Shown here: positions 1 through 64,000 of the stretch, one piece after another
How positions within the stretch are numbered: the first letter of the stretch is position 1
Layout: each line of letters begins with the position of its first letter
Assembly: GCA_019243195.1 (NCBI GenBank)
Contig: JAFAUQ010000044.1
Location: forward strand, 1-64,000
Source: Hyphomicrobiales bacterium
Lineage (GTDB): Bacteria; Pseudomonadota; Alphaproteobacteria; Rhizobiales; Xanthobacteraceae
DNA length: 64,000 nucleotides
Reading direction: 5' to 3'
Notes under the pieces: model-generated
Seen by the model: the letters and a program-made list of their open reading frames with translations, nothing else
Told to the model about the DNA's origin: nothing
Database searches by the model: none
Position numbers and translations under genes: made by a program

Positions 1-1044
1 GAGGAAGAACGCGATCACGAAGATGAAGGCGTTGACGAAGATCAGGAAGCCGACCGCCCCGCCGGGCAGCGAGGTGAGCATGTCCTCGATCCACACCTTC
101 CCGCCCACGCCCTGGAACACCAGGCTGAAGGTGCGCGCGCCGATCAGGATGTAGGTCACCATGGCGGTGATGCGCATGGTCGAGGCCATGCCCTGATAAA
201 GCAGCTTCCAGGTCAGCGTGCGTTGAAAAGCGGCAAGCGCGATCGCGCCGACCGCGCCCATGGCGCCGGCCTCGGTCGGCGTCGCGAGACCCATGAAGAT
301 GGTGCCGAGCACGAGGAAAATGAGCCCGAGCGAGGGAATGATGCCGCGCAGACATTTCGCCCACAGCGCCCAGCCCTGCAGCGTGCGCGCCTCGATCGGC
401 AGCGCCGGAACGTCCTTTGGCCAGATGATGCTGACGATGAGAACCCAGCCGCAGAACAGAGCCACCTGGATGATGCTCGGGCCGATGGCGCCCGCGTACA
501 TGTCGCCGACCGAGCGGCCGAGCTGGTCGGCGAGCACGATGAGCACCAGCGACGGCGGGATGAGCTGCGTGATCGTCCCGGAGGCGGCGATCACGCCCAT
601 CGTGTGCCGGGTCGAATAGCCGTACTTGAGCATGGGGGTCATCGAGATGACGCCCATCGCGATCACCGAGGCGGCAACGGTGCCGGTGATGGCGCCGAGA
701 ATGGCGCCCACGAAAATCACCGCATAGGATAGCCCGCCGCGCACCGGGCCGAACAACTGCCCGATCGAATCGAGCATGTCTTCGGCAAGCCCGCAGCGCT
801 CGAGCACCGCGCCCATCAGCGTGAAGAACGGAATCGCGAGCAGCAGATCGTTCGAGACGATGCCGAACAGCTGATAGGTCAGGTTGCCGAGAAAATCCGG
901 GCGGATCAGGCCGAACTCGATGCCGACGAAGCCGAAGAACAGGCCGGTGAAGGCGAGCGAGAATGCCGCCGGGTAGCCGATCAGCATGAACAGGACCATG
1001 CCCCCGAACATCAGGGGCGCCAGATTGTCGCGAATCCAGTTCAT
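1..1044 (-). CDS. TRAP transporter large permease (DctM-like), partial at window edge
   Basis: Reverse strand from ATG at 1044 reads MNWIRDNLAPLMFGGMVLFMLIGYPAAFSLAF...; overlaps the upstream DctQ stop (ATGA). Confidence 0.85.
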   Translation of the reverse strand, partial: MNWIRDNLAPLMFGGMVLFMLIGYPAAFSLAFTGLFFGFVGIEFGLIRPDFLGNLTYQLFGIVSNDLLLAIPFFTLMGAVLERCGLAEDMLDSIGQLFGPVRGGLSYAVIFVGAILGAITGTVAASVIAMGVISMTPMLKYGYSTRHTMGVIAASGTITQLIPPSLVLIVLADQLGRSVGDMYAGAIGPSIIQVALFCGWVLIVSIIWPKDVPALPIEARTLQGWALWAKCLRGIIPSLGLIFLVLGTIFMGLATPTEAGAMGAVGAIALAAFQRTLTWKLLYQGMASTMRITAMVTYILIGARTFSLVFQGVGGKVWIEDMLTSLPGGAVGFLIFVNAFIFVIAFFL

Positions 1045-1706
1045 TGAAGCGGCTTTTCGTATTTAAAGTCGGCCTCGATCACATGCTCGAGCGCCGCGAC
1101 CCGCTTGATCAACTCGGATATTCCCTGCAGCACCATCAGCGCGAAGCCGACCGGGAGGACGAGCTTCACCGGCCAGCGGATCAGGCCGCCGGCGTTCGGC
1201 GACTCCTCGCCGAGCCGCCACGATTCGACGAACCAGGGCCAGGTGAAATAAATCAGGATCAAACAGATCGGCAGGAGAAACAGCACGCCGCAGACGATGT
1301 CGATCCAGATGCGCGTGCGCTCCGACACCATGCCGTAGACCAGATCGACGCGCACGTGCTCGTTCATCTTGAGCGTGTAGGGGCCGCCGAGCAGGACCAT
1401 GCCGGCGAACATGTACCATTGCACTTCGAGCCAGCCGTTCGAGCTTTCGCTGAACAGGTAACGGCTCGCCGCGTTGCCGGCGCTGATCACGCAGGCCAGC
1501 AGCACCAGCCAGTTGGCAACCACGCCGAATTTTTCGTTGACCCAGTCGATCGCGCTGCTGAGTTTAAGAAGACCGCCCAAAATTCGTTTTCCCCCTGGAG
1601 TGGCCGAGCGACACTCGCGGTCGCCGCAAACCACGGTCCTGTCGACGGTTTTCCACCGGCTGACGGGCCTAAATAATTCATGCCCGCCGGCCCGGTCAAT
1701 GTGCAA
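1041..1706 (-). CDS. TRAP transporter small permease (DctQ-like); true start probably internal
   Basis: ORF with NWLVLLACVISAGNAASRYLF / EVQWYMFAGMVLLGGPYTLK... typical of DctQ; adjacent to DctM. Confidence 0.8.
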   Translation of the reverse strand: MHIDRAGGHELFRPVSRWKTVDRTVVCGDRECRSATPGGKRILGGLLKLSSAIDWVNEKFGVVANWLVLLACVISAGNAASRYLFSESSNGWLEVQWYMFAGMVLLGGPYTLKMNEHVRVDLVYGMVSERTRIWIDIVCGVLFLLPICLILIYFTWPWFVESWRLGEESPNAGGLIRWPVKLVLPVGFALMVLQGISELIKRVAALEHVIEADFKYEKPLQ

Positions 1707-1719
1707 TCGGGCCGGCGCT

Positions 1720-1805
1720 CGTCATTGCGAGCGCAGCGAAGCAATCCAGGGCAGCAATGTCGCTCCTGGATTGCTTCGTCGGCCTTCGGCCTCCCCGCAA
1801 TGACG
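1720..1805. repeat. Dispersed palindromic repeat, family D (GTCATTGCGAGCGCAGCGAAGCAATCCAG...CTGGATTGCTTCG...CGCAATGACG)
   Basis: Inverted halves visible; same unit at 4112-4365. Confidence 0.75.
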
Positions 1806-1809
1806 TTCG

Positions 1810-3963
1810 TTAATGCGCCAACGGGTCGGGGCGGATCTGGAACTTCACCACCTTCGGCAACGTGCCCTTGCCGCCTTCCATGTGGAACGGCGCGCGCGTG
1901 CCGGTGGTCGCCCACACGCCCTTGCCTTTCCAGCCGCCGTTGGCATCGTCGATGCGCCCGTCGATCCATTTGGCGTAGAAGCCCATCGGGTAGGGCACGC
2001 GCAAATTCACCCACTTACCGTCGACGAGGGCGAGCACCGCCTCGTTGGCGTTGCCGGTCGCGAACGGCACGTCCCGGCCGAGGCCTGACGTGTCGAACTG
2101 ATCGACCCAGGTATAGTAGCTCGCCTCGGCCGAGCCGGTTTCCTCAACGCCTTGCATCTGCGGCCCCGGGAAGGGATAAAGCGTCCAGCCTTCCGGGCAG
2201 TGCTTGCCGGTGGCGGTGGGGCCGTTGAGCGGGCCCTTGCACTTCGAGCGATCGAAACTCGCCAGGTGGCCGCTCGAGAGCGGGATCCACGCGACGCCCT
2301 TGCGGTCGATATCCATGCCGCGCGGGCCGAAACCCGGGGCGGGCGGCTCGTAGACCTCGGCGAGCGCGGTCGCCGGCGGATTTGAGCCGGGGTCGAGGCG
2401 GATGGCGTAGCCGGGCTGACCCAGCACCGAGCCCCAGATGGTGCCGTCGTTCGGGTTGACCGCGATGCCGTAGAACGCCGCGTTGATGCGCTTGTCTTTC
2501 GCCGGATCGACCGGCTGGTTGGGCTCGACATAACCCTCGTCGCGCTTGCCGTTGCCGTTGGTGTCGAGGATGAGCGCGGTCCAGCCCTGCGACTTCGCTT
2601 CGTCACCCGTCTCCTCGAATGTTTTGCGGTTGAGCCAGCCGATGACCCCGCTCTGCGGCCCGCCTGCGCTCGCCCACAGCGTGTTGTTGGCGTCCGCAGC
2701 GAAGCTCAGGTGATGGGTCGGGAAACAGGTGCGCACGAGCGTGATCTTGCCGCTCGCCGGGTCGAACATGGAAATATGCCGGCCGGATTGCTCGATCGGC
2801 GTGAGCTTCGCCGACGGATGATCCGATCCCTTCTTGCAGAAATCGGGATTGGCGGGCGGGCCGACGCGCGCGGCGAACCACACGCGCGCCTTCTCGTCCA
2901 TCGCCATGCTGTGCATGCTGGTTTGGCTGTCCCAGATCGCCTCGTCACCCCAGTATTGCGAGGGCCCGCGTGGATTGTCCTTCGACGTCGGTGTGTTCGG
3001 ATCGCGCACCGGCATTTTCACTTGCGTCGCCTTGTTGGCGCCCACGTCGAGGATGGGGAAATAGTCGGTGCTTTCCTCGGGCGATCCGAACACCATGCCG
3101 TTAGGATTGATGCGCGGGTTGCGCCGGTCGCTCGCGGTAGCGTCGTGCAGATAGACCTTGGGGCCGGCCCAGTCCCACACGGTGATCACGACGTTGCGCT
3201 CGACCCCTTGCGGCCGCTCCGGTTTCGTCGCCGGCAGCGCACCGCCTTCGATGCCGTCGGTCCATTCGGCAAATAGTTTGATCGCGCGCTGGGTATCGAG
3301 CCGCCCGATGTTGTTGACCATCTGGGTCATGGCCTGGCCCGACTGGATGCGGCGCAGCCAAGCTTCCTCCGAATCCTTGAACTCGCCGAGCGCCGGCGAG
3401 ATCGTGCGCGTCGCCTTGTTGCCGAGCTGATGGCACGTGTAGCAGCCGTTTGTTTTGACCACGTCCATCCAGTGCAGCTGGCTCGGTACGTTGCCGATCG
3501 GGAACTCGCTCTTGCCCGGAATCTTCAGCATCGCGTACCAGTAGATCGCCGGATAATATTCCGCCGCGGCCTTCGGGCTTGCGGCCGGCGCGGCTTTAAG
3601 GTCGATGAGCTTGCCCGGCGTGGTCTGCACCTTGGGTGAGTCGACGAGCCCGTAGCCGCGCACCCACACGCTGTAGGTGGCCGACGGCAGGTCGGGCAGC
3701 AGGTAGCGGCCGCGCTCGTCGGTCACCACGATTTTCGCGAGGCGCGTGGGAAGATCGGTGGTCTCCGCGATCACCCACACGCCTGCCTCGGGTCCGTTCG
3801 GCCCGGTGACGACGCCGCCGAGATCGGCATCGCCCACGCGTATCGCCGGATCGGCCGCCTGCTGCGCCGATACCCGCCCCGGCATGCCGGCAAGCACGAA
3901 CGTGAGCGCGAACATGGCCGCGCCGGTGCAAAGGTTCGATTTCAGACGCATGGTCGCGCGCAT
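1810..3963 (-). CDS. Carboxypeptidase-regulatory-like domain protein with CxxCH haem motif and C-terminal beta-propeller-like region
   Basis: 717 aa, signal peptide, N-terminal GPEAGVWVIAETTDLPTR..VVTDERGRYLLPDLP, single CYTCH motif. Confidence 0.65.
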   Translation of the reverse strand: MRATMRLKSNLCTGAAMFALTFVLAGMPGRVSAQQAADPAIRVGDADLGGVVTGPNGPEAGVWVIAETTDLPTRLAKIVVTDERGRYLLPDLPSATYSVWVRGYGLVDSPKVQTTPGKLIDLKAAPAASPKAAAEYYPAIYWYAMLKIPGKSEFPIGNVPSQLHWMDVVKTNGCYTCHQLGNKATRTISPALGEFKDSEEAWLRRIQSGQAMTQMVNNIGRLDTQRAIKLFAEWTDGIEGGALPATKPERPQGVERNVVITVWDWAGPKVYLHDATASDRRNPRINPNGMVFGSPEESTDYFPILDVGANKATQVKMPVRDPNTPTSKDNPRGPSQYWGDEAIWDSQTSMHSMAMDEKARVWFAARVGPPANPDFCKKGSDHPSAKLTPIEQSGRHISMFDPASGKITLVRTCFPTHHLSFAADANNTLWASAGGPQSGVIGWLNRKTFEETGDEAKSQGWTALILDTNGNGKRDEGYVEPNQPVDPAKDKRINAAFYGIAVNPNDGTIWGSVLGQPGYAIRLDPGSNPPATALAEVYEPPAPGFGPRGMDIDRKGVAWIPLSSGHLASFDRSKCKGPLNGPTATGKHCPEGWTLYPFPGPQMQGVEETGSAEASYYTWVDQFDTSGLGRDVPFATGNANEAVLALVDGKWVNLRVPYPMGFYAKWIDGRIDDANGGWKGKGVWATTGTRAPFHMEGGKGTLPKVVKFQIRPDPLAH

Positions 3964-4111
3964 GGCGCCGCTCCTGTGGTTGCCTCTCCCGCGCGTCGAA
4001 CGCGCCCGTACCGTCTTGTTTTTGGTTGAGCGGACAGTCTAAGCGGCGATCGAGGTGCCGGCCAATACACAAACCGACGATCTGGACCGCGCCGCCTGCA
4101 TAGCGGGTGTT

Positions 4112-4365
4112 CGTCATTGCGAGGAGCGAAGCGACGAAGCAATCTGGAGCTATGCACGCGGCCCGGATTGCTTGGTCGCCACCAGTGTCCCGATTCCGAA
4201 GTTCGCCCATCCTTACGGCGCGCTCCAATGCGAACTTCGGAATCGGTGGACACTGGAAAATCTATGATTCTAGTGCCGCTTCGAACCCGAAGTTCGCAAC
4301 CGAACTGGCGGCACTGTTGTGCGAACTTCGGGTTCGCGGCACTAGCGCGGCTCCTCGCAATGACG
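4112..4365. repeat. Family D palindromic repeat interrupted by a family B element
   Basis: CGTCATTGCGAGGAGCGAAGCGACGAAGCAATCTGG...CGGATTGCTTGGTCGC / CGCGGCTCCTCGCAATGACG flank the insert. Confidence 0.65.
4183..4345 (-). repeat. Family B bipartite double-hairpin repeat
   Basis: CAGTGTCCCGATTCCGAAGTTCGC..GCGAACTTCGGAATCGGTGGACACTGG + CTAGTGCCGCTTCGAACCCGAAGTTCGC..GCGAACTTCGGGTTCGCGGCACTAG. Confidence 0.8.
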
Positions 4366-4384
4366 ATAGCGGAGGCAACACACC

Positions 4385-5083
4385 GTGGCAGATTTGCGCG
4401 ACATCAAGGTGCTCGTCTTCGATCAATACGGCACCATCGTCGACATGCAGCGCGGGCTCACCGAGTTCGTCACGCCGTTCCTCGCGCGCAAGGGTTGGGC
4501 CGGCAAGCCCGGCAGCTTCGTCACCTGGTGGCGGCGCACGCATTTCGAAAATTCGATGATCGATGCGCTCATCGACCGCGGCCACACGCCTTACCGGACC
4601 ATCGGGGAGCGCGCCGTCGCTTACGTGATGGACCGCTGCGGCATCGCCCACACCGCCGCGGAGGTGCACGACCTCGTCGCGGCGATCGAGCGGCTCAAAC
4701 CGTTTCCCGACGTGGTGCGCGCGCTCGAGAAATTGCGCGCGCACCGTTATCGCCTCGCGATCCTCTCGAACGGCGATCCCGACATGCTCGCGGCGGCAGC
4801 GCCGCACATCGGCTTTGCGTTCGACCATGTGATCTCGGTCGCGACGGCCGGCTATTTCAAGCCGCACTTCTCGACCTACGCCAAGGCGGCGGAGATCGTC
4901 GGCGAGGGCCGCCCGCGCATCCTGTTCGTCGCCAACCACGCGTTCGATTGCATCGGCGCCAAGGCGTCGGGCATGCGGACCGCCTTCATCGACCGCCGCA
5001 ATCGGCCATTCGGCGAGACGCCGCACTGGCCCGATCTCATTGTTTCCGACTTTGCCCAGCTCGCCGCCGTGCTCGCGCCCTGA
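4385..5083 (+). CDS. Haloacid dehalogenase type II family protein
   Basis: KVLVFDQYGTIVD, LAILSNGDPDML, FKPHFSTYAKA, HAFDCIGAKASGMRTAFIDR motifs. Confidence 0.85.
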   Translation: MADLRDIKVLVFDQYGTIVDMQRGLTEFVTPFLARKGWAGKPGSFVTWWRRTHFENSMIDALIDRGHTPYRTIGERAVAYVMDRCGIAHTAAEVHDLVAAIERLKPFPDVVRALEKLRAHRYRLAILSNGDPDMLAAAAPHIGFAFDHVISVATAGYFKPHFSTYAKAAEIVGEGRPRILFVANHAFDCIGAKASGMRTAFIDRRNRPFGETPHWPDLIVSDFAQLAAVLAP

Positions 5084-5207
5084 GGATAATTCACGCGCGG
5101 TTCGGACGCGTTCCTTTCCTGTGCAGACGCCCCTTCACTTGCCGGCGGGGTAGGCATAGGATTTTACCGCTCACCCGTACTCACGCGGGTGGACGGAGGA
5201 AGATGAC

Positions 5208-5453
5208 ATGAAACGGGTCATGATCGTCGCGCTGATGTCGGCCTTCGCCATCGGGTCGGCACTCGCGCAGGAGAGTTGCGAAACCAAGGCCGTGGGCAAG
5301 GACGGCAAAGCGCTGGCGGGCGCGGCCAAGACTTCGTTCCTGAAAAAATGCAAGGCCGAGGCATGCGAACCCAAGGCCGTGGACAAGGACGGCAAGAAGC
5401 TTTCCGGCGCCGCCCGCAACAGCTTCTTGAAAAAGTGCGAGGCCGGCGCGTAG
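5208..5453 (+). CDS. Small secreted PsiF-repeat-like protein
   Basis: Signal peptide plus two repeats C.TKAVGKDGKALAGAAKTSFLKKC / CEPKAVDKDGKKLSGAARNSFLKKC. Confidence 0.75.
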   Translation: MKRVMIVALMSAFAIGSALAQESCETKAVGKDGKALAGAAKTSFLKKCKAEACEPKAVDKDGKKLSGAARNSFLKKCEAGA

Positions 5454-5646
5454 GCTGCCCGCGTCCGTCTTGAGACGGCACTCGACGGGCTGGGGCCCGA
5501 ACATTGAGGCTCGCGTGTGCCCACGCGTTCCGGATGAGATCGATTTGCGCCGCGAACCGACGGCCGCGATCGCCGTTACCTTCGTAATCACATAGAGAAC
5601 TGCGGGACGCCTAGCGCGTCTGGAACAGAATTTAAGGGAGCGGATC

Positions 5647-6771
5647 ATGAAAGCCCTGTTCGGTGCCGTCACGGTCGCCGTGGTGATCATGGCGCTGGCC
5701 ACGCCGGCTGCGCTCGGCCAGCAGAAGACCGCCCGGGAATGTCGCGACGAATGGCGGGCGAGCACCGATCCCAACAAAGGCACGCAGAAGGATTTCGTCG
5801 CCAAATGCCGGGGTGAGGGGACGGCGGCTACTCCTGCCGCACGCCCAGCGGGTGGCGCTAAGACCGCGAAGGAATGCCGCGAGGAATGGCGGGCCAGCAC
5901 CGATGCCAACAAGGGCACGCAGAAGGATTTTGTCGCGAAGTGCCGCGGCGAGAGCGCGGCGGCCGCGCCGACTGCCAGTCCGCCCGCTGCGGGCGGGCCG
6001 AAGACCGCGCGGGAGTGCCGCGACGAGTGGCGCGCCAGCACCGATCCGAACAAGGGGACGCAGAAAGATTTCGTCGCCAAGTGCCGTGGCGAGAGCGCGG
6101 CGGCTGCTCCGACGGCCGGTCCGCCCGCCGCGGGTGGGGCGAAGACCGCGCGGGAATGCCGCGACGAGTGGCGCGCGAGCACCGATCCAAACAAGGGCAC
6201 CCAGAAAGACTTTGTCGCGAAGTGCCGCGGAGAGAGCGCGGCGGCGTCGCCCACGACCGGCGCGCCGGCCACCGGTCGCGCGACGAGGACTGTGCGCGAG
6301 TGTCGCGACGAGTGGCGTGCGAGCACGGATGCGGCCAAAGGCACGGAAAAGGATTTCGTCGCCAAATGCCGCGCGGGGCAGACCGCGGCCGCGCCCGCCG
6401 CACCCGCACCTGAGCCTAAGACCGCGGCACCGGCTCCGGCGCCTGCCCCCTCGACGGCAGCGGCACCGACCCATGAACAGGCGGCACGTCCGTCAGCAAC
6501 GGCACCCGCGCCCGCACCAAGCGCGACGGCTCCGGCGCGGCCTGCCGCGCCCGCCCCGACCGGCGCCGGCCAATATGAGGACGAGGCGCAGGCCAAGGCG
6601 CATTGTCCCGCCGATCTCGTGGTATGGGTCAACCTCAACTCGCACATTTATCACTTCAGCGGGACCGCCAACTACGGCAGGCATTTCAGCGAGAAAGGCG
6701 GCGCCTACATGTGCGAGAAGGACGCGCAGCGCGAGCAATTCCGCGCCGCGGAGAACGAGAAACGGCCGTGA
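5647..6771 (+). CDS. Secreted five-repeat protein (CRDEWRASTDxNKGTQKDFVAKCRGE repeats) with conserved C-terminal domain
   Basis: Five near-identical ~38-aa repeats, Ala/Pro-rich linker, C-terminal CPADLVVWVNLNSHIYHFSGTANYGRHFSEKGGAYMCEKDA. Confidence 0.75.
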   Translation: MKALFGAVTVAVVIMALATPAALGQQKTARECRDEWRASTDPNKGTQKDFVAKCRGEGTAATPAARPAGGAKTAKECREEWRASTDANKGTQKDFVAKCRGESAAAAPTASPPAAGGPKTARECRDEWRASTDPNKGTQKDFVAKCRGESAAAAPTAGPPAAGGAKTARECRDEWRASTDPNKGTQKDFVAKCRGESAAASPTTGAPATGRATRTVRECRDEWRASTDAAKGTEKDFVAKCRAGQTAAAPAAPAPEPKTAAPAPAPAPSTAAAPTHEQAARPSATAPAPAPSATAPARPAAPAPTGAGQYEDEAQAKAHCPADLVVWVNLNSHIYHFSGTANYGRHFSEKGGAYMCEKDAQREQFRAAENEKRP

Positions 6772-6811
6772 TGATTCCTCATGGCTTCGTTTCTGACAGG
6801 AGGAGGAAACA

Positions 6812-7174
6812 ATGGGACTCTTCGACAATCTCGGCGGAGCCCTCAGAGGGGTGCTCGGCCAGGCCGAGGCGGCTGCCCTGCCGGCGTTGATCAATGCCGC
6901 GCTTGCCAAGACCAATCTCGGCAGCCTGCAAGGCATCGTCAATCAGCTCCAGCAGAGCGGGCTCGGGCCACAGGTTCAGTCGTGGCTCGGCAGCGGCCCC
7001 AACATGTCGATCACCCCCGACCAGCTGCGCGCCGCGCTCAGCAACGAGCAGGTGAAACAACTCGCCGCACATTTTGGCGTGCCGATCGATCAGGTGTTGA
7101 ATTTGCTGGCGGAGCACCTGCCGACGGCGGTCGATCAGGCGAGCCCGAACGGACGGCTGCAGCCGGCGGCGTGA
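6812..7174 (+). CDS. YidB family (DUF937-like) protein
   Basis: MGLFDNLGGALRGVLGQ...ISPDQLRAALSNEQV-type sequence. Confidence 0.75.
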   Translation: MGLFDNLGGALRGVLGQAEAAALPALINAALAKTNLGSLQGIVNQLQQSGLGPQVQSWLGSGPNMSITPDQLRAALSNEQVKQLAAHFGVPIDQVLNLLAEHLPTAVDQASPNGRLQPAA

Positions 7175-7199
7175 TTTGTAGGGCGCTGAACAAACTCGG

Positions 7200-7319
7200 C
7201 GTCATCCTGAGGAGGTCGCGCGTTTGCGCGCGACCGTCTCGAAGGATGGCAGAAAACTCGGTGCGTGCGGCCATCCTTCGAGGAGCTCGGCGCTTCGCGC
7301 CGAGCTCCTCAGGATGATG
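7200..7319. repeat. Dispersed palindromic repeat, family A
   Basis: CGTCATCCTGAGGAGGTCGCGCG..CGCGCGACC...GGATGG / CCATCCTTCGAGGAGCTCGGCG..CGCCGAGCTCCTCAGGATGATG. Confidence 0.75.
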
Positions 7320-7326
7320 TTTTTCG

Positions 7327-7470
7327 TTAAAACAGCCGATTGATCGCGGTGAGCACGATCAGCAGCGCGATGCCGATGCCGAGGCTCCAGCCGATCAGCT
7401 TCTTCTCGATCGGCAGCAGCGGTTCCGTCGGCAGCGCGCGGATTTGTTCGCCTATGTTGTCGTGCAGCAT
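7327..7470 (-). CDS. 47-aa single-TM small protein
   Basis: MLHDNIGEQIRALPTEPLLPIEKKLIGWSLGIGIALLIVLTAINRLF, just downstream of the transporter gene. Confidence 0.5.
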   Translation of the reverse strand: MLHDNIGEQIRALPTEPLLPIEKKLIGWSLGIGIALLIVLTAINRLF

Positions 7471-7486
7471 GATGCGCTCCTATTTT

Positions 7487-8977
7487 TTAACTTGCGAGCG
7501 GCGGCGTGACGCCGGCGAAGAACAGCCATGAGATCGCGAGCCCGACCCAGATGACGAAGCCGAGCAGGCTGACCACGTAGACCGCGGCGAGCTTGCCGAT
7601 GCCCTCCTGCCACAGCCGACGGAAGTTCGAGAGCAGGCCGATCGAGAAGAACGTGAGTATGAAGAAGATCACGCGGAACGCGTTGGCTTCGCCGATCGCG
7701 GCCGGCACCTTGGCGGCGAGGTTTGCCGGCGTGCCGAGCGCGAGATAGAGGCCGACCGCGAAGGTCAGCACGAAGCCGAGGATGAACTTCGGGAAGCGCT
7801 GCCAGATTTCCACCGCCCGCGCCTTGTCGCGCGTGACGTTGATGTGCCTCGTCCAGATGGTGCCGAGCACGAACGCCCACACGCCGATGAAGATGTCGAT
7901 GAACACCTTGATGGTGGCGGTGGTGCCGAGCATCCAGCCGGGCTGATAATTCACGCCGTCGGCCGCCGCCTTGGCGGCGATCAGCGACTCGGTGATGCCG
8001 CCCGCCGCGACGGCGGCGCCGTCGGTCTTGACCGCAAGGCCCATCCAGGCGGCGGCGACGAGCGGCTCGTGTGACAGGAAGGTCTGCGCCAGGAACGGCA
8101 GGATCAGCACTTCGACGACCGCGAACACGACCACCAGCGAGGACACCAGCACCGGCACGACCGGCCGTGCGCGGATCGCGCCGCCGGTGGCGATCGCCGC
8201 CGACACACCGCAAATCGAAATGCCGGACGCGAGCGGCGCGGCCCATTCGCGCGAGAAGCCGAACCATTTGCGCGCGATGAAATAAACCACCGCCCAGTAG
8301 ATGAGATAAGCCTCGATGATCGCGGCAACGCCGCGCACGAGAAGCGAGGTCGCGAGGTTGAGCTTGCCTGCCGCCGTCACGGCGAAGAAACCGCCGAGGA
8401 TGACGATTGCGATCTTGATGTAGAGCTCCGGCCGCACGGCCTCGGAGAGCGCCTCGGCGAGGCGCGGGAACACGTTGGCGATGAGCAGCCCGGCGACGAG
8501 CGCGAAGATGTAAGCGCCCTCGTTGGTGAGCTTGAGAGACCATGAGATGCCGAACTTCTGCAGCTCGGCCGGCGTAACCGCGGCGAAGTTCGCGTAGTTG
8601 CCGGCGATCCAGCTCGCGTAGGCGATCCAGAACACCGCCGTGAAGGCGAGGGCGAACTTGCGCGCCTCGGCGCCGAGCGCGAGCGCCGCGGCGGTGAGCA
8701 CGGCGAGCAGCGCGAGGTAGGTCGCAACGAGCGCGCCGAAGCCGCCGAGCGCGCCGTAGGCCTTCGACACCGGCCCGAGCGCCTGGCCGAAATTGCCCCA
8801 CACCGAAGTCGTCACCGCCCAGCCGATCAGGTCGAGGTTCGCGAGCCCGGCGAGCGCGAGCACGAAAATAGCAAGCCCGATGATGACCGAGAGCCAGTCC
8901 TCGCCGATGCGTGGAAGCGATCGCGAAGGGGCCTCGATCAGGGCTTCCGATGACGCCGACATGAAGAATCCTCCCAT
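7487..8977 (-). CDS. YeiH-type putative sulfate exporter family transporter
   Basis: 496 aa polytopic; GISICGVSAAIATGGAI, VAAAWMGLAVKTDGAAVAAGGI typical of the family. Confidence 0.8.
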   Translation of the reverse strand: MGGFFMSASSEALIEAPSRSLPRIGEDWLSVIIGLAIFVLALAGLANLDLIGWAVTTSVWGNFGQALGPVSKAYGALGGFGALVATYLALLAVLTAAALALGAEARKFALAFTAVFWIAYASWIAGNYANFAAVTPAELQKFGISWSLKLTNEGAYIFALVAGLLIANVFPRLAEALSEAVRPELYIKIAIVILGGFFAVTAAGKLNLATSLLVRGVAAIIEAYLIYWAVVYFIARKWFGFSREWAAPLASGISICGVSAAIATGGAIRARPVVPVLVSSLVVVFAVVEVLILPFLAQTFLSHEPLVAAAWMGLAVKTDGAAVAAGGITESLIAAKAAADGVNYQPGWMLGTTATIKVFIDIFIGVWAFVLGTIWTRHINVTRDKARAVEIWQRFPKFILGFVLTFAVGLYLALGTPANLAAKVPAAIGEANAFRVIFFILTFFSIGLLSNFRRLWQEGIGKLAAVYVVSLLGFVIWVGLAISWLFFAGVTPPLAS

Positions 8978-9203
8978 AACTGGACGCCGAGGTTGGAAAG
9001 GAAATGAAATTATTTTCCAAGAAGGCGCAAGATGCGGGCGATAAAAAGGTTTTCTTACTAGCGATCCGCCCTCATGCGACAGAGTTTTCCAATTTGTGCA
9101 GTGCAGTAAGCACGTTGCTGCTTCGCGTCAGCACGGGATGGCGTGTATTCCCGGCTATTGCCGCTGGGTCCACCCCGGGCCGCCCGAGTGCTAGCCTCGC
9201 GGG

Positions 9204-9662
9204 ATGAACAATGCGTCGACCGTGACGGTCGTCGAAGCCATTGGCCGATGGGCTGGGACGCGCGACGACATTCGCGCGCTCGCTCTCATCGGATCATGGG
9301 CGCGCGGCAATGCGCGGCCGGGTTCGGACATCGATCTCCTGGTGCTCTCGGATTCTGCCGAAGTGTATCGCCGCAGCCACGAGTGGATGAGCGAGATCGA
9401 TTTCGCTCGTGCCGGTCAGTCGATCGAATCGAGCAATGATGCGACCTACGGCGCCGTCTGGTCGCGGCACATTCATCTTCATCCCGGCGTAGAACTCGAG
9501 TTGACGTTTGCCCGGTCCACTTGGGCAAGCGTTGCGCCGATCGATTCGGGAACTTGCGCGATTATCAGCGACGCGTTCCGCATCATCCTCGACAAGGACG
9601 CAATCTTAGCGAGGCTCGTTCGCGCAGTCGCAGCTTCGAAACAAACTCCAACGTCATCCTGA
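9204..9662 (+). CDS. Nucleotidyltransferase-domain protein (MNT-like); 3' end encoded in a family A repeat
   Basis: ALIGSWARGNARPGSDIDLLVLSD motif; stop TGA lies in CGTCATCCTGAGGAGG. Confidence 0.7.
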   Translation: MNNASTVTVVEAIGRWAGTRDDIRALALIGSWARGNARPGSDIDLLVLSDSAEVYRRSHEWMSEIDFARAGQSIESSNDATYGAVWSRHIHLHPGVELELTFARSTWASVAPIDSGTCAIISDAFRIILDKDAILARLVRAVAASKQTPTSS

Positions 9663-9776
9663 GGAGGCCGCTCGCCTAAGCGAGCGGCCGTCTCGAAGGA
9701 TCGCAGCAAGCTCGGTACGCGTTGCCATCCTTCGAGACAGTCGCGCGCAAGTGCGCGCGATTTCTTCAGGATGACG
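9652..9776. repeat. Family A palindromic repeat
   Basis: ACGTCATCCTGAGGAGGCCGCTCG...TTCTTCAGGATGACG. Confidence 0.8.
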
Positions 9777-9819
9777 TTTGTGTTTGTTGCGCGACCACGG
9801 CCGCGGCCGCGAATGCGCC

Positions 9820-11418
<1,599 letters not shown>

Positions 11419-11419
11419 G

Positions 11420-13081
11420 TCAACACCGCAGCTTGATGATGACGCCTTCGTCGGGCCGCAGCAGCATCGGGCCTTCCACCTCGCATTCCTCCCGGTCGAG
11501 CCAACTCGACAAAAGCAACCTGCCCGCGCCCTGCCATGTGCACTTGCGCGGCTGATGCACGGTATTGAGCGCGACGAGGATCTCGCATTCGCCGCCGACG
11601 CGCTTATACATCAGGATGTCGTGCCTGCTGCGCAACGGTTGATAAGCGCCCCAGCTGAGCGCGGATTCGCGCCGACGCAATTCGATCAGCCGCCGGTATA
11701 GCCAGAGCAACGAGTGCGGGTCGGCCATCAGGCGCGCGACGTTGCGCTCGGCGACATCCTCGCCCAGAGGCAGCCACGGCTCGCCGCTGGTGAAGCCGCC
11801 GTTCGCGCTGCCATCCCAGCGCATCGGCGTACGCTCGGGGTCGCGATTGAGGCCGTAGCCGGGCACGAGCCGTTCGAACGGGTCGTTCACCTTGTCATCC
11901 GGAATTAGCACCGGCTCCATGCCCAATTCGTCACCGGCAAAGAAGAACGGCGTGCCGCGCAAAGTGAGCGCCAGCATGGCGAGCACGCGCGTCTGAAACG
12001 GGCCGAGCTTGCCGGCGATGCGCTTTTTGTCGTGCCCGCCGATCGTCCAATCCGACCAGGCCTTGTCAGGGATCGCATTGTAATAAGCGTCGATTGTTCC
12101 TTGTAACGAGAGCGCGTCCCAGGCGGAATCCAACAGCGCGAAATTGAGCGGCAGGTGCAGCCGCGGCCGTGCGTTGCCGTAGAAATGGCCGATGCGGCCG
12201 ATCTTGCCCTGCACCTCACCAGCGAGCATTCGGTTATCGAACTCGTCAATGACGGCGCGGATCTCTTCCAGATAAATCATCGCTTGCGGACGATCGTCGG
12301 TGAAGACGTGATTGAGCCGCTGGGGCGGTGGCTTGCCGCTGCTGTCCGGTGCCGGCGGATCGTCGCGCAGCAAATCATCTTTGGCGAGCACCGCGGCCGC
12401 GTCGACCCGAAAGCCGTCAACGCCGCGCCGTATCCAGAAGCGGAGCACGTCGGCCATGGCGGCGCGCACCGCCGGGTTGCGCCAGTTGAGATCGGGCTGC
12501 TCAAGCAAAAACGAGTGGTAGTAATACTGGCCGCGCGTGTCGTCCCATTGCCAGGCACTGCCGCCGAAGCGACTCATCCAGTTGTTGGGCGGGCCGCCAT
12601 CCGCCTCGGCATCGGCCCAGATGTACCAGTCATGCTTGGGGTTCGAGCGCGACGAACGGCTCTCGGCGAACCATGCATGCTCGTTCGACGTATGGTTCGG
12701 CACGAAATCGATGATCAGCTTGATGCCGTGCGCGTGCAGCGCGTCAAGCGCACGATCGAAATCCGCGAGCGTGCCGAACACCGGATCGACGTTGCAGAAA
12801 TCCGATATGTCGTAGCCGAGGTCGCGGAACGGCGAGGGATAGAACGGCGTCATCCACACGGCGTCGACGCCCAGCCAGCGCAGGTGATCGATGCGTCCGA
12901 GAAAGCCCGGCAGGTCGCCCTTGCCATCGCCGTTGCTGTCGGCGAACGAAATCGGCAGCACCTGATAGAACACGGCGCGCTCCCACCAGCGCGCGGCACG
13001 GTGCGTCGACGCTCGTAAGCCCGCAATGTCCGTCAGGATCGCTTCCGTCCGGTCTGCCGGGGGTGGAGGGATCGGCCGCAT
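11420..13081 (-). CDS. GH13 alpha-glucosidase-like protein, paralogue of the downstream gene
   Basis: WWERAVFYQVLPISFADSNGDGKGDLPGF, GFRVDAAAV, GGHDKKRIAGK; start set at MRPIPPPP to avoid overlap with the divergent gene. Confidence 0.85.
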   Translation of the reverse strand: MRPIPPPPADRTEAILTDIAGLRASTHRAARWWERAVFYQVLPISFADSNGDGKGDLPGFLGRIDHLRWLGVDAVWMTPFYPSPFRDLGYDISDFCNVDPVFGTLADFDRALDALHAHGIKLIIDFVPNHTSNEHAWFAESRSSRSNPKHDWYIWADAEADGGPPNNWMSRFGGSAWQWDDTRGQYYYHSFLLEQPDLNWRNPAVRAAMADVLRFWIRRGVDGFRVDAAAVLAKDDLLRDDPPAPDSSGKPPPQRLNHVFTDDRPQAMIYLEEIRAVIDEFDNRMLAGEVQGKIGRIGHFYGNARPRLHLPLNFALLDSAWDALSLQGTIDAYYNAIPDKAWSDWTIGGHDKKRIAGKLGPFQTRVLAMLALTLRGTPFFFAGDELGMEPVLIPDDKVNDPFERLVPGYGLNRDPERTPMRWDGSANGGFTSGEPWLPLGEDVAERNVARLMADPHSLLWLYRRLIELRRRESALSWGAYQPLRSRHDILMYKRVGGECEILVALNTVHQPRKCTWQGAGRLLLSSWLDREECEVEGPMLLRPDEGVIIKLRC

Positions 13082-13183
13082 GGCACGATAAGCACCGGTG
13101 CGCCGGTCTGTTCCCGCATGGAACAGGCGGCGCTCCCGCGCGTCATCGGAGTATGCATCCCATTGAGCCCGATTGAGATCACG

Positions 13184-13927
13184 ATGGGACGACCCCCGGT
13201 CCTCTTTATTCACGGCGCTTTCAGCAACGGCGGCCATTTCGCCCCATGGGTCGATCGCTTTTCCCGCGCCGGCTTCGATTGTCATGCGCCGTCATTGCCG
13301 GGTCATGGCCCGAGCGACGATCGGGCGCTGGCGACCGTGACGATCGCGGACTATTTGGCGGCGCTGGAACGCGAAGTCGCAAAGCTTTCCGAGTTGCCGA
13401 TCCTCGTCGGCCACAGCATGGGCGGCCTGTTGGCGCAGCAGCTCGCGGCGAGGAGGCGATGCCGTGCGCTCGTGTGCGTCGCCTCGGCGCCGCCCTGGAT
13501 GCTGCCGGCGCAGCCGCGCGCATTGCCATATTTTTTGCCAATGCTGCCGGCGATTCTGGCCGGCCGCCCCGTTCACCCGCCGGAAGCAACGCTCCGCGCC
13601 CTCGTATTGCACCATCTTCCCGAGGACGAGCAGCGCGCCTTACTGCCGACCTTTGGCGCGGAATCGGGCCAAGCCTACCGCGCGATGATCTTCGGCACGG
13701 CGCCATTGCCCGGCCCGCCGTTCCGCGGACCAGTGTTGTGTTTGAGCGGCCGCGATGACCGCGTCATTCCGAACCGGACGTCGGCGGCGATTGCGAAATT
13801 GCACGGTGCGCGGCACGAAATTTTCACCCAAGGGCACTGGCTGATCGCGGCGTCACTGGCGGAACAGGTTGCCGGCGCGGCCCTGCGCTGGCTCGACGAC
13901 AGCCTCGATCGCGCGCAAGCCGCGTGA
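13184..13927 (+). CDS. Alpha/beta hydrolase
   Basis: VLFIHGAFSNGG, VGHSMGGLLAQQLA, GRDDRVIP. Confidence 0.85.
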   Translation: MGRPPVLFIHGAFSNGGHFAPWVDRFSRAGFDCHAPSLPGHGPSDDRALATVTIADYLAALEREVAKLSELPILVGHSMGGLLAQQLAARRRCRALVCVASAPPWMLPAQPRALPYFLPMLPAILAGRPVHPPEATLRALVLHHLPEDEQRALLPTFGAESGQAYRAMIFGTAPLPGPPFRGPVLCLSGRDDRVIPNRTSAAIAKLHGARHEIFTQGHWLIAASLAEQVAGAALRWLDDSLDRAQAA

Positions 13928-14142
13928 ATCCGCCGCCTTTTCGACGGCGTGCGAGGGACCGTATCACCTCGTGACCTGTCCCCGCCCCGGAGGCTTGATT
14001 TGCCGCACCGGCGTGGCACCGGAACGAGGCCGGATGCGGGTTTAACAAGGCACGCCGGCGCTTCCACCCAGCGCGGCCGCGGTCCGGGGTCCGTGAGAAA
14101 AGATAAAAGCATTACAAGAGGTTAACCCTCGCCCTGGGGAAC

Positions 14143-15348
14143 TTGGAACGGACACGGATGTTGAGGTCGCAGCCGCTGCAGCCACGGGAGAGCCACCGCG
14201 TGAGGTCAAAAAACGCCCTGGTTTGGGTCGTCGTCATCGCGGCGGCCGGTGCGGCGCTATGGAAACTGAGCGGGCATGACTTCATGGCCGCCCCCAAGGG
14301 GCCGCCGCCCGCTCCGGCTGCGATCCCGGTGGTCGCGGGCGCCGCTCAAACCCAGAACGTGCCCGTTTACGTGCGCGGGCTCGGGACCGTGCAGGCGTTC
14401 CAGACGGTGACGGTGCGTACCCGCGTGGACGGCCAGATAACCAAGGTGCTGTTCACCGAAGGCCAGGAGGTCAAGGCGGGCGATCCGCTGTTCCAGATCG
14501 ATCAGCGCCCGTTCCAGGCGGCGCTCGAGCAGGCGCAGGCACAAAAGACCAGGGACGAGGCGCAGCTCCAGGGCGCGCAGCTCGATCTCGCACGTTATCA
14601 AAAGCTGCTGCCCACCGGCTTTCAGACGCGCCAGCAATACGACCAGCAGGTTGCGACCGTCGGCCAGCTCAAGGGCGCGATCGCCGCCGATCAGGCGCAG
14701 ATCGATGCAGCGCAGCTCAATCTGCAATACACCGACATCCGCTCCCCCATCGATGGCCGCACCGGCGCCCGCCTCGTCGATCTCGGCAACTTCGTCCAGG
14801 CGAGCCAGACGACCGCGCTCGTTTCCATCACGCAGATCAAGCCGACCTTCGTGAGCTTCACGGTGCCGCAAGAGAACCTCGTCGACATCCGCACCAATCA
14901 GGCGCGCGCGCCGCTCGAGGTTGAGGCCTATGCGAGCGACGACAAGACCCTGTTGTCGACGGGCAAGCTCACATTGATCGACAACCAAGTGGATACCACC
15001 ACCGGCACGATCCATCTTAAGGCCACGTTCGATAACAATGACGAGCGGCTGTGGCCGGGCGAGTTCGTCAGTGCCCGGCTCATCCTCGCAACGCGGGCGA
15101 ATGCCGTCGTGGTGCCGGCACAGACGGTGATGAACGGGCCGCAGGGCTCCTACGTGTACGTGATCAAGCCGGGGGATACCGTTGAGCGCCGCACCGTTCA
15201 GGTCGCCTCTACCGAGAACGATCGCGCCGTGATTGAGAAGGGCCTCGCGCTCGGCGACCGTGTGGTGGTCGAGGGCCAATACCGCCTCACCGACGGCGCC
15301 AAGGTCAACCTGCGCCAAGCCGACAACGCCAATGCGATGGCGAACTAG
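14143..15348 (+). CDS. RND efflux periplasmic adaptor subunit
   Basis: VYVRGLGTVQAFQTVTVRTRVDGQITKVLFTEGQEVKAGD, TDIRSPIDGRTGARLVDLGNFV. Confidence 0.9.
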   Translation: MERTRMLRSQPLQPRESHRVRSKNALVWVVVIAAAGAALWKLSGHDFMAAPKGPPPAPAAIPVVAGAAQTQNVPVYVRGLGTVQAFQTVTVRTRVDGQITKVLFTEGQEVKAGDPLFQIDQRPFQAALEQAQAQKTRDEAQLQGAQLDLARYQKLLPTGFQTRQQYDQQVATVGQLKGAIAADQAQIDAAQLNLQYTDIRSPIDGRTGARLVDLGNFVQASQTTALVSITQIKPTFVSFTVPQENLVDIRTNQARAPLEVEAYASDDKTLLSTGKLTLIDNQVDTTTGTIHLKATFDNNDERLWPGEFVSARLILATRANAVVVPAQTVMNGPQGSYVYVIKPGDTVERRTVQVASTENDRAVIEKGLALGDRVVVEGQYRLTDGAKVNLRQADNANAMAN

Positions 15349-15477
15349 TGCCGCGAACCTACGGTTGCGAACTTCGGGTTCAAAACGGCACTAGAATTAT
15401 AGAGTTGCTGGTGTCCCTGATTCCGAAGTTCGCATCGGGGGCGCCGCGTGGTTTGGCGAACTTCGGAATCGGGACAC
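15345..15477 (+). repeat. Family B double-hairpin repeat between the RND adaptor and permease genes
   Basis: CTAGTGCCGCGAACC..TGCGAACTTCGGGTTCAAAACGGCACTAG + GGTGTCCCTGATTCCGAAGTTCGC..GCGAACTTCGGAATCGGGACAC. Confidence 0.8.
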
Positions 15478-15483
15478 CCGCCC

Positions 15484-18400
15484 GTGAATATTTCTGAAAC
15501 CTTCATCCGCCGGCCGATCGCGACCTCGCTGCTGATGGCGGGGATTCTCATCTTCGGCATTGTCTCTTATGAGCTGTTGCCGGTCTCCGCGCTTCCCACC
15601 GTCGATTTCCCCACCATCACGGTGACCGCTTCGCTGCCGGGCGCGAACCCCGACACCATGGCCTCGTCGGTGGCAACCCCGCTCGAACAGCAGTTCGCCG
15701 CAATCCCCGGCCTCGCGCAGATGACCTCGACGAGCGGGCTCGGCAACACCACCATCACGCTGCAGTTCGATCTCAACCGCAACATTGACGGCGCCGCCGG
15801 CGACGTGCAGACCGCGATCAACGCGGCAAGCGGCCTATTGCCCAAGGACCTGCCCAGTCCGCCCACCTACAAGAAAACCAATCCGGCGGAGCGCGCGATC
15901 CTCATTTACGCGGTGTGGTCGGACGCGCTGCCGATCTACCGCGTGGACGACTACGCCTACACCATCCTGGCGCAGAAAATGTCGGTGGTCAGCGGGGTGT
16001 CCGAAGTCGACATCGCCGGCCAGCAGCAATACGCCGTTCATGTGCAGGTCAATCCGATGGCGCTCGCCGCCCGCGGCATCGGGCTCGAGGACGTGCACAC
16101 GGCACTCGCCAACGCGACCCTCAACGAGCCGAAGGGGAACCTCGAGGGCGCCCATCAGACGTACAGCATCGACACCAACGACCAGCTGTTCGATGCGCGC
16201 TCTTTCTTCAACGTGATTGTCGCCTATCGCAACGGCGCGCCGGTCAAGCTCAAGGACGTAGGCGAGGTGGTCGACTCCTCGCAGCTGCCGCGCACCGCCG
16301 CCTGGTTCAACGGCAAGCGCATCGAGCTGCTGCTTGTGCGCCGCGCAGCCGGCGCCAACACTCTCGACGTGGTCGACCAGATCAGGGAGATGATGCCGCA
16401 GCTGCAGGCTTCGATCCCGCCGTCGGTCCATGTCGACCTGATCTCCGACCGGTCGCAGAACATCCGCGAGTCGGTCAATGACGTGCAGTTCACCTTGATG
16501 CTCACCATCGGGCTCGTCGTGGTGGTGATTTTTCTGTTCCTGCGCAATGTGTGGGCAACGGTGATTCCGAGCGTGGTGGTGCCGCTCTCGCTGGTAGCCA
16601 CGTTCGGCATCATGTACGCGATCGGCTACAGTCTCGATAACCTCTCGCTCATGGGGCTCACCATCGCGGTCGGCTTCGTGGTCGACGATGCGATCGTCAT
16701 GATTGAGAACATCGTGCGCTACCTCGAGCAGGGCGACCGTCCGTTCGACGCCGCCATCAAGGGCGCCGGGCAGATCGGGTTCACCATCATATCGATCACT
16801 TTCTCGCTGATCGCCGTCTTCATCCCGTTATTGTTCATGGCCGGCATCATCGGCCGTCTGTTCCGGGAATTCGCCGTCACCGTCACCACCGCGGTGCTCG
16901 TCTCGGCCTTCGTGTCGCTCACGCTCACGCCGGTGATGTGCTCGCTCTTCCTCACGCGCGAGAGCCAGCACGGGACCGGGCGCTTCAACCGCGCGGCGGA
17001 GCGGTTTTTCGACTGGATGGTCGCCGGCTACGACCGCGGGCTCAAATGGGTGTTCCGCCACCAATTCTCGATGTTGCTCTCGACGCTGTTGCTCATCGTC
17101 GTGACCGGGTTCCTCTATGTGCATATCCCGAAAGGATTCTTCCCCGAGCAGGACACCGGCTTCATCTTCGGTCAGGCCGAGGCTCGCCAGGATATTTCAT
17201 TCGAGGCGATGTCGAAGATCGAGAATGACTTCGCGAGCGTGATCCTGACCGATCCGGGCGTGTCCGGCGTGGTCGGCTTCAACGGCGCGACCGGCGGAAA
17301 TTCGAGCGAGAACACCGCACGCCTGTTCATTCAGCTCAAGCCGTTGAGCGAGCGCAAGGCGACCGCGCAGCAGATCATCCAGCGATTGCGGCCCAAGGTG
17401 GCGCAGGTGCCGAGCGCGAAGTTCTTCATGCAGGCCGGCCAGGACGTGACCATCGGCGGGCGGCTCACGCAAACGATGTATCAATACACGCTGACCGACA
17501 CTGACACCGGCGAGCTCAATCACTGGGCCCCGCAAATCCAGGCGGAAATGCAGAAGCGGCCGGAGCTGCAGGACATCGCCACCGACCAGCAGATTGCCTC
17601 GCCGCATATCGCAGTCGATATCAACCGCGATGCCGCCTATCGGCTCGGCCTGTCGATGGGCTTGATCGACCAGACGCTCTACGACGCGTTCGGCCAGCGC
17701 CAAGTCGGCACCATTTACACCTCGAGCCACCAGTACAAGATCATTCTCGAGGTGCAGCCGCAGTATCAGGCGGACCCCAACGCGCTATCGCGCATCTATA
17801 TCGCCACGCCGACCGGCGCACGCGTCCCGCTGAGCACGATCGCCAAATTCACGACCAAGATCGAGCCGCTCACCGTCAACCATCAGGGCCAATTCCCCTC
17901 GGTCACGCTGTCGTTCAACGTGGCGCCCGGCTATTCGCTCGGTCAGGCGGTCGAAGCCATCCAGGCGATCCAGGACCGGCTGCGCACGCCTATCACCTTG
18001 CAGGGCACGTTCCAGGGAACGGCGCAGGCGTTCCAGGCTTCGCTCACCTCGACGCCGCTGCTGGTCGCGGCCGCGATCCTCGTCGTCTACATCGTGCTCG
18101 GCATGCTCTATGAGAGCTACATCCACCCGATCACGATTTTGTCCGCGCTGCCGTCGGCGGGCGTGGGCGCGCTGATCATGCTGATGGCCTTCGGCTACGA
18201 TCTCAGCGTGATCGCCATCATCGGCATTATCCTGTTGATCGGCATCGTCAAAAAGAATGCGATCATGATGATCGACTTCGCGCTCGAAGCGGAACGCAAC
18301 GAAGGCAAGAGCCCGATGGAGTCGATTCACGAAGCGTGCCTGCTGCGCTTCCGCCCGATCATGATGACCACGTTTGCCGCGCTGTTCGGCGGCCTGCCGA

Positions 18401-18609
18401 TCGCGCTCGGCTACGGCGCCGGCTCCGAACTGCGCCGTCCGCTCGGCATCGCGATCGTCGGCGGCCTGCTGGTCTCGCAGGTCCTCACGCTCTACACGAC
18501 GCCGGTGATCTATCTCTATCTCGACCGCTTGAGCCATCGGCTCTCGCGCCGCCGCCGCGCCCAGCCGCCGCCCGTGCAGGAGCAGCTGCCGGGCATCGCG
18601 GCGGAGTAG
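15484..18609 (+). CDS. RND multidrug efflux permease (HAE1/MdtB-like)
   Basis: VNISETFIRRPIATSLLMAGILIFG..., classic RND topology and motifs; GTG start. Confidence 0.92.
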   Translation: MNISETFIRRPIATSLLMAGILIFGIVSYELLPVSALPTVDFPTITVTASLPGANPDTMASSVATPLEQQFAAIPGLAQMTSTSGLGNTTITLQFDLNRNIDGAAGDVQTAINAASGLLPKDLPSPPTYKKTNPAERAILIYAVWSDALPIYRVDDYAYTILAQKMSVVSGVSEVDIAGQQQYAVHVQVNPMALAARGIGLEDVHTALANATLNEPKGNLEGAHQTYSIDTNDQLFDARSFFNVIVAYRNGAPVKLKDVGEVVDSSQLPRTAAWFNGKRIELLLVRRAAGANTLDVVDQIREMMPQLQASIPPSVHVDLISDRSQNIRESVNDVQFTLMLTIGLVVVVIFLFLRNVWATVIPSVVVPLSLVATFGIMYAIGYSLDNLSLMGLTIAVGFVVDDAIVMIENIVRYLEQGDRPFDAAIKGAGQIGFTIISITFSLIAVFIPLLFMAGIIGRLFREFAVTVTTAVLVSAFVSLTLTPVMCSLFLTRESQHGTGRFNRAAERFFDWMVAGYDRGLKWVFRHQFSMLLSTLLLIVVTGFLYVHIPKGFFPEQDTGFIFGQAEARQDISFEAMSKIENDFASVILTDPGVSGVVGFNGATGGNSSENTARLFIQLKPLSERKATAQQIIQRLRPKVAQVPSAKFFMQAGQDVTIGGRLTQTMYQYTLTDTDTGELNHWAPQIQAEMQKRPELQDIATDQQIASPHIAVDINRDAAYRLGLSMGLIDQTLYDAFGQRQVGTIYTSSHQYKIILEVQPQYQADPNALSRIYIATPTGARVPLSTIAKFTTKIEPLTVNHQGQFPSVTLSFNVAPGYSLGQAVEAIQAIQDRLRTPITLQGTFQGTAQAFQASLTSTPLLVAAAILVVYIVLGMLYESYIHPITILSALPSAGVGALIMLMAFGYDLSVIAIIGIILLIGIVKKNAIMMIDFALEAERNEGKSPMESIHEACLLRFRPIMMTTFAALFGGLPIALGYGAGSELRRPLGIAIVGGLLVSQVLTLYTTPVIYLYLDRLSHRLSRRRRAQPPPVQEQLPGIAAE

Positions 18610-18714
18610 GTTTGCCGCCGTAGGGTGCGCTAACTAAGCGCGCCGATGGGCGCGCGTGCCCACGCGTCTTTGTTTGTTCATGCTCGGTGAAGCGGGTGGG
18701 CACGGCGCTTCGCG

Positions 18715-18903
18715 CCTTAGCATGAGCGTCCGGCCGACCAAACCGTCGATCGTCAGCGACCACGTTTTGCGTTCGATCCGGGGTACGCCGAGATGGCACA
18801 CCACGATCGCGTCGGCGGTCGCGGTCAAGCGATGGCGCAGCCGATCAGCGAGCGGCGGGATGCGGCGGAAGAAGGCGTGCGGATCGAGGGTGACGCGATT
18901 CAT
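18715..18903 (-). pseudogene. Truncated sulfite-oxidase-type molybdopterin oxidoreductase N-terminus
   Basis: MNRVTLDPHAFFRRIPPLADRLRHRLTATADAIVVCHLGVPRIERKTWSLTIDGLVGRTLML then sequence diverges into repeat-like DNA. Confidence 0.5.
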
Positions 18904-18919
18904 CGGGGCGCTTCGGGGA

Positions 18920-20515
18920 TTATGCTGCCAGCGGCAGTCTGACTTCGAAGGTAGCGCCGTTCCCGGACGGGAGCAGAGCCACTGAACCGCCGTGAACACG
19001 CGCAAGCGCCTGAACGATTGAAAGTCCCAATCCGGTTCCGCCGTGCTTGCGTGCGGTCGTGAAAAAAGGGATGAAAATATGCGCCGCGTTGGCGGATGAA
19101 ATACCGGGGCCGTCGTCGCTGACCGTCAATACCGCTTGATCGCCTTGTTTGCGCAATGACACGATGACGTGCGCCTGCGGATCCGCGTGCTGGCTCGCGT
19201 TTTCGACCAGATTGACCAATATCATTTCCAACGCCTCTTCCGCGATGGCGAGCGTGAGGACTTCAGTCGCGCTGGCGTCAACCGCCAAACCGTTCTTCCG
19301 ATAGCGTTCGGCAATGCAGGTGATCAATGCGGATGCGGGGGTTGTCGCGTGACCAGCTCCGTGAGTGACGTCTGCCCGCGCCAAATCGAGCAGGCGGGTG
19401 ACCAGGCGTGCGAGCCGCTCTGCTTCCGCTTCGAGATTGTGAAGAAAGCGTTTACGCTCATGTTGCGACATCGAGTCGAAGTGCTCTTGAAGCAATTCGA
19501 CGCTGCCCCGGATGGTCGTCAACGGCGTCTTGAACTCATGCGAGACATGAGCGGCGAAACTGCGGATGTAATCAGCCCGATCCTCCAATGTCTGCGCCAT
19601 ACGCCGCAACGCTTCGGACAATTCAGTGACTTCGCGGACGGTCGGCCCCGTCACGGAGCTGATGGCGTCGCGTTCGCCCTCGGCCGTTCGCTTGGCTTGA
19701 TCGGTTACCGCCCGCAACGGCCGGCTGATGGCGAATGTGCCCAAGGCGCTCAACCCGCCTATCGAGCCGAGTAGCAGCACGGCCAAAGCGGCGAGGTGCC
19801 AGCGCTTGCCGTAGAGCGCATTGGCAAGGGTGCGCGGTGTGCGCGAGAGCAACACGACGCCGATCACCCGATGCTGATCGAGGACCGGCAGGGCCGTGAA
19901 GACTCGTAAGTTGCTGCCCTCATCGATGGCGGCGAGCGGCGACGACGGCGCCGGGGTCCCCCGCTCGCGCAGCACACTGACAGGCTTGCCGCGCAGCGCC
20001 CGCTGCACTTCATCCTGGCCGGTCAGCGACTGGCCGAGCGCTTCACCCGTGCTCGCGACGACAACGCCGTCACGGTCGAGCACGCGGATAGCGGCAAGCG
20101 TGGTGCGCTGCGCGTCTCGCAGCGTCGCGTCGAGCGCATCGCCGGCCTGACGCGCCGCTGTGTCGGCCGACCCTGATGCCGGCACCGGGTCCGGTGGCGG
20201 GGGCAAGACAGCATCGACGGTGAGGTCGAGATTGGCCGAACGCGGCAGCCAACGATCGTCGTTGCCAGCCGGGCGCGGCGAGGTCGGATCGGGCGGTGCT
20301 TGCGCCGGGGACTGACCGCCTGCGGCGTGCCACGCGGCGCGATAGACCGCCGCAATAATGGCGGCTTGCGCGATCAGCTCCGACTCCGTTTGCCGGATCA
20401 AAGCGCTCTGATAAAGCCGCAAGAACCAAATTCCGCTGAGCGGCACTATCAGCACCGCCAAATTCATCAGTACCAGCGCAGTTCCGATCGAAAGCCGGCG
20501 CCGCTTCATAGACAA
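18920..20515 (-). CDS. Sensor histidine kinase
   Basis: HAMP, HVSHEFKTPLTTIRGSVELLQEH H-box, DDGPGISSANAAHIFIPFFTTARKHGGTGLGLSIV. Confidence 0.9.
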   Translation of the reverse strand: MSMKRRRLSIGTALVLMNLAVLIVPLSGIWFLRLYQSALIRQTESELIAQAAIIAAVYRAAWHAAGGQSPAQAPPDPTSPRPAGNDDRWLPRSANLDLTVDAVLPPPPDPVPASGSADTAARQAGDALDATLRDAQRTTLAAIRVLDRDGVVVASTGEALGQSLTGQDEVQRALRGKPVSVLRERGTPAPSSPLAAIDEGSNLRVFTALPVLDQHRVIGVVLLSRTPRTLANALYGKRWHLAALAVLLLGSIGGLSALGTFAISRPLRAVTDQAKRTAEGERDAISSVTGPTVREVTELSEALRRMAQTLEDRADYIRSFAAHVSHEFKTPLTTIRGSVELLQEHFDSMSQHERKRFLHNLEAEAERLARLVTRLLDLARADVTHGAGHATTPASALITCIAERYRKNGLAVDASATEVLTLAIAEEALEMILVNLVENASQHADPQAHVIVSLRKQGDQAVLTVSDDGPGISSANAAHIFIPFFTTARKHGGTGLGLSIVQALARVHGGSVALLPSGNGATFEVRLPLAA

Positions 20516-21189
20516 TCCGCAAGCTTGTAACCGAGCCCGTGCATCGTCTCGACCGGCACGCCGCCGACCAACTGGAACTTGGCACGAACCCGGCGGATAT
20601 GGCTGTCGACGGTGCGATCGCTGACATAGTGATCGATCGCATAAGCTCCGTCCATCAGCGCATCGCGGCTGAAGACCTTGCCAGGTCGCTCGGCGAGTGT
20701 GCGCAGCAGCGCAAACTCGGTGACAGTCAGCACGACTTCGTTTTCACTCCAAAATGCGCGGAAGCCTTCAAGATCGAGGCGCAGCTTGCCGTGGCGCAGT
20801 TCGGAATGTTCCGGGTCCGGTTTTTCCGCCCCCATCCGACGCAACACCGCCTTGACTCGCGCCACCAATTCGCGCGGCGAAAACGGCTTGCCGACGTAAT
20901 CGTCGCCGCCGAGTTCGAGGCCGAGCACCCGGTCGATTTCCTCGTCTCGCGATGAAAGGAAGATGATCGGCACCCGGCTGTTGCGCCGGAGGCGGCGGCA
21001 CACTTCCGTGCCGTCAAGTTCCGGCATCATGATGTCGAGCACGATCAGATCGGGGGCTTCCTTTTCCGCCAGGCTGAGCCCCTGCGCCCCATCCTCCGCC
21101 TCAATGACGGCAAACCCCTCGCGCGCCAAGGCAAAGCGGACAACGTCGCGGATGCCCGAATCGTCGTCGATCAGAAGAATTTTGGTCAT
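20506..21189 (-). CDS. OmpR-family response regulator
   Basis: MTKILLIDDDSGIRDVVRFAL, DLIVLDIMMPELDG, C-terminal winged helix. Confidence 0.9.
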   Translation of the reverse strand: MTKILLIDDDSGIRDVVRFALAREGFAVIEAEDGAQGLSLAEKEAPDLIVLDIMMPELDGTEVCRRLRRNSRVPIIFLSSRDEEIDRVLGLELGGDDYVGKPFSPRELVARVKAVLRRMGAEKPDPEHSELRHGKLRLDLEGFRAFWSENEVVLTVTEFALLRTLAERPGKVFSRDALMDGAYAIDHYVSDRTVDSHIRRVRAKFQLVGGVPVETMHGLGYKLADCL

Positions 21190-21427
21190 GGCGATGGCAT
21201 GCGCCCAAACCGTCGCTAGAAAAGCCCCCAAGTCTAGCCCGCCGTCTGCACAAATTCTGCACAAACTTTCCTGTACCGCTGCACACGTACGCCATTAGGC
21301 CGGCACGCGGCAACGGCATGGTCACCTGGTGAGGATACACACCTCATACGGCGAGGCGCGCGGAGGCCATGGCCGAAAAGTCCCCGTCCCCCCACAGGCC
21401 GGTGCGTACGCGCTGCCCGCCGTTTCA

Positions 21428-21545
21428 CAAAGCAGAAATTGCCATAGGGGCGCTGCGTCGCGAAGCGACGTTGTCGGATATCGCGCGCCGTCACGGCGTC
21501 CGCATGTGCGACGTTGCCTAGTGGAAGGGTCGCCTGGTCGAAAAC
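21428..21545 (+). pseudogene. Relic of an IS transposase OrfA-type HTH
   Basis: EIAIGALRREATLSDIARRHGVRMCDVA*WKGRLVEN with an in-frame stop. Confidence 0.4.
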
Positions 21546-21643
21546 ACCCCGCGGTGTGCCGCAAATCCGGCCAAGGCTTTGGCTATGGATCTGAACCCGC
21601 CGCTTCACCACCAGCAAATCTCATCAACATTCGTGAGGTCTCC

Positions 21644-23034
21644 ATGAGCACTACAGTTGATTCGCCAGTGAGCGCAAATAATGCTTCTAGCAACTCCAGG
21701 CCGCGCGACCCGACCGACGAATTTCTCACTTCCACGTTTGTCAGGCTGTTTGCCATCGCGCTCGTCATGGCGGCAACCACCATCCCCTCTTGGCTCGTTT
21801 CCGGTCTTGTCGAGGAGCGGGAGCAGCGACAGGCTGGGCTGCTGGAGGATTTCAATCGCAGCTGGGGACCTGAGCAGTTTTTGCATAGTCCCATTCTCGT
21901 GGTGCCATACAGGCTTCAACTGCACGGACCGCGATACTTTCTCAAGGTGGCGCCCAGCAATCTCAGGCTGACGACGCAGCTTGCGCCCGAGGAACGCAAG
22001 CGCGGCCTGTTCCATGCAACCGTTTACAGCGCGCAGGTGGCGGCGCAGGGCGCGTTTCGGATTCCGTCAGACGCGAAGATCAAGGAGATCGTGGGTGAAG
22101 CCGCGCTCGATTGGAAAGAGAGCTTCGTCATGCTCCAGGCGTCGTCCCTGTCGGGAATGAGCACCGGCGATCATCTCGTTTGGGATGGCCAGCAATTGCC
22201 GTGGCAGAATTGCGCGGAGACCGTTTATGCTGGCAAGCTGTGCGACAACGCCGCGATCGTCCTTGCCTCCCTGGGTTTACCGGCGCCGCCGGGGGCGGAC
22301 ACTGCGATCCCGTTTCAAGCCACCATCGACGTCCGCGGGACGGGAGCATTACGGCAACTGCTGCATGGCAAGCAACTCGACGCGACGGTCTCCTCCCCGT
22401 GGCCGTCGCCGAGCTTTTCCGGAAATCTGTTGCCGACCACTTCGACCGGACGGCCGAAGGGTTCGAGGCGCGCTGGCAAACCGCTGATTACGCCGCGGCG
22501 TCGCTTTGGACTGATCAGAAAATCACCGAGGGTGATACGCACGCCTCGTGCGCAGTTGTTGACTTGATCGAAGCAATTCCGGCTTACCGGACGATCCACC
22601 GCGCATCCAAGTACGCTATTCTGTTTGTTGTCCTGGCCTTCGCCACGTATTTTCTATTTGAGGCCATTTCCGGGTTGCGCATCCATCTCGTGCAATACGG
22701 CCTCATGGGCCTGTCGCTGTCGTTGTTCGGGCTGCTGCTGCTCTCTTTCAGTGAGCCGCTCGGTTACACGATGGGATATGCAGTGAGTTCGCTGCTCGTG
22801 CTGCTGCAGGCGTCGATCTATACCGGGGCGGTTTCTCGCCGATTGTCCCACGCCGGTATTTTCGCGGCCATGCTCGCCTGTCTGTTCGGCTTTCTTTACG
22901 TCGTGCTCGGCCTGGAAATTTATGCGCTGCTGGTCAGCTCGCTCGCACTGTTTGTCCTGCTGTCGGTTCTGATGGCGCTGGCGCAATGGGTCGATTGGTC
23001 GAGCTGGGCCGCGCCCAAAGAAGCTGCGCGATGA
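21644..23034 (+). pseudogene. creD: CreD-like inner-membrane protein, apparently frameshifted near 22450-22470
   Basis: Frame 1 reads the CreD N-terminus, then the frame of 22111-23034 continues EGFEARWQTADY...DLIEAIPAYRTIHRASKYAILFVVLAFATYFLFEAISGLRIH. Confidence 0.65.
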
Positions 23035-23078
23035 TGCCGATGCGTCCCACTGAAGAAGGGGCCGCGCGGCGGAATGCC

Positions 23079-23384
23079 TTATTTCACCCCGCCCGTCGCG
23101 ATCTCTTCGCGCGCGGCGGATTGATCGTGCGGCAGGGCAGGGGTCTCGGCGGCGGCGCGGGCGGTGTCTTCCTCCGCGGGCCAGAAGTCGCCGGTCGGCA
23201 ACTGACCCTGCGCCGGCGCGCGTTGCGCGGTTTGCGCCGGCGCCGTGCTCGATGCCTGCGGGGTGATCCACACGTCGCCGGTCGGGATCTCGACCTCGTT
23301 TGTCAGGGGCGCGGCTGAAGCGACGAGCGTCATCGCGATCCAGGCGGCCGTCGCCGGTGCGATCTTCAGATGGGAGTGAATCAT
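23079..23384 (-). CDS. Small secreted hypothetical protein with repeated PTGD(V/F)W motif
   Basis: Signal-peptide-like N-terminus; IPTGDVW and LPTGDFW. Confidence 0.5.
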   Translation of the reverse strand: MIHSHLKIAPATAAWIAMTLVASAAPLTNEVEIPTGDVWITPQASSTAPAQTAQRAPAQGQLPTGDFWPAEEDTARAAAETPALPHDQSAAREEIATGGVK

Positions 23385-23519
23385 GGGAGCCGCCTCTCGT
23401 TTTTGCCGAGCGGCGGCAAGTTACGGCAGCACCTCCACTGCGAATGTGACGTGGTTCACATCCGCAGCTGAAATAGCCCTACCCCGGCTGCGCCGGGGTC
23501 AACGCATCTCTTCGCGGGC

Positions 23520-24044
23520 TTACGCCACGCTTTCGGCCGCCGCGAGTTGCGGCCGCGGGGCGGGCTTCGGTGTTTCGATCGGGTTTTCCACCCGGCGCGA
23601 GGATCCTTCGAACAGCGCGGTGTCCTCGATCGAGAGCGAGCGGTGGAAAATGTCGCCTTCGACCGCGCCGCCCGACTGAAGCTTCACGCGTACGGCGCGG
23701 ATGGTCCCTTTGACGCGGCCGCGGACCGTCACCTCCTGGGCGATCACGTTGCCGACCACGTCGGCGCCTTCGCCGATGAGAAGGTCGGAGCCGCGCACCT
23801 CGCCCTCGATGTGGCCGAAGAATTGCGCCGGCCCGTCGCACGTGATGTTGCCGACGATGGATGTGCCCGAGCCGATCGAACAAATAGCTTCCGGACGCGC
23901 CGGTGCACTCGATGACGGCCCGGGCTCGGCAGGCCGCGGCGGTGGTGACGACGACGATGGCGACGGCGCCACGGTGACGTTGGGCTTTGCCGGCGTGGGC
24001 GGCGGCGGCACTTGGTCGGGCTTGCCTTTGAAGTTGCTCAACAT
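23520..24044 (-). CDS. Bactofilin family protein
   Basis: SIGSGTSIVGNITCDGPAQFFGHIEGEVRGSDLLIGEGADVVGNVIAQEVTVRGRVKGTIRA. Confidence 0.85.
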   Translation of the reverse strand: MLSNFKGKPDQVPPPPTPAKPNVTVAPSPSSSSPPPRPAEPGPSSSAPARPEAICSIGSGTSIVGNITCDGPAQFFGHIEGEVRGSDLLIGEGADVVGNVIAQEVTVRGRVKGTIRAVRVKLQSGGAVEGDIFHRSLSIEDTALFEGSSRRVENPIETPKPAPRPQLAAAESVA

Positions 24045-24282
24045 GAGATTCCCCCTCGTTCCGCGGCGGAATTCCGGGCATCCCGGCGCGACGCGACTAA
24101 AGGCTCCCGCCGCGCGAATGCGCGGACGTCCGGACCAGCCTTGGCAATTGCCCCCAGCGGGCAAAGGCTAGCACCGCGACCGGCGGCTGGAAAGAATGGA
24201 ATTGCAATTGCGCGCCGTTCTGTTGCAATGGGGGACGCCGAGAGTTCGATGACGCAACGTCATCGCTTCTCACGTTTTCTTG

Positions 24283-24331
24283 GAGCATGATCTTGTCCGA
24301 AAACCGGTTTCCACTTTTCGGGATCATGCTC
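24283..24331. repeat. GAGCATGATC palindromic repeat (family G)
   Basis: GAGCATGATCTTGTCCGAAAACCGGTTTCCACTTTTCGGGATCATGCTC. Confidence 0.85.
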
Positions 24332-24345
24332 TGGCCAGCTCTGAC

Positions 24346-24633
24346 ATGAAGACGTTGCGCGGAACCGTTCCGGGACCGTTGATCGTCGAGAGCGATCTCG
24401 ACGTCGTCGGCACGATCGCGGGCGACACGGTGGTGCGGGCTGCGCGCAGGCTCCATGTGCGCGGCGCGATCACCGGAAACCTCACTCTCGAAGCCGGGTC
24501 GAGCGCGGTCATCTATGGGACCGTGAGCGGCCGCGTGCGCAAGCGTGGCGGCACGTTGGTGATCACTCATCCTGAAAACAGCGGCCGCGACGCACCGTCG
24601 AAATCGGCGTCTTCTTCCACCAGCAAGGTTTGA
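24346..24633 (+). CDS. Bactofilin-like polymer-forming small protein
   Basis: IVESDLDVVGTIAGDTVVRAARRLHVRGAITGNLTLEAGSSAVIYGTVSG. Confidence 0.65.
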   Translation: MKTLRGTVPGPLIVESDLDVVGTIAGDTVVRAARRLHVRGAITGNLTLEAGSSAVIYGTVSGRVRKRGGTLVITHPENSGRDAPSKSASSSTSKV

Positions 24634-24947
24634 TGAAAAATCTCGCCGTCCACGACGGCTGAGCCGCGCAGCTTCACGTTCACGGCGCGGATCGTCCCCC
24701 TGACGCGCCCGCGTATCGTCACGTCGCGCGCTACGATCCTGCCGACGACGCTCGCGCTCGCCGCGATGGTGAGTTCCGTGCCGCGCAGCTCGCCCTCGAT
24801 GCTGCAGAAGATTTCCCACGGACCGTCGCAGCAGATGTTGCCGATGATCGGTGCCTCGGCGCGCAACGCGCAGGCGCCCGCCGGCACGGCCGCGCCGGGA
24901 ACGAGCGGCGCCTCTGCCGGAAGCTTGGCCGTCGCGCGGCCCGGCAT
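24567..24947 (-). CDS. Bactofilin family protein (convergent overlap with previous)
   Basis: APIIGNICCDGPWEIFCSIEGELRGTELTIAASASVVGRIVARDVTIRGRVRGTIRAVNVKL. Confidence 0.8.
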   Translation of the reverse strand: MPGRATAKLPAEAPLVPGAAVPAGACALRAEAPIIGNICCDGPWEIFCSIEGELRGTELTIAASASVVGRIVARDVTIRGRVRGTIRAVNVKLRGSAVVDGEIFHQTLLVEEDADFDGASRPLFSG

Positions 24948-25119
24948 GTTCCCCCCTGGATGCCGCTGCGATTTCCCCGTTTGTGCAAGCTATCACGTCC
25001 GGTGCTCACACGGGCGGCCCGACTCTGTCGCTGCGCTTCTTTTCCGCGCGGGTGTTGCAGTAATGCCGACCGGACGGTCCGGCGTGAAACAAGACGGCGG
25101 GTGATGCGTTGGGTGCAGG

Positions 25120-25416
25120 GTGGAACAGATGGAGGAGAACAAAATGAAGGCAATGCTTGCCAGTGCCGCCCTTGCCGCGACCCTGCTCGGAACCGCCGTC
25201 CCCGCGAGCGCCCAATGGTATGGTGATCCCTACGGGGCCGGCCCGTATTATGGTCCTGGCTACGGCTACTCCTGGGGTGGACCGCGCGTGTATGTGGCTC
25301 CGCCGGCTGTGGCGGTCGTTCCGGCCCCTGCCTACGGCTACGGCCCAGCCTACCGCTACGGCCCGGCATGGGGTGGCCCGGTCTGGGGTGGGCCCGTCCG
25401 GGGTCGTTGGGACTGA
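25120..25416 (+). CDS. Small secreted Gly/Tyr/Pro-rich protein
   Basis: MKAMLASAALAATLLGTAVPASAQWYGDPYGAGPYYGPGYGYSWGG...; start probably 25144. Confidence 0.6.
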   Translation: MEQMEENKMKAMLASAALAATLLGTAVPASAQWYGDPYGAGPYYGPGYGYSWGGPRVYVAPPAVAVVPAPAYGYGPAYRYGPAWGGPVWGGPVRGRWD

Positions 25417-25426
25417 TACCTCAAAG

Positions 25427-25454
25427 AAAATGGCCCCGATCGGGGCCATTTTCA
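25427..25454 (+). terminator. Rho-independent terminator-like palindrome
   Basis: GAAAATGGCCCCGATCGGGGCCATTTTC directly after the preceding ORF. Confidence 0.75.
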
Positions 25455-25556
25455 TGAATCGCGTTGACGCAACGGCAGGTCGTCTTCTCGCGCGTCCAGC
25501 TATTGCCTTATTCGCGCGGTTGACAGGGGTGGCGTGTGCAGCTAATACTTAACCGT

Positions 25557-25997
25557 ATGGTTAAGTATCCGTCCGGCCCCGACCGCTGTCTCGACCGCAC
25601 CTTCGCGGCGCTGGCCGATCCGACGCGCCGCGCGCTCATCGCGCGGCTGGGGGAAGGCGGCAATCTTTCCGTCACCGAACTCGCGCGGCCGCTGCCCATG
25701 TCGCTGCCGGCGGTGATGAAGCACCTCGCGGTGCTCTCCGAAGCCGGGCTGATCGTGCGCCGGAAAACCGGTCGCACCGTGGCGTGTGCGCTGGTCGCCA
25801 GTCCAATGGAGCAGGCCGTGGATTGGCTCAACCGCTACCACCAATTCTGGTCCCAACGTTTGGACCGTCTCGCCGCATTCGTAGAGGAGGATGCATGTCC
25901 ACCGCCGTCGCCACCAAGCCAAGCCTCACCCTCAAGCGCCGACTCAACGCCCCGCCCGCGCGGGTCTATCAGGCATGGACCGACCCGCAGAAAATGA
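25557..25997 (+). CDS. ArsR-family transcriptional regulator
   Basis: FAALADPTRRALIARLGEGGNLSVTELARPLPMSLPAVMKHLAVLSEAGLIVRRKTGR. Confidence 0.85.
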   Translation: MVKYPSGPDRCLDRTFAALADPTRRALIARLGEGGNLSVTELARPLPMSLPAVMKHLAVLSEAGLIVRRKTGRTVACALVASPMEQAVDWLNRYHQFWSQRLDRLAAFVEEDACPPPSPPSQASPSSADSTPRPRGSIRHGPTRRK

Positions 25998-26335
25998 TGC
26001 GCTGGTATGCGCCCGCCGGCGCGGAGACGCTGACGGCGGAGACCGACGCGCGGGTCGGCGGCCGCTTCCACGTGCTCATGCGCACCGCCGACGGGCAAGA
26101 GCACGACGTGAGCGGCGTCTATCGCGAGGTCGTGCGCGACGAGAAGCTCGTCTTCACCTGGCAATGGCGCTCGAAGCCGGAGTGGGAGTCGCTCGTCACG
26201 ATCACCCTTAAGCGCGACGGCGACGGCACCATTCTCACCTTGACCCATGAGCAGCTGCCCGACGAAGCCGAGCGCGACGGACATCGCAACGGCTGGAGCG
26301 GGGCGCTCGACAAGCTCGCACAGGTCGTTGCGTGA
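25895..26335 (+). CDS. SRPBCC/AHSA1 family protein
   Basis: LTLKRRLNAPPARVYQAWTDPQKMMRWYAPAG. Confidence 0.85.
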   Translation: MSTAVATKPSLTLKRRLNAPPARVYQAWTDPQKMMRWYAPAGAETLTAETDARVGGRFHVLMRTADGQEHDVSGVYREVVRDEKLVFTWQWRSKPEWESLVTITLKRDGDGTILTLTHEQLPDEAERDGHRNGWSGALDKLAQVVA

Positions 26336-26411
26336 GTGGACGCGCGAAGGCAGGTCGCAAATATCCTGCTTCGGGAAGAAGATTCGAAAAGACGATGAAG
26401 CGGGATGACGA

Positions 26412-26578
26412 CTAGTGTGGCGGTTCAGAAGTCCGCATCATTCTTGCGAGCCAAGTCCGAGATGCGGACTTCTGAACCAAAGCCACACTAGATCAATAGG
26501 TTGCTAGTGCCCTTCGATTCCGAAGTTCGCAAACGAGCGCGCCACAAAATGATGCGAACTTCGGGATCGGGGCACTAG
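26412..26578 (+). repeat. Family B double-hairpin repeat (divergent arm variant)
   Basis: CTAGTGTGGCGGTTCAGAAGTCCGCATC..GATGCGGACTTCTGAACCAAAGCCACACTAG + CTAGTGCCCTTCGATTCCGAAGTTCGC..GCGAACTTCGGGATCGGGGCACTAG. Confidence 0.8.
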
Positions 26579-26639
26579 AATCGGGCCGACCTGTGCGCTC
26601 AACCCATCCTACGATTCCCAATCCCAGGAGGAAGTTCTC

Positions 26640-27191
26640 ATGAAATCTCCCGTAGAGACCATGTCGATCGATACCTTCGTGCCGATGCTTCGCTCGCTGT
26701 CGAAGATTTTCGACAAGGCGGCGCAGCACGCGAAAGCGAAGTCCATTGACGGCGCCGTGCTTGCAAATGCGCGGCTTGCGCCAGATATGTTTCCGCTCGC
26801 CCGACAGGTGCAGATCGCCTGCGACATGGCCAAGAACGGCATCGCGCGCCTGATGGGGAAAGAGCCGCCGAAATTCGAGGACAATGAGCAGACCCTGGAT
26901 CAGCTCAAGGCGCGCATCGAACGGACGATCGAGTATCTGGATAAGGCGGACCGCAGCGCACTGCAGGGCGCGGAAGATCGCGAGATAACGATCCCATTTC
27001 CCGACGGCCGGGTGCTCGAAATGAAGGGGCTGCAACTTCTGCGGGACTGGACCCTGCCGCACTTCTATTTCCACGTCGTCACGGCCTACGACATCCTGCG
27101 CCACAACGGCGTCGACATCGGAAAGCTCGATTATCTGAGCCACGTCGGCGGCGCCATTCGCGAGCGTGGGGAACTGCGCAAGGCAGGGTGA
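26640..27191 (+). CDS. DUF1993-like protein
   Basis: SIDTFVPMLRSLSKIFDKAAQHAKAKSIDGAVLANARLAPDMFPLARQVQIACDMAKN. Confidence 0.75.
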   Translation: MKSPVETMSIDTFVPMLRSLSKIFDKAAQHAKAKSIDGAVLANARLAPDMFPLARQVQIACDMAKNGIARLMGKEPPKFEDNEQTLDQLKARIERTIEYLDKADRSALQGAEDREITIPFPDGRVLEMKGLQLLRDWTLPHFYFHVVTAYDILRHNGVDIGKLDYLSHVGGAIRERGELRKAG

Positions 27192-27255
27192 CCGCGAACC
27201 GTAGAACCGCAGGATGGGTTGAGCGGAGCGAAACCCATCCTGCAAGGAGCGAGTA

Positions 27256-27711
27256 ATGCAGAAAATAACTCCCTTTCTCTGGTTTGACGGGAAAGCCGAA
27301 GAGGCGGCGAAATTCTACACCTCGATCTTCAGCAACTCGAAGATCACCTCCGTCACGCCGGGGCCGAACGGCGCCGCGATGTCGGTCACCTTCCAGCTCG
27401 AGGGACAGGATTTCTACGCACTCAACGGCGGGCCGCACTTCACCTTCTCGCCGGCGATATCGTTCTTCGTCGACTGCGCGACGCAGCCCGAGGTCGACGC
27501 GCTGTGGGAAAAGCTCTCCGCCGGCGGCGAGAAGCAGCGCTGCGGCTGGCTCAAGGACAAGTTCGGCGTGTCGTGGCAAGTCATTCCGACGGCGCTCGGC
27601 CGGCTGCTGCACGACAAGGATGCGGCGAAATCGCGCGCCGTCATGCAGGCGATGATGAAGATGGATAAGATCGACATCGCCGGCCTCGAGCAAGCCCACG
27701 CGCACGCATAA
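27256..27711 (+). CDS. VOC family protein (PhnB-like)
   Basis: ITPFLWFDGKAEEAAKFYTSIFSNSKI. Confidence 0.85.
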   Translation: MQKITPFLWFDGKAEEAAKFYTSIFSNSKITSVTPGPNGAAMSVTFQLEGQDFYALNGGPHFTFSPAISFFVDCATQPEVDALWEKLSAGGEKQRCGWLKDKFGVSWQVIPTALGRLLHDKDAAKSRAVMQAMMKMDKIDIAGLEQAHAHA

Positions 27712-27760
27712 CACGATCACTTAATCCGAGTTTCCACAGCGAACAAAGAAAGGTGATGCC

Positions 27761-28174
27761 ATGCAGGTCCAGCCCTATCTCAATTTCAACGGCCGCTGCC
27801 AGGAGGCGATCGACTTCTACAAGCGGGCATTGGGCGCCGAGGTGCAGATGGTCATGCACTTCAAAGACTGCCCGGAGCCGCAGCAGGGCATGATCACCCC
27901 GGAAAACAAGGACAAGGTGATGCATGCGGCGCTAAAAATCGGCGATACCTGCGTTTTCGCATCCGACGGCCGCTGCACGGGCAGTCCCAATTTCCAGGGC
28001 ATTTCTCTCTCGCTCTCCGCGCAAAACGAGGCAGAGGCCAACCGCCTGTTCGGCGCGCTCGCCGACGGCGGACAGGTGCAGATGCCGCTTGCGAAGACAT
28101 TCTTCTCGCCGAGCTTCGGCATGGTGGCCGACCGTTTCGGCGTGAACTGGATGGTGCTCGCGGGACAGGGGTGA
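27761..28174 (+). CDS. VOC family protein (PhnB-like)
   Basis: VQPYLNFNGRCQEAIDFYKRALGAEVQMVMHFKD. Confidence 0.85.
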   Translation: MQVQPYLNFNGRCQEAIDFYKRALGAEVQMVMHFKDCPEPQQGMITPENKDKVMHAALKIGDTCVFASDGRCTGSPNFQGISLSLSAQNEAEANRLFGALADGGQVQMPLAKTFFSPSFGMVADRFGVNWMVLAGQG

Positions 28175-28290
28175 CCATCGTAGCCTGGATGAGCGCGTAG
28201 CGACATCCGGGACTCGCATGTCGGCCGCTTCGCGACCTCACGCGGGCTACGACTGAGGTGCGCCGGTCAAATACAAAGGAAAATGAGACA

Positions 28291-28695
28291 ATGCGCTTCA
28301 TGATGCTGATGATTCCCAAAGGCTATGGCGCGGCGGCGCCGGGCGCGATGCCCGACCCGAAGCACGTTGCCGCGATGATGAAATACAACGAGGAGCTCAC
28401 GAAGGCGGGTGTGCTCGTCGGGCTCGACGGGCTGCATCCACCCTCCATGGGCGCGCGCATCTCGTTTTCCGGCGGCAAGCCCACGGTCAGCGAGGGACCG
28501 TTCCCCGGCGACAAAGAAGTGCTCGGCGGCTATTGGATGATCAACGTGAAATCGAAGGCCGAGGCGATCGAATGGGCGTCGCGCTGCCCGGCGGGAGAAA
28601 ACGAAGTCATCGAAATCCGCCAGGTGCAGGAGATGGCGGATTTCACCCCCGAGGTTCGCAAGGCCGCCGCCGGCTTCCGCCCCGGCGCGCAGTAG
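28291..28695 (+). CDS. YciI family protein
   Basis: MRFMMLMIPKGY...GPFPGDKEVLGGYWMINVKSKAEAIEWASRCP. Confidence 0.85.
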   Translation: MRFMMLMIPKGYGAAAPGAMPDPKHVAAMMKYNEELTKAGVLVGLDGLHPPSMGARISFSGGKPTVSEGPFPGDKEVLGGYWMINVKSKAEAIEWASRCPAGENEVIEIRQVQEMADFTPEVRKAAAGFRPGAQ

Positions 28696-28716
28696 GGCGA
28701 TCCGCATTACGCTCTG

Positions 28717-28820
28717 ACTCGTCATGCCCGCGAAAGCGGGCATCCAGTAAACACCGGCCGCAGTTTTATTTGAGGGGCCTGTGATTACTGGATCGCCCGC
28801 TTTCGCGGGCGATGACGAGT
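28717..28820. repeat. Family C palindromic repeat
   Basis: ACTCGTCATGCCCGCGAAAGCGGGCATCCAGTAA...TTACTGGATCGCCCGCTTTCGCGGGCGATGACGAGT. Confidence 0.8.
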
Positions 28821-28843
28821 GGGAATATGTGTATAATAACTTC

Positions 28844-29766
<923 letters not shown>

Positions 29767-29770
<4 letters not shown>

Positions 29771-30528
29771 ACTGGCGCGCGGTCTACGCCATCTATCTCT
29801 TCGAAATGTCGCGCACCGGGCGCACCGTGATGCAGAGCATCCTCTCGCCGGTCATCTCGACTTGTCTCTATTTCGTCGTGTTCGGCGCTGCGATCGGCTC
29901 GCGCATCACCGAGATCGAGGGGGTCCCTTACGGCGCCTTCATCGTGCCCGGACTCATCATGATGATGCTGCTCACCCAGAGCGTGATGAACGCGTCATTC
30001 GGCATTTATTTTCCGCGCTTCATCGGCACCATTTACGAGCTGCTCTCGGCGCCGCTTTCGTTCTTCGAGATCGCCCTCGGCTACGTCGGCGCGGCGGCGT
30101 CGAAGTCGATCATTCTCGGTCTGATCATCCTGCTCACCGCCAACCTGTTCGTGCCGTTGCGCATCGCGCACCCGGGCTGGATGGTGGCGTTCCTGGTGCT
30201 CACCGCGGTGAGCTTCAGCCTGCTTGGCTTCATCATCGGCATCTGGGCCGACGGCTTCGAGAAGCTGCAGGTGATTCCGCTGCTTATAATCACGCCGCTC
30301 ACCTTCTTGGGTGGTAGCTTCTATTCGGTGAATGTGCTGCCGCCGGTGTGGCAAACGGTGAGCCTGTTCAATCCGGTCGTCTATCTGATCAGCGGCTTTC
30401 GCTGGAGCTTCTTCGAAATCGCCGACGTGAGTGTCGGCGTGAGCCTCGCCATGACGACGCTGTTCCTGGCCGTATGCCTCGTCATCGTGTGGTGGATTTT
30501 CAAGACGGGGTACCGGCTCAAGACGTGA
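29767..30528 (+). CDS. ABC-2 type permease
   Basis: Overlaps the ATPase; polytopic ABC-2 sequence [46 protein letters not shown]. Confidence 0.9.
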
Positions 30529-30545
30529 CGCGCCGTTAATCCCTA

Positions 30546-30657
30546 CTCTCGTCATCGCCCGCGAAAGCGGGCGATCCAGTAATCACAGAACCTTCAAATA
30601 AAACTCCGGCCGGTGTTTACTGGATGCCCCGCTTTCGCGGGGCATGACGAACGAGAG
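30546..30657. repeat. Family C palindromic repeat
   Basis: CTCTCGTCATCGCCCGCGAAAGCGGGCGATCCAGTAATCAC...TTTACTGGATGCCCCGCTTTCGCGGGGCATGACGAACGAGAG. Confidence 0.8.
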
Positions 30658-30699
30658 TTTGTGCCGTTCGTTCACGCTCGGCTTACGTCCGCCCCCCGC

Positions 30700-31203
30700 C
30701 TATCGCCCTTCCGGCAAAGTGGGGGCGATCTGTGTGGTCTTCAGACAAATGCCGAGTTGGACATAGCTCGGCCGGCCGCCGATCTCGTTTGTTTGCACGC
30801 AGTCGGAGCGGGCCTTGTCGGTGAACGTCCCCCATTGCTCTTTCAACGTTTGGCGCGCTTTTTCCTCGTCTTTGCGGCAGCTCTCGCTGGCGTCCCCGGC
30901 AGGGCAGGCACGGGTGACATCGTAACGGGGAACATCGCGGACCGGGATGATCGGCGAGCAGCCTCGGCAAATGTTGTTGAGCGCGCGCTCCAGCGCGACG
31001 TCTTCCGGCGCTTTGGTTGTCTGCTGAGACGAATCGCGGGAAAGGTCGGTGGCGCGCGGCTGGCGGTGGCCGAGCGGTGCTGCCGAGACTTGGGCCTGCG
31101 CGCCGGACCCGCCCAAGGAGCCCGGCAGGAGGGCCTGTCCGCTCATGAAGCTTGCAGCGGCAAAAGCAGCCGACACCCCGATGTTCCTTAATATTTTCGT
31201 CAT
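30700..31203 (-). CDS. Secreted hypothetical protein
   Basis: MTKILRNIGVSAAFAAASFMSGQALLPGSLGGSGAQAQV..., four Cys in the C-terminal half. Confidence 0.6.
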   Translation of the reverse strand: MTKILRNIGVSAAFAAASFMSGQALLPGSLGGSGAQAQVSAAPLGHRQPRATDLSRDSSQQTTKAPEDVALERALNNICRGCSPIIPVRDVPRYDVTRACPAGDASESCRKDEEKARQTLKEQWGTFTDKARSDCVQTNEIGGRPSYVQLGICLKTTQIAPTLPEGR

Positions 31204-31248
31204 TTTGCCCTCCCGCTTTGTTGCGAGCGCGCTCAACTTGCAAATGTC

Positions 31249-32568
31249 CTAGCGCGCGCCGGCAAGGATAGTCTGCGCCGTTTCCCGCCCGCTCGCCAGC
31301 GCCGCCTCGACGGTGCCCATGTCGGGGCCGGCATAGACCGCCTCGCCCGAGAAGAAGATCGATCCGCCGGTTGGTTGCTTGAGGATCGACTGCGCCTGCC
31401 GCGTCTGAGGCGTGGCATAGGAATAAGCGCCGCGCGCGAACGGGTCGTTGCCCCAGTTGATCGCCGTGGACGCGACAATGTCTCTCTTCATGCGCTCCGC
31501 GCTCACGTCGAAAGTCTCAGCTAGCGAGGCAATCCCCATCTCGACAAGCTCGTTCGCCGTCAGTCGCGGCACTGCGTCGGCCTTCGGCCCGGCGAACCAG
31601 CCGGTCAGCACCGGATGTTCGGCGGGATGCTGCGTCCACCAGGTCGGGACCCTCGTATTCGCAAACAGGAATGACAGGTCGGACAAATCGTGGGCGCCGA
31701 CATCGGCCCACCATTTATGAGTGAAGCGCAGCAGGATTTTGATGACGTTGCCGAAGCCGATGTCGATAACAGCCGTCGCCCTCTCGCGCGCCTCGGGCGG
31801 CAGCGCGATGTCGGAAAGCAGCGGGACAGGGACAGTGAGGATCGCCGCATCGGCTTCGTGGACAATGCCGTCGCGCCGGCGCGCGACAACTCCTCTGTCG
31901 CTCGCCTCGATCGCCGTCACGACGGCGCCGAGATGGATCGCGGCGCCGTGGCGGCGGCACTCCTTCACGAGAAAGTCGATGAGCGCGCCGCAGCCGCCGA
32001 CGATCCGCCCCTGCTGACCGAGTTCATTGTCCATCCATTCGTCGCGCAGGGCGAAAGTGCTCACGCGCGCCGGGTCAGCCGCGTCGTAGCCTTCGAGCAT
32101 TCGCGTGATCGCCCGCCGCAGCTCGAGGTATTGTGGATCGGCAAAATGCCGCTGCAGGAATTCGGCGACCGGCAGGTCGGCCTTCAATTCCGCGAGCGCC
32201 TGATGAAGTCGGTTCGCATGGGGAAGCGTCCGCTCACGGTGCGAGAGCTGCCCGTCGCGCGCACTCCAGCGCGTGCCCGAAACGGGTGCCAGCGAAAGGC
32301 GCGCCTGGTGAAGCAAGCCGATCGTGACAGGCGCAACCCCATGGACGAACTCGGCGCCCCCTTCCGCTCGGTATCCGAATTGTTCGGCCGGCAGCGGGTA
32401 GATGCGCCCGCCGCAGCGGTCGCGCGCTTCGAGGATCGTCACTCTTTTGCCCGCTCGCACGAGTTCGCGCGCGGTCATCAGACCCGCGGCGCCCGCGCCG
32501 ACGATCAGGAAATGGGCAGGGGACGGAGGCATGCCCCTATATGCGGGGCTCGGAAACGGGATCGTCAA
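31249..32568 (-). CDS. FAD-dependent amine oxidase family protein
   Basis: FLIVGAGAAGLMTARELVRAGKRVTILEARDRCGGRIYPL; SIFFSGEAVYAG. Confidence 0.88.
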   Translation of the reverse strand: MTIPFPSPAYRGMPPSPAHFLIVGAGAAGLMTARELVRAGKRVTILEARDRCGGRIYPLPAEQFGYRAEGGAEFVHGVAPVTIGLLHQARLSLAPVSGTRWSARDGQLSHRERTLPHANRLHQALAELKADLPVAEFLQRHFADPQYLELRRAITRMLEGYDAADPARVSTFALRDEWMDNELGQQGRIVGGCGALIDFLVKECRRHGAAIHLGAVVTAIEASDRGVVARRRDGIVHEADAAILTVPVPLLSDIALPPEARERATAVIDIGFGNVIKILLRFTHKWWADVGAHDLSDLSFLFANTRVPTWWTQHPAEHPVLTGWFAGPKADAVPRLTANELVEMGIASLAETFDVSAERMKRDIVASTAINWGNDPFARGAYSYATPQTRQAQSILKQPTGGSIFFSGEAVYAGPDMGTVEAALASGRETAQTILAGAR

Positions 32569-32634
32569 GAGAGGCGGTGCGGATGCGCCGCATGGGACGC
32601 GGGAGTCGGAGGAGCGGGGGGACCCTGCTTCGCG

Positions 32635-33165
32635 TCACTTCCCGCGCGTAAACGTCACGAATCCGTCAGCGTTGGGCATGCGTACCTTCGGCAGCGTGCG
32701 GGCGTCGATGGTTTCATTCTCCTCGATGATGCCGTTGAGGTGCAGCAGATAGGCCACGACCGCATATACTTCATCATTGCTCAGAGACTTCGACTCGTTG
32801 AGCGGCATCGCGCGACGTACATAGTCGAACAGCGTCGTCGCGTAAGGCCAGAAGCTCCCGATGGTCTTGACCGGCGCCTGGTCGCCCGCAAGCGTTCCGC
32901 GCCCGCCGACGAGCTGATCGTTCGGTTTGCCGGCGCCCTTTTCGCCGTGACAGGCGACGCATTTTGCGATGAAAACGGCCTCGCCCTGGCGCGGCGTGCC
33001 GCTGCCGGCCGGCAGCCCGGCGCCGTCCGGGCCGATGCTGATGTCCCACGGCGCGAGTTCTTCGGGCGTCGCCACGCGGCCCAGATTCGGACTCTCCGCG
33101 CATCCGACACTGCAAACAGTGCCCAGCGCCAGAGCGAGCGCGATCGAACGGCTAGGCGTATACAT
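32635..33165 (-). CDS. Cytochrome c, SoxD/SorB-like sulfite dehydrogenase subunit
   Basis: CVACHGEKGAGKPNDQLVGGRGTLAGDQAPVKTIGSFWPYATTLFDYVRRAMP. Confidence 0.8.
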   Translation of the reverse strand: MYTPSRSIALALALGTVCSVGCAESPNLGRVATPEELAPWDISIGPDGAGLPAGSGTPRQGEAVFIAKCVACHGEKGAGKPNDQLVGGRGTLAGDQAPVKTIGSFWPYATTLFDYVRRAMPLNESKSLSNDEVYAVVAYLLHLNGIIEENETIDARTLPKVRMPNADGFVTFTRGK

Positions 33166-34423
33166 GCTTGATTTCCCCGCTCTCGTCGACGCCCCAGCTG
33201 TTGATGCCGTTGAAATGGTAGATCGTTTTGCCGCCGCGCTTGGCAATCAGCTCGGCCCGGGTCGGCTGCACGTAACCGGTCTCATCAGTCGCGCGGCTTT
33301 GCAGCACGGCAGGCCCGCCGTTCCAGCGCCAGGGCATGCGGAACCGCGTGAGCGCCATCGGCAAGACGGGCTGCTGCAGCGCTGCCGGCGCCCACGTCTT
33401 GCCGCCGTCGGCCGAAACATCGACCTGGGCGATCTTTCCGTATCCCGACCAGGCCAGCCCGGAAATCTCGTAAAGGCCCGGCCCTTTCATCGTCAGCCCC
33501 GGCGAGGGCTGCGTGATCAGCGACTTGGCTTCGATAGGAAAAACAAATTGCAGCGATTTCCCGTCCGGCGTCAGTATCGTGTATTTCGAAGTTTCGTCCT
33601 TCGTCATTGTCGGCTCTTCGGTCAGCTTGACGCGCCGAAGCCACTTCACCTGCATGTTGCCTTCGTAGCCGGGCAACAGCAGGCGCAACGGATAACCGTT
33701 CGACGGCCGAACGCGCTCGCCGTTCTGATAGAGCGCAATCAACGCGTCATCCATTGCCTTGACGAGAGGCACGCTGCGGCTCATGCCGGATGCGTCTGCC
33801 CCTTCGGCCAACATCCATTTGGCGCTCGGCTCCATTCCCGCTTCGTCGAGCAAGGTCGAGAGCTTCACGCCGGTCCACTCCGCGCACGACACGAGCCCAT
33901 GCAGTCCCTGGCAATTGAGCTGAGCCGGATCCTTCTGATAAAGCGAGCCGCCGTTTCCCCCGCATTCGATGAAAGCGATGCGCGATTCCATCGGATAGCG
34001 CGCCAGCATTTCCATCGTGAACACCAGCGGCCGCCGTACAAGGCCGTGGATCACGAGACGATGAGCGTCCGGGTCGACGTCGGGAATGCCGCTGTGGCTG
34101 CGCTCGAAATGCAGGCCGTTGGGGGTGATCGTGCCGTTGAGGACATGCAGCGGCGTGCGCGCGGCGCCGGTCCCCGGCGCGTTGGGCGGATTGGTCCACA
34201 CCCGCACGACCTTGTCCTCGAAGCGCGACGGCTGGCCGTAGGGCGTGAAGGGCGAGCCCGGCGTCTTCATCCAGGGTGCGACGCTCAGCGGCTCCGCACC
34301 CGCGGAAGAAGAAGAGAGCGTGCCGGCGGCAAGCCCACCAGCGAGGAAAATTCTGCGGTCGAGGAGGCCGCCGGCCGCGCGGAAATCCTCCGGAGCGATC
34401 GGCGGACGGCGCTTGCGTGTCAT
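33152..34423 (-). CDS. Sulfite dehydrogenase molybdopterin subunit (SoxC-like)
   Basis: DFRAAGGLLDRRIFLAGGLAAGTL, RIAFIECGGNGGSLYQKDPAQLNCQGLHGLVSCAEWTGV. Confidence 0.85.
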   Translation of the reverse strand: MTRKRRPPIAPEDFRAAGGLLDRRIFLAGGLAAGTLSSSSAGAEPLSVAPWMKTPGSPFTPYGQPSRFEDKVVRVWTNPPNAPGTGAARTPLHVLNGTITPNGLHFERSHSGIPDVDPDAHRLVIHGLVRRPLVFTMEMLARYPMESRIAFIECGGNGGSLYQKDPAQLNCQGLHGLVSCAEWTGVKLSTLLDEAGMEPSAKWMLAEGADASGMSRSVPLVKAMDDALIALYQNGERVRPSNGYPLRLLLPGYEGNMQVKWLRRVKLTEEPTMTKDETSKYTILTPDGKSLQFVFPIEAKSLITQPSPGLTMKGPGLYEISGLAWSGYGKIAQVDVSADGGKTWAPAALQQPVLPMALTRFRMPWRWNGGPAVLQSRATDETGYVQPTRAELIAKRGGKTIYHFNGINSWGVDESGEIKHVYA

Positions 34424-34569
34424 GCGTGCTCCCTCACGTTTGTTTTTTGGGTGGGCTAAGGGCGACGGCGCGAAGCGCCCGAGACCGTGCCCACCGCAGT
34501 CGATCAACAAAGAAACGTCCATCGTTGGTGGGCACGCCGTCGCTTCGCTCCGGCTTAGATTAGCCCACC

Positions 34570-35190
34570 CTACAACCTTGACCTCACCGTCGCGGCGATC
34601 TGCTCGGGCGATGATCCCGGCGGCAAAAAGCCGAGATAACGGCCGTCCTTGCCGACCAGATAGATGAAGCCGGTGTGATCGACCGCATAGTCGCCGCCTT
34701 GCGCACTCGGCCTCGCGAAGTAGACCTTATAGGCGAGCGCGACTTTGCGGATGGCGGCATCCGGGCCAGTCAGCGCGACCAGCCGCGGATGGAACGCGGT
34801 GACATAGTCGGCCAGATGCGATGGCGTGTCCCGTTCCGGATCGAGGGTGATGAAGAGCGGTTGCACGGCGTCTCCCGCGGGGCCCAGCATGTCGAGCGCA
34901 AGCGAGAGCGCCTGCAACTCGGTCGGGCAGACGTCGGGACAATGCGTGTACCCGAAGTAGAGCAAACCGAGCTTGCCGCGGAAATCGGCGTCGGTGCGGC
35001 GCCGGCCGGTTTGATCGATGAGATCGAATGGGCCGCCGACGGGCTCGCGCCCCTCGAGCAGAGCCTCGATCAGCGCAGCTGCCGAGGGATTGTCGGCGTC
35101 TTGTGCGCGCGCCGGCGCGAGCGCACCGACGAGCATGCACGCGAGCGCAAGCATCACCGCTCTCACGTCCCAACGGCTAGATCGCATCAT
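34570..35190 (-). CDS. SCO family protein
   Basis: GPFDLIDQTGRRRTDADFRGKLGLLYFGYTHCPDVCPTELQALS. Confidence 0.88.
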   Translation of the reverse strand: MMRSSRWDVRAVMLALACMLVGALAPARAQDADNPSAAALIEALLEGREPVGGPFDLIDQTGRRRTDADFRGKLGLLYFGYTHCPDVCPTELQALSLALDMLGPAGDAVQPLFITLDPERDTPSHLADYVTAFHPRLVALTGPDAAIRKVALAYKVYFARPSAQGGDYAVDHTGFIYLVGKDGRYLGFLPPGSSPEQIAATVRSRL

Positions 35191-37250
35191 TCCACGATGA
35201 TCTGACCGTACATCCAGGGATGCGGGCTGCAGATGTAGTATTGGATCCCCGGCTTGCTGAACGTCACGCTCTTCGACTCGCCTTTGGCCAGCGCGCCGGT
35301 CGTCCACTCGCCTTGCTTGAGCGAGCTTGCGTCGTGCGGGATGTCGCCCACATTGGTGAAGGTCACCGTGGTGCCGGCCTTGATGCGCGTGCGCGCCGGC
35401 CAGTAGCTGTACTCGACGTTCCCGTCGCCGATTTTGATCGCATCGGTTCCGGGAGCAATCGGTCCGACCGGGCCGGCGATTGTCGCGGGCGGCGGCGGCG
35501 CCCACAGCGGCCCGAGTTTTCCGTTCAAGGAGAACACCCAGACGGCATCGCCGTAAGCGCTGCCTTGGAGCTGGTTGCCGCCGGTGCCGATGGCGACGAA
35601 TTCTTCGCCCTCGACCTCATAGACCACGGGCGGCGCGTCGGCGCCGAATCCGGTCTGGAAACGCCACAGCTCCTCCCCCGTCTTGGCGTCGAGCGCCAGG
35701 AAATTGCCGTCCGGCTCGCCGCGGAACACGAGCCCGCCGGCCGTCACGGTCGAGCCGCCGCCACCGCCGAGGCGGTACGGCGTCTTGTGCTGCCAGGCGA
35801 TCTTGTTGGTCCGGCTGTCGATCGCCGTGAAGGTGCCGTTCATCGGCGTTCCGATCGGCGCCGCCTGGGTTCCGCCGACGTAGCGTTTGCCCAGAACGTA
35901 TTTGTCGCCGTAGCGGGTAAATGCGCTCGTGCGCACGGTCCCCGGCACGTAGAAATAGCCGGTGTCGGGACTATACGGCATGGGCGACCAATTGGTGCCG
36001 CCGACGCCCGACGGCTGGATCAGCGTTGGCGTCTCCCAGAACGGCTCGAAGATGCAGCCATAATTCTCGTAGCCGGGCAGCCCTTCGGCACACTGCGGGA
36101 CAATCGCATCTCCGACCGGATACGGCTGAGTTTTCGCCGTTTTCTGCCGCGGCTCCTGCGGGACCGGCCGCTCATCGACCCCGACCAAGGGTTTGCCGTT
36201 GGTGCGATCGAGGATGTAGACCCATCCGGTGCGACCGGCTTCGGCGATGCCTTTGCGCGGCTCGCCGTTGATCACCGTGTCAAACAAAACCACCGGGCTG
36301 GCGGCGTCATAATCCCAGATGTCGTGGTGCACCTGCTGGAAATGCCAGACGTATTCGCCGGTCTTCGCCTTCAAGGCGACGATCGAAGTGCAGAACAGGT
36401 TGTCGCCCTCGCGCATCGAGCCGTCGTAATCCGGGCCGCAATTCCCGACCGCGAAGTAAACGAGCCCGAGTTCCGGATCGAGCGCCGGCGTGTTCCAGAT
36501 GGTCGCCCCGCCGCGCATCGCGTGGTCGGTGCCGGCCGGCCAGGTCTCGCTGCCGATCTCGCCCGGGCCGGGCAGGGTGTACCAGCGCCACTTGATCTCG
36601 CCGGTCTTGGCATCGAGCGCAGTCAACCGGCCGCGCACCCCGAACTCTCCGCCGGTGATGCCGCTGTAGACCAAGCCGTCGTAGTAGAGCGGCGCGCCGG
36701 TGATGCCGTAGCCGTCCTGCCACTTCTCGATGGGGGTCTTCCACGCCACCTTGCCGGTCTTCATGTCGAGGGCCACGACATTGGCGTCCAATTGCCCGAA
36801 GAACAGCAGGCCCTCGCCCATGGCCAGACCGCGATTGACCCAGCCGCAGCACACCGTGGAGATGGCTTGGTCGATGCCCGACCAGTATTCCCACAGGAAC
36901 GCGCCGGTCTTGGCGTCAAGCGCGAACACGTCGTCGTTGCCGGTGATGACGTACATCACGCCGTCTTTGACGAGCGGCGAGGCCTCCAAGGAGTACTTGC
37001 CGCCCAGCCCCGAGCCCTTGAGGCGCGTCATCCACGCGCCCTTGAGCTGCTTGACGTTGGTCTTGTTGATTTGGGTCAGCGTCGAATAGCGCTGATTGCT
37101 CAGATTGCCGCCGTTGGTGACCCAATCCTTGCCGATCGGGCTGCGCAGCAGCCGGTCGATCTCTGGATCGGCCGCCGCGATCGAAGCGAACCCGAGGACC
37201 AGACTGAGTGTCGGCAAAAGCAGGCGTATGCGCCGAAAATAGCGCCGCAT
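35187..37250 (-). CDS. PQQ-dependent alcohol-dehydrogenase family protein with C-terminal cupredoxin-like domain
   Basis: GKDWVTNGGNLSNQRYSTLTQI, AISTVCCGWVNRGLA, C-term TTVTFTNVGDIPHDASS...IQYYICSPHPWMYGQIIV. Confidence 0.85.
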   Translation of the reverse strand: MRRYFRRIRLLLPTLSLVLGFASIAAADPEIDRLLRSPIGKDWVTNGGNLSNQRYSTLTQINKTNVKQLKGAWMTRLKGSGLGGKYSLEASPLVKDGVMYVITGNDDVFALDAKTGAFLWEYWSGIDQAISTVCCGWVNRGLAMGEGLLFFGQLDANVVALDMKTGKVAWKTPIEKWQDGYGITGAPLYYDGLVYSGITGGEFGVRGRLTALDAKTGEIKWRWYTLPGPGEIGSETWPAGTDHAMRGGATIWNTPALDPELGLVYFAVGNCGPDYDGSMREGDNLFCTSIVALKAKTGEYVWHFQQVHHDIWDYDAASPVVLFDTVINGEPRKGIAEAGRTGWVYILDRTNGKPLVGVDERPVPQEPRQKTAKTQPYPVGDAIVPQCAEGLPGYENYGCIFEPFWETPTLIQPSGVGGTNWSPMPYSPDTGYFYVPGTVRTSAFTRYGDKYVLGKRYVGGTQAAPIGTPMNGTFTAIDSRTNKIAWQHKTPYRLGGGGGSTVTAGGLVFRGEPDGNFLALDAKTGEELWRFQTGFGADAPPVVYEVEGEEFVAIGTGGNQLQGSAYGDAVWVFSLNGKLGPLWAPPPPATIAGPVGPIAPGTDAIKIGDGNVEYSYWPARTRIKAGTTVTFTNVGDIPHDASSLKQGEWTTGALAKGESKSVTFSKPGIQYYICSPHPWMYGQIIVE

Positions 37251-37371
37251 GGTGTCGCCTCCCCGTTGTAGCTGGCTTTCGCCAGTTCAAATTTTTAGTA
37301 GTCTAGCGCAAACCGCACCTGACCCCAAGTCTTCATTCGTCAGATCAGCGGCGCAAAGCGAGCATGGGATC

Positions 37372-38739
37372 ATGAAACGGCAACTGCACCTCAACCTCTT
37401 CATCCACGGCCGCGGGCACCACGAGGCGTCGTGGCGCCATTCGGATTCATCGGACCTGCCGCTTACCGACATTCGCTATTACCAGGACTTGGCGCAGCGG
37501 GCTGAGGGCGCGCTGTTCGATTCGATTTTCTTTGCCGATCAGCTGGCGCTGGGCGGTGACGTGACGCAAGCGCCGCGCACGTGGCTCGAGCCGATCACGG
37601 TGCTGGCTGCGCTCGCCGTTTCCACCAGCCGCATCGGGTTGATCGCCACCGCGTCGACCACCTACACCGAACCATTCAATCTCGCGCGGCAGTTCGCCTC
37701 GATCGATCACATCAGCAACGGACGCGCCGCCTGGAACATCGTGACGTCGTGGCTCGCCACCGCAGCGGAAAATTATGGCGGCGAGGGCCAGCTTAGCCAC
37801 GCCCAGCGCTACGCACGCGGCGAGGAATTCATGACCGTGGTCAAGGAGCTGTGGGACAGCTGGGCGGCCGATGCGGTGATCGACGACCGGGCGAGTGGCC
37901 AATATGCGCGCGGCGACCGGATCAGGCCGATCAATCATCGCGGCGAGTTCTACAGCGTGGTCGGGCCGCTCAACATGCCGCGCCCGCCGCAGGGCCGGCC
38001 CGTGCTGGTGCAGGCCGGTTCGTCCGACACCGGCCGCCGTTTCGCGGCGCGGCACGCGGACGCCGTGTTCACCGCGCATATGGCGAAGACAACCGCGCAG
38101 GAGTTCTACGCCGACCTGAAGAAGCTTGCGGCGGAAGAAGGGCGCGATCCCGCGCAGGTGCTTATCCTGCCGGGCTTAAGCCCGATGATCGGCTCGACGG
38201 AGGCCGAGGCGCAACGCCTGGCGCGCGAAGTCAACGAACTGACCGACCCGGTGGTCGGCCGCAAGCGCTTGTCCGGCCGTTTCGGCGGCCACGATTTTGC
38301 GCACCTGCCGCTCGACCGCCCGCTCGTGCCGGAAGATTTCCCCGATCCGAGCACGGTCGAGGCGGCGCGCAGCCGCACCGAGGTGATCATCAACCTGGTG
38401 CGGCGCGACAAGCCGACCCTGCGGCAGCTGCTGGGGTATCTCGCCGGTGCGCGCGGGCATTACGTGATGGCGGGAACGCCGGAGCAGGTCGCCGACCTCA
38501 TCGAGGACTGGTTCACCGATGGCGCCGCCGACGGGTTCAACATGATGCCCCCGGTGCTGCCGGCGCAGTTCGACACGTTTGCCGCCGAGGTGGTCCCGTT
38601 GCTGCAGCGGCGCGGGCTATTCCGTACCGAATACGCCGGGGCGACGCTGCGCGAGCATTACGGCCTGCCGTGGCCGGCGAGCGGGTTCGACGATCCGGCC
38701 CGCAAGGTCGAGCGGCACGAATTTGCCGCCGGTGTGTGA
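37372..38739 (+). CDS. NtaA/DmoA-type FMN-dependent monooxygenase (LLM)
   Basis: LHLNLFIHGRGHHEASWRH, GRAAWNIVTSWLATAAENYG, RPVLVQAGSSDTGRRFAARHADAVF. Confidence 0.88.
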   Translation: MKRQLHLNLFIHGRGHHEASWRHSDSSDLPLTDIRYYQDLAQRAEGALFDSIFFADQLALGGDVTQAPRTWLEPITVLAALAVSTSRIGLIATASTTYTEPFNLARQFASIDHISNGRAAWNIVTSWLATAAENYGGEGQLSHAQRYARGEEFMTVVKELWDSWAADAVIDDRASGQYARGDRIRPINHRGEFYSVVGPLNMPRPPQGRPVLVQAGSSDTGRRFAARHADAVFTAHMAKTTAQEFYADLKKLAAEEGRDPAQVLILPGLSPMIGSTEAEAQRLAREVNELTDPVVGRKRLSGRFGGHDFAHLPLDRPLVPEDFPDPSTVEAARSRTEVIINLVRRDKPTLRQLLGYLAGARGHYVMAGTPEQVADLIEDWFTDGAADGFNMMPPVLPAQFDTFAAEVVPLLQRRGLFRTEYAGATLREHYGLPWPASGFDDPARKVERHEFAAGV

Positions 38740-39065
38740 GCGCGCCGCCGCTCGTATTGATGACCGCGCTATTCGCAAACCACCGCAAACTTCGGCGGTC
38801 AGAAGATCGCGATAGCGAATATTTCGGCGACCAACGCGATTGCAATCGGCCACACAATGATGAGCTCGTCCAGGAGCTGCATGGTTACGCCCTCACGCTA
38901 CGAACGGTTAATGCGACCCGAGGCTCCGATCGGCATCCTGCCGCGAAGGCGATATCGATCAGACAGTTACATGGTAAAGCCGCTTGGTTAGGGATCTGCT
39001 AAAAGTCATGGTTACCAAAGTGCTAAGATATTGTAGCGGACCGGCGGGCGAGGGGGATGTCGCCG

Positions 39066-40094
39066 ATGAAACTCTCGTTGTTCATTGGGGCCGAGCACCG
39101 CCCCGGCGAAGCGACCCAACGCCTTTCGGAGCACGCCGAGCAAGTCCGCTTGGCGCGCCAGCTCGGGTTTGACGGGGTCTCGATCGGAAATCATTTGTCA
39201 TGCGGCGCGACCGCGTGGTTCCCGCCATTCGAGACCCTGATGCGACTGGCCGCCGAAGCCGACGGCATGTCGCTCGGCACCTGCATGCTGATCCTGCCGC
39301 TCTATCAGCCGTTCCACGTGGCTGAGCAGGTGGCGCTTCTCGATGCCGCGAGCGGCGGACGCGCGATCCTTGGCATCGCGCCAGGCTGGCGCAAGCACGA
39401 GTTCGAGGTGATCGGCCTCGATTACCGCGAGCGGATCGGCCGCTACATGGAGGCGGTCGATCTGATCAAACGACTCTTCACCGAGGACAAGGTCACTTTT
39501 GCCGGCAAGCATTTTCGCGCCGTCGGGCTCACGCTGGCGATGCGGTCGACCCGCAAACCCCGGCCGCCGTTATGGCTCGGCGGCAGTGTGGAGAATGCCG
39601 TGAAACGCGCGGCGCAAATCGCCGAACCGATTCTCGGTGATACCTGGGTGGCGTCGTCGCATCTCAAGAGCGACGTCATTATCCGGCAAGCCTCGGTGTT
39701 CAGGGAGGCGCTCGCCGCGCAGGGCAAGCCCATCCCGACGGACTATCCGGTCTTGCGCAACATTGTCGTGGGACCGGATCGGCAAACCGCCATTCGCGAC
39801 GCCGGTCCGGGCATCGCCGAGAGCTACCATATTTTCGGCAACTGGGGCCTGTTCACCGAGGTGGTCGGCGACGCGAAGACGCATCCGGAGTTCGAAGAGC
39901 TTCTCGCCGATCGGTTCATCATCGGCTCACCGGAGGAGTGCGCCGAAGAAATCACCGAGCTGATGCGGGCTACCGGCTGCAACAGGCTCGTCGCCCGCAT
40001 TCAATGGGTCGGCATGGCGCACAGGCACGTGATGCGAACCATCGAACTGCTCGGCGGCCAGGTTGCGCCCCTGGTCCGCAAGGCGATTGCCTGA
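39066..40094 (+). CDS. LLM class flavin-dependent oxidoreductase
   Basis: MKLSLFIGAEHRPG, GRAILGIAPGWRKHEFEVIGLDYRERIGRYMEAVDLIKRLFTEDKVTFAGKHF. Confidence 0.88.
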   Translation: MKLSLFIGAEHRPGEATQRLSEHAEQVRLARQLGFDGVSIGNHLSCGATAWFPPFETLMRLAAEADGMSLGTCMLILPLYQPFHVAEQVALLDAASGGRAILGIAPGWRKHEFEVIGLDYRERIGRYMEAVDLIKRLFTEDKVTFAGKHFRAVGLTLAMRSTRKPRPPLWLGGSVENAVKRAAQIAEPILGDTWVASSHLKSDVIIRQASVFREALAAQGKPIPTDYPVLRNIVVGPDRQTAIRDAGPGIAESYHIFGNWGLFTEVVGDAKTHPEFEELLADRFIIGSPEECAEEITELMRATGCNRLVARIQWVGMAHRHVMRTIELLGGQVAPLVRKAIA

Positions 40095-40098
40095 GCTT

Positions 40099-42039
40099 TC
40101 ACTCCGGCCGGATCATGAAGCCGTCGAAGAACGCCGCAAGCTGCGGGTGCGCGTCGAGCGGGAGAATGTGCGCCACGTATTGGTCCGGCCGCACCACCAC
40201 CATACAACCGGATTCGCGATCGATTCCGCGCATCGTGAAGATGTCGTGGCCGCTTTTCAGATCGGGGCAGAAGATCTTCTCGTAGTCGCGCAGTCCGTAG
40301 CGCCCTTTGTGCGGCAGCAGGAACGCCGGCAGTCCCTCGATATCGACGTCATGGTGACTTTGCTGGCACACCGTTCTCACATCGATGACCGAGTCGATGT
40401 CCGCTCCAGCCGGCGTGTATTTCTTGACCGGCGAGTGGGGTGATTGCGCGAGAAAATCGCACAACGCACGAACGCGCGATTTGGCCGCCGCCGGCGACTC
40501 GCTGCCAGCGAACGCAAAGATGCGCCAGCGGCCCTCCGCCTTGACGACGTGGCCGAGGTGCACCGGTAAGGCGTCGGCGAGGCGGATCACCGGCGCGGAA
40601 TGAAAACGTGTGCCGATAACAAAGCCTTTCGCCAGGTGCTGATGCATCGGTTCGCCGGTGATCAGCGACGGCCCGTAATGCGTCGCCGTTCCCGCCGTAT
40701 AGCGACCGTGCTGGATGAAATAACGCTGGGTCTCGGCGGGATCGAATCCCTTGCCGTCTCCTTTCGACCTGGCTTTTTCCGACGAGGCAAGCAGGGCCGC
40801 CCATTCGCGATCGAACTCGATCAGTTCTTTGGCAACGGCCTGACGTTCCGCCGAGTAGGTATGCAGAAGGTGCGGCGCGCACCGCCGGCGCAGCACGGCG
40901 GCGAGCTTCCAACCCAGGTTGAAGCCGTCCTGCATCGATACGTTCATGCCCTGACCGGCCTTGGGGCTGTGCGTGTGACACGCGTCGCCGGCGATGAACA
41001 CGCGCGGCAAGCGTTTGTCGACTTCCTGTTCGGGAACGTCGTCGAACTTATCGCATAGCCGTTGGCCGATCTCGTAGACCGACCACCAGGGAATTTCCTT
41101 CACGTCGAGGGTATGGGGCCGAAGAATCCGCCGCGCTCCGTCGATCAGATGGTCGGCGGTGATGTTGCGGTCGGAAACCCGCTCGGCGACGCCGAGCTTG
41201 TCGAGCTCGACGTACAGCCGAAACAGATAGCCACCTTCGCGCGGGATGATGAGCATGCTGCCGCCGCCGGCGGACTGTATCAGCGTCTTGTAGCGGACGT
41301 CGGGGAAGTCCGTGACGGCGAGGACGTCCATGACGCCCCACGCGTGATTGGCGGAGTCGCCATGCAGCGCGCGCCCGATGCATTTGCGCACCGTGCTGCG
41401 CGCGCCGTCGCAGCCGACGACATAGCGTGCCCGTACCGTCTCGATCCGCCCTTTGTCCGACCCATCGAGCCGTTCGAGCCTGGCGATCACCCCGGCGTCC
41501 TCGTTTGATGCGGCCGGATTGTCCTCAAGTTCTATGAGGCGGCGCGAATAATGGGGCTCGATACTGGCCGCCGATTTGCGCATTACGTCGAGATAGAAAT
41601 CGTGCACCCGCGCCTGATTGAGAACCACGTGCGGGAATTCCGACAGTCCGTCTTCGACGTCCTGAACGCGCCCGCTGCGCACGATGTTTTTGGGCTCCTT
41701 CTCATCGGGCTTCCAGAATGTCGTCTCGTTGATCCAGCAGGCCTCTTTGAGAACGCGCTCGGCAAAGCCGAAGGCCTCGAACATCTCCATGGTGCGGCAG
41801 GCGATGCCGTCAGCCTGACCGAGGAGCAGCCGCCCGGATTTCTGGTCCACGATGCAGGTCTTGATGTCGGCGAACGCGGAGAGCTGGGACGCCAACGTCA
41901 GCCCGGCCGGACCGCAGCCCACGATCAGGACGTCGACTTCGGTCGGGAGCGGACCTGAAGCACCCGATGCGGGATAACGCTTCGATCTGTCGGCGATCTC
42001 GGGATCGCCCGGTTCGAACCCGTCGAGATGAAATTGCAC
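40099..42039 (-). CDS. FAD-dependent aromatic monooxygenase (phenol 2-monooxygenase-like)
   Basis: EVDVLIVGCGPAGLTLASQLSAF, VFIAGDACHTHSPKAGQGMNVSMQDGFNLGWKLA. Confidence 0.88.
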   Translation of the reverse strand: MQFHLDGFEPGDPEIADRSKRYPASGASGPLPTEVDVLIVGCGPAGLTLASQLSAFADIKTCIVDQKSGRLLLGQADGIACRTMEMFEAFGFAERVLKEACWINETTFWKPDEKEPKNIVRSGRVQDVEDGLSEFPHVVLNQARVHDFYLDVMRKSAASIEPHYSRRLIELEDNPAASNEDAGVIARLERLDGSDKGRIETVRARYVVGCDGARSTVRKCIGRALHGDSANHAWGVMDVLAVTDFPDVRYKTLIQSAGGGSMLIIPREGGYLFRLYVELDKLGVAERVSDRNITADHLIDGARRILRPHTLDVKEIPWWSVYEIGQRLCDKFDDVPEQEVDKRLPRVFIAGDACHTHSPKAGQGMNVSMQDGFNLGWKLAAVLRRRCAPHLLHTYSAERQAVAKELIEFDREWAALLASSEKARSKGDGKGFDPAETQRYFIQHGRYTAGTATHYGPSLITGEPMHQHLAKGFVIGTRFHSAPVIRLADALPVHLGHVVKAEGRWRIFAFAGSESPAAAKSRVRALCDFLAQSPHSPVKKYTPAGADIDSVIDVRTVCQQSHHDVDIEGLPAFLLPHKGRYGLRDYEKIFCPDLKSGHDIFTMRGIDRESGCMVVVRPDQYVAHILPLDAHPQLAAFFDGFMIRPE

Positions 42040-42225
42040 GAGGATCTTCCTCGGATAGGGTCAGACTTCGTCTATGAAGAATCGCCAGCAGAAGCGCAAC
42101 TCCGGCCACAAAAGCGGCGTTGCAAAGGAGCGACGCGATCGTAGCGCGGGTCAGCGGACCTTAGCCGACCCTGCGTCTTTTGCTATCCTATTCGCACGAA
42201 CGGCCGTTCGGCGGAGGAAGTCCCG

Positions 42226-42633
42226 ATGAAGATCAAGCTGCATCACGTGAACCTGTGCACGACTGACGTCCCGGCGATGGACGAATTCTATCGCTCGGTC
42301 CTCGATCTCGAGCCCGAGCCGACGCTCAATGACGTGCGCGACACCGCGCAGGGTTACGCCGGCAGCGTCGCCTTCCTGCACGACGGAGCGACGCAGTTCC
42401 ACCTGGCGCAAAAGGATCTCGCCGTCGGATTTCGCAAGAAGCACGCCGTCAATCCGCTCGAGCGAGGGCATATCGCCTTCCGGACCGACGACATCGCCGC
42501 CTTCAAGAAGCGGCTCGACGAGAAAGGCATCCCCTATTCGGACTACGGCGCGTGGGCAATGAACGGATGGCACCAGATTTTCTTTTACGACCCGGAAGGC
42601 AACATCATCGAGGTGCACCAGGTCGAGGCGTGA
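42226..42633 (+). CDS. VOC family protein
   Basis: KIKLHHVNLCTTDVPAMDEFYRSVLDLEPEPTLND; FYDPEGNIIEVHQVE. Confidence 0.85.
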   Translation: MKIKLHHVNLCTTDVPAMDEFYRSVLDLEPEPTLNDVRDTAQGYAGSVAFLHDGATQFHLAQKDLAVGFRKKHAVNPLERGHIAFRTDDIAAFKKRLDEKGIPYSDYGAWAMNGWHQIFFYDPEGNIIEVHQVEA

Positions 42634-42667
42634 GTCGACGCGCAATACGATCGAACCGGAGAGCGCG

Positions 42668-43546
42668 ATGCGGATTGGTTATCTCGGCGTCGGCAACATG
42701 GGGCAGCCGATGGCCGGCAAGCTTCTCGACGCCGGACACGATCTGTGGATCTACGACGTGCGCGCGGAGGCGATGCGCCCGCTGCTGGAGCGCCAGGCGC
42801 GGCCGGCCGCCTCTCCGAAAGAACTGGCCGACGCGTGTGACACGGTCGTGGTCTCGCTGCCGACGCTCGATGTGTTCCGCGCGGCATTGAGCGGGGCGGA
42901 CGGACTCCTCTGGGGCAAGGCGCTCAAAACTCTTGTCAACACATGTACGGTCGGCGTTTCGTTCATCGCGGAGATACAGCAGGCCTGCGCGGGCGCGAGC
43001 GTCACCGTCATCGACGCGCCCATCAGCGGCGGCCCCGCCGGCGCACGCGCGGGCACGCTCGCGGTCATGGTGTCGGGCCAACCCGCGAAAGTCGCCGAGC
43101 TGATGCCGGTGTTTCGTCTATGGGGGCCGACGGTCGTTGTCGCGGGCGAGAAGCCCGGCGCTGCTCAGGTGATGAAACTCACCAACAACATCGTATTCGT
43201 TGCCGCCCTGATCGCGACGTCGGAAGCGATGACGATGGCCACGAAGGCCGGGATTTCACCCGATGCCATGCTGCAAATTCTCAACAACGGGACCGGCCGC
43301 AACTTCGCAACGACGACGATGTTTCCGCAGGCGGTCCTGCCGGGGACATTCGATTTCGGGGCGACGATCGATATTCTCATGAAGGACGTCGACCTCGCGA
43401 TCGAGCAAGGCGAGGCTCTCGGCGTCCCGATGTGGGTGTGCCAGGCCGCGCGCCTCGTGGTCAAACATGGAGTTTTTCAGGGCCGCGCGCAGCACGATGT
43501 GTCGCGCATTGTGCAAATCATCGAGGATGGCGCGCGCCAACAATAA
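42668..43546 (+). CDS. NAD(P)-dependent oxidoreductase (3-hydroxyisobutyrate dehydrogenase family)
   Basis: MRIGYLGVGNMGQPMAGKLLDAGHDLWIYD, IDAPISGGPAGARAGTLAVMVSG. Confidence 0.88.
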   Translation: MRIGYLGVGNMGQPMAGKLLDAGHDLWIYDVRAEAMRPLLERQARPAASPKELADACDTVVVSLPTLDVFRAALSGADGLLWGKALKTLVNTCTVGVSFIAEIQQACAGASVTVIDAPISGGPAGARAGTLAVMVSGQPAKVAELMPVFRLWGPTVVVAGEKPGAAQVMKLTNNIVFVAALIATSEAMTMATKAGISPDAMLQILNNGTGRNFATTTMFPQAVLPGTFDFGATIDILMKDVDLAIEQGEALGVPMWVCQAARLVVKHGVFQGRAQHDVSRIVQIIEDGARQQ

Positions 43547-43581
43547 TAATGGTGCGATGGCCCTGGGGGCAGGACTTTAAT

Positions 43582-43779
43582 CTAAACGAGTTTCAGGATC
43601 GTTGCGAGCGCCCCAATAGCTATCACCAGCATGGCGCCGAGTCGCACGGTCAGTCGTAGGGTTACCGTCTCTTTCAGTGTTTCAATAGCGGTTTGAAGCC
43701 TCTGCTCCGTCGTACGAAGCTCGGTTTGGAGCTTCTGCTCCGTCGCCAGTAAGTCGGCCTTGGTTGCGAGTTCGACCAT
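43582..43779 (-). CDS. Small coiled-coil plus TM protein
   Basis: MVELATKADLLATEQKLQTELRTTEQRLQTAIETLKETVTLRLTVRLGAMLVIAIGALATILKLV. Confidence 0.55.
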   Translation of the reverse strand: MVELATKADLLATEQKLQTELRTTEQRLQTAIETLKETVTLRLTVRLGAMLVIAIGALATILKLV

Positions 43780-44203
43780 GATGAAATCTCGGGCCGCCGA
43801 CGCGTGAGCCTCAGCTTGATCCTAGGGCACGCCGCCGTCGCGCAGCCTTTGCGCGTATCCCAGACTGTCGAAAGTGTAGGCCATAACGCGCCCCCGAGGA
43901 ACTACTTGGAGGGATGAGAACAAAAAGGGAACATGAAGTCAAGACGTACTGCGCACGACGGAGTGCGCAGGCTCGAGATTATTGCCGCACCGCACGCGCG
44001 CATCGAACACGCGCCGTGGGCCGCATCGCGCGCACAAGCCGCATTGACCGCCCAAAGCCGTCAGTTATGGGCGCGCCTTGCGCCGGACGGGCGCCATAGT
44101 AATGTGCCAAAGGACGGGCGCCTGCGCGCAAGCGGGCCGCCGGACGAAACGCACGCAAAGAAGGCCCGTGACGGCTCTCAAGATACCCATCGGAGGAAGT
44201 TCA

Positions 44204-45568
44204 ATGAAAGGTTCGAAATTCACCCGCCGCGACTTGCTCAAGTCGACGGCGCTTGCCACCGCGTCGGTGGTCGGCGCGCCGCTCGCGGCGCCCTATGTGC
44301 ACGGCGCCTATGCGGCCGGCAAGCTCTCGCTCGGCCTGTGGGATCACTGGGTCCCGGGCGCGAACGATACACTCACCAAGCTGTGCAACGAGTGGGGCGA
44401 GAAAAACAAGGTCGAGGTGCACATCGACTACATCACCTCGCAAGGCGAAAAGGACAAGCTCACCGCCGCTGCCGAGGCGCAGGCGCGCACCGGTCACGAC
44501 ATCATGTCGCACCGCGATTGGAACATTGTCGTGCACCACCAGGCGATGGAACCCGTCAACGACGTGGTCGGCGATCTGATCAAGCAGAACGGTCCGATCA
44601 GCCCGGTCGCCGAATATCTCGCCAACATCGACGGCCAATGGGCCGGCGTGCCGACCACGGTCGGCAGCCAGGTAAAGCCGTGCTGCTCGCGCTTCGATCT
44701 CTACAAGCAGCACGCCGGCATCGATCTGCAGGACATTTTCCCGAACGACGAGAGCAAATACGTCAAGGCGAAGACCGACACCTGGACCTGGGACACTTAC
44801 CTCTCGAGCGCCGAGAAGCTGTTCAAGGCCGGCTATCCCGTCGGGCTGCCGATGGGCCAGACGAGCGACGCGGTCGACTGGGTCGCCGCCCTGTTCAAGT
44901 CGTACGGGGTCGTGATGGTCGACGAGAAGTCGGACATCAGGATCAACTCCCCCGAGACCCGCACGGCGCTCGAGTATCTCAAGAAGCTGATGGCCGTGAA
45001 TCCGCCCGAGGTCTACGCCTGGGACGACGCCGGCAACAACCGCTGGCTCATCTCCGGCAAGGGCTCGAGCATCATGAATCCGCCGAGCGCTTGGAGCGTC
45101 GCCAAGCGCGACAATCCGGAGGTCGCGAAGAATTGCTGGACGCACGCCATGCCGATGGGGCCGAAGGGCCGCTTCGTCGGGCAATTGCCGCAATTCTACG
45201 GCGTCTGGAGCTTCTCGCAGAACAAGCCGGCCGCCAAGGATCTGCTGCGCTACATTTCGCAGAAGGATTCCGCCCGCCGGCTCGTCGCCGCCTCGAACGG
45301 CTACGATCTGCCTTCGTTCAAGAGCTTCTACGACTTCGAAACCTGGAAGACGGTCGAGCCGCCGGTCGGCACGGTCTACAGCTATCCGCCGCGCGGCGAT
45401 GAGCAGACCTCAATGTGCGGCGCCCCGGCCCGGCCGGATGTCGCTGCCCAGCTCTATAACCAGGCGCTGCCCACCGTCATGGTGTCGAAGTTCACGCAAG
45501 GCAACGAGAAGCTCGACGACGTCATCAAGTGGGCGGAAGGCGAACTCGAAGGCTACCTGCGCAGTTGA
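44204..45568 (+). CDS. ABC transporter extracellular sugar-binding protein
   Basis: MKGSKFTRRDLLKSTALATASVVGAPLAAPYVHGAYA Tat-like signal; adjacent permease genes. Confidence 0.88.
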   Translation: MKGSKFTRRDLLKSTALATASVVGAPLAAPYVHGAYAAGKLSLGLWDHWVPGANDTLTKLCNEWGEKNKVEVHIDYITSQGEKDKLTAAAEAQARTGHDIMSHRDWNIVVHHQAMEPVNDVVGDLIKQNGPISPVAEYLANIDGQWAGVPTTVGSQVKPCCSRFDLYKQHAGIDLQDIFPNDESKYVKAKTDTWTWDTYLSSAEKLFKAGYPVGLPMGQTSDAVDWVAALFKSYGVVMVDEKSDIRINSPETRTALEYLKKLMAVNPPEVYAWDDAGNNRWLISGKGSSIMNPPSAWSVAKRDNPEVAKNCWTHAMPMGPKGRFVGQLPQFYGVWSFSQNKPAAKDLLRYISQKDSARRLVAASNGYDLPSFKSFYDFETWKTVEPPVGTVYSYPPRGDEQTSMCGAPARPDVAAQLYNQALPTVMVSKFTQGNEKLDDVIKWAEGELEGYLRS

Positions 45569-45580
45569 GGTAGGATACTC

Positions 45581-45704
45581 GCCGTTCCCTGAGGAACTCG
45601 GCGCGGCTTCGCGCCGAGCGTCTCGAGGATGGCAGCCTGCACGGAGTCCGCTTGCATCGTTGCGAGACCGCCTGGCCTCCTGGTCGAAGAGCCCGGGGGA
45701 TGAC
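45581..45704. repeat. Divergent family A repeat
   Basis: GTTCCCTGAGGAACTCGGCGCGGCTTCGCGCCGAGCGTCTCGAGGATGGCAGC...GATGACG. Confidence 0.5.
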
Positions 45705-45721
45705 GGCAGTGGAAATGAAAG

Positions 45722-46663
45722 ATGGTTGATGTAACCCATCCTCTCAGATCGGCGGCGGCACCTGCCGCTCCGGCGGCGAAGACCGGCCTCAATCGGCTCA
45801 TGCGGCGGCGTTCCAGCGTCGCCTTTCTGATGTGCCTGCCGCTGATCGTGATCATCACCAGCCTTGTGATCTATCCGGCCGGCTATTCCATGTTCCTGTC
45901 GACGCTCAACAAGGCGCAGACCAAGTTCGTCGGTCTCGACAACTTCCGCTTCCTGCTCAAGCGCGACGTGTTCCTGATGGTCGTCTGGCAGTCGGCGATC
46001 TTCGCGATCACCGCCGTGCTGTTCAAGGCGCTGATCGGGCTCGTCACGGCGCATCTCGTCAACAATCTGCCCGCCAAGGGTCAGCGCAAGTGGCGTGGCA
46101 TGCTGCTGGTGCCGTGGGTGATTCCCCTCGCGCTCTCGACCTTGTCCTGGTGGTGGCTGTTCGACCCCACCCACAGCGCATTCAACTACGTGATCGAAGC
46201 CTTCGGCGGCGAGCCGATCGCCTGGCTCGGCAATCCCTACTGGGCGCGCTTCTCGGTGATCCTGGTGAACGTGTGGTACGGCGCGCCGTTCTTCCTGATC
46301 ATGTATCTCGCCGCGCTCAAGTCGGTGCCCGAGCAGCTTTATGAAGCCGCCAAAATCGACGGCGCCAACGCTTGGCAGCAGTTCATCCATGTCACGCTGC
46401 CGATGATGCGCAACATCATCGCCATCACCGTGCTGTTCTCGCTGATCGTGACCTTCGCCAACTTCGACATCGTGCAGATCATGACCGCCGGTGGTCCGCG
46501 CAACATGACCCACGTGTTCGCGACCTATGCGTTCCTGCTCGGCATCCGCTCGGGCGACATTCCGCTCGGCGCGTCGGTGTCGCTGTTCATGTTCCCGATC
46601 CTGGCGATCTCGGCGGTGTTCATTCTGCGCGGCGTGCGCAAGCGCGGGAGGGAAATCGGATGA
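45722..46663 (+). CDS. Sugar ABC transporter permease
   Basis: EAAKIDGANAWQQFIHVTLPMMRNIIA motif. Confidence 0.9.
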   Translation: MVDVTHPLRSAAAPAAPAAKTGLNRLMRRRSSVAFLMCLPLIVIITSLVIYPAGYSMFLSTLNKAQTKFVGLDNFRFLLKRDVFLMVVWQSAIFAITAVLFKALIGLVTAHLVNNLPAKGQRKWRGMLLVPWVIPLALSTLSWWWLFDPTHSAFNYVIEAFGGEPIAWLGNPYWARFSVILVNVWYGAPFFLIMYLAALKSVPEQLYEAAKIDGANAWQQFIHVTLPMMRNIIAITVLFSLIVTFANFDIVQIMTAGGPRNMTHVFATYAFLLGIRSGDIPLGASVSLFMFPILAISAVFILRGVRKRGREIG

Positions 46664-47562
46664 CCGCCGTTACCGCCACTTCGGTTCCGCGGGTACGCGC
46701 GTCGCGCGTGCAGGGCAGCCTTCAGCGCGGCCGGCGCTGGGCGCTCGTACTTTCGTACGTGTTCCTGGTGATCTTCGCGGTGTTCTTCCTGATCCCGCCC
46801 TATTACATGATCGTCACCTCGCTCAAGAGCAACGCCGAGGTGGCGCATCTCTCCTCGAATCCGTGGCTGCTCAGCCAGGGCTTCACGTTCGAGCACTTCC
46901 GCACGCTGCTCAAAGAGACCGACTTCCTCATCTATTTCAAGAACACCGCGATTGTGACCGTATGCGTCGTCGTCATCACCATGGTGGTGAGCGTGCTCGC
47001 GGCCTTCTCGCTCGGGCGCATGAAGTTCTGGGGTTCGGGCATCCTGGCGACGGGCATTTTTTTGACTTACTTGGTGCCCGATACGCTGTTGTTCATCCCG
47101 CTGTTTCAGATCGTCCGGGGGCTCGGCCTGCTCAACTCCTATTGGGCGATGGTGCTCGTCTATCCGACGCTCACCGTGCCGTTCTGCACCTGGATCATGA
47201 TCGGCTATTTCTCCTCGATCCCGAAGGAGCTCGACGAAGCCGCCATGATCGACGGCGCCAACCACATGCAGATGCTCACCCGCATTTTCATCCCGGTGGC
47301 GCTGCCCGGTATCATCGCCGCGACCATCTTCTGCTTCACGGTGTCATGGGCAGCGTTCGTCTATCCGATGGCGTTTCTCTACAGCTCCGACCAGCTGGTG
47401 CTCACGGTCGGCACGGTGACGAGCCTGATCCGCGCCGACGTCTACCAGTGGGGGATGTTGATGGCGGGCGCGCTGCTGGCGGCGGCGCCGCCGCTGATCA
47501 TCTACGCCTTCCTGATGGACTACTACATCGCCGGCCTCACCGCCGGCGCGACGAAAGGGTGA
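46660..47562 (+). CDS. Carbohydrate ABC transporter permease
   Basis: MTAVTATSVPRVRASR...; ELDEAAMIDGANHMQMLTRIFIPVALPGIIA; ATGA overlap. Confidence 0.9.
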   Translation: MTAVTATSVPRVRASRVQGSLQRGRRWALVLSYVFLVIFAVFFLIPPYYMIVTSLKSNAEVAHLSSNPWLLSQGFTFEHFRTLLKETDFLIYFKNTAIVTVCVVVITMVVSVLAAFSLGRMKFWGSGILATGIFLTYLVPDTLLFIPLFQIVRGLGLLNSYWAMVLVYPTLTVPFCTWIMIGYFSSIPKELDEAAMIDGANHMQMLTRIFIPVALPGIIAATIFCFTVSWAAFVYPMAFLYSSDQLVLTVGTVTSLIRADVYQWGMLMAGALLAAAPPLIIYAFLMDYYIAGLTAGATKG

Positions 47563-47626
47563 ATTAAGGGGACGATCGGGAGTGCCGACGTCCGAGTGAA
47601 CAAGGTACCACCTGGGGAGAATCCGT

Positions 47627-48724
47627 ATGGCAGACGTGGCGTTGCGGGACGTGGTGAAGCGCTTCGATAACGTCGAAGCCGTGCGCCAGATTTCGCTCGA
47701 TATTCCCGACAAGGAATTCGTGGTGCTGGTCGGGCCCTCGGGTTGCGGCAAGAGCACGACCTTGCGCATGATCGCCGGGCTCGAGGAGGCGAGCGCGGGC
47801 GATATCCTGATCGACGGCGAGAAGGTCAACGATGTGCCGCCCAAGGATCGGGACATCGCCATGGTGTTCCAGAACTACGCGCTCTATCCGCACATGACCG
47901 TATTCGAGAACATGTCGTTCGGCCTGCGGCTGAGGCGGTTCCCCAAGGCGCAGATCCGCGAGCGGGTCGAGCACGCCGCAAAAATTCTCGACATCACGGA
48001 TTTGCTCGACCGCCGTCCCAAGCAGCTCTCCGGCGGCCAGCGCCAGCGCGTCGCCATGGGCCGCGCGATCGTGCGCAACCCGAAGGTGTTCCTGTTCGAC
48101 GAGCCGCTCTCGAATCTCGACGCCAAGCTGCGCGTGCAGATGCGCACCGAGATCAAGCGCGTGCATCAGAAAGTCAAGACCACGACCGTCTACGTCACCC
48201 ACGACCAGGTCGAAGCGATGACGCTCGCCGACCGCGTGGTGGTGATGAACGGCGGCCGCATCGAGCAGATCGGCACCCCACAGGAGCTTTATCACCATCC
48301 GAAGACCCGGTTCGTCGCCGGCTTCATCGGCTCGCCGGCGATGAACTTCGTGCCTGCGCGGCTCGAGACCAACGGCTCCGGCCTGTCGCTGCGCGTCTCC
48401 GACAAATACGCCTTCCCGGTGCCGGCTACGCGCACCGAGCGCTATCGTCCGCACGTCGGCAAGGATCTGACCTTCGGCCTGCGCCCTGAGCACATCACCG
48501 AGCCGCGCGGGGAGGGGCGTGATCCGCGTTCCGAGTTCACGGTCAACCTCGACGTGGTCGAGCCCATGGGGATGGAGACGATGGTGTTCTTCACCGTCGG
48601 GAACACCGAGGTGTGCAGCCGGGTCGAGCCGTCGGCGGCGTCGGGCCCGGGCGAGCCCATGCGGCTCTACGCCAACCTCAATCACATGCACCTGATCGAC
48701 CCAGCCAACGACCAGGTGCTGTGA
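47627..48724 (+). CDS. UgpC/MalK-type ABC ATP-binding protein
   Basis: LVGPSGCGKSTTLRMIAGLEEASAGDI, LSGGQRQRVAMGRAIVRNPKVFLFDEPLSNLDAKLRVQMR. Confidence 0.92.
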   Translation: MADVALRDVVKRFDNVEAVRQISLDIPDKEFVVLVGPSGCGKSTTLRMIAGLEEASAGDILIDGEKVNDVPPKDRDIAMVFQNYALYPHMTVFENMSFGLRLRRFPKAQIRERVEHAAKILDITDLLDRRPKQLSGGQRQRVAMGRAIVRNPKVFLFDEPLSNLDAKLRVQMRTEIKRVHQKVKTTTVYVTHDQVEAMTLADRVVVMNGGRIEQIGTPQELYHHPKTRFVAGFIGSPAMNFVPARLETNGSGLSLRVSDKYAFPVPATRTERYRPHVGKDLTFGLRPEHITEPRGEGRDPRSEFTVNLDVVEPMGMETMVFFTVGNTEVCSRVEPSAASGPGEPMRLYANLNHMHLIDPANDQVL

Positions 48725-48735
48725 GAGTCTCACGA

Positions 48736-48849
48736 ACTCGTCGTCGCCCGGCTTGACCGGGCGACCCAGTAATCACCAGCGGCGAGAGTTACGCTCAGGC
48801 TGGTACAGTCGTGGTTACTGGATTGCCCGCTTTCGCGGGCAATGACGAG
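48736..48849. repeat. Family C palindromic repeat
   Basis: ACTCGTCGTCGCCCGGCTTGACCGGGCGACCCAGTAATCACC...GTTACTGGATTGCCCGCTTTCGCGGGCAATGACGAG. Confidence 0.75.
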
Positions 48850-48882
48850 GCCAGTATTTGTTGCGGCAGTGGGAGATCAACC

Positions 48883-50400
48883 GTGACCGCGCCCCGCGTC
48901 GTCCGTCTGTCGCCGCAGGATAATGTCGTCATCGCCATCGATGCGGTTGCGCAAGCTGCGCAGGCCGCAAACGTAACCGCGCAACAACGCATCCCGCGCG
49001 GCCACAAGATGGCGATCGAGCCGATCGGCGAGGGCGCGCCGGTGAAGAAGTTCGGCCAGATCATCGGCTTTGCGTCGCGCGGCATCGGCCCGGGCGAATG
49101 GGTGCATGAGCATAACGTCACGCTCCATGACTTCGCGCGCGACTACCGCATCGGCGAGGACGCGAAGAACGATGAGGTGTTGCCGCCGGAATTGCGCGCG
49201 ACCTTCGAAGGTTACGTGCGTCCCGGCGGCCGCACCGGCACCCGCAACTACATCGGCGTGCTGACCTCGGTGAACTGCTCGGCGTCGGTCGCCAAATTCA
49301 TCGCCGAGGAGATCAACCGCTCGGGCCTGCTCGACGATTACCCCGGCATCGACGGCGCCGTCGCCTTCGTGCACGGCACCGGCTGCGGGCTTGCCGCCTA
49401 CGGCGAAGGTTTTGACGTGCTGCGCCGCACCCAATGGGGCTACGCCACTCATCCAAATCTTGGCGCCGCCGTTATGGTCGGGCTCGGCTGCGAGGTCTTC
49501 CAGATCGACCGAATGAAAGAGGAATACGGCCTCGTCGAAGGCGATCACTTCCAGACCATGACGATCCAGGCGACCGGCGGGACGAAGAAGACGGTGGCCG
49601 AGGGCGTCGAGCGCATCAAGGCGATGCTGCCGGTTGCGGCGCGCGCCAAGCGCGAGACCCGGCCGGCCTCGGAAATCGTGCTGGCGCTGCAATGCGGCGG
49701 CTCCGACGGCTACTCCGGCATCACCGCCAACCCGGCGCTCGGCGTCGCCTCAGACCTGCTGGTCAAACACGGCGGCACCGCGGTCCTTGCCGAGACGCCG
49801 GAAATCTACGGCGCCGAGCATCTGCTCACCCGCCGCGCGGTCAACCGGACGGTCGGCGAGAAGCTCGTCGAACGCATCAGATGGTGGGAGGAATACACCG
49901 CGCGCAACGGCGGCGAGATGAACAATAATCCCTCGCCCGGCAACAAGGCGGGCGGGCTCACGACCATTCTGGAGAAATCGCTCGGTGCCGCCGCCAAGGG
50001 TGGCGCCTCGAGCCTGCGCGCCGTCTATGAATATGCCGAGCCGGTGAAAGAAAAGGGCTTCGTGTTCATGGATACGCCCGGCTACGACCCGGTGTGCGCG
50101 ACCGGGCAGGTGGCCGGCGGCTCGAATGTCATGTGCTTCACCACGGGACGCGGCTCGGCGTTCGGCTGCAAGCCCACGCCCTCGATCAAGCTCGCCACCT
50201 CGACCGATATTTACAATCGCATGAACGATGACATGGATATCAATTGCGGCGATATTCTCGATGGCGTTCCGGTCGCCGAGAAGGGCGAGGAAATATTCGA
50301 ACGCGTGCTCAAGGTGGCCTCGGGCGAGCGCACCAAATCCGAGACGCTCGGCTACGGCGACCTCGAGTTCGTGCCCTGGCAGATCGGCGCGGTGATGTGA
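48883..50400 (+). CDS. UxaA-family altronate/galactarate dehydratase
   Basis: GYVRPGGRTGTRNYIGVLTSVNCSASVAKFI, VALQCGGSDGYSGITANPALG, GxxxxCFTTGRGSAFGCKPTPSIKLATS; GTG start. Confidence 0.88.
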   Translation: MTAPRVVRLSPQDNVVIAIDAVAQAAQAANVTAQQRIPRGHKMAIEPIGEGAPVKKFGQIIGFASRGIGPGEWVHEHNVTLHDFARDYRIGEDAKNDEVLPPELRATFEGYVRPGGRTGTRNYIGVLTSVNCSASVAKFIAEEINRSGLLDDYPGIDGAVAFVHGTGCGLAAYGEGFDVLRRTQWGYATHPNLGAAVMVGLGCEVFQIDRMKEEYGLVEGDHFQTMTIQATGGTKKTVAEGVERIKAMLPVAARAKRETRPASEIVLALQCGGSDGYSGITANPALGVASDLLVKHGGTAVLAETPEIYGAEHLLTRRAVNRTVGEKLVERIRWWEEYTARNGGEMNNNPSPGNKAGGLTTILEKSLGAAAKGGASSLRAVYEYAEPVKEKGFVFMDTPGYDPVCATGQVAGGSNVMCFTTGRGSAFGCKPTPSIKLATSTDIYNRMNDDMDINCGDILDGVPVAEKGEEIFERVLKVASGERTKSETLGYGDLEFVPWQIGAVM

Positions 50401-52460
50401 GATTCGCCCGCGCCGCGCTTGCGCTGGCCCTGCTGCTCGCCGCCCTTCCGGCGGGGGCCGAAGAGGGCATGTGGACGACCGACGCGTTTCCGGCCGACGC
50501 GGTCAACGCGGCCTACGGCTTCCGCCCCGACCAAGCGTGGCTCGATCACGTGCAGCTTTCTTCGCTGCGCCTTGCGCGCGGCTGCTCGGCGGCCTTCGTG
50601 TCGCCGTTCGGGCTGGTGCAGACCAACCACCACTGCGCCGCTTCCTGCATCGAGCAGCTCTCGACCGCCGGCCGCGATCTCATCGCGGCGGGTTTCTATG
50701 CGCGCGAAGCCAAGGACGAGGTGCGCTGTCCGGACGTCGAGGTGAACCAGCTCGTCGCCATCTCGGACGTGACGGCGCGCGTCAAACAGGCCGTCGCCGG
50801 CAAGGATGGACCGGATTTTGCCGCCGCCATGAAGGCAGTGCGCGCGGCGATCGCCAAGGAATGCTCCGGCAACGACGCGGCTTTGCGCTGCGATGGCGTC
50901 GACCTTTATCACGGCGGCATCTACCACCTTTATAAATACCGGCGCTATCAGGACGTACGCCTGGTGTTTGCACCGGAGAAGGCGATCGCCTTCTTCGGCG
51001 GCGATCCCGACAATTTCGAGTTCCCGCGCTACGATCTCGACGTCACCTATCTGCGCGTTTACGCCGACGGCGCGCCGCTCGACACCCGCGCCAATTATCT
51101 GCGCTACGCGGCCCACGACGTTGCGCCGGGCGATCTCGTCTTCACGTCGGGGCATCCGGGCTCGACCAATCGGCTCGACACGGTGGCTCAGCTTGCGTTC
51201 CGCCGCGATGTCAGCTTGCCGCGCGAGCTGTTCGAGCAGTCGGAGTTGCGCGGCATCCTTACCGAGTTCCGCACCAAGGGAGACGAGCAGGCGCGCATCG
51301 CGGCCGGCCTGCTGTTCGGCGTGGAGAATGGGCTCAAGGCGGGCAAGGGCCGGTTCGCGGCGCTCCTCGACGGCGCGGTGATGACGCGGCGGGCCGAGGC
51401 GGAGGCCAAGCTGCGCGCCGCGGTCGCCGCCGATCCGCAATTGCAGGCGCAGTACGGCGGCGCGTGGGACGGCATCGCCCGCGTGCTCCACCGCTATCGC
51501 GCGATGCGCGACCGCTACGTCTTCACCGAAGGCGGCGAGGGATTCCGCTCGCGCCCGTTCGGCCACGCCAAGCCGCTGGTGCGGCACGCGGCCGAACGCA
51601 CCAAGCCGGACGAGGAGCGTCTGCGCGAGCACACCGAGGCGAACTTTCCGATCTTGCGGCAGTCGATTCTGTCGCGCGCGCCGATCTACCCGGAACTCGA
51701 GAAGCTGACCCTGACCTTCTCGCTCACCAAGCTGCGCGAGACGCTCGGTCCCGACGATCCCTTCGTGCGCAAGGTGCTCGGGCAGAAATCGCCGGCGCAG
51801 CGGGCGGCCGAGCTGGTCGACGGGACGCGGCTCGCCGATCCCGAGGTACGCCGGCAGCTGCTCGACGGTGGCCAGGCGAGCATCGACGCCTCGGACGATC
51901 CCATGATCCTGTTGGCGCGGGAGCTCGATGGGGATTTGCGCGCCTTGCGCAAGGACTATGAGGACAATGTCGAGGCCCCGCTGACCAAATATTCCGGCGA
52001 AATCGCGGCCGCGAGCTTCAAGGTCTACGGCACGTCAACCTACCCGGACGCGACCTTCACGCTTCGTCTCTCCTACGGCGCCGTCAAAGGCTACCGCGAC
52101 GGCGGCAAGGATATCGCGCCGCTTACCCGCATCGGCGGCGCCTTCGATCGCGCCACCGGGCTCGATCCGTTCCGCCTGCCGGACTCCTGGATCACCGCCC
52201 GCGCGAGCCTCGACCCCGACACGCCGTTCGACTTCGCTACCACCAACGACGTCGTCGGCGGCAACTCCGGCTCGCCGGTGATCGACCGGGCCGGCGAGGT
52301 GGTCGGCGTGATTTTCGACGGCAATATCCATTCGCTCGGCGCTGGTTTCGGCTACGAGGCGGAAAAGAGCCGGGCGATCGCGGTCGCCGTGGGGGCGCTG
52401 CGGGAGACGCTCGCCAAGATCTATCGTGCCGACCGCCTCATCGAGGAACTGAGGCAGTGA
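50397..52460 (+). CDS. S46 family (dipeptidyl-peptidase 7/11-like) serine peptidase
   Basis: GLVQTNHHCAASCIEQLS and VVGGNSGSPVIDRAGEVVGVIFDGNIHSLG; overlaps upstream stop. Confidence 0.88.
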   Translation: MRFARAALALALLLAALPAGAEEGMWTTDAFPADAVNAAYGFRPDQAWLDHVQLSSLRLARGCSAAFVSPFGLVQTNHHCAASCIEQLSTAGRDLIAAGFYAREAKDEVRCPDVEVNQLVAISDVTARVKQAVAGKDGPDFAAAMKAVRAAIAKECSGNDAALRCDGVDLYHGGIYHLYKYRRYQDVRLVFAPEKAIAFFGGDPDNFEFPRYDLDVTYLRVYADGAPLDTRANYLRYAAHDVAPGDLVFTSGHPGSTNRLDTVAQLAFRRDVSLPRELFEQSELRGILTEFRTKGDEQARIAAGLLFGVENGLKAGKGRFAALLDGAVMTRRAEAEAKLRAAVAADPQLQAQYGGAWDGIARVLHRYRAMRDRYVFTEGGEGFRSRPFGHAKPLVRHAAERTKPDEERLREHTEANFPILRQSILSRAPIYPELEKLTLTFSLTKLRETLGPDDPFVRKVLGQKSPAQRAAELVDGTRLADPEVRRQLLDGGQASIDASDDPMILLARELDGDLRALRKDYEDNVEAPLTKYSGEIAAASFKVYGTSTYPDATFTLRLSYGAVKGYRDGGKDIAPLTRIGGAFDRATGLDPFRLPDSWITARASLDPDTPFDFATTNDVVGGNSGSPVIDRAGEVVGVIFDGNIHSLGAGFGYEAEKSRAIAVAVGALRETLAKIYRADRLIEELRQ

Positions 52461-53117
52461 TCCGGCAGGAAACAATCGAAATGCTTGCGCCGTCTCGGGC
52501 GCAGCAAGCTTGCGCGCGGCGCGGCCGGTTAATCCATTAGTTTCCATTATCACTTCTTCACCAAATTCAATTTGACTTTCTGCCGCGGCGAAATCATATC
52601 TATCGCGGAATTTGCCGGACGTGCGTCCGCGCCGGCCGGCAATGATGAGGAGTCCGATGCGCCACATAGGCACCAATAGCGCGACAAATACCGCCGCCCG
52701 GTCGTTGACCCGACCGAGCACGTGGCGTCGCGCGCGCATGACCGGCCTATCGCGCTTCGATCGACCCGAACCAGGGTCACGACAACCGGATTAACCCGGC
52801 GGCGGGCAAGACCCTCCGCCGACAGGCAGGAGGGCCAAAGGTCCCGCAGAATTCCCCAGCAACGTCCGGCTTCGCGTCGACGCGCGCGTCATGCGCCCGC
52901 TGCCGCGTATCTTAAAGGTCGGCTCCCTCTCTGCCTCGCCAGTTTCTTGCTTGCGCTCTGCGCGGGCGTGATTGCTCGCGCCCGAGACTTGGACCCGTGC
53001 GGGTCCCGCTGTTTGACATTGTGAACGTCCAGAATTGGCCAGCGGCGCGCGTCGCGCCCTGTTCGCAGCTCGCTCTGCCCGCAGGCAAAGCGGCGCCCTG
53101 GCCATTTGTTCATATTC

Positions 53118-53194
53118 CGCTCCGTTAGCTCAGTTGGCAGAGCAGCCCCCCTGTAAGGGGCAGGTCGCGGGTTCGAATCCATGCACGGAGCACC
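53118..53194 (+). tRNA. tRNA-Thr-like (TGT), loop CCTGTAA (C33), irregular T-stem
   Basis: GCTCCGT/ACGGAGC acceptor, GCCCC-CCTGTAA-GGGGC anticodon arm, encoded ACCA. Confidence 0.75.
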
Positions 53195-53282
53195 ATTTCA
53201 GTAATCAGTGATCAGTAATCAGTGACCAAGGCGCGATTTATGGTCACTGGCGACTGATCACTGATCACTGATCACCGATTAT

Positions 53283-53360
53283 GCGCCAGTAGCCCAATCG
53301 GCAGGAGGCAGCTCTCTCAGAAAGAGTTCAGTGCAGGTTCGAATCCTGCTTGGCGCACCA
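53283..53360 (+). tRNA. tRNA-Leu-like (CAG) with short variable loop
   Basis: GCGCCAG/TTGGCGC, GCTCT-CTCAGAA-AGAGT, GCAGG-TTCGAAT-CCTGC, ACCA. Confidence 0.75.
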
Positions 53361-53445
53361 TTCAGTGACCAGTTATCAGTGATCAGTAATCAGAACGGCG
53401 GAACTTCGATCTGATCACTGATTGCTGGTCAATGATTACTGATCC

Positions 53446-53520
53446 GTCCCGTGACGCATCTGGCGAGGCGGTCCGCCTGTCGAGCGGATGAGAGGGATTC
53501 GATTTCCCTACGGGGCGCCA
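53446..53520 (+). tRNA. tRNA-Asp (GTC)
   Basis: GTCCCGT/ACGGGGC, TCCGC-CTGTCGA-GCGGA, AGGGA-TTCGATT-TCCCT, GCCA. Confidence 0.8.
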
Positions 53521-53622
53521 TCCTGCTTCGCGCTGCGCGCTTCGCAGGAGGACTGTGGTAGAGGCTCGCGGGATGTAATTGCTCATCCGTCCTCCGACGT
53601 CTGTCCTCGGTCATCTGCTTCA

Positions 53623-53708
53623 GGAAGGCTCCGCTGAATGGTCGGCGACTGGTCCCGAAAACCAGGGTGACCGCGAGGTCAGGGGTTCGATTCCTCAGCC
53701 TTCCGCCA
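53623..53708 (+). tRNA. tRNA-Ser (CGA), class II, loop CCCGAAA (C33)
   Basis: GGAAGGC/GCCTTCC, CTGGT-CCCGAAA-ACCAG, long variable arm, TTCGATT, GCCA. Confidence 0.85.
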
Positions 53709-53821
53709 ATTCAGTGAACAGTGACCGGTAGTCAGTGATCAGAAACGTAAATGTTTTCCGATAGCGGACACTTATAACCGACCGCTGGTCACTGATCACT
53801 GATCACTGATCACTGACTAAC

Positions 53822-53897
53822 GCCTGGGAAGCTAATCTGGTGAAAGCGCCGCGCTGAAGTCGCGGAGAGGTGGGCTCGAAACCTACCCCAGGCACCA
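53822..53897 (+). tRNA. tRNA-Phe (GAA), T-loop CTCGAAA
   Basis: GCCTGGG/CCCAGGC, CCGCG-CTGAAGT-CGCGG, ACCA. Confidence 0.85.
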
Positions 53898-53977
53898 ACT
53901 CCAGGGATCGGTTATCAGTGATCAGGAATCACAATTCGCGTGAACTTTCTGATGCCTGATCCCTGACTTCTGAACAC

Positions 53978-54049
53978 GGGACACGAGCAAGGGCTCAGAC
54001 CGGCCTTGCAAGCTGGTCGGGCGCGGAGCGTTACCGCGGTGTTCCACCA
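53978..54049 (+). tRNA. tRNA-Ala-like (TGC), T-loop AGCGTTA, compact D-arm
   Basis: GGGACAC/GTGTTCC, CCGGC-CTTGCAA-GCTGG, CGCGG-AGCGTTA-CCGCG, ACCA. Confidence 0.7.
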
Positions 54050-54050
54050 T

Positions 54051-54129
54051 TCCGGTCAAAGCCGAGCAGGTGCACGGCGCCGCCTGTTAAGCGGAGAATA
54101 GGCAGGTTCGATTCCTGCGACCGGAGCCA
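54051..54129 (+). tRNA. tRNA-Asn (GTT)
   Basis: TCCGGTC/GACCGGA, CCGC-CTGTTAA-GCGG, GCAGG-TTCGATT-CCTGC, GCCA. Confidence 0.85.
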
Positions 54130-54168
54130 ATTTCATGATCCCTGATTCCTGATGCCAGATACCTGAAT

Positions 54169-54246
54169 CCATCCATAGCTCAGTCGGAGCAGAGCACCCG
54201 GTTGCGGACCGGGAGGTCGCAGGTTCGAGTCCTGCTGGATGGTCCA
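54169..54246 (+). tRNA. tRNA-Arg (GCG)
   Basis: CCATCCA/TGGATGG, CCCGG-TTGCGGA-CCGGG, GCAGG-TTCGAGT-CCTGC, TCCA. Confidence 0.85.
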
Positions 54247-54263
54247 ATTCCGAAATAGGCTTT

Positions 54264-54340
54264 CAGGGCGTAGCGCAGTCCGGCAGCGCTCCTGGCTTGG
54301 AACCAGGAGGTCGTAGGTTCGAATCCTACCGCCCTGACCA
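54264..54340 (+). tRNA. tRNA-Pro (TGG)
   Basis: CAGGGCG/CGCCCTG, CCTGG-CTTGGAA-CCAGG, GTAGG-TTCGAAT-CCTAC, ACCA. Confidence 0.92.
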
Positions 54341-54429
54341 CTTCTCGCGACCAAACAACGGGAGGCTCTCATGCGACGCCATGACTTCGACGAACTGCCG
54401 TCCTTTCGAAGTCTCGCGCAAGCGGAGGC

Positions 54430-54616
54430 GTGGGCTATGCCTCGGAAACGCAAGTGCGGCGCGGCGACCGCGTCGTGCACGGCGACAAGGAGCTGATCGA
54501 GAAGCTCGGGCGCAACGACCTGTGCCCGTGCGGTTCTGGACGGCGCTTTCAAGAAATGCTGCCTGCGCTCCGGCCGCTTCGACGGCAACGAACGCAATTA
54601 CTATGTCCGTGATTAG
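54430..54616 (+). pseudogene. SEC-C-motif mini-protein with apparent frameshift, inside the tRNA array
   Basis: [20 protein letters not shown](R) then +1 frame [23 protein letters not shown]. Confidence 0.6.
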
Positions 54617-54664
54617 AGCATGATCCCGAAAAGTGGGAACCGATTTTCGGAAAAGATCATGCTC
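54616..54664. repeat. GAGCATGATC palindrome (family G)
   Basis: GAGCATGATCCCGAAAAGTGGGAACCGATTTTCGGAAAAGATCATGCTC. Confidence 0.9.
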
Positions 54665-54712
54665 CAACAATAAATCACGCAACGGACTTCGGCCCGTTGC
54701 GTATTCGCACCC

Positions 54713-54798
54713 GGAGAGTTGGCCGAGCGGCAAGGCATCGCGGTGCTAACGCGACGAGACCGAAAGGTCGGGCAGGTTCGACTCCTGCACTCTCCCCC
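54713..54798 (+). tRNA. tRNA-Ser (GCT), class II, no encoded CCA
   Basis: GGAGAGT/ACTCTCC, TCGCG-GTGCTAA-CGCGA, variable arm CGAGACCGAAAGGTCG, GCAGG-TTCGACT-CCTGC. Confidence 0.88.
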
Positions 54799-54803
54799 GC
54801 GTC

Positions 54804-54880
54804 GCTCCGTTCGCCAAGCGGCCAAAGGCATCGGTCCCACACACCGACATTCCGGGGTTCAAATCCTCGACGGAGCACCA
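54804..54880 (+). tRNA. tRNA-Val (CAC), loop CCCACAC (C33)
   Basis: GCTCCGT/ACGGAGC, TCGGT-CCCACAC-ACCGA, CGGGG-TTCAAAT-CCTCG, ACCA. Confidence 0.8.
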
Positions 54881-54892
54881 TCATTCGCATGT

Positions 54893-56465
54893 CCGACCCG
54901 GACACATGGGTGACAGAACGTACCTAAGACATGGGTGACAACCTCGTGCCGATCGGGCTGTCGAGAAGTTGCAAGGCGTTGTGCTCCACGGGTTGAGCGT
55001 CAGCTGACGCGAAGGCGTCGGGTGCGTGGTGACGCATTCTTGGCATGATCATTATTGCTCGGCGCGCGCTTTCGCCGTCAATCCCGCGCGCCAAGAGGCG
55101 CGCCCCTTCGGTCGTTGGGGATTGACGGCTCAGCGCGACGAGCAAGTTGCGACCATGCCAACAGTGCCAGATAGCGCGTCCCCGGTCAGAGCGCTGGCGT
55201 CGTACCGGAGACATCGGAGACAAGCTTTGGACCGAACGGGTTATCGACGGTCTGCAAGGTTCTTTGCTCCAGATCGAAGTAGCCGAGATCGTATTGCATG
55301 AAGCTGACGAGCCAAATGCCTTCGTCGACTTCCTTGATGCCGAGCCGTTGACCAGCCAGGACGGTCGAGATGTTGATCTTCTTGCGATGCAAGCAGAGGC
55401 GCCCGCAGGCGGTGACGAGCACGTCGCGGTCGTGGAAGGGATAGGAGAGCTCGGGCAGGCCGTCGTAGCGACGCGGTGAAGTGGTATACAGTTGCGCCGG
55501 ACACTTCATGTCGAGCGCTTCGTGCGGTCTTTCGACGTTGAACTCCTGCACGAAGGCGTCGAAGCGAGCCTGCTGTTGCAAGATGTTCGATCCTGACGGC
55601 CGGGTCGCCTCCTTCTTGAGCGTGAGATGCATGCGCTCGTGCCGGCCATTCTGCTGTGGACAGCCAGGTTTGATGCGCTCGATCGCGATGCCGAGGCGAA
55701 GCCACCAGACCGAGAGCTTTGAGAGACCGAACAAGCCGTTTGGGCTCGCAAAAGGCACGCCGTTGTCGGAGCGGATGGACAGCGGCAGCCCTCGTTCGGC
55801 AAACAGGCGTTCGAAGGCGGTAAAGGCGAGGTCCTCGCGTGTCGACTCGAGTGCTTCACACATGAGCAGGAAGCGCGAAGCCTGATCAGTGACGGTGAGC
55901 TGATAGCAATAACGTGCATTGCCGAGCTTGAACTCACCTTTGAAGTCGGCACACCACAGATCATTGGGCGCGGCGCCTGGCGAGAGCGGGGTCCCCTGCG
56001 CACGATGGCGCCGGCCCGCGGCGCGCTTGACCAGACCATGGCGGTCGAGAACCGCGTGGATGGTGCTCTTGGCTGGAAGGCGAACGTCGCCTTTGAGCCG
56101 CCGAAGCAGAAGCTCGCGGATCTTGCGTGCTCCCCAATGCGGCTTCTCCCCTTTCAGGCGGACGATCAAGTTTTCGAGCTGCTGCGGCAGCTGATTGGCG
56201 TATCGCACCGGCCGTCGCGAACGGTCGGTAAGGGCCTCAAGACCATGTTCCTTGTAGCGATCGAATATCTTGTATCCGGTTTTCCGGGATATCCCGAAAT
56301 CCCGGCACACGTCCGTCATTGCCTCGCCATCCAACAATCGGCCGACAAAGCGTAGGCGCTCTTCCATCACCGAACTCGCTTTCCACGGCATCAACACCTC
56401 CCGCCAAAACGCGAAAAGTGTTACCCATGTGTCCGGTACGAAGTGTCACCCATGTCTCGGGTCGG
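54893..56465 (-). mobile_element. IS481-family-like insertion sequence
   Basis: Inverted ends CCGACCCGGACACATGGGTGACA... / ...TGTCACCCATGTCTCGGGTCGG flanking a transposase ORF. Confidence 0.75.
55186..56397 (-). CDS. IS481-family transposase (intact-looking)
   Basis: N-terminal HTH and rve core: DLWCADFKGEFKLGNARYCYQLTVTDQASRFLLMCEAL, SIRSDNGVPFASPNGLFGLSKLSVWWLRLGIAIERIKPGCPQQNGRHERMHLTLKKEA. Confidence 0.92.
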   Translation of the reverse strand: MLMPWKASSVMEERLRFVGRLLDGEAMTDVCRDFGISRKTGYKIFDRYKEHGLEALTDRSRRPVRYANQLPQQLENLIVRLKGEKPHWGARKIRELLLRRLKGDVRLPAKSTIHAVLDRHGLVKRAAGRRHRAQGTPLSPGAAPNDLWCADFKGEFKLGNARYCYQLTVTDQASRFLLMCEALESTREDLAFTAFERLFAERGLPLSIRSDNGVPFASPNGLFGLSKLSVWWLRLGIAIERIKPGCPQQNGRHERMHLTLKKEATRPSGSNILQQQARFDAFVQEFNVERPHEALDMKCPAQLYTTSPRRYDGLPELSYPFHDRDVLVTACGRLCLHRKKINISTVLAGQRLGIKEVDEGIWLVSFMQYDLGYFDLEQRTLQTVDNPFGPKLVSDVSGTTPAL

Positions 56466-56468
56466 TCA

Positions 56469-56543
56469 GCACGTGAGCCGGAAAAGCGACGGCGGCGGCC
56501 GATAACCGTCTGACAGGAGGGGCAGTACCTCCCGCGTGCACCA
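56469..56543 (+). tRNA. tRNA-Ile-like (GAT), loop CCGATAA (C33), T-loop GGCAGTA
   Basis: GCACGTG/CGCGTGC, GGCGG-CCGATAA-CCGTC, GGAGG-GGCAGTA-CCTCC, ACCA. Confidence 0.65.
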
Positions 56544-56585
56544 GACAAGGAGCAAACAAATGCCTGCGCACAAACGCGGGGTCAT

Positions 56586-56669
56586 GGACCCCGAGCGTAA
56601 AGCCTGGATCGGCCGGGCACGGGACTTTTAACCCCGCCGCAGGAGGTTCGAGCCCTCCGGGGTTCACCA
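56586..56669 (+). tRNA. tRNA-Lys-like (TTT), expanded D region
   Basis: GGACCCC/GGGGTTC, CGGGA-CTTTTAA-CCCCG, GGAGG-TTCGAGC-CCTCC, ACCA. Confidence 0.6.
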
Positions 56670-56741
56670 CCCTGCTTCGCGCTGTGCGCTTCGCAGGATT
56701 GCGTTTACCCCTCCGAAGCCTTGGCGGAGGAGGGCACCATT

Positions 56742-56817
56742 GGACCACTAGCTCAATGGGCAGAGCGGCCGGCTCTTAACCGGCAGGTTCGGGGATCGTG
56801 GCCCCGGTGGTCCTCCA
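56742..56817 (+). tRNA. tRNA-Lys (CTT), T-loop ATCGTGG
   Basis: GGACCAC/GTGGTCC, GCCGG-CTCTTAA-CCGGC, CGGGG-ATCGTGG-CCCCG, TCCA. Confidence 0.8.
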
Positions 56818-56853
56818 TCCTGCTTCGCGCGACGCGCTGCGCAGGACTATTGA

Positions 56854-56930
56854 TGCAGGCAGATCGGTTAGGGATCCGCGCGGTCTCATAAGCCGCGTTG
56901 AGCCGGGTGCGACCCCCGGGCCTGCAACCA
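56854..56930 (+). tRNA. tRNA-Met/Ile2-like (CAT), T-loop TGCGACC
   Basis: TGCAGGC/GCCTGCA, GCGGT-CTCATAA-GCCGC, CCGGG-TGCGACC-CCCGG, ACCA. Confidence 0.7.
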
Positions 56931-56932
56931 AT

Positions 56933-57004
56933 GGGGAACGAGCAAGGGCTCAGGTTCGCCTTGCAAGCAAGCCGTGCGGGGAGCGTTACCCCGGTTCTCC
57001 ACCA
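56933..57004 (+). tRNA. tRNA-Ala-like (TGC), second copy, T-loop AGCGTTA
   Basis: GGGGAAC/GTTCTCC, loop CTTGCAA, CGGGG-AGCGTTA-CCCCG, ACCA. Confidence 0.65.
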
Positions 57005-57008
57005 ATTT

Positions 57009-57088
57009 TCCGGTCAAAGCCAAGCAAGGTGCAAGGCGCTGCCTGTTAAGCAGAGATTAGCCCGGTTCGATTCCGGGGGCCGGAGCCA
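57009..57088 (+). tRNA. tRNA-Asn (GTT), second copy
   Basis: TCCGGTC/GGCCGGA, CTGC-CTGTTAA-GCAG, CCCGG-TTCGATT-CCGGG, GCCA. Confidence 0.8.
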
Positions 57089-57089
57089 C

Positions 57090-57164
57090 GGGAGCATCGT
57101 CTAACGGGAAGGATACGACCCTCTCAAGGTCGTGACGCGGGATCGTGGCCCGCTGCCCCTGCCA
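57090..57164 (+). tRNA. tRNA-Glu (CTC), T-loop ATCGTGG
   Basis: GGGAGCA/TGCCCCT (one mismatch), CGACC-CTCTCAA-GGTCG, GCGGG-ATCGTGG-CCCGC, GCCA. Confidence 0.75.
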
Positions 57165-57166
57165 AC

Positions 57167-57215
57167 GAGCATGATCCCGAAAAGTGGGAACCGGTTTTCG
57201 GAAAAGATCATGCTC
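57167..57215. repeat. GAGCATGATC palindrome (family G)
   Basis: GAGCATGATCCCGAAAAGTGGGAACCGGTTTTCGGAAAAGATCATGCTC. Confidence 0.9.
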
Positions 57216-57222
57216 CAAGAAC

Positions 57223-57305
57223 ACGCACGTAGCCGACGCCGGCTTCGAACCGGTGATCCGTAAACGGAGCTGAAAATGGGGGTTCGAGTCCTCCCGTGCG
57301 TGCCA
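57223..57305 (+). tRNA. tRNA-Arg-like (TCG), apparently D-arm-less with long variable region
   Basis: ACGCACG/CGTGCGT, GCCGG-CTTCGAA-CCGGT, GGGGG-TTCGAGT-CCTCC, GCCA. Confidence 0.5.
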
Positions 57306-57306
57306 T

Positions 57307-57470
57307 CAGTGCCGCGAACCCGAAGTTCGCACGGCAATTGCCGCGAGTCCGATTGCGAACTTCGGGTTCAAAGCGGCACTAGAATCATAGGTTTGCTAGT
57401 GTCCTTCGATTCCGAAGTTCGCTTCCGAACGTGCTGCAAACTCAGGCGAACTTCGGAATCGGGACACTAG
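57307..57470 (+). repeat. Family B double-hairpin repeat inside the tRNA array
   Basis: CAGTGCCGCGAACCCGAAGTTCGC..GCGAACTTCGGGTTCAAAGCGGCACTAG + CTAGTGTCCTTCGATTCCGAAGTTCGC..GCGAACTTCGGAATCGGGACACTAG. Confidence 0.85.
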
Positions 57471-57471
57471 A

Positions 57472-57546
57472 TTGGCATTTCGTTCAACGGCAGGACACCT
57501 GACTCTGACTCAGGGGATCATGGTTCGAATCCATGGAGGCCAACCA
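57472..57546 (+). tRNA. tRNA-Gln (CTG)
   Basis: TTGGC../..GGCCAA, CCTGA-CTCTGAC-TCAGG, CATGG-TTCGAAT-CCATG, CCA. Confidence 0.75.
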
Positions 57547-57708
57547 ATGGCACATGTGAGAAAAGGCATGCTCGTTTCGTCGCCGCAATGGCGGAAACAC
57601 TTGCGCGATTGGAAACGCATTTTCTGGAAGAAACATCGCAAGGCGGAAAAGGCCGCAGTTCGGCGCAGTGGCGAAACGGGAGCGCGGCGGTTTGCAAAAC
57701 CGCTTTGA
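57547..57708 (+). CDS. 53-aa very basic mini-protein, begins immediately after tRNA-Gln CCA
   Basis: MAHVRKGMLVSSPQWRKHLRDWKRIFWKKHRKAEKAAVRRSGETGARRFAKPL. Confidence 0.5.
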   Translation: MAHVRKGMLVSSPQWRKHLRDWKRIFWKKHRKAEKAAVRRSGETGARRFAKPL

Positions 57709-57795
57709 GCATGATCCCGAAAAGTGGGGACCGGTTTTCGGAAAAAGATCATGCTCCAAGAATATGAGCCGGCGCGACACCGGCGTGCGCCTCTA
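57662..57795 (+). tRNA. tRNA-Cys-like (GCA) split in the variable region by a family G palindrome
   Basis: GGCGCA/TGCGCC, GCGGT-TTGCAAA-ACCGC, then palindrome 57707-57757, then GCCGG-CGCGACA-CCGGC. Confidence 0.55.
57707..57757. repeat. GAGCATGATC palindrome (family G) within tRNA-Cys
   Basis: GAGCATGATCCCGAAAAGTGGGGACCGGTTTTCGGAAAAAGATCATGCTC. Confidence 0.9.
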
Positions 57796-57871
57796 GCCTC
57801 CGTAGCTCAGCGGACAGAGCGGCCGGCTTCTACCCGGCAGGTCGGGCGTTCAAATCGTCCCGGGGGAACCA
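57796..57871 (+). tRNA. tRNA-Arg (TCT)
   Basis: GCCTCCG/CGGGGGA, GCCGG-CTTCTAC-CCGGC, GGGCG-TTCAAAT-CGTCC, ACCA. Confidence 0.8.
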
Positions 57872-57888
57872 CATTGTTCCCGGCATAC

Positions 57889-57962
57889 ACCAGCGTGATG
57901 TAACGGCAGCATGGCGGCTTCCAACTCCGCTCGTCAGGGTTCAAATCCTTGCGCTGGTGCCA
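57889..57962 (+). tRNA. tRNA-Gly-like (TCC), enlarged anticodon loop
   Basis: ACCAGCG/CGCTGGT, GCGG-CTTCCAACT-CCGC, CAGGG-TTCAAAT-CCTTG, GCCA. Confidence 0.65.
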
Positions 57963-57987
57963 ACCTAACGGCCTCTCCCAATTTCAT

Positions 57988-58062
57988 GCGGGTATAGCTC
58001 AGAGGCAGAGCCGCGGTCTTCCAAACCGTCGGTCGCGGGTTCGATCCCCGCTGCCCGCTCCA
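57988..58062 (+). tRNA. tRNA-Gly (TCC), canonical
   Basis: GCGGGTA/TGCCCGC, CTTCCAA, GCGGG-TTCGATC-CCCGC, TCCA. Confidence 0.93.
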
Positions 58063-58066
58063 ATCG

Positions 58067-58134
58067 GAGCATTTTCCGGAAAAAGCCTGCCCCGCACTCG
58101 ATGCGGGGTGGGCACCGGTTTTCCGTAGAAAATG
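58067..58134. repeat. Variant palindrome related to family G with nested CCCCGCACTCGATGCGGGG hairpin
   Basis: GAGCATTTTCCGGAAAAAGCCTGCCCCGCACTCGATGCGGGGTGGGCACCGGTTTTCCGTAGAAAATGC. Confidence 0.7.
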
Positions 58135-58149
58135 CGACCAAATAGATTC

Positions 58150-58226
58150 GCCGCCTTCGTCTAGCGGAACAGGACCCCGGTCCTTCAAACCGGTCGACGC
58201 GGGTTCGAATCCCGCAGGCGGCGCCA
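58150..58226 (+). tRNA. tRNA-Glu (TTC), loop CCTTCAA (C33)
   Basis: GCCGCCT/AGGCGGC, CCGGT-CCTTCAA-ACCGG, GCGGG-TTCGAAT-CCCGC, GCCA. Confidence 0.9.
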
Positions 58227-58234
58227 CTTTTGCT

Positions 58235-58308
58235 GGAGCATGATCTTTTCCGAAAACCGGTACCCACTCCGCATCGAGTGCGGGGCAGGCTTTTTCGGGA
58301 TCATGCGC
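58235..58308. repeat. Family G palindrome with internal GCATCGAGTGC insert
   Basis: GAGCATGATCTTTTCCGAAAACCGGTACCCACTCCGCATCGAGTGCGGGGCAGGCTTTTTCGGGATCATGCG. Confidence 0.75.
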
Positions 58309-58311
58309 TAT

Positions 58312-58387
58312 TCGGGGGTGGCGCAACTGGCGGCGCGGCCGACTTTGAATCGGCAGGTTGAAGGTTCGAGCCCTTCCCCCCGAGCCA
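58312..58387 (+). tRNA. tRNA-Gln (TTG)
   Basis: TCGGGGG/CCCCCGA, GCCGA-CTTTGAA-TCGGC, GAAGG-TTCGAGC-CCTTC, GCCA. Confidence 0.92.
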
Positions 58388-58470
58388 TCCCACCAGTAAT
58401 CAGTGACCAGTAACCAGTGACCAAGCAGGCCGCAAGTTCGGTCGTGTGATCGCTGATCACTGATTACTGG

Positions 58471-60261
58471 TTACTGATCGAGCAGTTTACGTATGGCGTC
58501 GGAGAGCGCCTGCGGGTTGCCGGGCGGCACAATCGTGAGTCCCGTTTGCGGAGCAACACCGCAGGCCGCAGTGGCGATTACCGGCACGCCGGCCGCGAGC
58601 GCCGCGAGCAGATGGCGCGGCCGCTCCTCGACATAGGCCGGCTGCACCACGGCGGCGACGCGATCGGGCCAGCCGGTGTTGCCGGGGCGATGGACGCGCA
58701 CGCCGTCCCAGAACCTCGCCCCCTCGAGTTCGCTGCCGAGGAGCATCACATCGAGGTCAAGCTCGCGGGCGATCTGGCGCAGCTCGAATGCGCCCTTGCG
58801 GGCGACGGTCGGCCCGGGGAAGGCGATGCAGCGCGGCGTGGCTTTCTCGCGCGGGCTCGGCGAAACCGGCGGGAGCTGCCACGCGAGCCGCAGGGCCTTA
58901 TCAGCAAACAAAGCCGCGAGTTCGGCATGCGGCGTTACAATGCGTTCCGCGCGGGCGAGCGCCTCGCGCTCGGCGTTGAGGAGCCAATCGGGCGCGCGGA
59001 AATCGGCGAGGCTGGCGCGGTCCGGATGCGCGGCAGCGGCGGCGTCGAGGCGCGCGTGCAGCAGATGCATGGGCATGCGCGTGAGCAGCACCGTGAAGCG
59101 GCGGCCGCCGAGCTGCCCTTCGCGCCAGAGGAACGGCAGCAGCGATTGCGCGACGCAGACTTCGGTCACGTCCGGCGTGAGCGCGCGCGCGAGGCGACGC
59201 GCGAGACGGGCGGTTCCGCGCAGCTCGGCGGCGCGGCGCGCCGGACCCTGCTGCTTGAGCCGGCGCAGTGCGAGCGCACGGGCTGCGGCGGCAAGCGGTG
59301 CCGTCACGACCTGCGCAAAGCGGCGGGTGTCCCACTCGTGGCGCGCAAGGCCGAAGCGCGCTCCGTCGAGCGCAATGCCAAGTACGTCACCGGCGTCGCG
59401 GGTGTCGCGCACGTAATCGCGGAACTCGGGCCAGCATTCGTCGAGGAGATAGGCGGTGCGGCCCAGCGTTTCGGGCGCCGTGCGCTCATGGCGGAAGCAC
59501 GCCGTCTGCTCGCACGTGCCGCAGGTTGCCGCTGATGGCGGCGCGAGCGCGGCGATGGTTTGCTCGGGCGCTGACGTTAGCTGCGCGGACACGCGAGTGC
59601 GGAAACGGACGATTAGTTCGTCGTTCGTGAGCCGCGCTTCCATCAGCAGCGGCACGCCGGCGCGAAAGCGCAGATCCACGTAGTTCCACGCGACGGTCGC
59701 GTCACGCCCGAGCGCCGCCGCGGAGCCCGGCACGCGGCGCGAGTGGGCATGGCGCTCGACGATCTCGCAACCGCTCGCGAGCGCCGCCTGATAGAACGCG
59801 TTGGAAAGCTGGCAGAGCCCGCCGCCGGTCGCCGGCACCAGGCATCCTTGTTGCAGCATGCGGCCGGTGACGAAGCCGCGGCGGCGACTGGGCCGGCCGA
59901 GCTGGCGCCAAAAGCTGAAGGTTTCGCCTTGCGGCACGAGGAGGCGGTCGAAGGCCCGGACGGCGCGCCGCAGGTTATGCACCTTGCCGAGCTGGAAGCG
60001 GCGCTCGGCGGGCCGGCCGTCGGACCACAGCGGCGAGCGCGCTTCCGCGAGAGTCACGGAAAAATCCGCACGGTCGATGTGCGCGAGCTGAGGTGCTCCG
60101 TCGATGAGATTGCGCACCTTCCGGCGGGCGCGATGCGCCATGACCTTGGCCCGGAAAATTGCCGCCGAAAGACGCGTGGGGACGGCCGTCGTGGACGGCG
60201 GCAGCGGCAGGCCTAGCGTGCGGGCTTGGGCAGAAGGCATGGGGTTTCTCGTGCTCCCCAT
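58471..60261 (-). CDS. VanW-family domain fused to a glycosyltransferase-like C-terminal domain
   Basis: LLVPQGETFSFWRQLGRPSRRRGFVTGRMLQQGCLVPATGGGLCQLSNAFYQAALASGCEIVERHAHS; C-term ERPRHLLAALAAGVPVIATAACG. Confidence 0.8.
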   Translation of the reverse strand: MGSTRNPMPSAQARTLGLPLPPSTTAVPTRLSAAIFRAKVMAHRARRKVRNLIDGAPQLAHIDRADFSVTLAEARSPLWSDGRPAERRFQLGKVHNLRRAVRAFDRLLVPQGETFSFWRQLGRPSRRRGFVTGRMLQQGCLVPATGGGLCQLSNAFYQAALASGCEIVERHAHSRRVPGSAAALGRDATVAWNYVDLRFRAGVPLLMEARLTNDELIVRFRTRVSAQLTSAPEQTIAALAPPSAATCGTCEQTACFRHERTAPETLGRTAYLLDECWPEFRDYVRDTRDAGDVLGIALDGARFGLARHEWDTRRFAQVVTAPLAAAARALALRRLKQQGPARRAAELRGTARLARRLARALTPDVTEVCVAQSLLPFLWREGQLGGRRFTVLLTRMPMHLLHARLDAAAAAHPDRASLADFRAPDWLLNAEREALARAERIVTPHAELAALFADKALRLAWQLPPVSPSPREKATPRCIAFPGPTVARKGAFELRQIARELDLDVMLLGSELEGARFWDGVRVHRPGNTGWPDRVAAVVQPAYVEERPRHLLAALAAGVPVIATAACGVAPQTGLTIVPPGNPQALSDAIRKLLDQ

Positions 60262-60325
60262 CGCTTTGGTCGCCCGCCCACGCCGTCAGGTTCAACGTTT
60301 AAAATAGTCAAGTATTGCCAGTTGG

Positions 60326-61309
60326 TTAGGTAGATACCGGCTGCTTGTTCCTCGCCCTGACTCGATCAAGCCCGGCGTAGATGAATGCCGCGATCCCGCC
60401 CACGTGGGTGCGCATCAGCGCGATCACCACGACGGCAAAAATCACCAAATCCCACTCGCCGTATTTCTGCAAATAGGTCGTGAGAATCTGCACCGGAGCG
60501 GCGCCCATCAGTGGGCCGAGCACGGTGCCGAGCCCGCCCAGCACCACCATGATGATGAGCTTGGCCATCTCGTTGAAGTCGGCCATCTGTGGGGAAAGCA
60601 CGACGAGATAATGGCCGTAGAAGGCGCCGGCGAGCCCGGCGAACGCGCTTGCGACGGTGAACACGAATACTTTCACCCGCGTGGTGTCGACGCCGAGGCT
60701 CTCCGCGCGCAAATCATCGTCGCGGATGGCCCGCATGAAATAGCCGATGCGGCTGCGCACGATGGCGTACATGATCGTCACGCACACGAGTGTGAGCGCT
60801 ACGAACAGAACGTAGTAGGCCGTCGGGTCGAGGTTGCGGAACAGCGGCGGCACATTGAGGCCGAGTTCGCCGCGCGTGATCGGATAGGCGGCGGTCAGGA
60901 GAATGTGGATCGTCTCGGCGAACGCCCAGGTGGCGATGGCGAGATAGATGGCGCGCATGGAGAGCACCATGCGCCCGAGCGCGAAGCCGAGCAGCGCGGC
61001 CATCGCGACGCCGCTCACGATCCCGACCCAGATCGGCACGCCGTAGTAGCGGATCAGCAGGCCGGAGGTGTAGGCGCCGATCGCCGCGAAGGCGTGATGC
61101 GCGAGCGAGAACTGGCCGGTGAAGCCGGCCAGCAGGTTCCAGCTTGCCGCAAGGATCGTGTAGTAGAGGCCGGTGGTGAGCAGATGCAGCGTGAACCCGC
61201 CGGCGAAGAACGGCGGCAGCGCCAGCAGCACCGCCGCGCCGGTGACGATGGCCGCGGGACGGCGCCAATCGCCGAACGACAGCGCCACACCTATCATCCG
61301 AGCAGACAT
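60326..61309 (-). CDS. Branched-chain amino-acid ABC permease (LivM-like)
   Basis: SWNLLAGFTGQFSLAHHAFAAIGAYTSGLL; VVLGGLGTVLGPLMGA. Confidence 0.9.
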   Translation of the reverse strand: MSARMIGVALSFGDWRRPAAIVTGAAVLLALPPFFAGGFTLHLLTTGLYYTILAASWNLLAGFTGQFSLAHHAFAAIGAYTSGLLIRYYGVPIWVGIVSGVAMAALLGFALGRMVLSMRAIYLAIATWAFAETIHILLTAAYPITRGELGLNVPPLFRNLDPTAYYVLFVALTLVCVTIMYAIVRSRIGYFMRAIRDDDLRAESLGVDTTRVKVFVFTVASAFAGLAGAFYGHYLVVLSPQMADFNEMAKLIIMVVLGGLGTVLGPLMGAAPVQILTTYLQKYGEWDLVIFAVVVIALMRTHVGGIAAFIYAGLDRVRARNKQPVST

Positions 61310-62019
61310 TCTTTGATCAGCGCGCTCACCCGCTCGAGCGGGAACTCGCGTACGGGCCCTTGCGCGCGCACGCGCCCGAGGTCGATTAAGTACACGTCGT
61401 CGGCATGGCGCAGCGCGTCCTCGACGTTCTGGTCGACCAGCAGGATGGTGCTCCCGGCTTTACGCGCAGCTTGCAGCAACTCGTAAACCTGCGCGACCAG
61501 TGCCGGCGCCAGCCCGGCGGTCGGCTCGTCCACCAGCATGAGTGTCGGCGCCGTCATCATCTCACGCGCCACGGAGAGCATGCGGCCCTGGCCGCCGGAG
61601 AGTGCGCCGGCCGGCTCGTGCCGCCGCTGCGCGAGCAAGGGAAACGTGTCGAGTACGCGTTCGAGCGCGCGCGCGAACGCCGCGCGATCGCGCCGCAGGA
61701 TCCAGCCGCCCATGCGCAGATTTTCCTCGACCGTGAGCAGCGGGAAGACGTTGATCTCCTGCGGCACGTAGCCGATGCCGAGCGCCTTGATGGATGCCGG
61801 CTCGCGCCCACCGATCTCCTGCCCGGCAAACCGTACGTTCCCGTGGTGCGGCTTGAGCAGCCCGAAGAGGGTGCGCAGCAGGGTCGATTTGCCGGCGCCG
61901 TTCGGGCCGATCACGACCGTCACGCTGCCAGTTTCGACTTTGAGCGAAAGCCCCTGCAGGATGTCGACGCCGCTCACATAGCCGGCGAAAAGGTCCTCGA
62001 TGGCGAGGAGCGCGGTCAC
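61294..62019 (-). CDS. Branched-chain amino-acid ABC ATP-binding protein (LivF-like)
   Basis: VIGPNGAGKSTLLRTLFGLLKPHHG, LSGGQGRMLSVAREMMTAPTLMLVDEPTAGLAP; GTG start. Confidence 0.9.
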   Translation of the reverse strand: MTALLAIEDLFAGYVSGVDILQGLSLKVETGSVTVVIGPNGAGKSTLLRTLFGLLKPHHGNVRFAGQEIGGREPASIKALGIGYVPQEINVFPLLTVEENLRMGGWILRRDRAAFARALERVLDTFPLLAQRRHEPAGALSGGQGRMLSVAREMMTAPTLMLVDEPTAGLAPALVAQVYELLQAARKAGSTILLVDQNVEDALRHADDVYLIDLGRVRAQGPVREFPLERVSALIKECLLG

Positions 62020-62747
62020 GCAAAACCCCGGCCGAGATAGGCGGCGAGCACGTCGCCGCGCGCGGCGACCTCGTCGAGCGTGCCCTCGGCGGCAACGCGC
62101 CCTTCGACCAGGACGGTGACGCGGCGGCATAGCCTGCGCACGACGGCCATCTCGTGGCTGACGATAATGAAGGTGATGCCGCGGCGGTTCTCCTCCTCGA
62201 TCAGCTCGATGATCGCGTCCTTGATGGTCGGGTTGATGCCGGCGAACGGCTCGTCGAGCAAATAGCACTTGAGTGCCGGCGCCATGAATCCGGCCGCGAC
62301 CTGCAGCAGGGCGCGCTGGCCGCCGGATAGCGTCTTTGCCGGCGCGTCGGCGAGCGGTGCCAGTCTCGTGAGATCGAGGAAGCGCGTTGCCTGTTCCTGC
62401 GCCGCGACGAAATCGGCATTGCCTGACTGCGCCAGCGCCGGCAGTAACAAATTCTCGCGCAGGCTCATGTTGCCGAACAGCTTGCTCACCTGGAAGCTGC
62501 GAACGAGGCCGCGCCGCGCGACCTCGTGCGGCTTGAGGCCGGCGAGCGACTGCCCGGCGAGGCGGATGTCGCCGCCGTCGGGCGGATAGAGGCCGGAGAT
62601 GAGGTTGACGAGCGTGGTCTTGCCGGCGCCGTTCGGCCCGATCAACCCGCGGATTTCGCCCGGTTCGATCGTGAGGTCGACGCCTCCGGTGGCGATGAGC
62701 CCGCCGAAGCGTTTGGTCAGATCGCGGGTTTCGAGCAGCGCCGCCAC
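62016..62747 (-). CDS. Branched-chain amino-acid ABC ATP-binding protein (LivG-like)
   Basis: [49 protein letters not shown]. Confidence 0.9.
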   Translation of the reverse strand: MAALLETRDLTKRFGGLIATGGVDLTIEPGEIRGLIGPNGAGKTTLVNLISGLYPPDGGDIRLAGQSLAGLKPHEVARRGLVRSFQVSKLFGNMSLRENLLLPALAQSGNADFVAAQEQATRFLDLTRLAPLADAPAKTLSGGQRALLQVAAGFMAPALKCYLLDEPFAGINPTIKDAIIELIEEENRRGITFIIVSHEMAVVRRLCRRVTVLVEGRVAAEGTLDEVAARGDVLAAYLGRGFA

Positions 62748-62756
62748 CGCACGGCC

Positions 62757-63650
62757 TCACGCCTGCCGGACGCGTTCGCCGAACAGGCCGGTCGGCCGCG
62801 CCAGCAGCACCAGGACGACGAGCAGGAATCCGTAGACGTTCTGGTAGGGCGCGGCGATGAAAGACGCGCCGAGGGATTCGACGACCCCGAGCAGCACGCC
62901 CGCGATCAACGCGCCCGGGATCGAGCCGAGGCCGCCGATCACGATGATTTCGAAGCCCTTGACCGTGGTGACGACGCCGCTCGTCGGAAACACCATGAAC
63001 ACGGGCGCGAGCAGCGCGCCGGCGAGCCCGGCGAGGCCGACGCCGATGCCGAAGGCGATCTGGTCGAGGCGGAACAGGTCGACGCCGGCGGTCTGCGCGC
63101 CGATGCGGCTCTGCGCCGCCGCGCGCAAGGCGAGGCCCAGCCACGTCTTCTTGAGCAGCAGATAAAACAGCGCGATCGCCGCGAGCGCGCACAGGAATGC
63201 GGCGAAGCGCGCGCCGCTTTCCGGCAGCGGGCCGAGCATGACGGTCGGCAGATTGGAGCCGGGCGTGCGCTGGTAGGGTCCGCCGAGCGCGGCGGCGAGG
63301 TTGCGCAGCATCAACAGCAGCGCGATCGTCACCACGATGGCGTAGTCGTCCTTGCGCTCGACGGCGGTGGTGAACATCGGCTTGATCAGCACCGGCTCGA
63401 GCAGATAGCCGATGAGGAACACGCCGAGCGCCGAGAGAGGCACCGCCACCCACCACAAATCTGCGCCGAGCCACTCCACGATCAGCAGATACTGCAAATA
63501 TCCGCCGATCATATAGAACTCGCCCATCGACCAGTTGATCATCTTGACGATGCTGTAGATGAAGGTGATGCCGAGGGCCATAAGCGCGTAGAGCACGCCG
63601 ATGATGACGCCGGCGATCAGCGTCTGGATCAACAGCTCGATGGAGAACAT
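62757..63650 (-). CDS. Branched-chain amino-acid ABC permease (LivH-like)
   Basis: LIQTLIAGVIIGVLYALMALGITFIYSIVKMINWSMGEFYMIGGY. Confidence 0.9.
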   Translation of the reverse strand: MFSIELLIQTLIAGVIIGVLYALMALGITFIYSIVKMINWSMGEFYMIGGYLQYLLIVEWLGADLWWVAVPLSALGVFLIGYLLEPVLIKPMFTTAVERKDDYAIVVTIALLLMLRNLAAALGGPYQRTPGSNLPTVMLGPLPESGARFAAFLCALAAIALFYLLLKKTWLGLALRAAAQSRIGAQTAGVDLFRLDQIAFGIGVGLAGLAGALLAPVFMVFPTSGVVTTVKGFEIIVIGGLGSIPGALIAGVLLGVVESLGASFIAAPYQNVYGFLLVVLVLLARPTGLFGERVRQA

Positions 63651-63816
63651 CCTTACCTCTCCCCGCTTGCTGCGCTGGCGGGGCGGGCGACAACCTCAAA
63701 GCCGTCATGCCCGGCCTTGTGCCGGGCATCCATGTCTTCTTTTTTTTGATTCAAGACGTGGATGGTCGGGACAAGCCCGGCCATGACGCAGTGCGCGCGG
63801 ACACGCATAGCCTACA

Positions 63817-64000
63817 CTACGGCGTCGTGCCCGCGTGCTCGACGACGATGTCGGCGGTCTTCCAGTCCTGGTTCGCCGAAGTGTAGTGCAGGATCAAAAT
63901 CGGCGGCGACCAGTTGTGAAAGAACACGCCCTCGGCGCGCGGGAACGTCACCGGCGTCGCAGTCCAGGTCTTGAACGAGCCGGTTTCGAGCGCCTTGATC
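63817..64000 (-). CDS. Branched-chain amino-acid ABC substrate-binding protein, C-terminal part (window edge)
   Basis: Reverse strand ends ...SFKTWTATPVTFPRAEGVFFHNWSPPILILHYTSANQDWKTADIVVEHAGTTP*. Confidence 0.6.
   Translation of the reverse strand, partial: IKALETGSFKTWTATPVTFPRAEGVFFHNWSPPILILHYTSANQDWKTADIVVEHAGTTP

Follow-up and report, generated by a model that had tools for sequence, protein, structure and literature searches.

It has long been asked what purpose tRNA arrays serve in phages and in the bacteria that have them. The Anabaena trn set comprises 26 tRNA genes, is induced by translation-targeting antibiotics, helps survival and is controlled by TrcR (PMC10272220). Mycobacterial array units are associated with HNH genes and are considered to have an anti-defence function (PMC5966550, PMC12803027), and the idea that mycobacteriophage tRNAs supply codons is not supported (PMC10264068). 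Precedents exist for accessory tRNA sets and for nuclease-evading tRNAs (PMC10272220, PMC11555353, PMC10264068). Here we describe a chromosomal array of comparable size in a Xanthobacteraceae metagenome-assembled genome (MAG).

Results

Analysis of the window, the whole 64 000 nt stretch of DNA under study, confirmed a genuine tRNA gene array. As originally predicted, 26 tRNA units lie in the same direction on the + strand, within 5.3 kb (53119–58387; Table 1). ARAGORN called 20 tRNAs in this interval, on the + strand only, versus none in 100/100 dinucleotide-preserving shuffles. With the Rfam covariance model, 15 units passed the tRNA cut-off in the window scan and approximately 18 in local and own-genome scans. 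The remaining units, Ser(CGA), both Ala(TGC), Ile(GAT), Lys(TTT) and Cys(GCA), are backed by stem pairing and by homologues in other arrays. Nearly all units form 6–7 of 7 acceptor pairs, 4–5 of 5 anticodon stem pairs and 4–5 of 5 T stem pairs; the T stem of Thr(TGT) scores 1/5 solely because of a bulge, which is common to the L197 and L202 homologues. The expected near-universal CCA was also present, encoded by 24 of the 26 units, the exceptions being Ser(GCT), which ends in CCCG, and Cys, which ends in TCTA.

Other parts of the original prediction required revision. Spacing had been given as 1–40 bp for many units; the spacers in fact measure 0–372 bp, with one of 1588 bp containing an insertion sequence (IS). 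The 23rd unit (57889) had been read as Gly, but is Trp(CCA): it has A1:U72 and G73 as in canonical tRNA-Trp, ARAGORN assigns it to Trp, and among array units it is closest to the Trp unit of L198. The array therefore covers 18 amino acids rather than 17, and lacks only His and Tyr, not Trp as well. The acceptor and T arm of unit 19 (57223) match the Arg(ACG) unit of L199. Weak Rfam matches to a Brucella sRNA and to tRNA-Sec were traced to the interspersed palindrome and deviant tRNA units, and were rejected as separate RNAs.

Table 1. Features of the tRNA array and its leader, with positions in the window
Feature	Position	Strand	Evidence or remarks
BoxA-like leader element GCTGTTTGACATTGTGAACGTCCAGAA	53008..53034	+	Kept before arrays of G118, G226 and G121; core common to 16S rRNA leaders
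Leader hairpin, then TTTGT	53036..53105	+	Fold z -3.1; G118, G226 and G121 alike in layout, different in stem sequence
tRNA-Thr(TGT), C33, bulged T stem	53119..53195	+	ARAGORN, stem pairing
tRNA-Leu(CAG), short variable loop	53283..53360	+	ARAGORN, covariation
tRNA-Asp(GTC)	53446..53520	+	ARAGORN, stem pairing
tRNA-Ser(CGA), C33	53623..53708	+	Homologues in Ancylobacter, Phycisphaerales and Nostoc trn
tRNA-Phe(GAA), T loop CTCGAAA	53822..53897	+	ARAGORN, stem pairing
tRNA-Ala(TGC), no 8/9 linker, 4-nt D loop, T loop AGCGTTA	53978..54049	+	Covariation
tRNA-Asn(GTT)	54051..54129	+	ARAGORN, stem pairing
tRNA-Arg(GCG)	54169..54246	+	ARAGORN, Rfam, stem pairing
tRNA-Pro(TGG)	54264..54340	+	ARAGORN, Rfam, stem pairing
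Broken reading frame with SEC-C motif	54371..54617	+	SEC-C match only once frames are joined; not intact
tRNA-Ser(GCT), 3' end CCCG not GCCA	54713..54799	+	ARAGORN, stem pairing
tRNA-Val(CAC), C33	54804..54880	+	ARAGORN, stem pairing
IS481-family IS, ends approximate; transposase 55186-56397	54890..56468	-	Pfam HTH, rve, LZ_Tnp_IS481
tRNA-Ile(GAT), C33, T loop GGCAGTA, immediately 3' of IS	56469..56543	+	Stem pairing
tRNA-Lys(TTT)	56586..56669	+	Relatives' homologues in equivalent place
tRNA-Lys(CTT), T loop ATCGTGG	56742..56817	+	ARAGORN, stem pairing
tRNA-Met(CAT), T loop TGCGACC	56854..56930	+	ARAGORN, stem pairing
Second tRNA-Ala(TGC), no 8/9 linker	56933..57004	+	Covariation
Second tRNA-Asn(GTT)	57009..57088	+	ARAGORN, stem pairing
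tRNA-Glu(CTC), T loop ATCGTGG	57090..57164	+	ARAGORN, stem pairing
Unit 19, aberrant, Arg TCG anticodon, 23-nt variable region, no D arm	57223..57305	+	ARAGORN: Thr GGT
tRNA-Gln(CTG)	57473..57546	+	ARAGORN, stem pairing
tRNA-Cys(GCA), variable loop split by palindrome (~57707-57762), 3' end TCTA	57662..57795	+	Relatives' Cys uninterrupted
tRNA-Arg(TCT)	57796..57871	+	ARAGORN, stem pairing
tRNA-Trp(CCA), 4-bp anticodon stem	57889..57962	+	ARAGORN, identity bases
tRNA-Gly(TCC)	57988..58062	+	ARAGORN, Rfam, stem pairing
tRNA-Glu(TTC), C33	58150..58226	+	ARAGORN, stem pairing
tRNA-Gln(TTG)	58312..58387	+	ARAGORN, Rfam, stem pairing

The array tRNAs are structurally deviant, yet maintained through compensatory changes. 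The unusual tRNA-Ala lacks the two-base 8/9 linker and has a 7-bp anticodon stem, a 3-nt variable loop and a 4-nt D loop; compensatory changes were found at 18 of its 23 pairs, and G3:U70 is invariant. The tRNA-Leu with a short variable arm showed such changes at 19 of 20 pairs. C33 occurs in 5/26 array units versus 0/52 canonical tRNAs, and T loops other than TTCRA in eight array units versus 0/50. For the conservation of C33, loci fetched by a C33-containing pattern were left uncounted; L198 and L199 were fetched independently. Discriminator bases are the same as those of the host in 20 of 25 units. The tRNA-Ala covariance model and the D-arm motif of the short-variable-arm tRNA-Leu could serve as markers for arrays that ARAGORN and Rfam under-call.

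The MAG is 66% complete and contains approximately 24 scattered canonical tRNAs, many with the same anticodons as the array. Canonical counterparts of Thr(TGT), Asp, Ser(CGA), Phe, Val(CAC), both Lys, Met, Cys, Glu(TTC) and Gln(TTG) are located elsewhere, so that even in this incomplete assembly at least 11 of the 26 units are not the only copies in the genome. Furthermore, 22 of the 26 units are closer to array tRNAs of other genomes than to any canonical tRNA tested, and a closed relative has approximately 49 scattered tRNAs in addition to its array. The array thus duplicates much of the chromosomal tRNA set yet diverges from it in sequence, which bears out the accessory status proposed for it.

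Similar arrays were found in ten other Xanthobacteraceae genomes. Across the nine arrays compared and both segments of the window array, shared anticodons are nearly perfectly collinear, and the window array consists of two partial passes of the family order. The suggestion that dense arrays are atypical of alphaproteobacterial chromosomes holds for frequency, as the arrays are patchily distributed (at least 11/399 genomes of the family), but those present form a family of their own, and relatives harbour such arrays in closed, single-contig genomes of 7–9 Mb. When relatives were searched with the DNA of the whole array, most matches were to the IS, to canonical tRNAs or to interspersed repeats. 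Across the class, the Ala model was scored on only 12 candidates per genome, and this search is not a reliable negative. No account of tRNA clusters in Bradyrhizobium came up in a literature search.

The proposed affinity with mobile elements gained strong support. A 69-kb contig of a tailed phage, which encodes terminase, portal and tail proteins, has the same array order and homologous units (block homology E 8e-35), and array tRNA lineages also occur in viral contigs and in plasmids of Nostoc, Bifidobacterium and Paenarthrobacter. The Ala-Asn block had no match when searched against known phages, and integrase, phage or plasmid genes were not found among the flanking proteins examined. With peptidase S46 (50295–52460) and a VanW-glycosyltransferase (58471–60261) as anchors, no empty site was demonstrable in 60 relatives, because the anchor proteins had no full-length homologues there. 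There was little or no conservation of order relative to Nostoc, mycobacterial, Bifidobacterium, Paenarthrobacter and most viral arrays, and a single ancestral order for all arrays was therefore rejected. Overall, a horizontally mobile origin of the array appears well supported.

The leader has a putative BoxA-like element of the rRNA-operon type, followed by a hairpin. The BoxA-like core also recurs elsewhere between genes in G226, and the array leaders of Bradyrhizobium lack it.

The window copy, a mosaic of its two partial passes, shows some erosion. An IS separates Val from Ile, and the copies of this IS in other genomes share its end point; the tRNA-Cys is interrupted by an inserted palindrome; and spacers are longer than in most relatives. 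HNH endonuclease genes are common in tRNA array units, though not universal. Eight relatives' arrays encode an HNH protein that has homologues in Nostoc trn and in mycobacterial arrays, and the gene is absent from the window. Given the IS, the split Cys, the Ser unit without CCA and the missing HNH gene, this copy may be failing.

Discussion

The recurrence of the order and of the unusual tRNA shapes, both among relatives and in a tailed phage, makes the array look like a transferable spare set of tRNAs. We favour, at a probability of roughly 0.58, the reading that it belongs with tRNA arrays and Anabaena trn as a horizontally mobile accessory operon, which would act as a backup against tRNA-depleting stress. 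Antitermination at the leader would let one long untranslated transcript traverse the array. Most acceptor identity nucleotides are retained, which suggests that the tRNAs would be processed and charged. Differences from host tRNAs in the D and T loops, at position 33 and in the variable arms may allow them to escape tRNA-cutting toxins or defence nucleases. They could then sustain translation when normal tRNAs are depleted, to the benefit first of a phage or plasmid and later of a host that retained the operon. More tentatively, we speculate that the arrays may constitute a coherent 'shadow' tRNA set moving between phages and bacteria, which would decode in parallel without being recognized by tRNA-targeting enzymes. 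Its tRNAs would have been rebuilt to dispense with general features of cellular tRNAs (the 8/9 linker, U33, the TTCRA T loop and the long Leu arm) while keeping charging identity, and would be expressed from an rRNA-like, antiterminated leader. The array is chromosomal in a family rich in closed genomes, has a fixed order common to a tailed phage and includes a linker-less tRNA-Ala with strong covariation, making its function testable.

A repressed, inducible translation-stress set of the host, like Anabaena trn under TrcR and with no special link to phages or nuclease evasion, would fit the chromosomal site, the order retained across the family, the rRNA-like leader and the antibiotic-induced, survival-aiding trn precedent (PMC10272220). 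We consider it unlikely, given that a tailed phage has the same order and deviant units, that the distribution is patchy and that no regulator was identified at the window array. The erosion described above, together with the broken SEC-C frame, would suit a remnant brought by a phage or plasmid and now non-functional in this genome, but the full stems of most units, the encoded CCA and the intact, conserved leader make such decay rather improbable.

Supplementing codons that are rare in the host and used by a mobile element is the classical idea for phage tRNAs; it is very improbable here, as the units span 18 amino acids and repeat host anticodons, and it is likewise unsupported for mycobacteriophages (PMC10264068). 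That the array is the principal source of tRNAs with these anticodons in the organism might be argued from the lack of canonical Asn, Ile, Gly, Trp and Tyr tRNAs in the assembled part of the 66% complete MAG. This housekeeping role is scarcely credible in view of the canonical counterparts of at least 11 units, the scattered tRNAs beside the array of the closed relative and the non-canonical type of the array sequences.

Known non-canonical tRNAs offer structural parallels to the array units. Like the bacterial tRNAs covered in the searched passages of a review (PMC7609411), array units depart from the standard cloverleaf; those passages describe no linker-less form of tRNA-Ala. The 4-nt D loop of this tRNA-Ala is also a feature of tRNA-Sec, and 4-bp anticodon stems (PMC13092985) are matched by the array Trp unit.

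The trn array of Nostoc/Anabaena PCC 7120, on plasmid pCC7120delta (PMC10272220), similarly has approximately 26 co-directional tRNA genes that are redundant with chromosomal ones, short-variable-arm Leu tRNAs, a homologous Ser unit and an adjoining HNH gene related to the HNH of the window array's relatives. It differs in being plasmid-borne, in a cyanobacterium, and in its known TrcR control, and the window lacks the HNH gene; the longest gene order shared with trn was not above that of shuffles. Arrays of mycobacteria and of their plasmids and phages (PMC5966550, PMC12803027) are also dense, redundant sets that diverge from chromosomal copies, but the mycobacterial arrays have other gene orders, and the Xanthobacteraceae family is distinguished by its chromosomal location, fixed order, linker-less tRNA-Ala and BoxA-like leader. 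Unlike defence-evading phage tRNAs (PMC10264068, PMC11555353), the window array is chromosomal and a near-complete set, whose evasion of nucleases is putative; it shares with them changes in the anticodon loop, here C33, and its order is found in a phage.

Identity and accessory status of the units

In the window ARAGORN called 20 tRNA genes, all of them plus-strand and confined to 53119-58387; 100 dinucleotide-preserving shuffles of the array yielded none. Six further units were recovered through stem pairing and homologues, bringing the array to the 26 co-directional units that had been predicted. The Rfam tRNA model, suggested as a check at that stage, put 15 units above cut-off when the window was scanned; in local and own-genome scans the figure was about 18. 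CCA is encoded in 24 of the 26 units, in line with the original prediction of nearly all. The predicted anticodons held for 25 units and failed for unit 23, which is Trp, by A1:U72 and G73, rather than Gly; the array thus represents 18 amino acids, and not 17 without Trp.

Features of the array and its leader
Feature	Position	Strand	Basis or context
Leader element GCTGTTTGACATTGTGAACGTCCAGAA	53008-53034		Upstream of first tRNA; followed by a hairpin, then TTTGT
tRNA-Ser(CGA)	53623	+	Stems and homologues
tRNA-Ala(TGC), first	53978	+	Stems and homologues
tRNA-Ile(GAT)	56469	+	Stems and homologues
tRNA-Lys(TTT)	56586	+	Stems and homologues
tRNA-Ala(TGC), second	56933	+	Stems and homologues
tRNA-Cys(GCA)	57662	+	Stems and homologues
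tRNA-Cys with palindrome (GAGCATGATCCCGAAAAG...)	57662-57795		Palindrome inserted exactly in the variable loop
Spacers filled by second repeat family (CAGTGATCAGTAATCAGTGA type)	about 53197-53275, 53364-53443, 53714-53816, 53900-53975, 58396-58480		Inter-tRNA
Array order, units 1-13			Thr, Leu, Asp, Ser, Phe, Ala, Asn, Arg, Pro, Ser, Val, Ile, Lys
Array order, units 14-26			Lys, Met, Ala, Asn, Glu, Arg, Gln, Cys, Arg, Trp, Gly, Glu, Gln

The window is the greater part of a 67.7-kb contig in a 4.47-Mb genome (66% complete), the host being placed in Xanthobacteraceae in the GTDB sense. An own-genome search found about 24 canonical tRNAs dispersed over the rest of the genome, with same-anticodon copies that include Thr TGT, Asp GTC, Ser CGA, Phe, Val CAC, Lys TTT, Lys CTT, Met, Cys, Glu TTC and Gln TTG. 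The closed 9.1-Mb genome of relative G376 likewise has 74 tRNA matches, about 25 within its own array and the remainder scattered. The array is therefore an accessory tRNA set, as had been proposed, and a housekeeping locus fits poorly.

Conserved order and the phage link

The Leu motif was present in 10 of 399 family genomes, host included, and the other nine all carry arrays (11-30 ARAGORN tRNAs each); one more array, in genome G121, was found via the leader element. The proposed search for syntenic arrays revealed collinear shared anticodons in nearly all array pairs (23/23 for L198-L199, 22/22 for L203-L204). The window array makes two passes of this family order: Thr to Ser(GCT), with 7/7 shared units in order with L198 and also with L199, and Val to Gln(TTG), with 12/13 in order with L204 (both p about 0.001 or less against shuffled orders). 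The first segment is nearest to genome G118 (Leu 91%, Phe 88%) and parts of the second to arrays of genus g25 (Met 91%); because the segments differ in their closest relatives, the window array is likely to be a fusion of two arrays.

The family order is also kept in viral contigs L267 (69 kb; 14/15 shared, p 0.002) and L263 (12/13, p 0.002). L267 carries genes for a portal protein, for the large subunit of terminase and for tail and structural proteins, and its array aligns to window positions 53822-54130 (E 8e-35) and 56928-57165 (E 2e-28), which strongly supports the predicted affinity to mobile elements. Among the flanking proteins scanned in the window (ABC transport, galactarate dehydratase, peptidase S46, VanW, branched-chain permease), there was no integrase or phage gene. 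In the arrays of eight relatives there is an HNH protein, 178-188 aa long (one ended by the contig edge), which the window lacks; it is homologous to the HNH protein adjoining the Nostoc trn operon (E 1e-21) and to those of Mycolicibacterium and Paenarthrobacter arrays.

Other associations were seen. A Ro60/TROVE and vWA protein lies inside the G400 array (L202:13797-15455), and one adjoins the same-order array of L263 (6694-8271). Upstream of four arrays (L200, L201, L203, L204) is encoded a conserved protein of 66 aa (MARNSTTKTGLENRTRE...) that matches no Pfam family and could be a regulator. Viral arrays L268 and L271 include a unit with anticodon CTA that might act as an amber suppressor.

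Divergent but constrained tRNAs

The window units were compared with 202 array tRNAs from nine relatives and with 52 canonical tRNAs taken from the host genome and G376; 22 of the 26 were nearest to an array tRNA. The others were Ile, Gln(CTG), Gly and Lys(TTT), for which array homologues do exist, most of them missed by ARAGORN. Homologues of Ser(CGA) occur in Ancylobacter, where L039/L045 show compensatory changes, in Hyphomonadaceae (L046), in Phycisphaerales (L050, 13 tRNAs) and in the delta-plasmid trn operon of Nostoc PCC 7120. The variable loop of Leu(CAG) is short. The D-arm motif of this unit is also present in plasmid arrays of Nostoc, Bifidobacterium and Paenarthrobacter, as well as in at least 120 stretches of viral contigs, with 107 of 121 matches within short-variable-arm tRNA-Leu.

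The two-base 8/9 linker is missing from the Ala units. Their D stem has 4 bp and its loop 4 nt, the anticodon stem is 7 bp long, the variable loop has 3 nt, and the T loop often reads AGCGTTA. In a gap-free alignment of ten 72-nt copies from bacteria and viral contigs, 99.1% of cells were paired, double-sided changes occurred at 18/23 pairs (shuffle mean 9.5) and covariation scored 0.713 versus 0.181 shuffled. G3:U70, the alanine identity pair, was unchanged throughout. The covariance model gave array copies 82-95 bits, including G121 (92) and L203 (86), both outside the model, 39.6 bits for the single host canonical Ala searched and 62 for viral contig L132, fetched via a different motif; scores of about 40-60 bits do not separate cleanly. 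AlaRS recognizes mainly the acceptor stem, which would explain why the tRNA-Ala body is free to change. Short-variable-loop Leu showed double-sided changes at 19/20 pairs. U33 is near-universal in tRNAs; C33 was found in 5/26 window units, 14/201 array units of relatives and 0/52 canonical tRNAs. T loops other than TTCRA occur in eight window units versus 0/50 canonical, and the discriminator base matches the host's in 20 of 25 comparable units.

Leader and condition of the window copy

The leader element also precedes the arrays of G118, G226 and G121, with a hairpin of other stem sequence, and among 150 family genomes the 27-mer (≤2 mismatches) occurred at array sites only. Its core, GCTGTTTGACA..GTGA, was found in 16S leaders of G376, G425, G410 and G118, and each of the five g25 genomes holds a single copy. 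These sequence matches suggest a BoxA-like antitermination element, which would fit one long untranslated transcript; we keep this reading putative because about ten more core copies in G226 stand apart from arrays, and the element is missing from g25 arrays. It may alternatively be a promoter -35. The core also lies in intergenic stretches that hold neither tRNA nor 16S genes, at L251 (G121:C200) and the G226 sites, one of these sites having a similar GGCGCC hairpin.

An IS481-family element separates Val and Ile, a genome-wide palindrome has several copies in array spacers, and the SEC-C reading frame is broken (the SEC-C search read across the frame change). The tRNA-Cys carrying the palindrome, unsplit in relatives, could form a giant variable arm. 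The window copy may be decaying; some function has likely been lost, and most units are intact.

Function and known systems

The array is an accessory, structurally constrained tRNA operon that is shared with phage. It would be expressed under stress, and its tRNAs, charged by host enzymes, may stand in for cut or depleted host tRNAs. Codon supply fits poorly as its role; one purely in host stress may apply. Our literature search, of incomplete coverage, found no description of the Xanthobacteraceae array family, its phage-shared order, the linker-less tRNA-Ala or the rRNA-like array leader. Already known are tRNA arrays, the fact that they diverge from chromosomal tRNAs, and their HNH genes, which accompany arrays in mycobacteria (PMC5966550, PMC12803027). 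Precedents for the proposed role are phage tRNAs acting against PtuAB and PrrC (PMC11555353), mycobacteriophage tRNAs with anticodon-loop changes (PMC10264068) and the Anabaena trn operon, where the HNH gene all8564 belongs to the TrcR regulon (PMC10272220).
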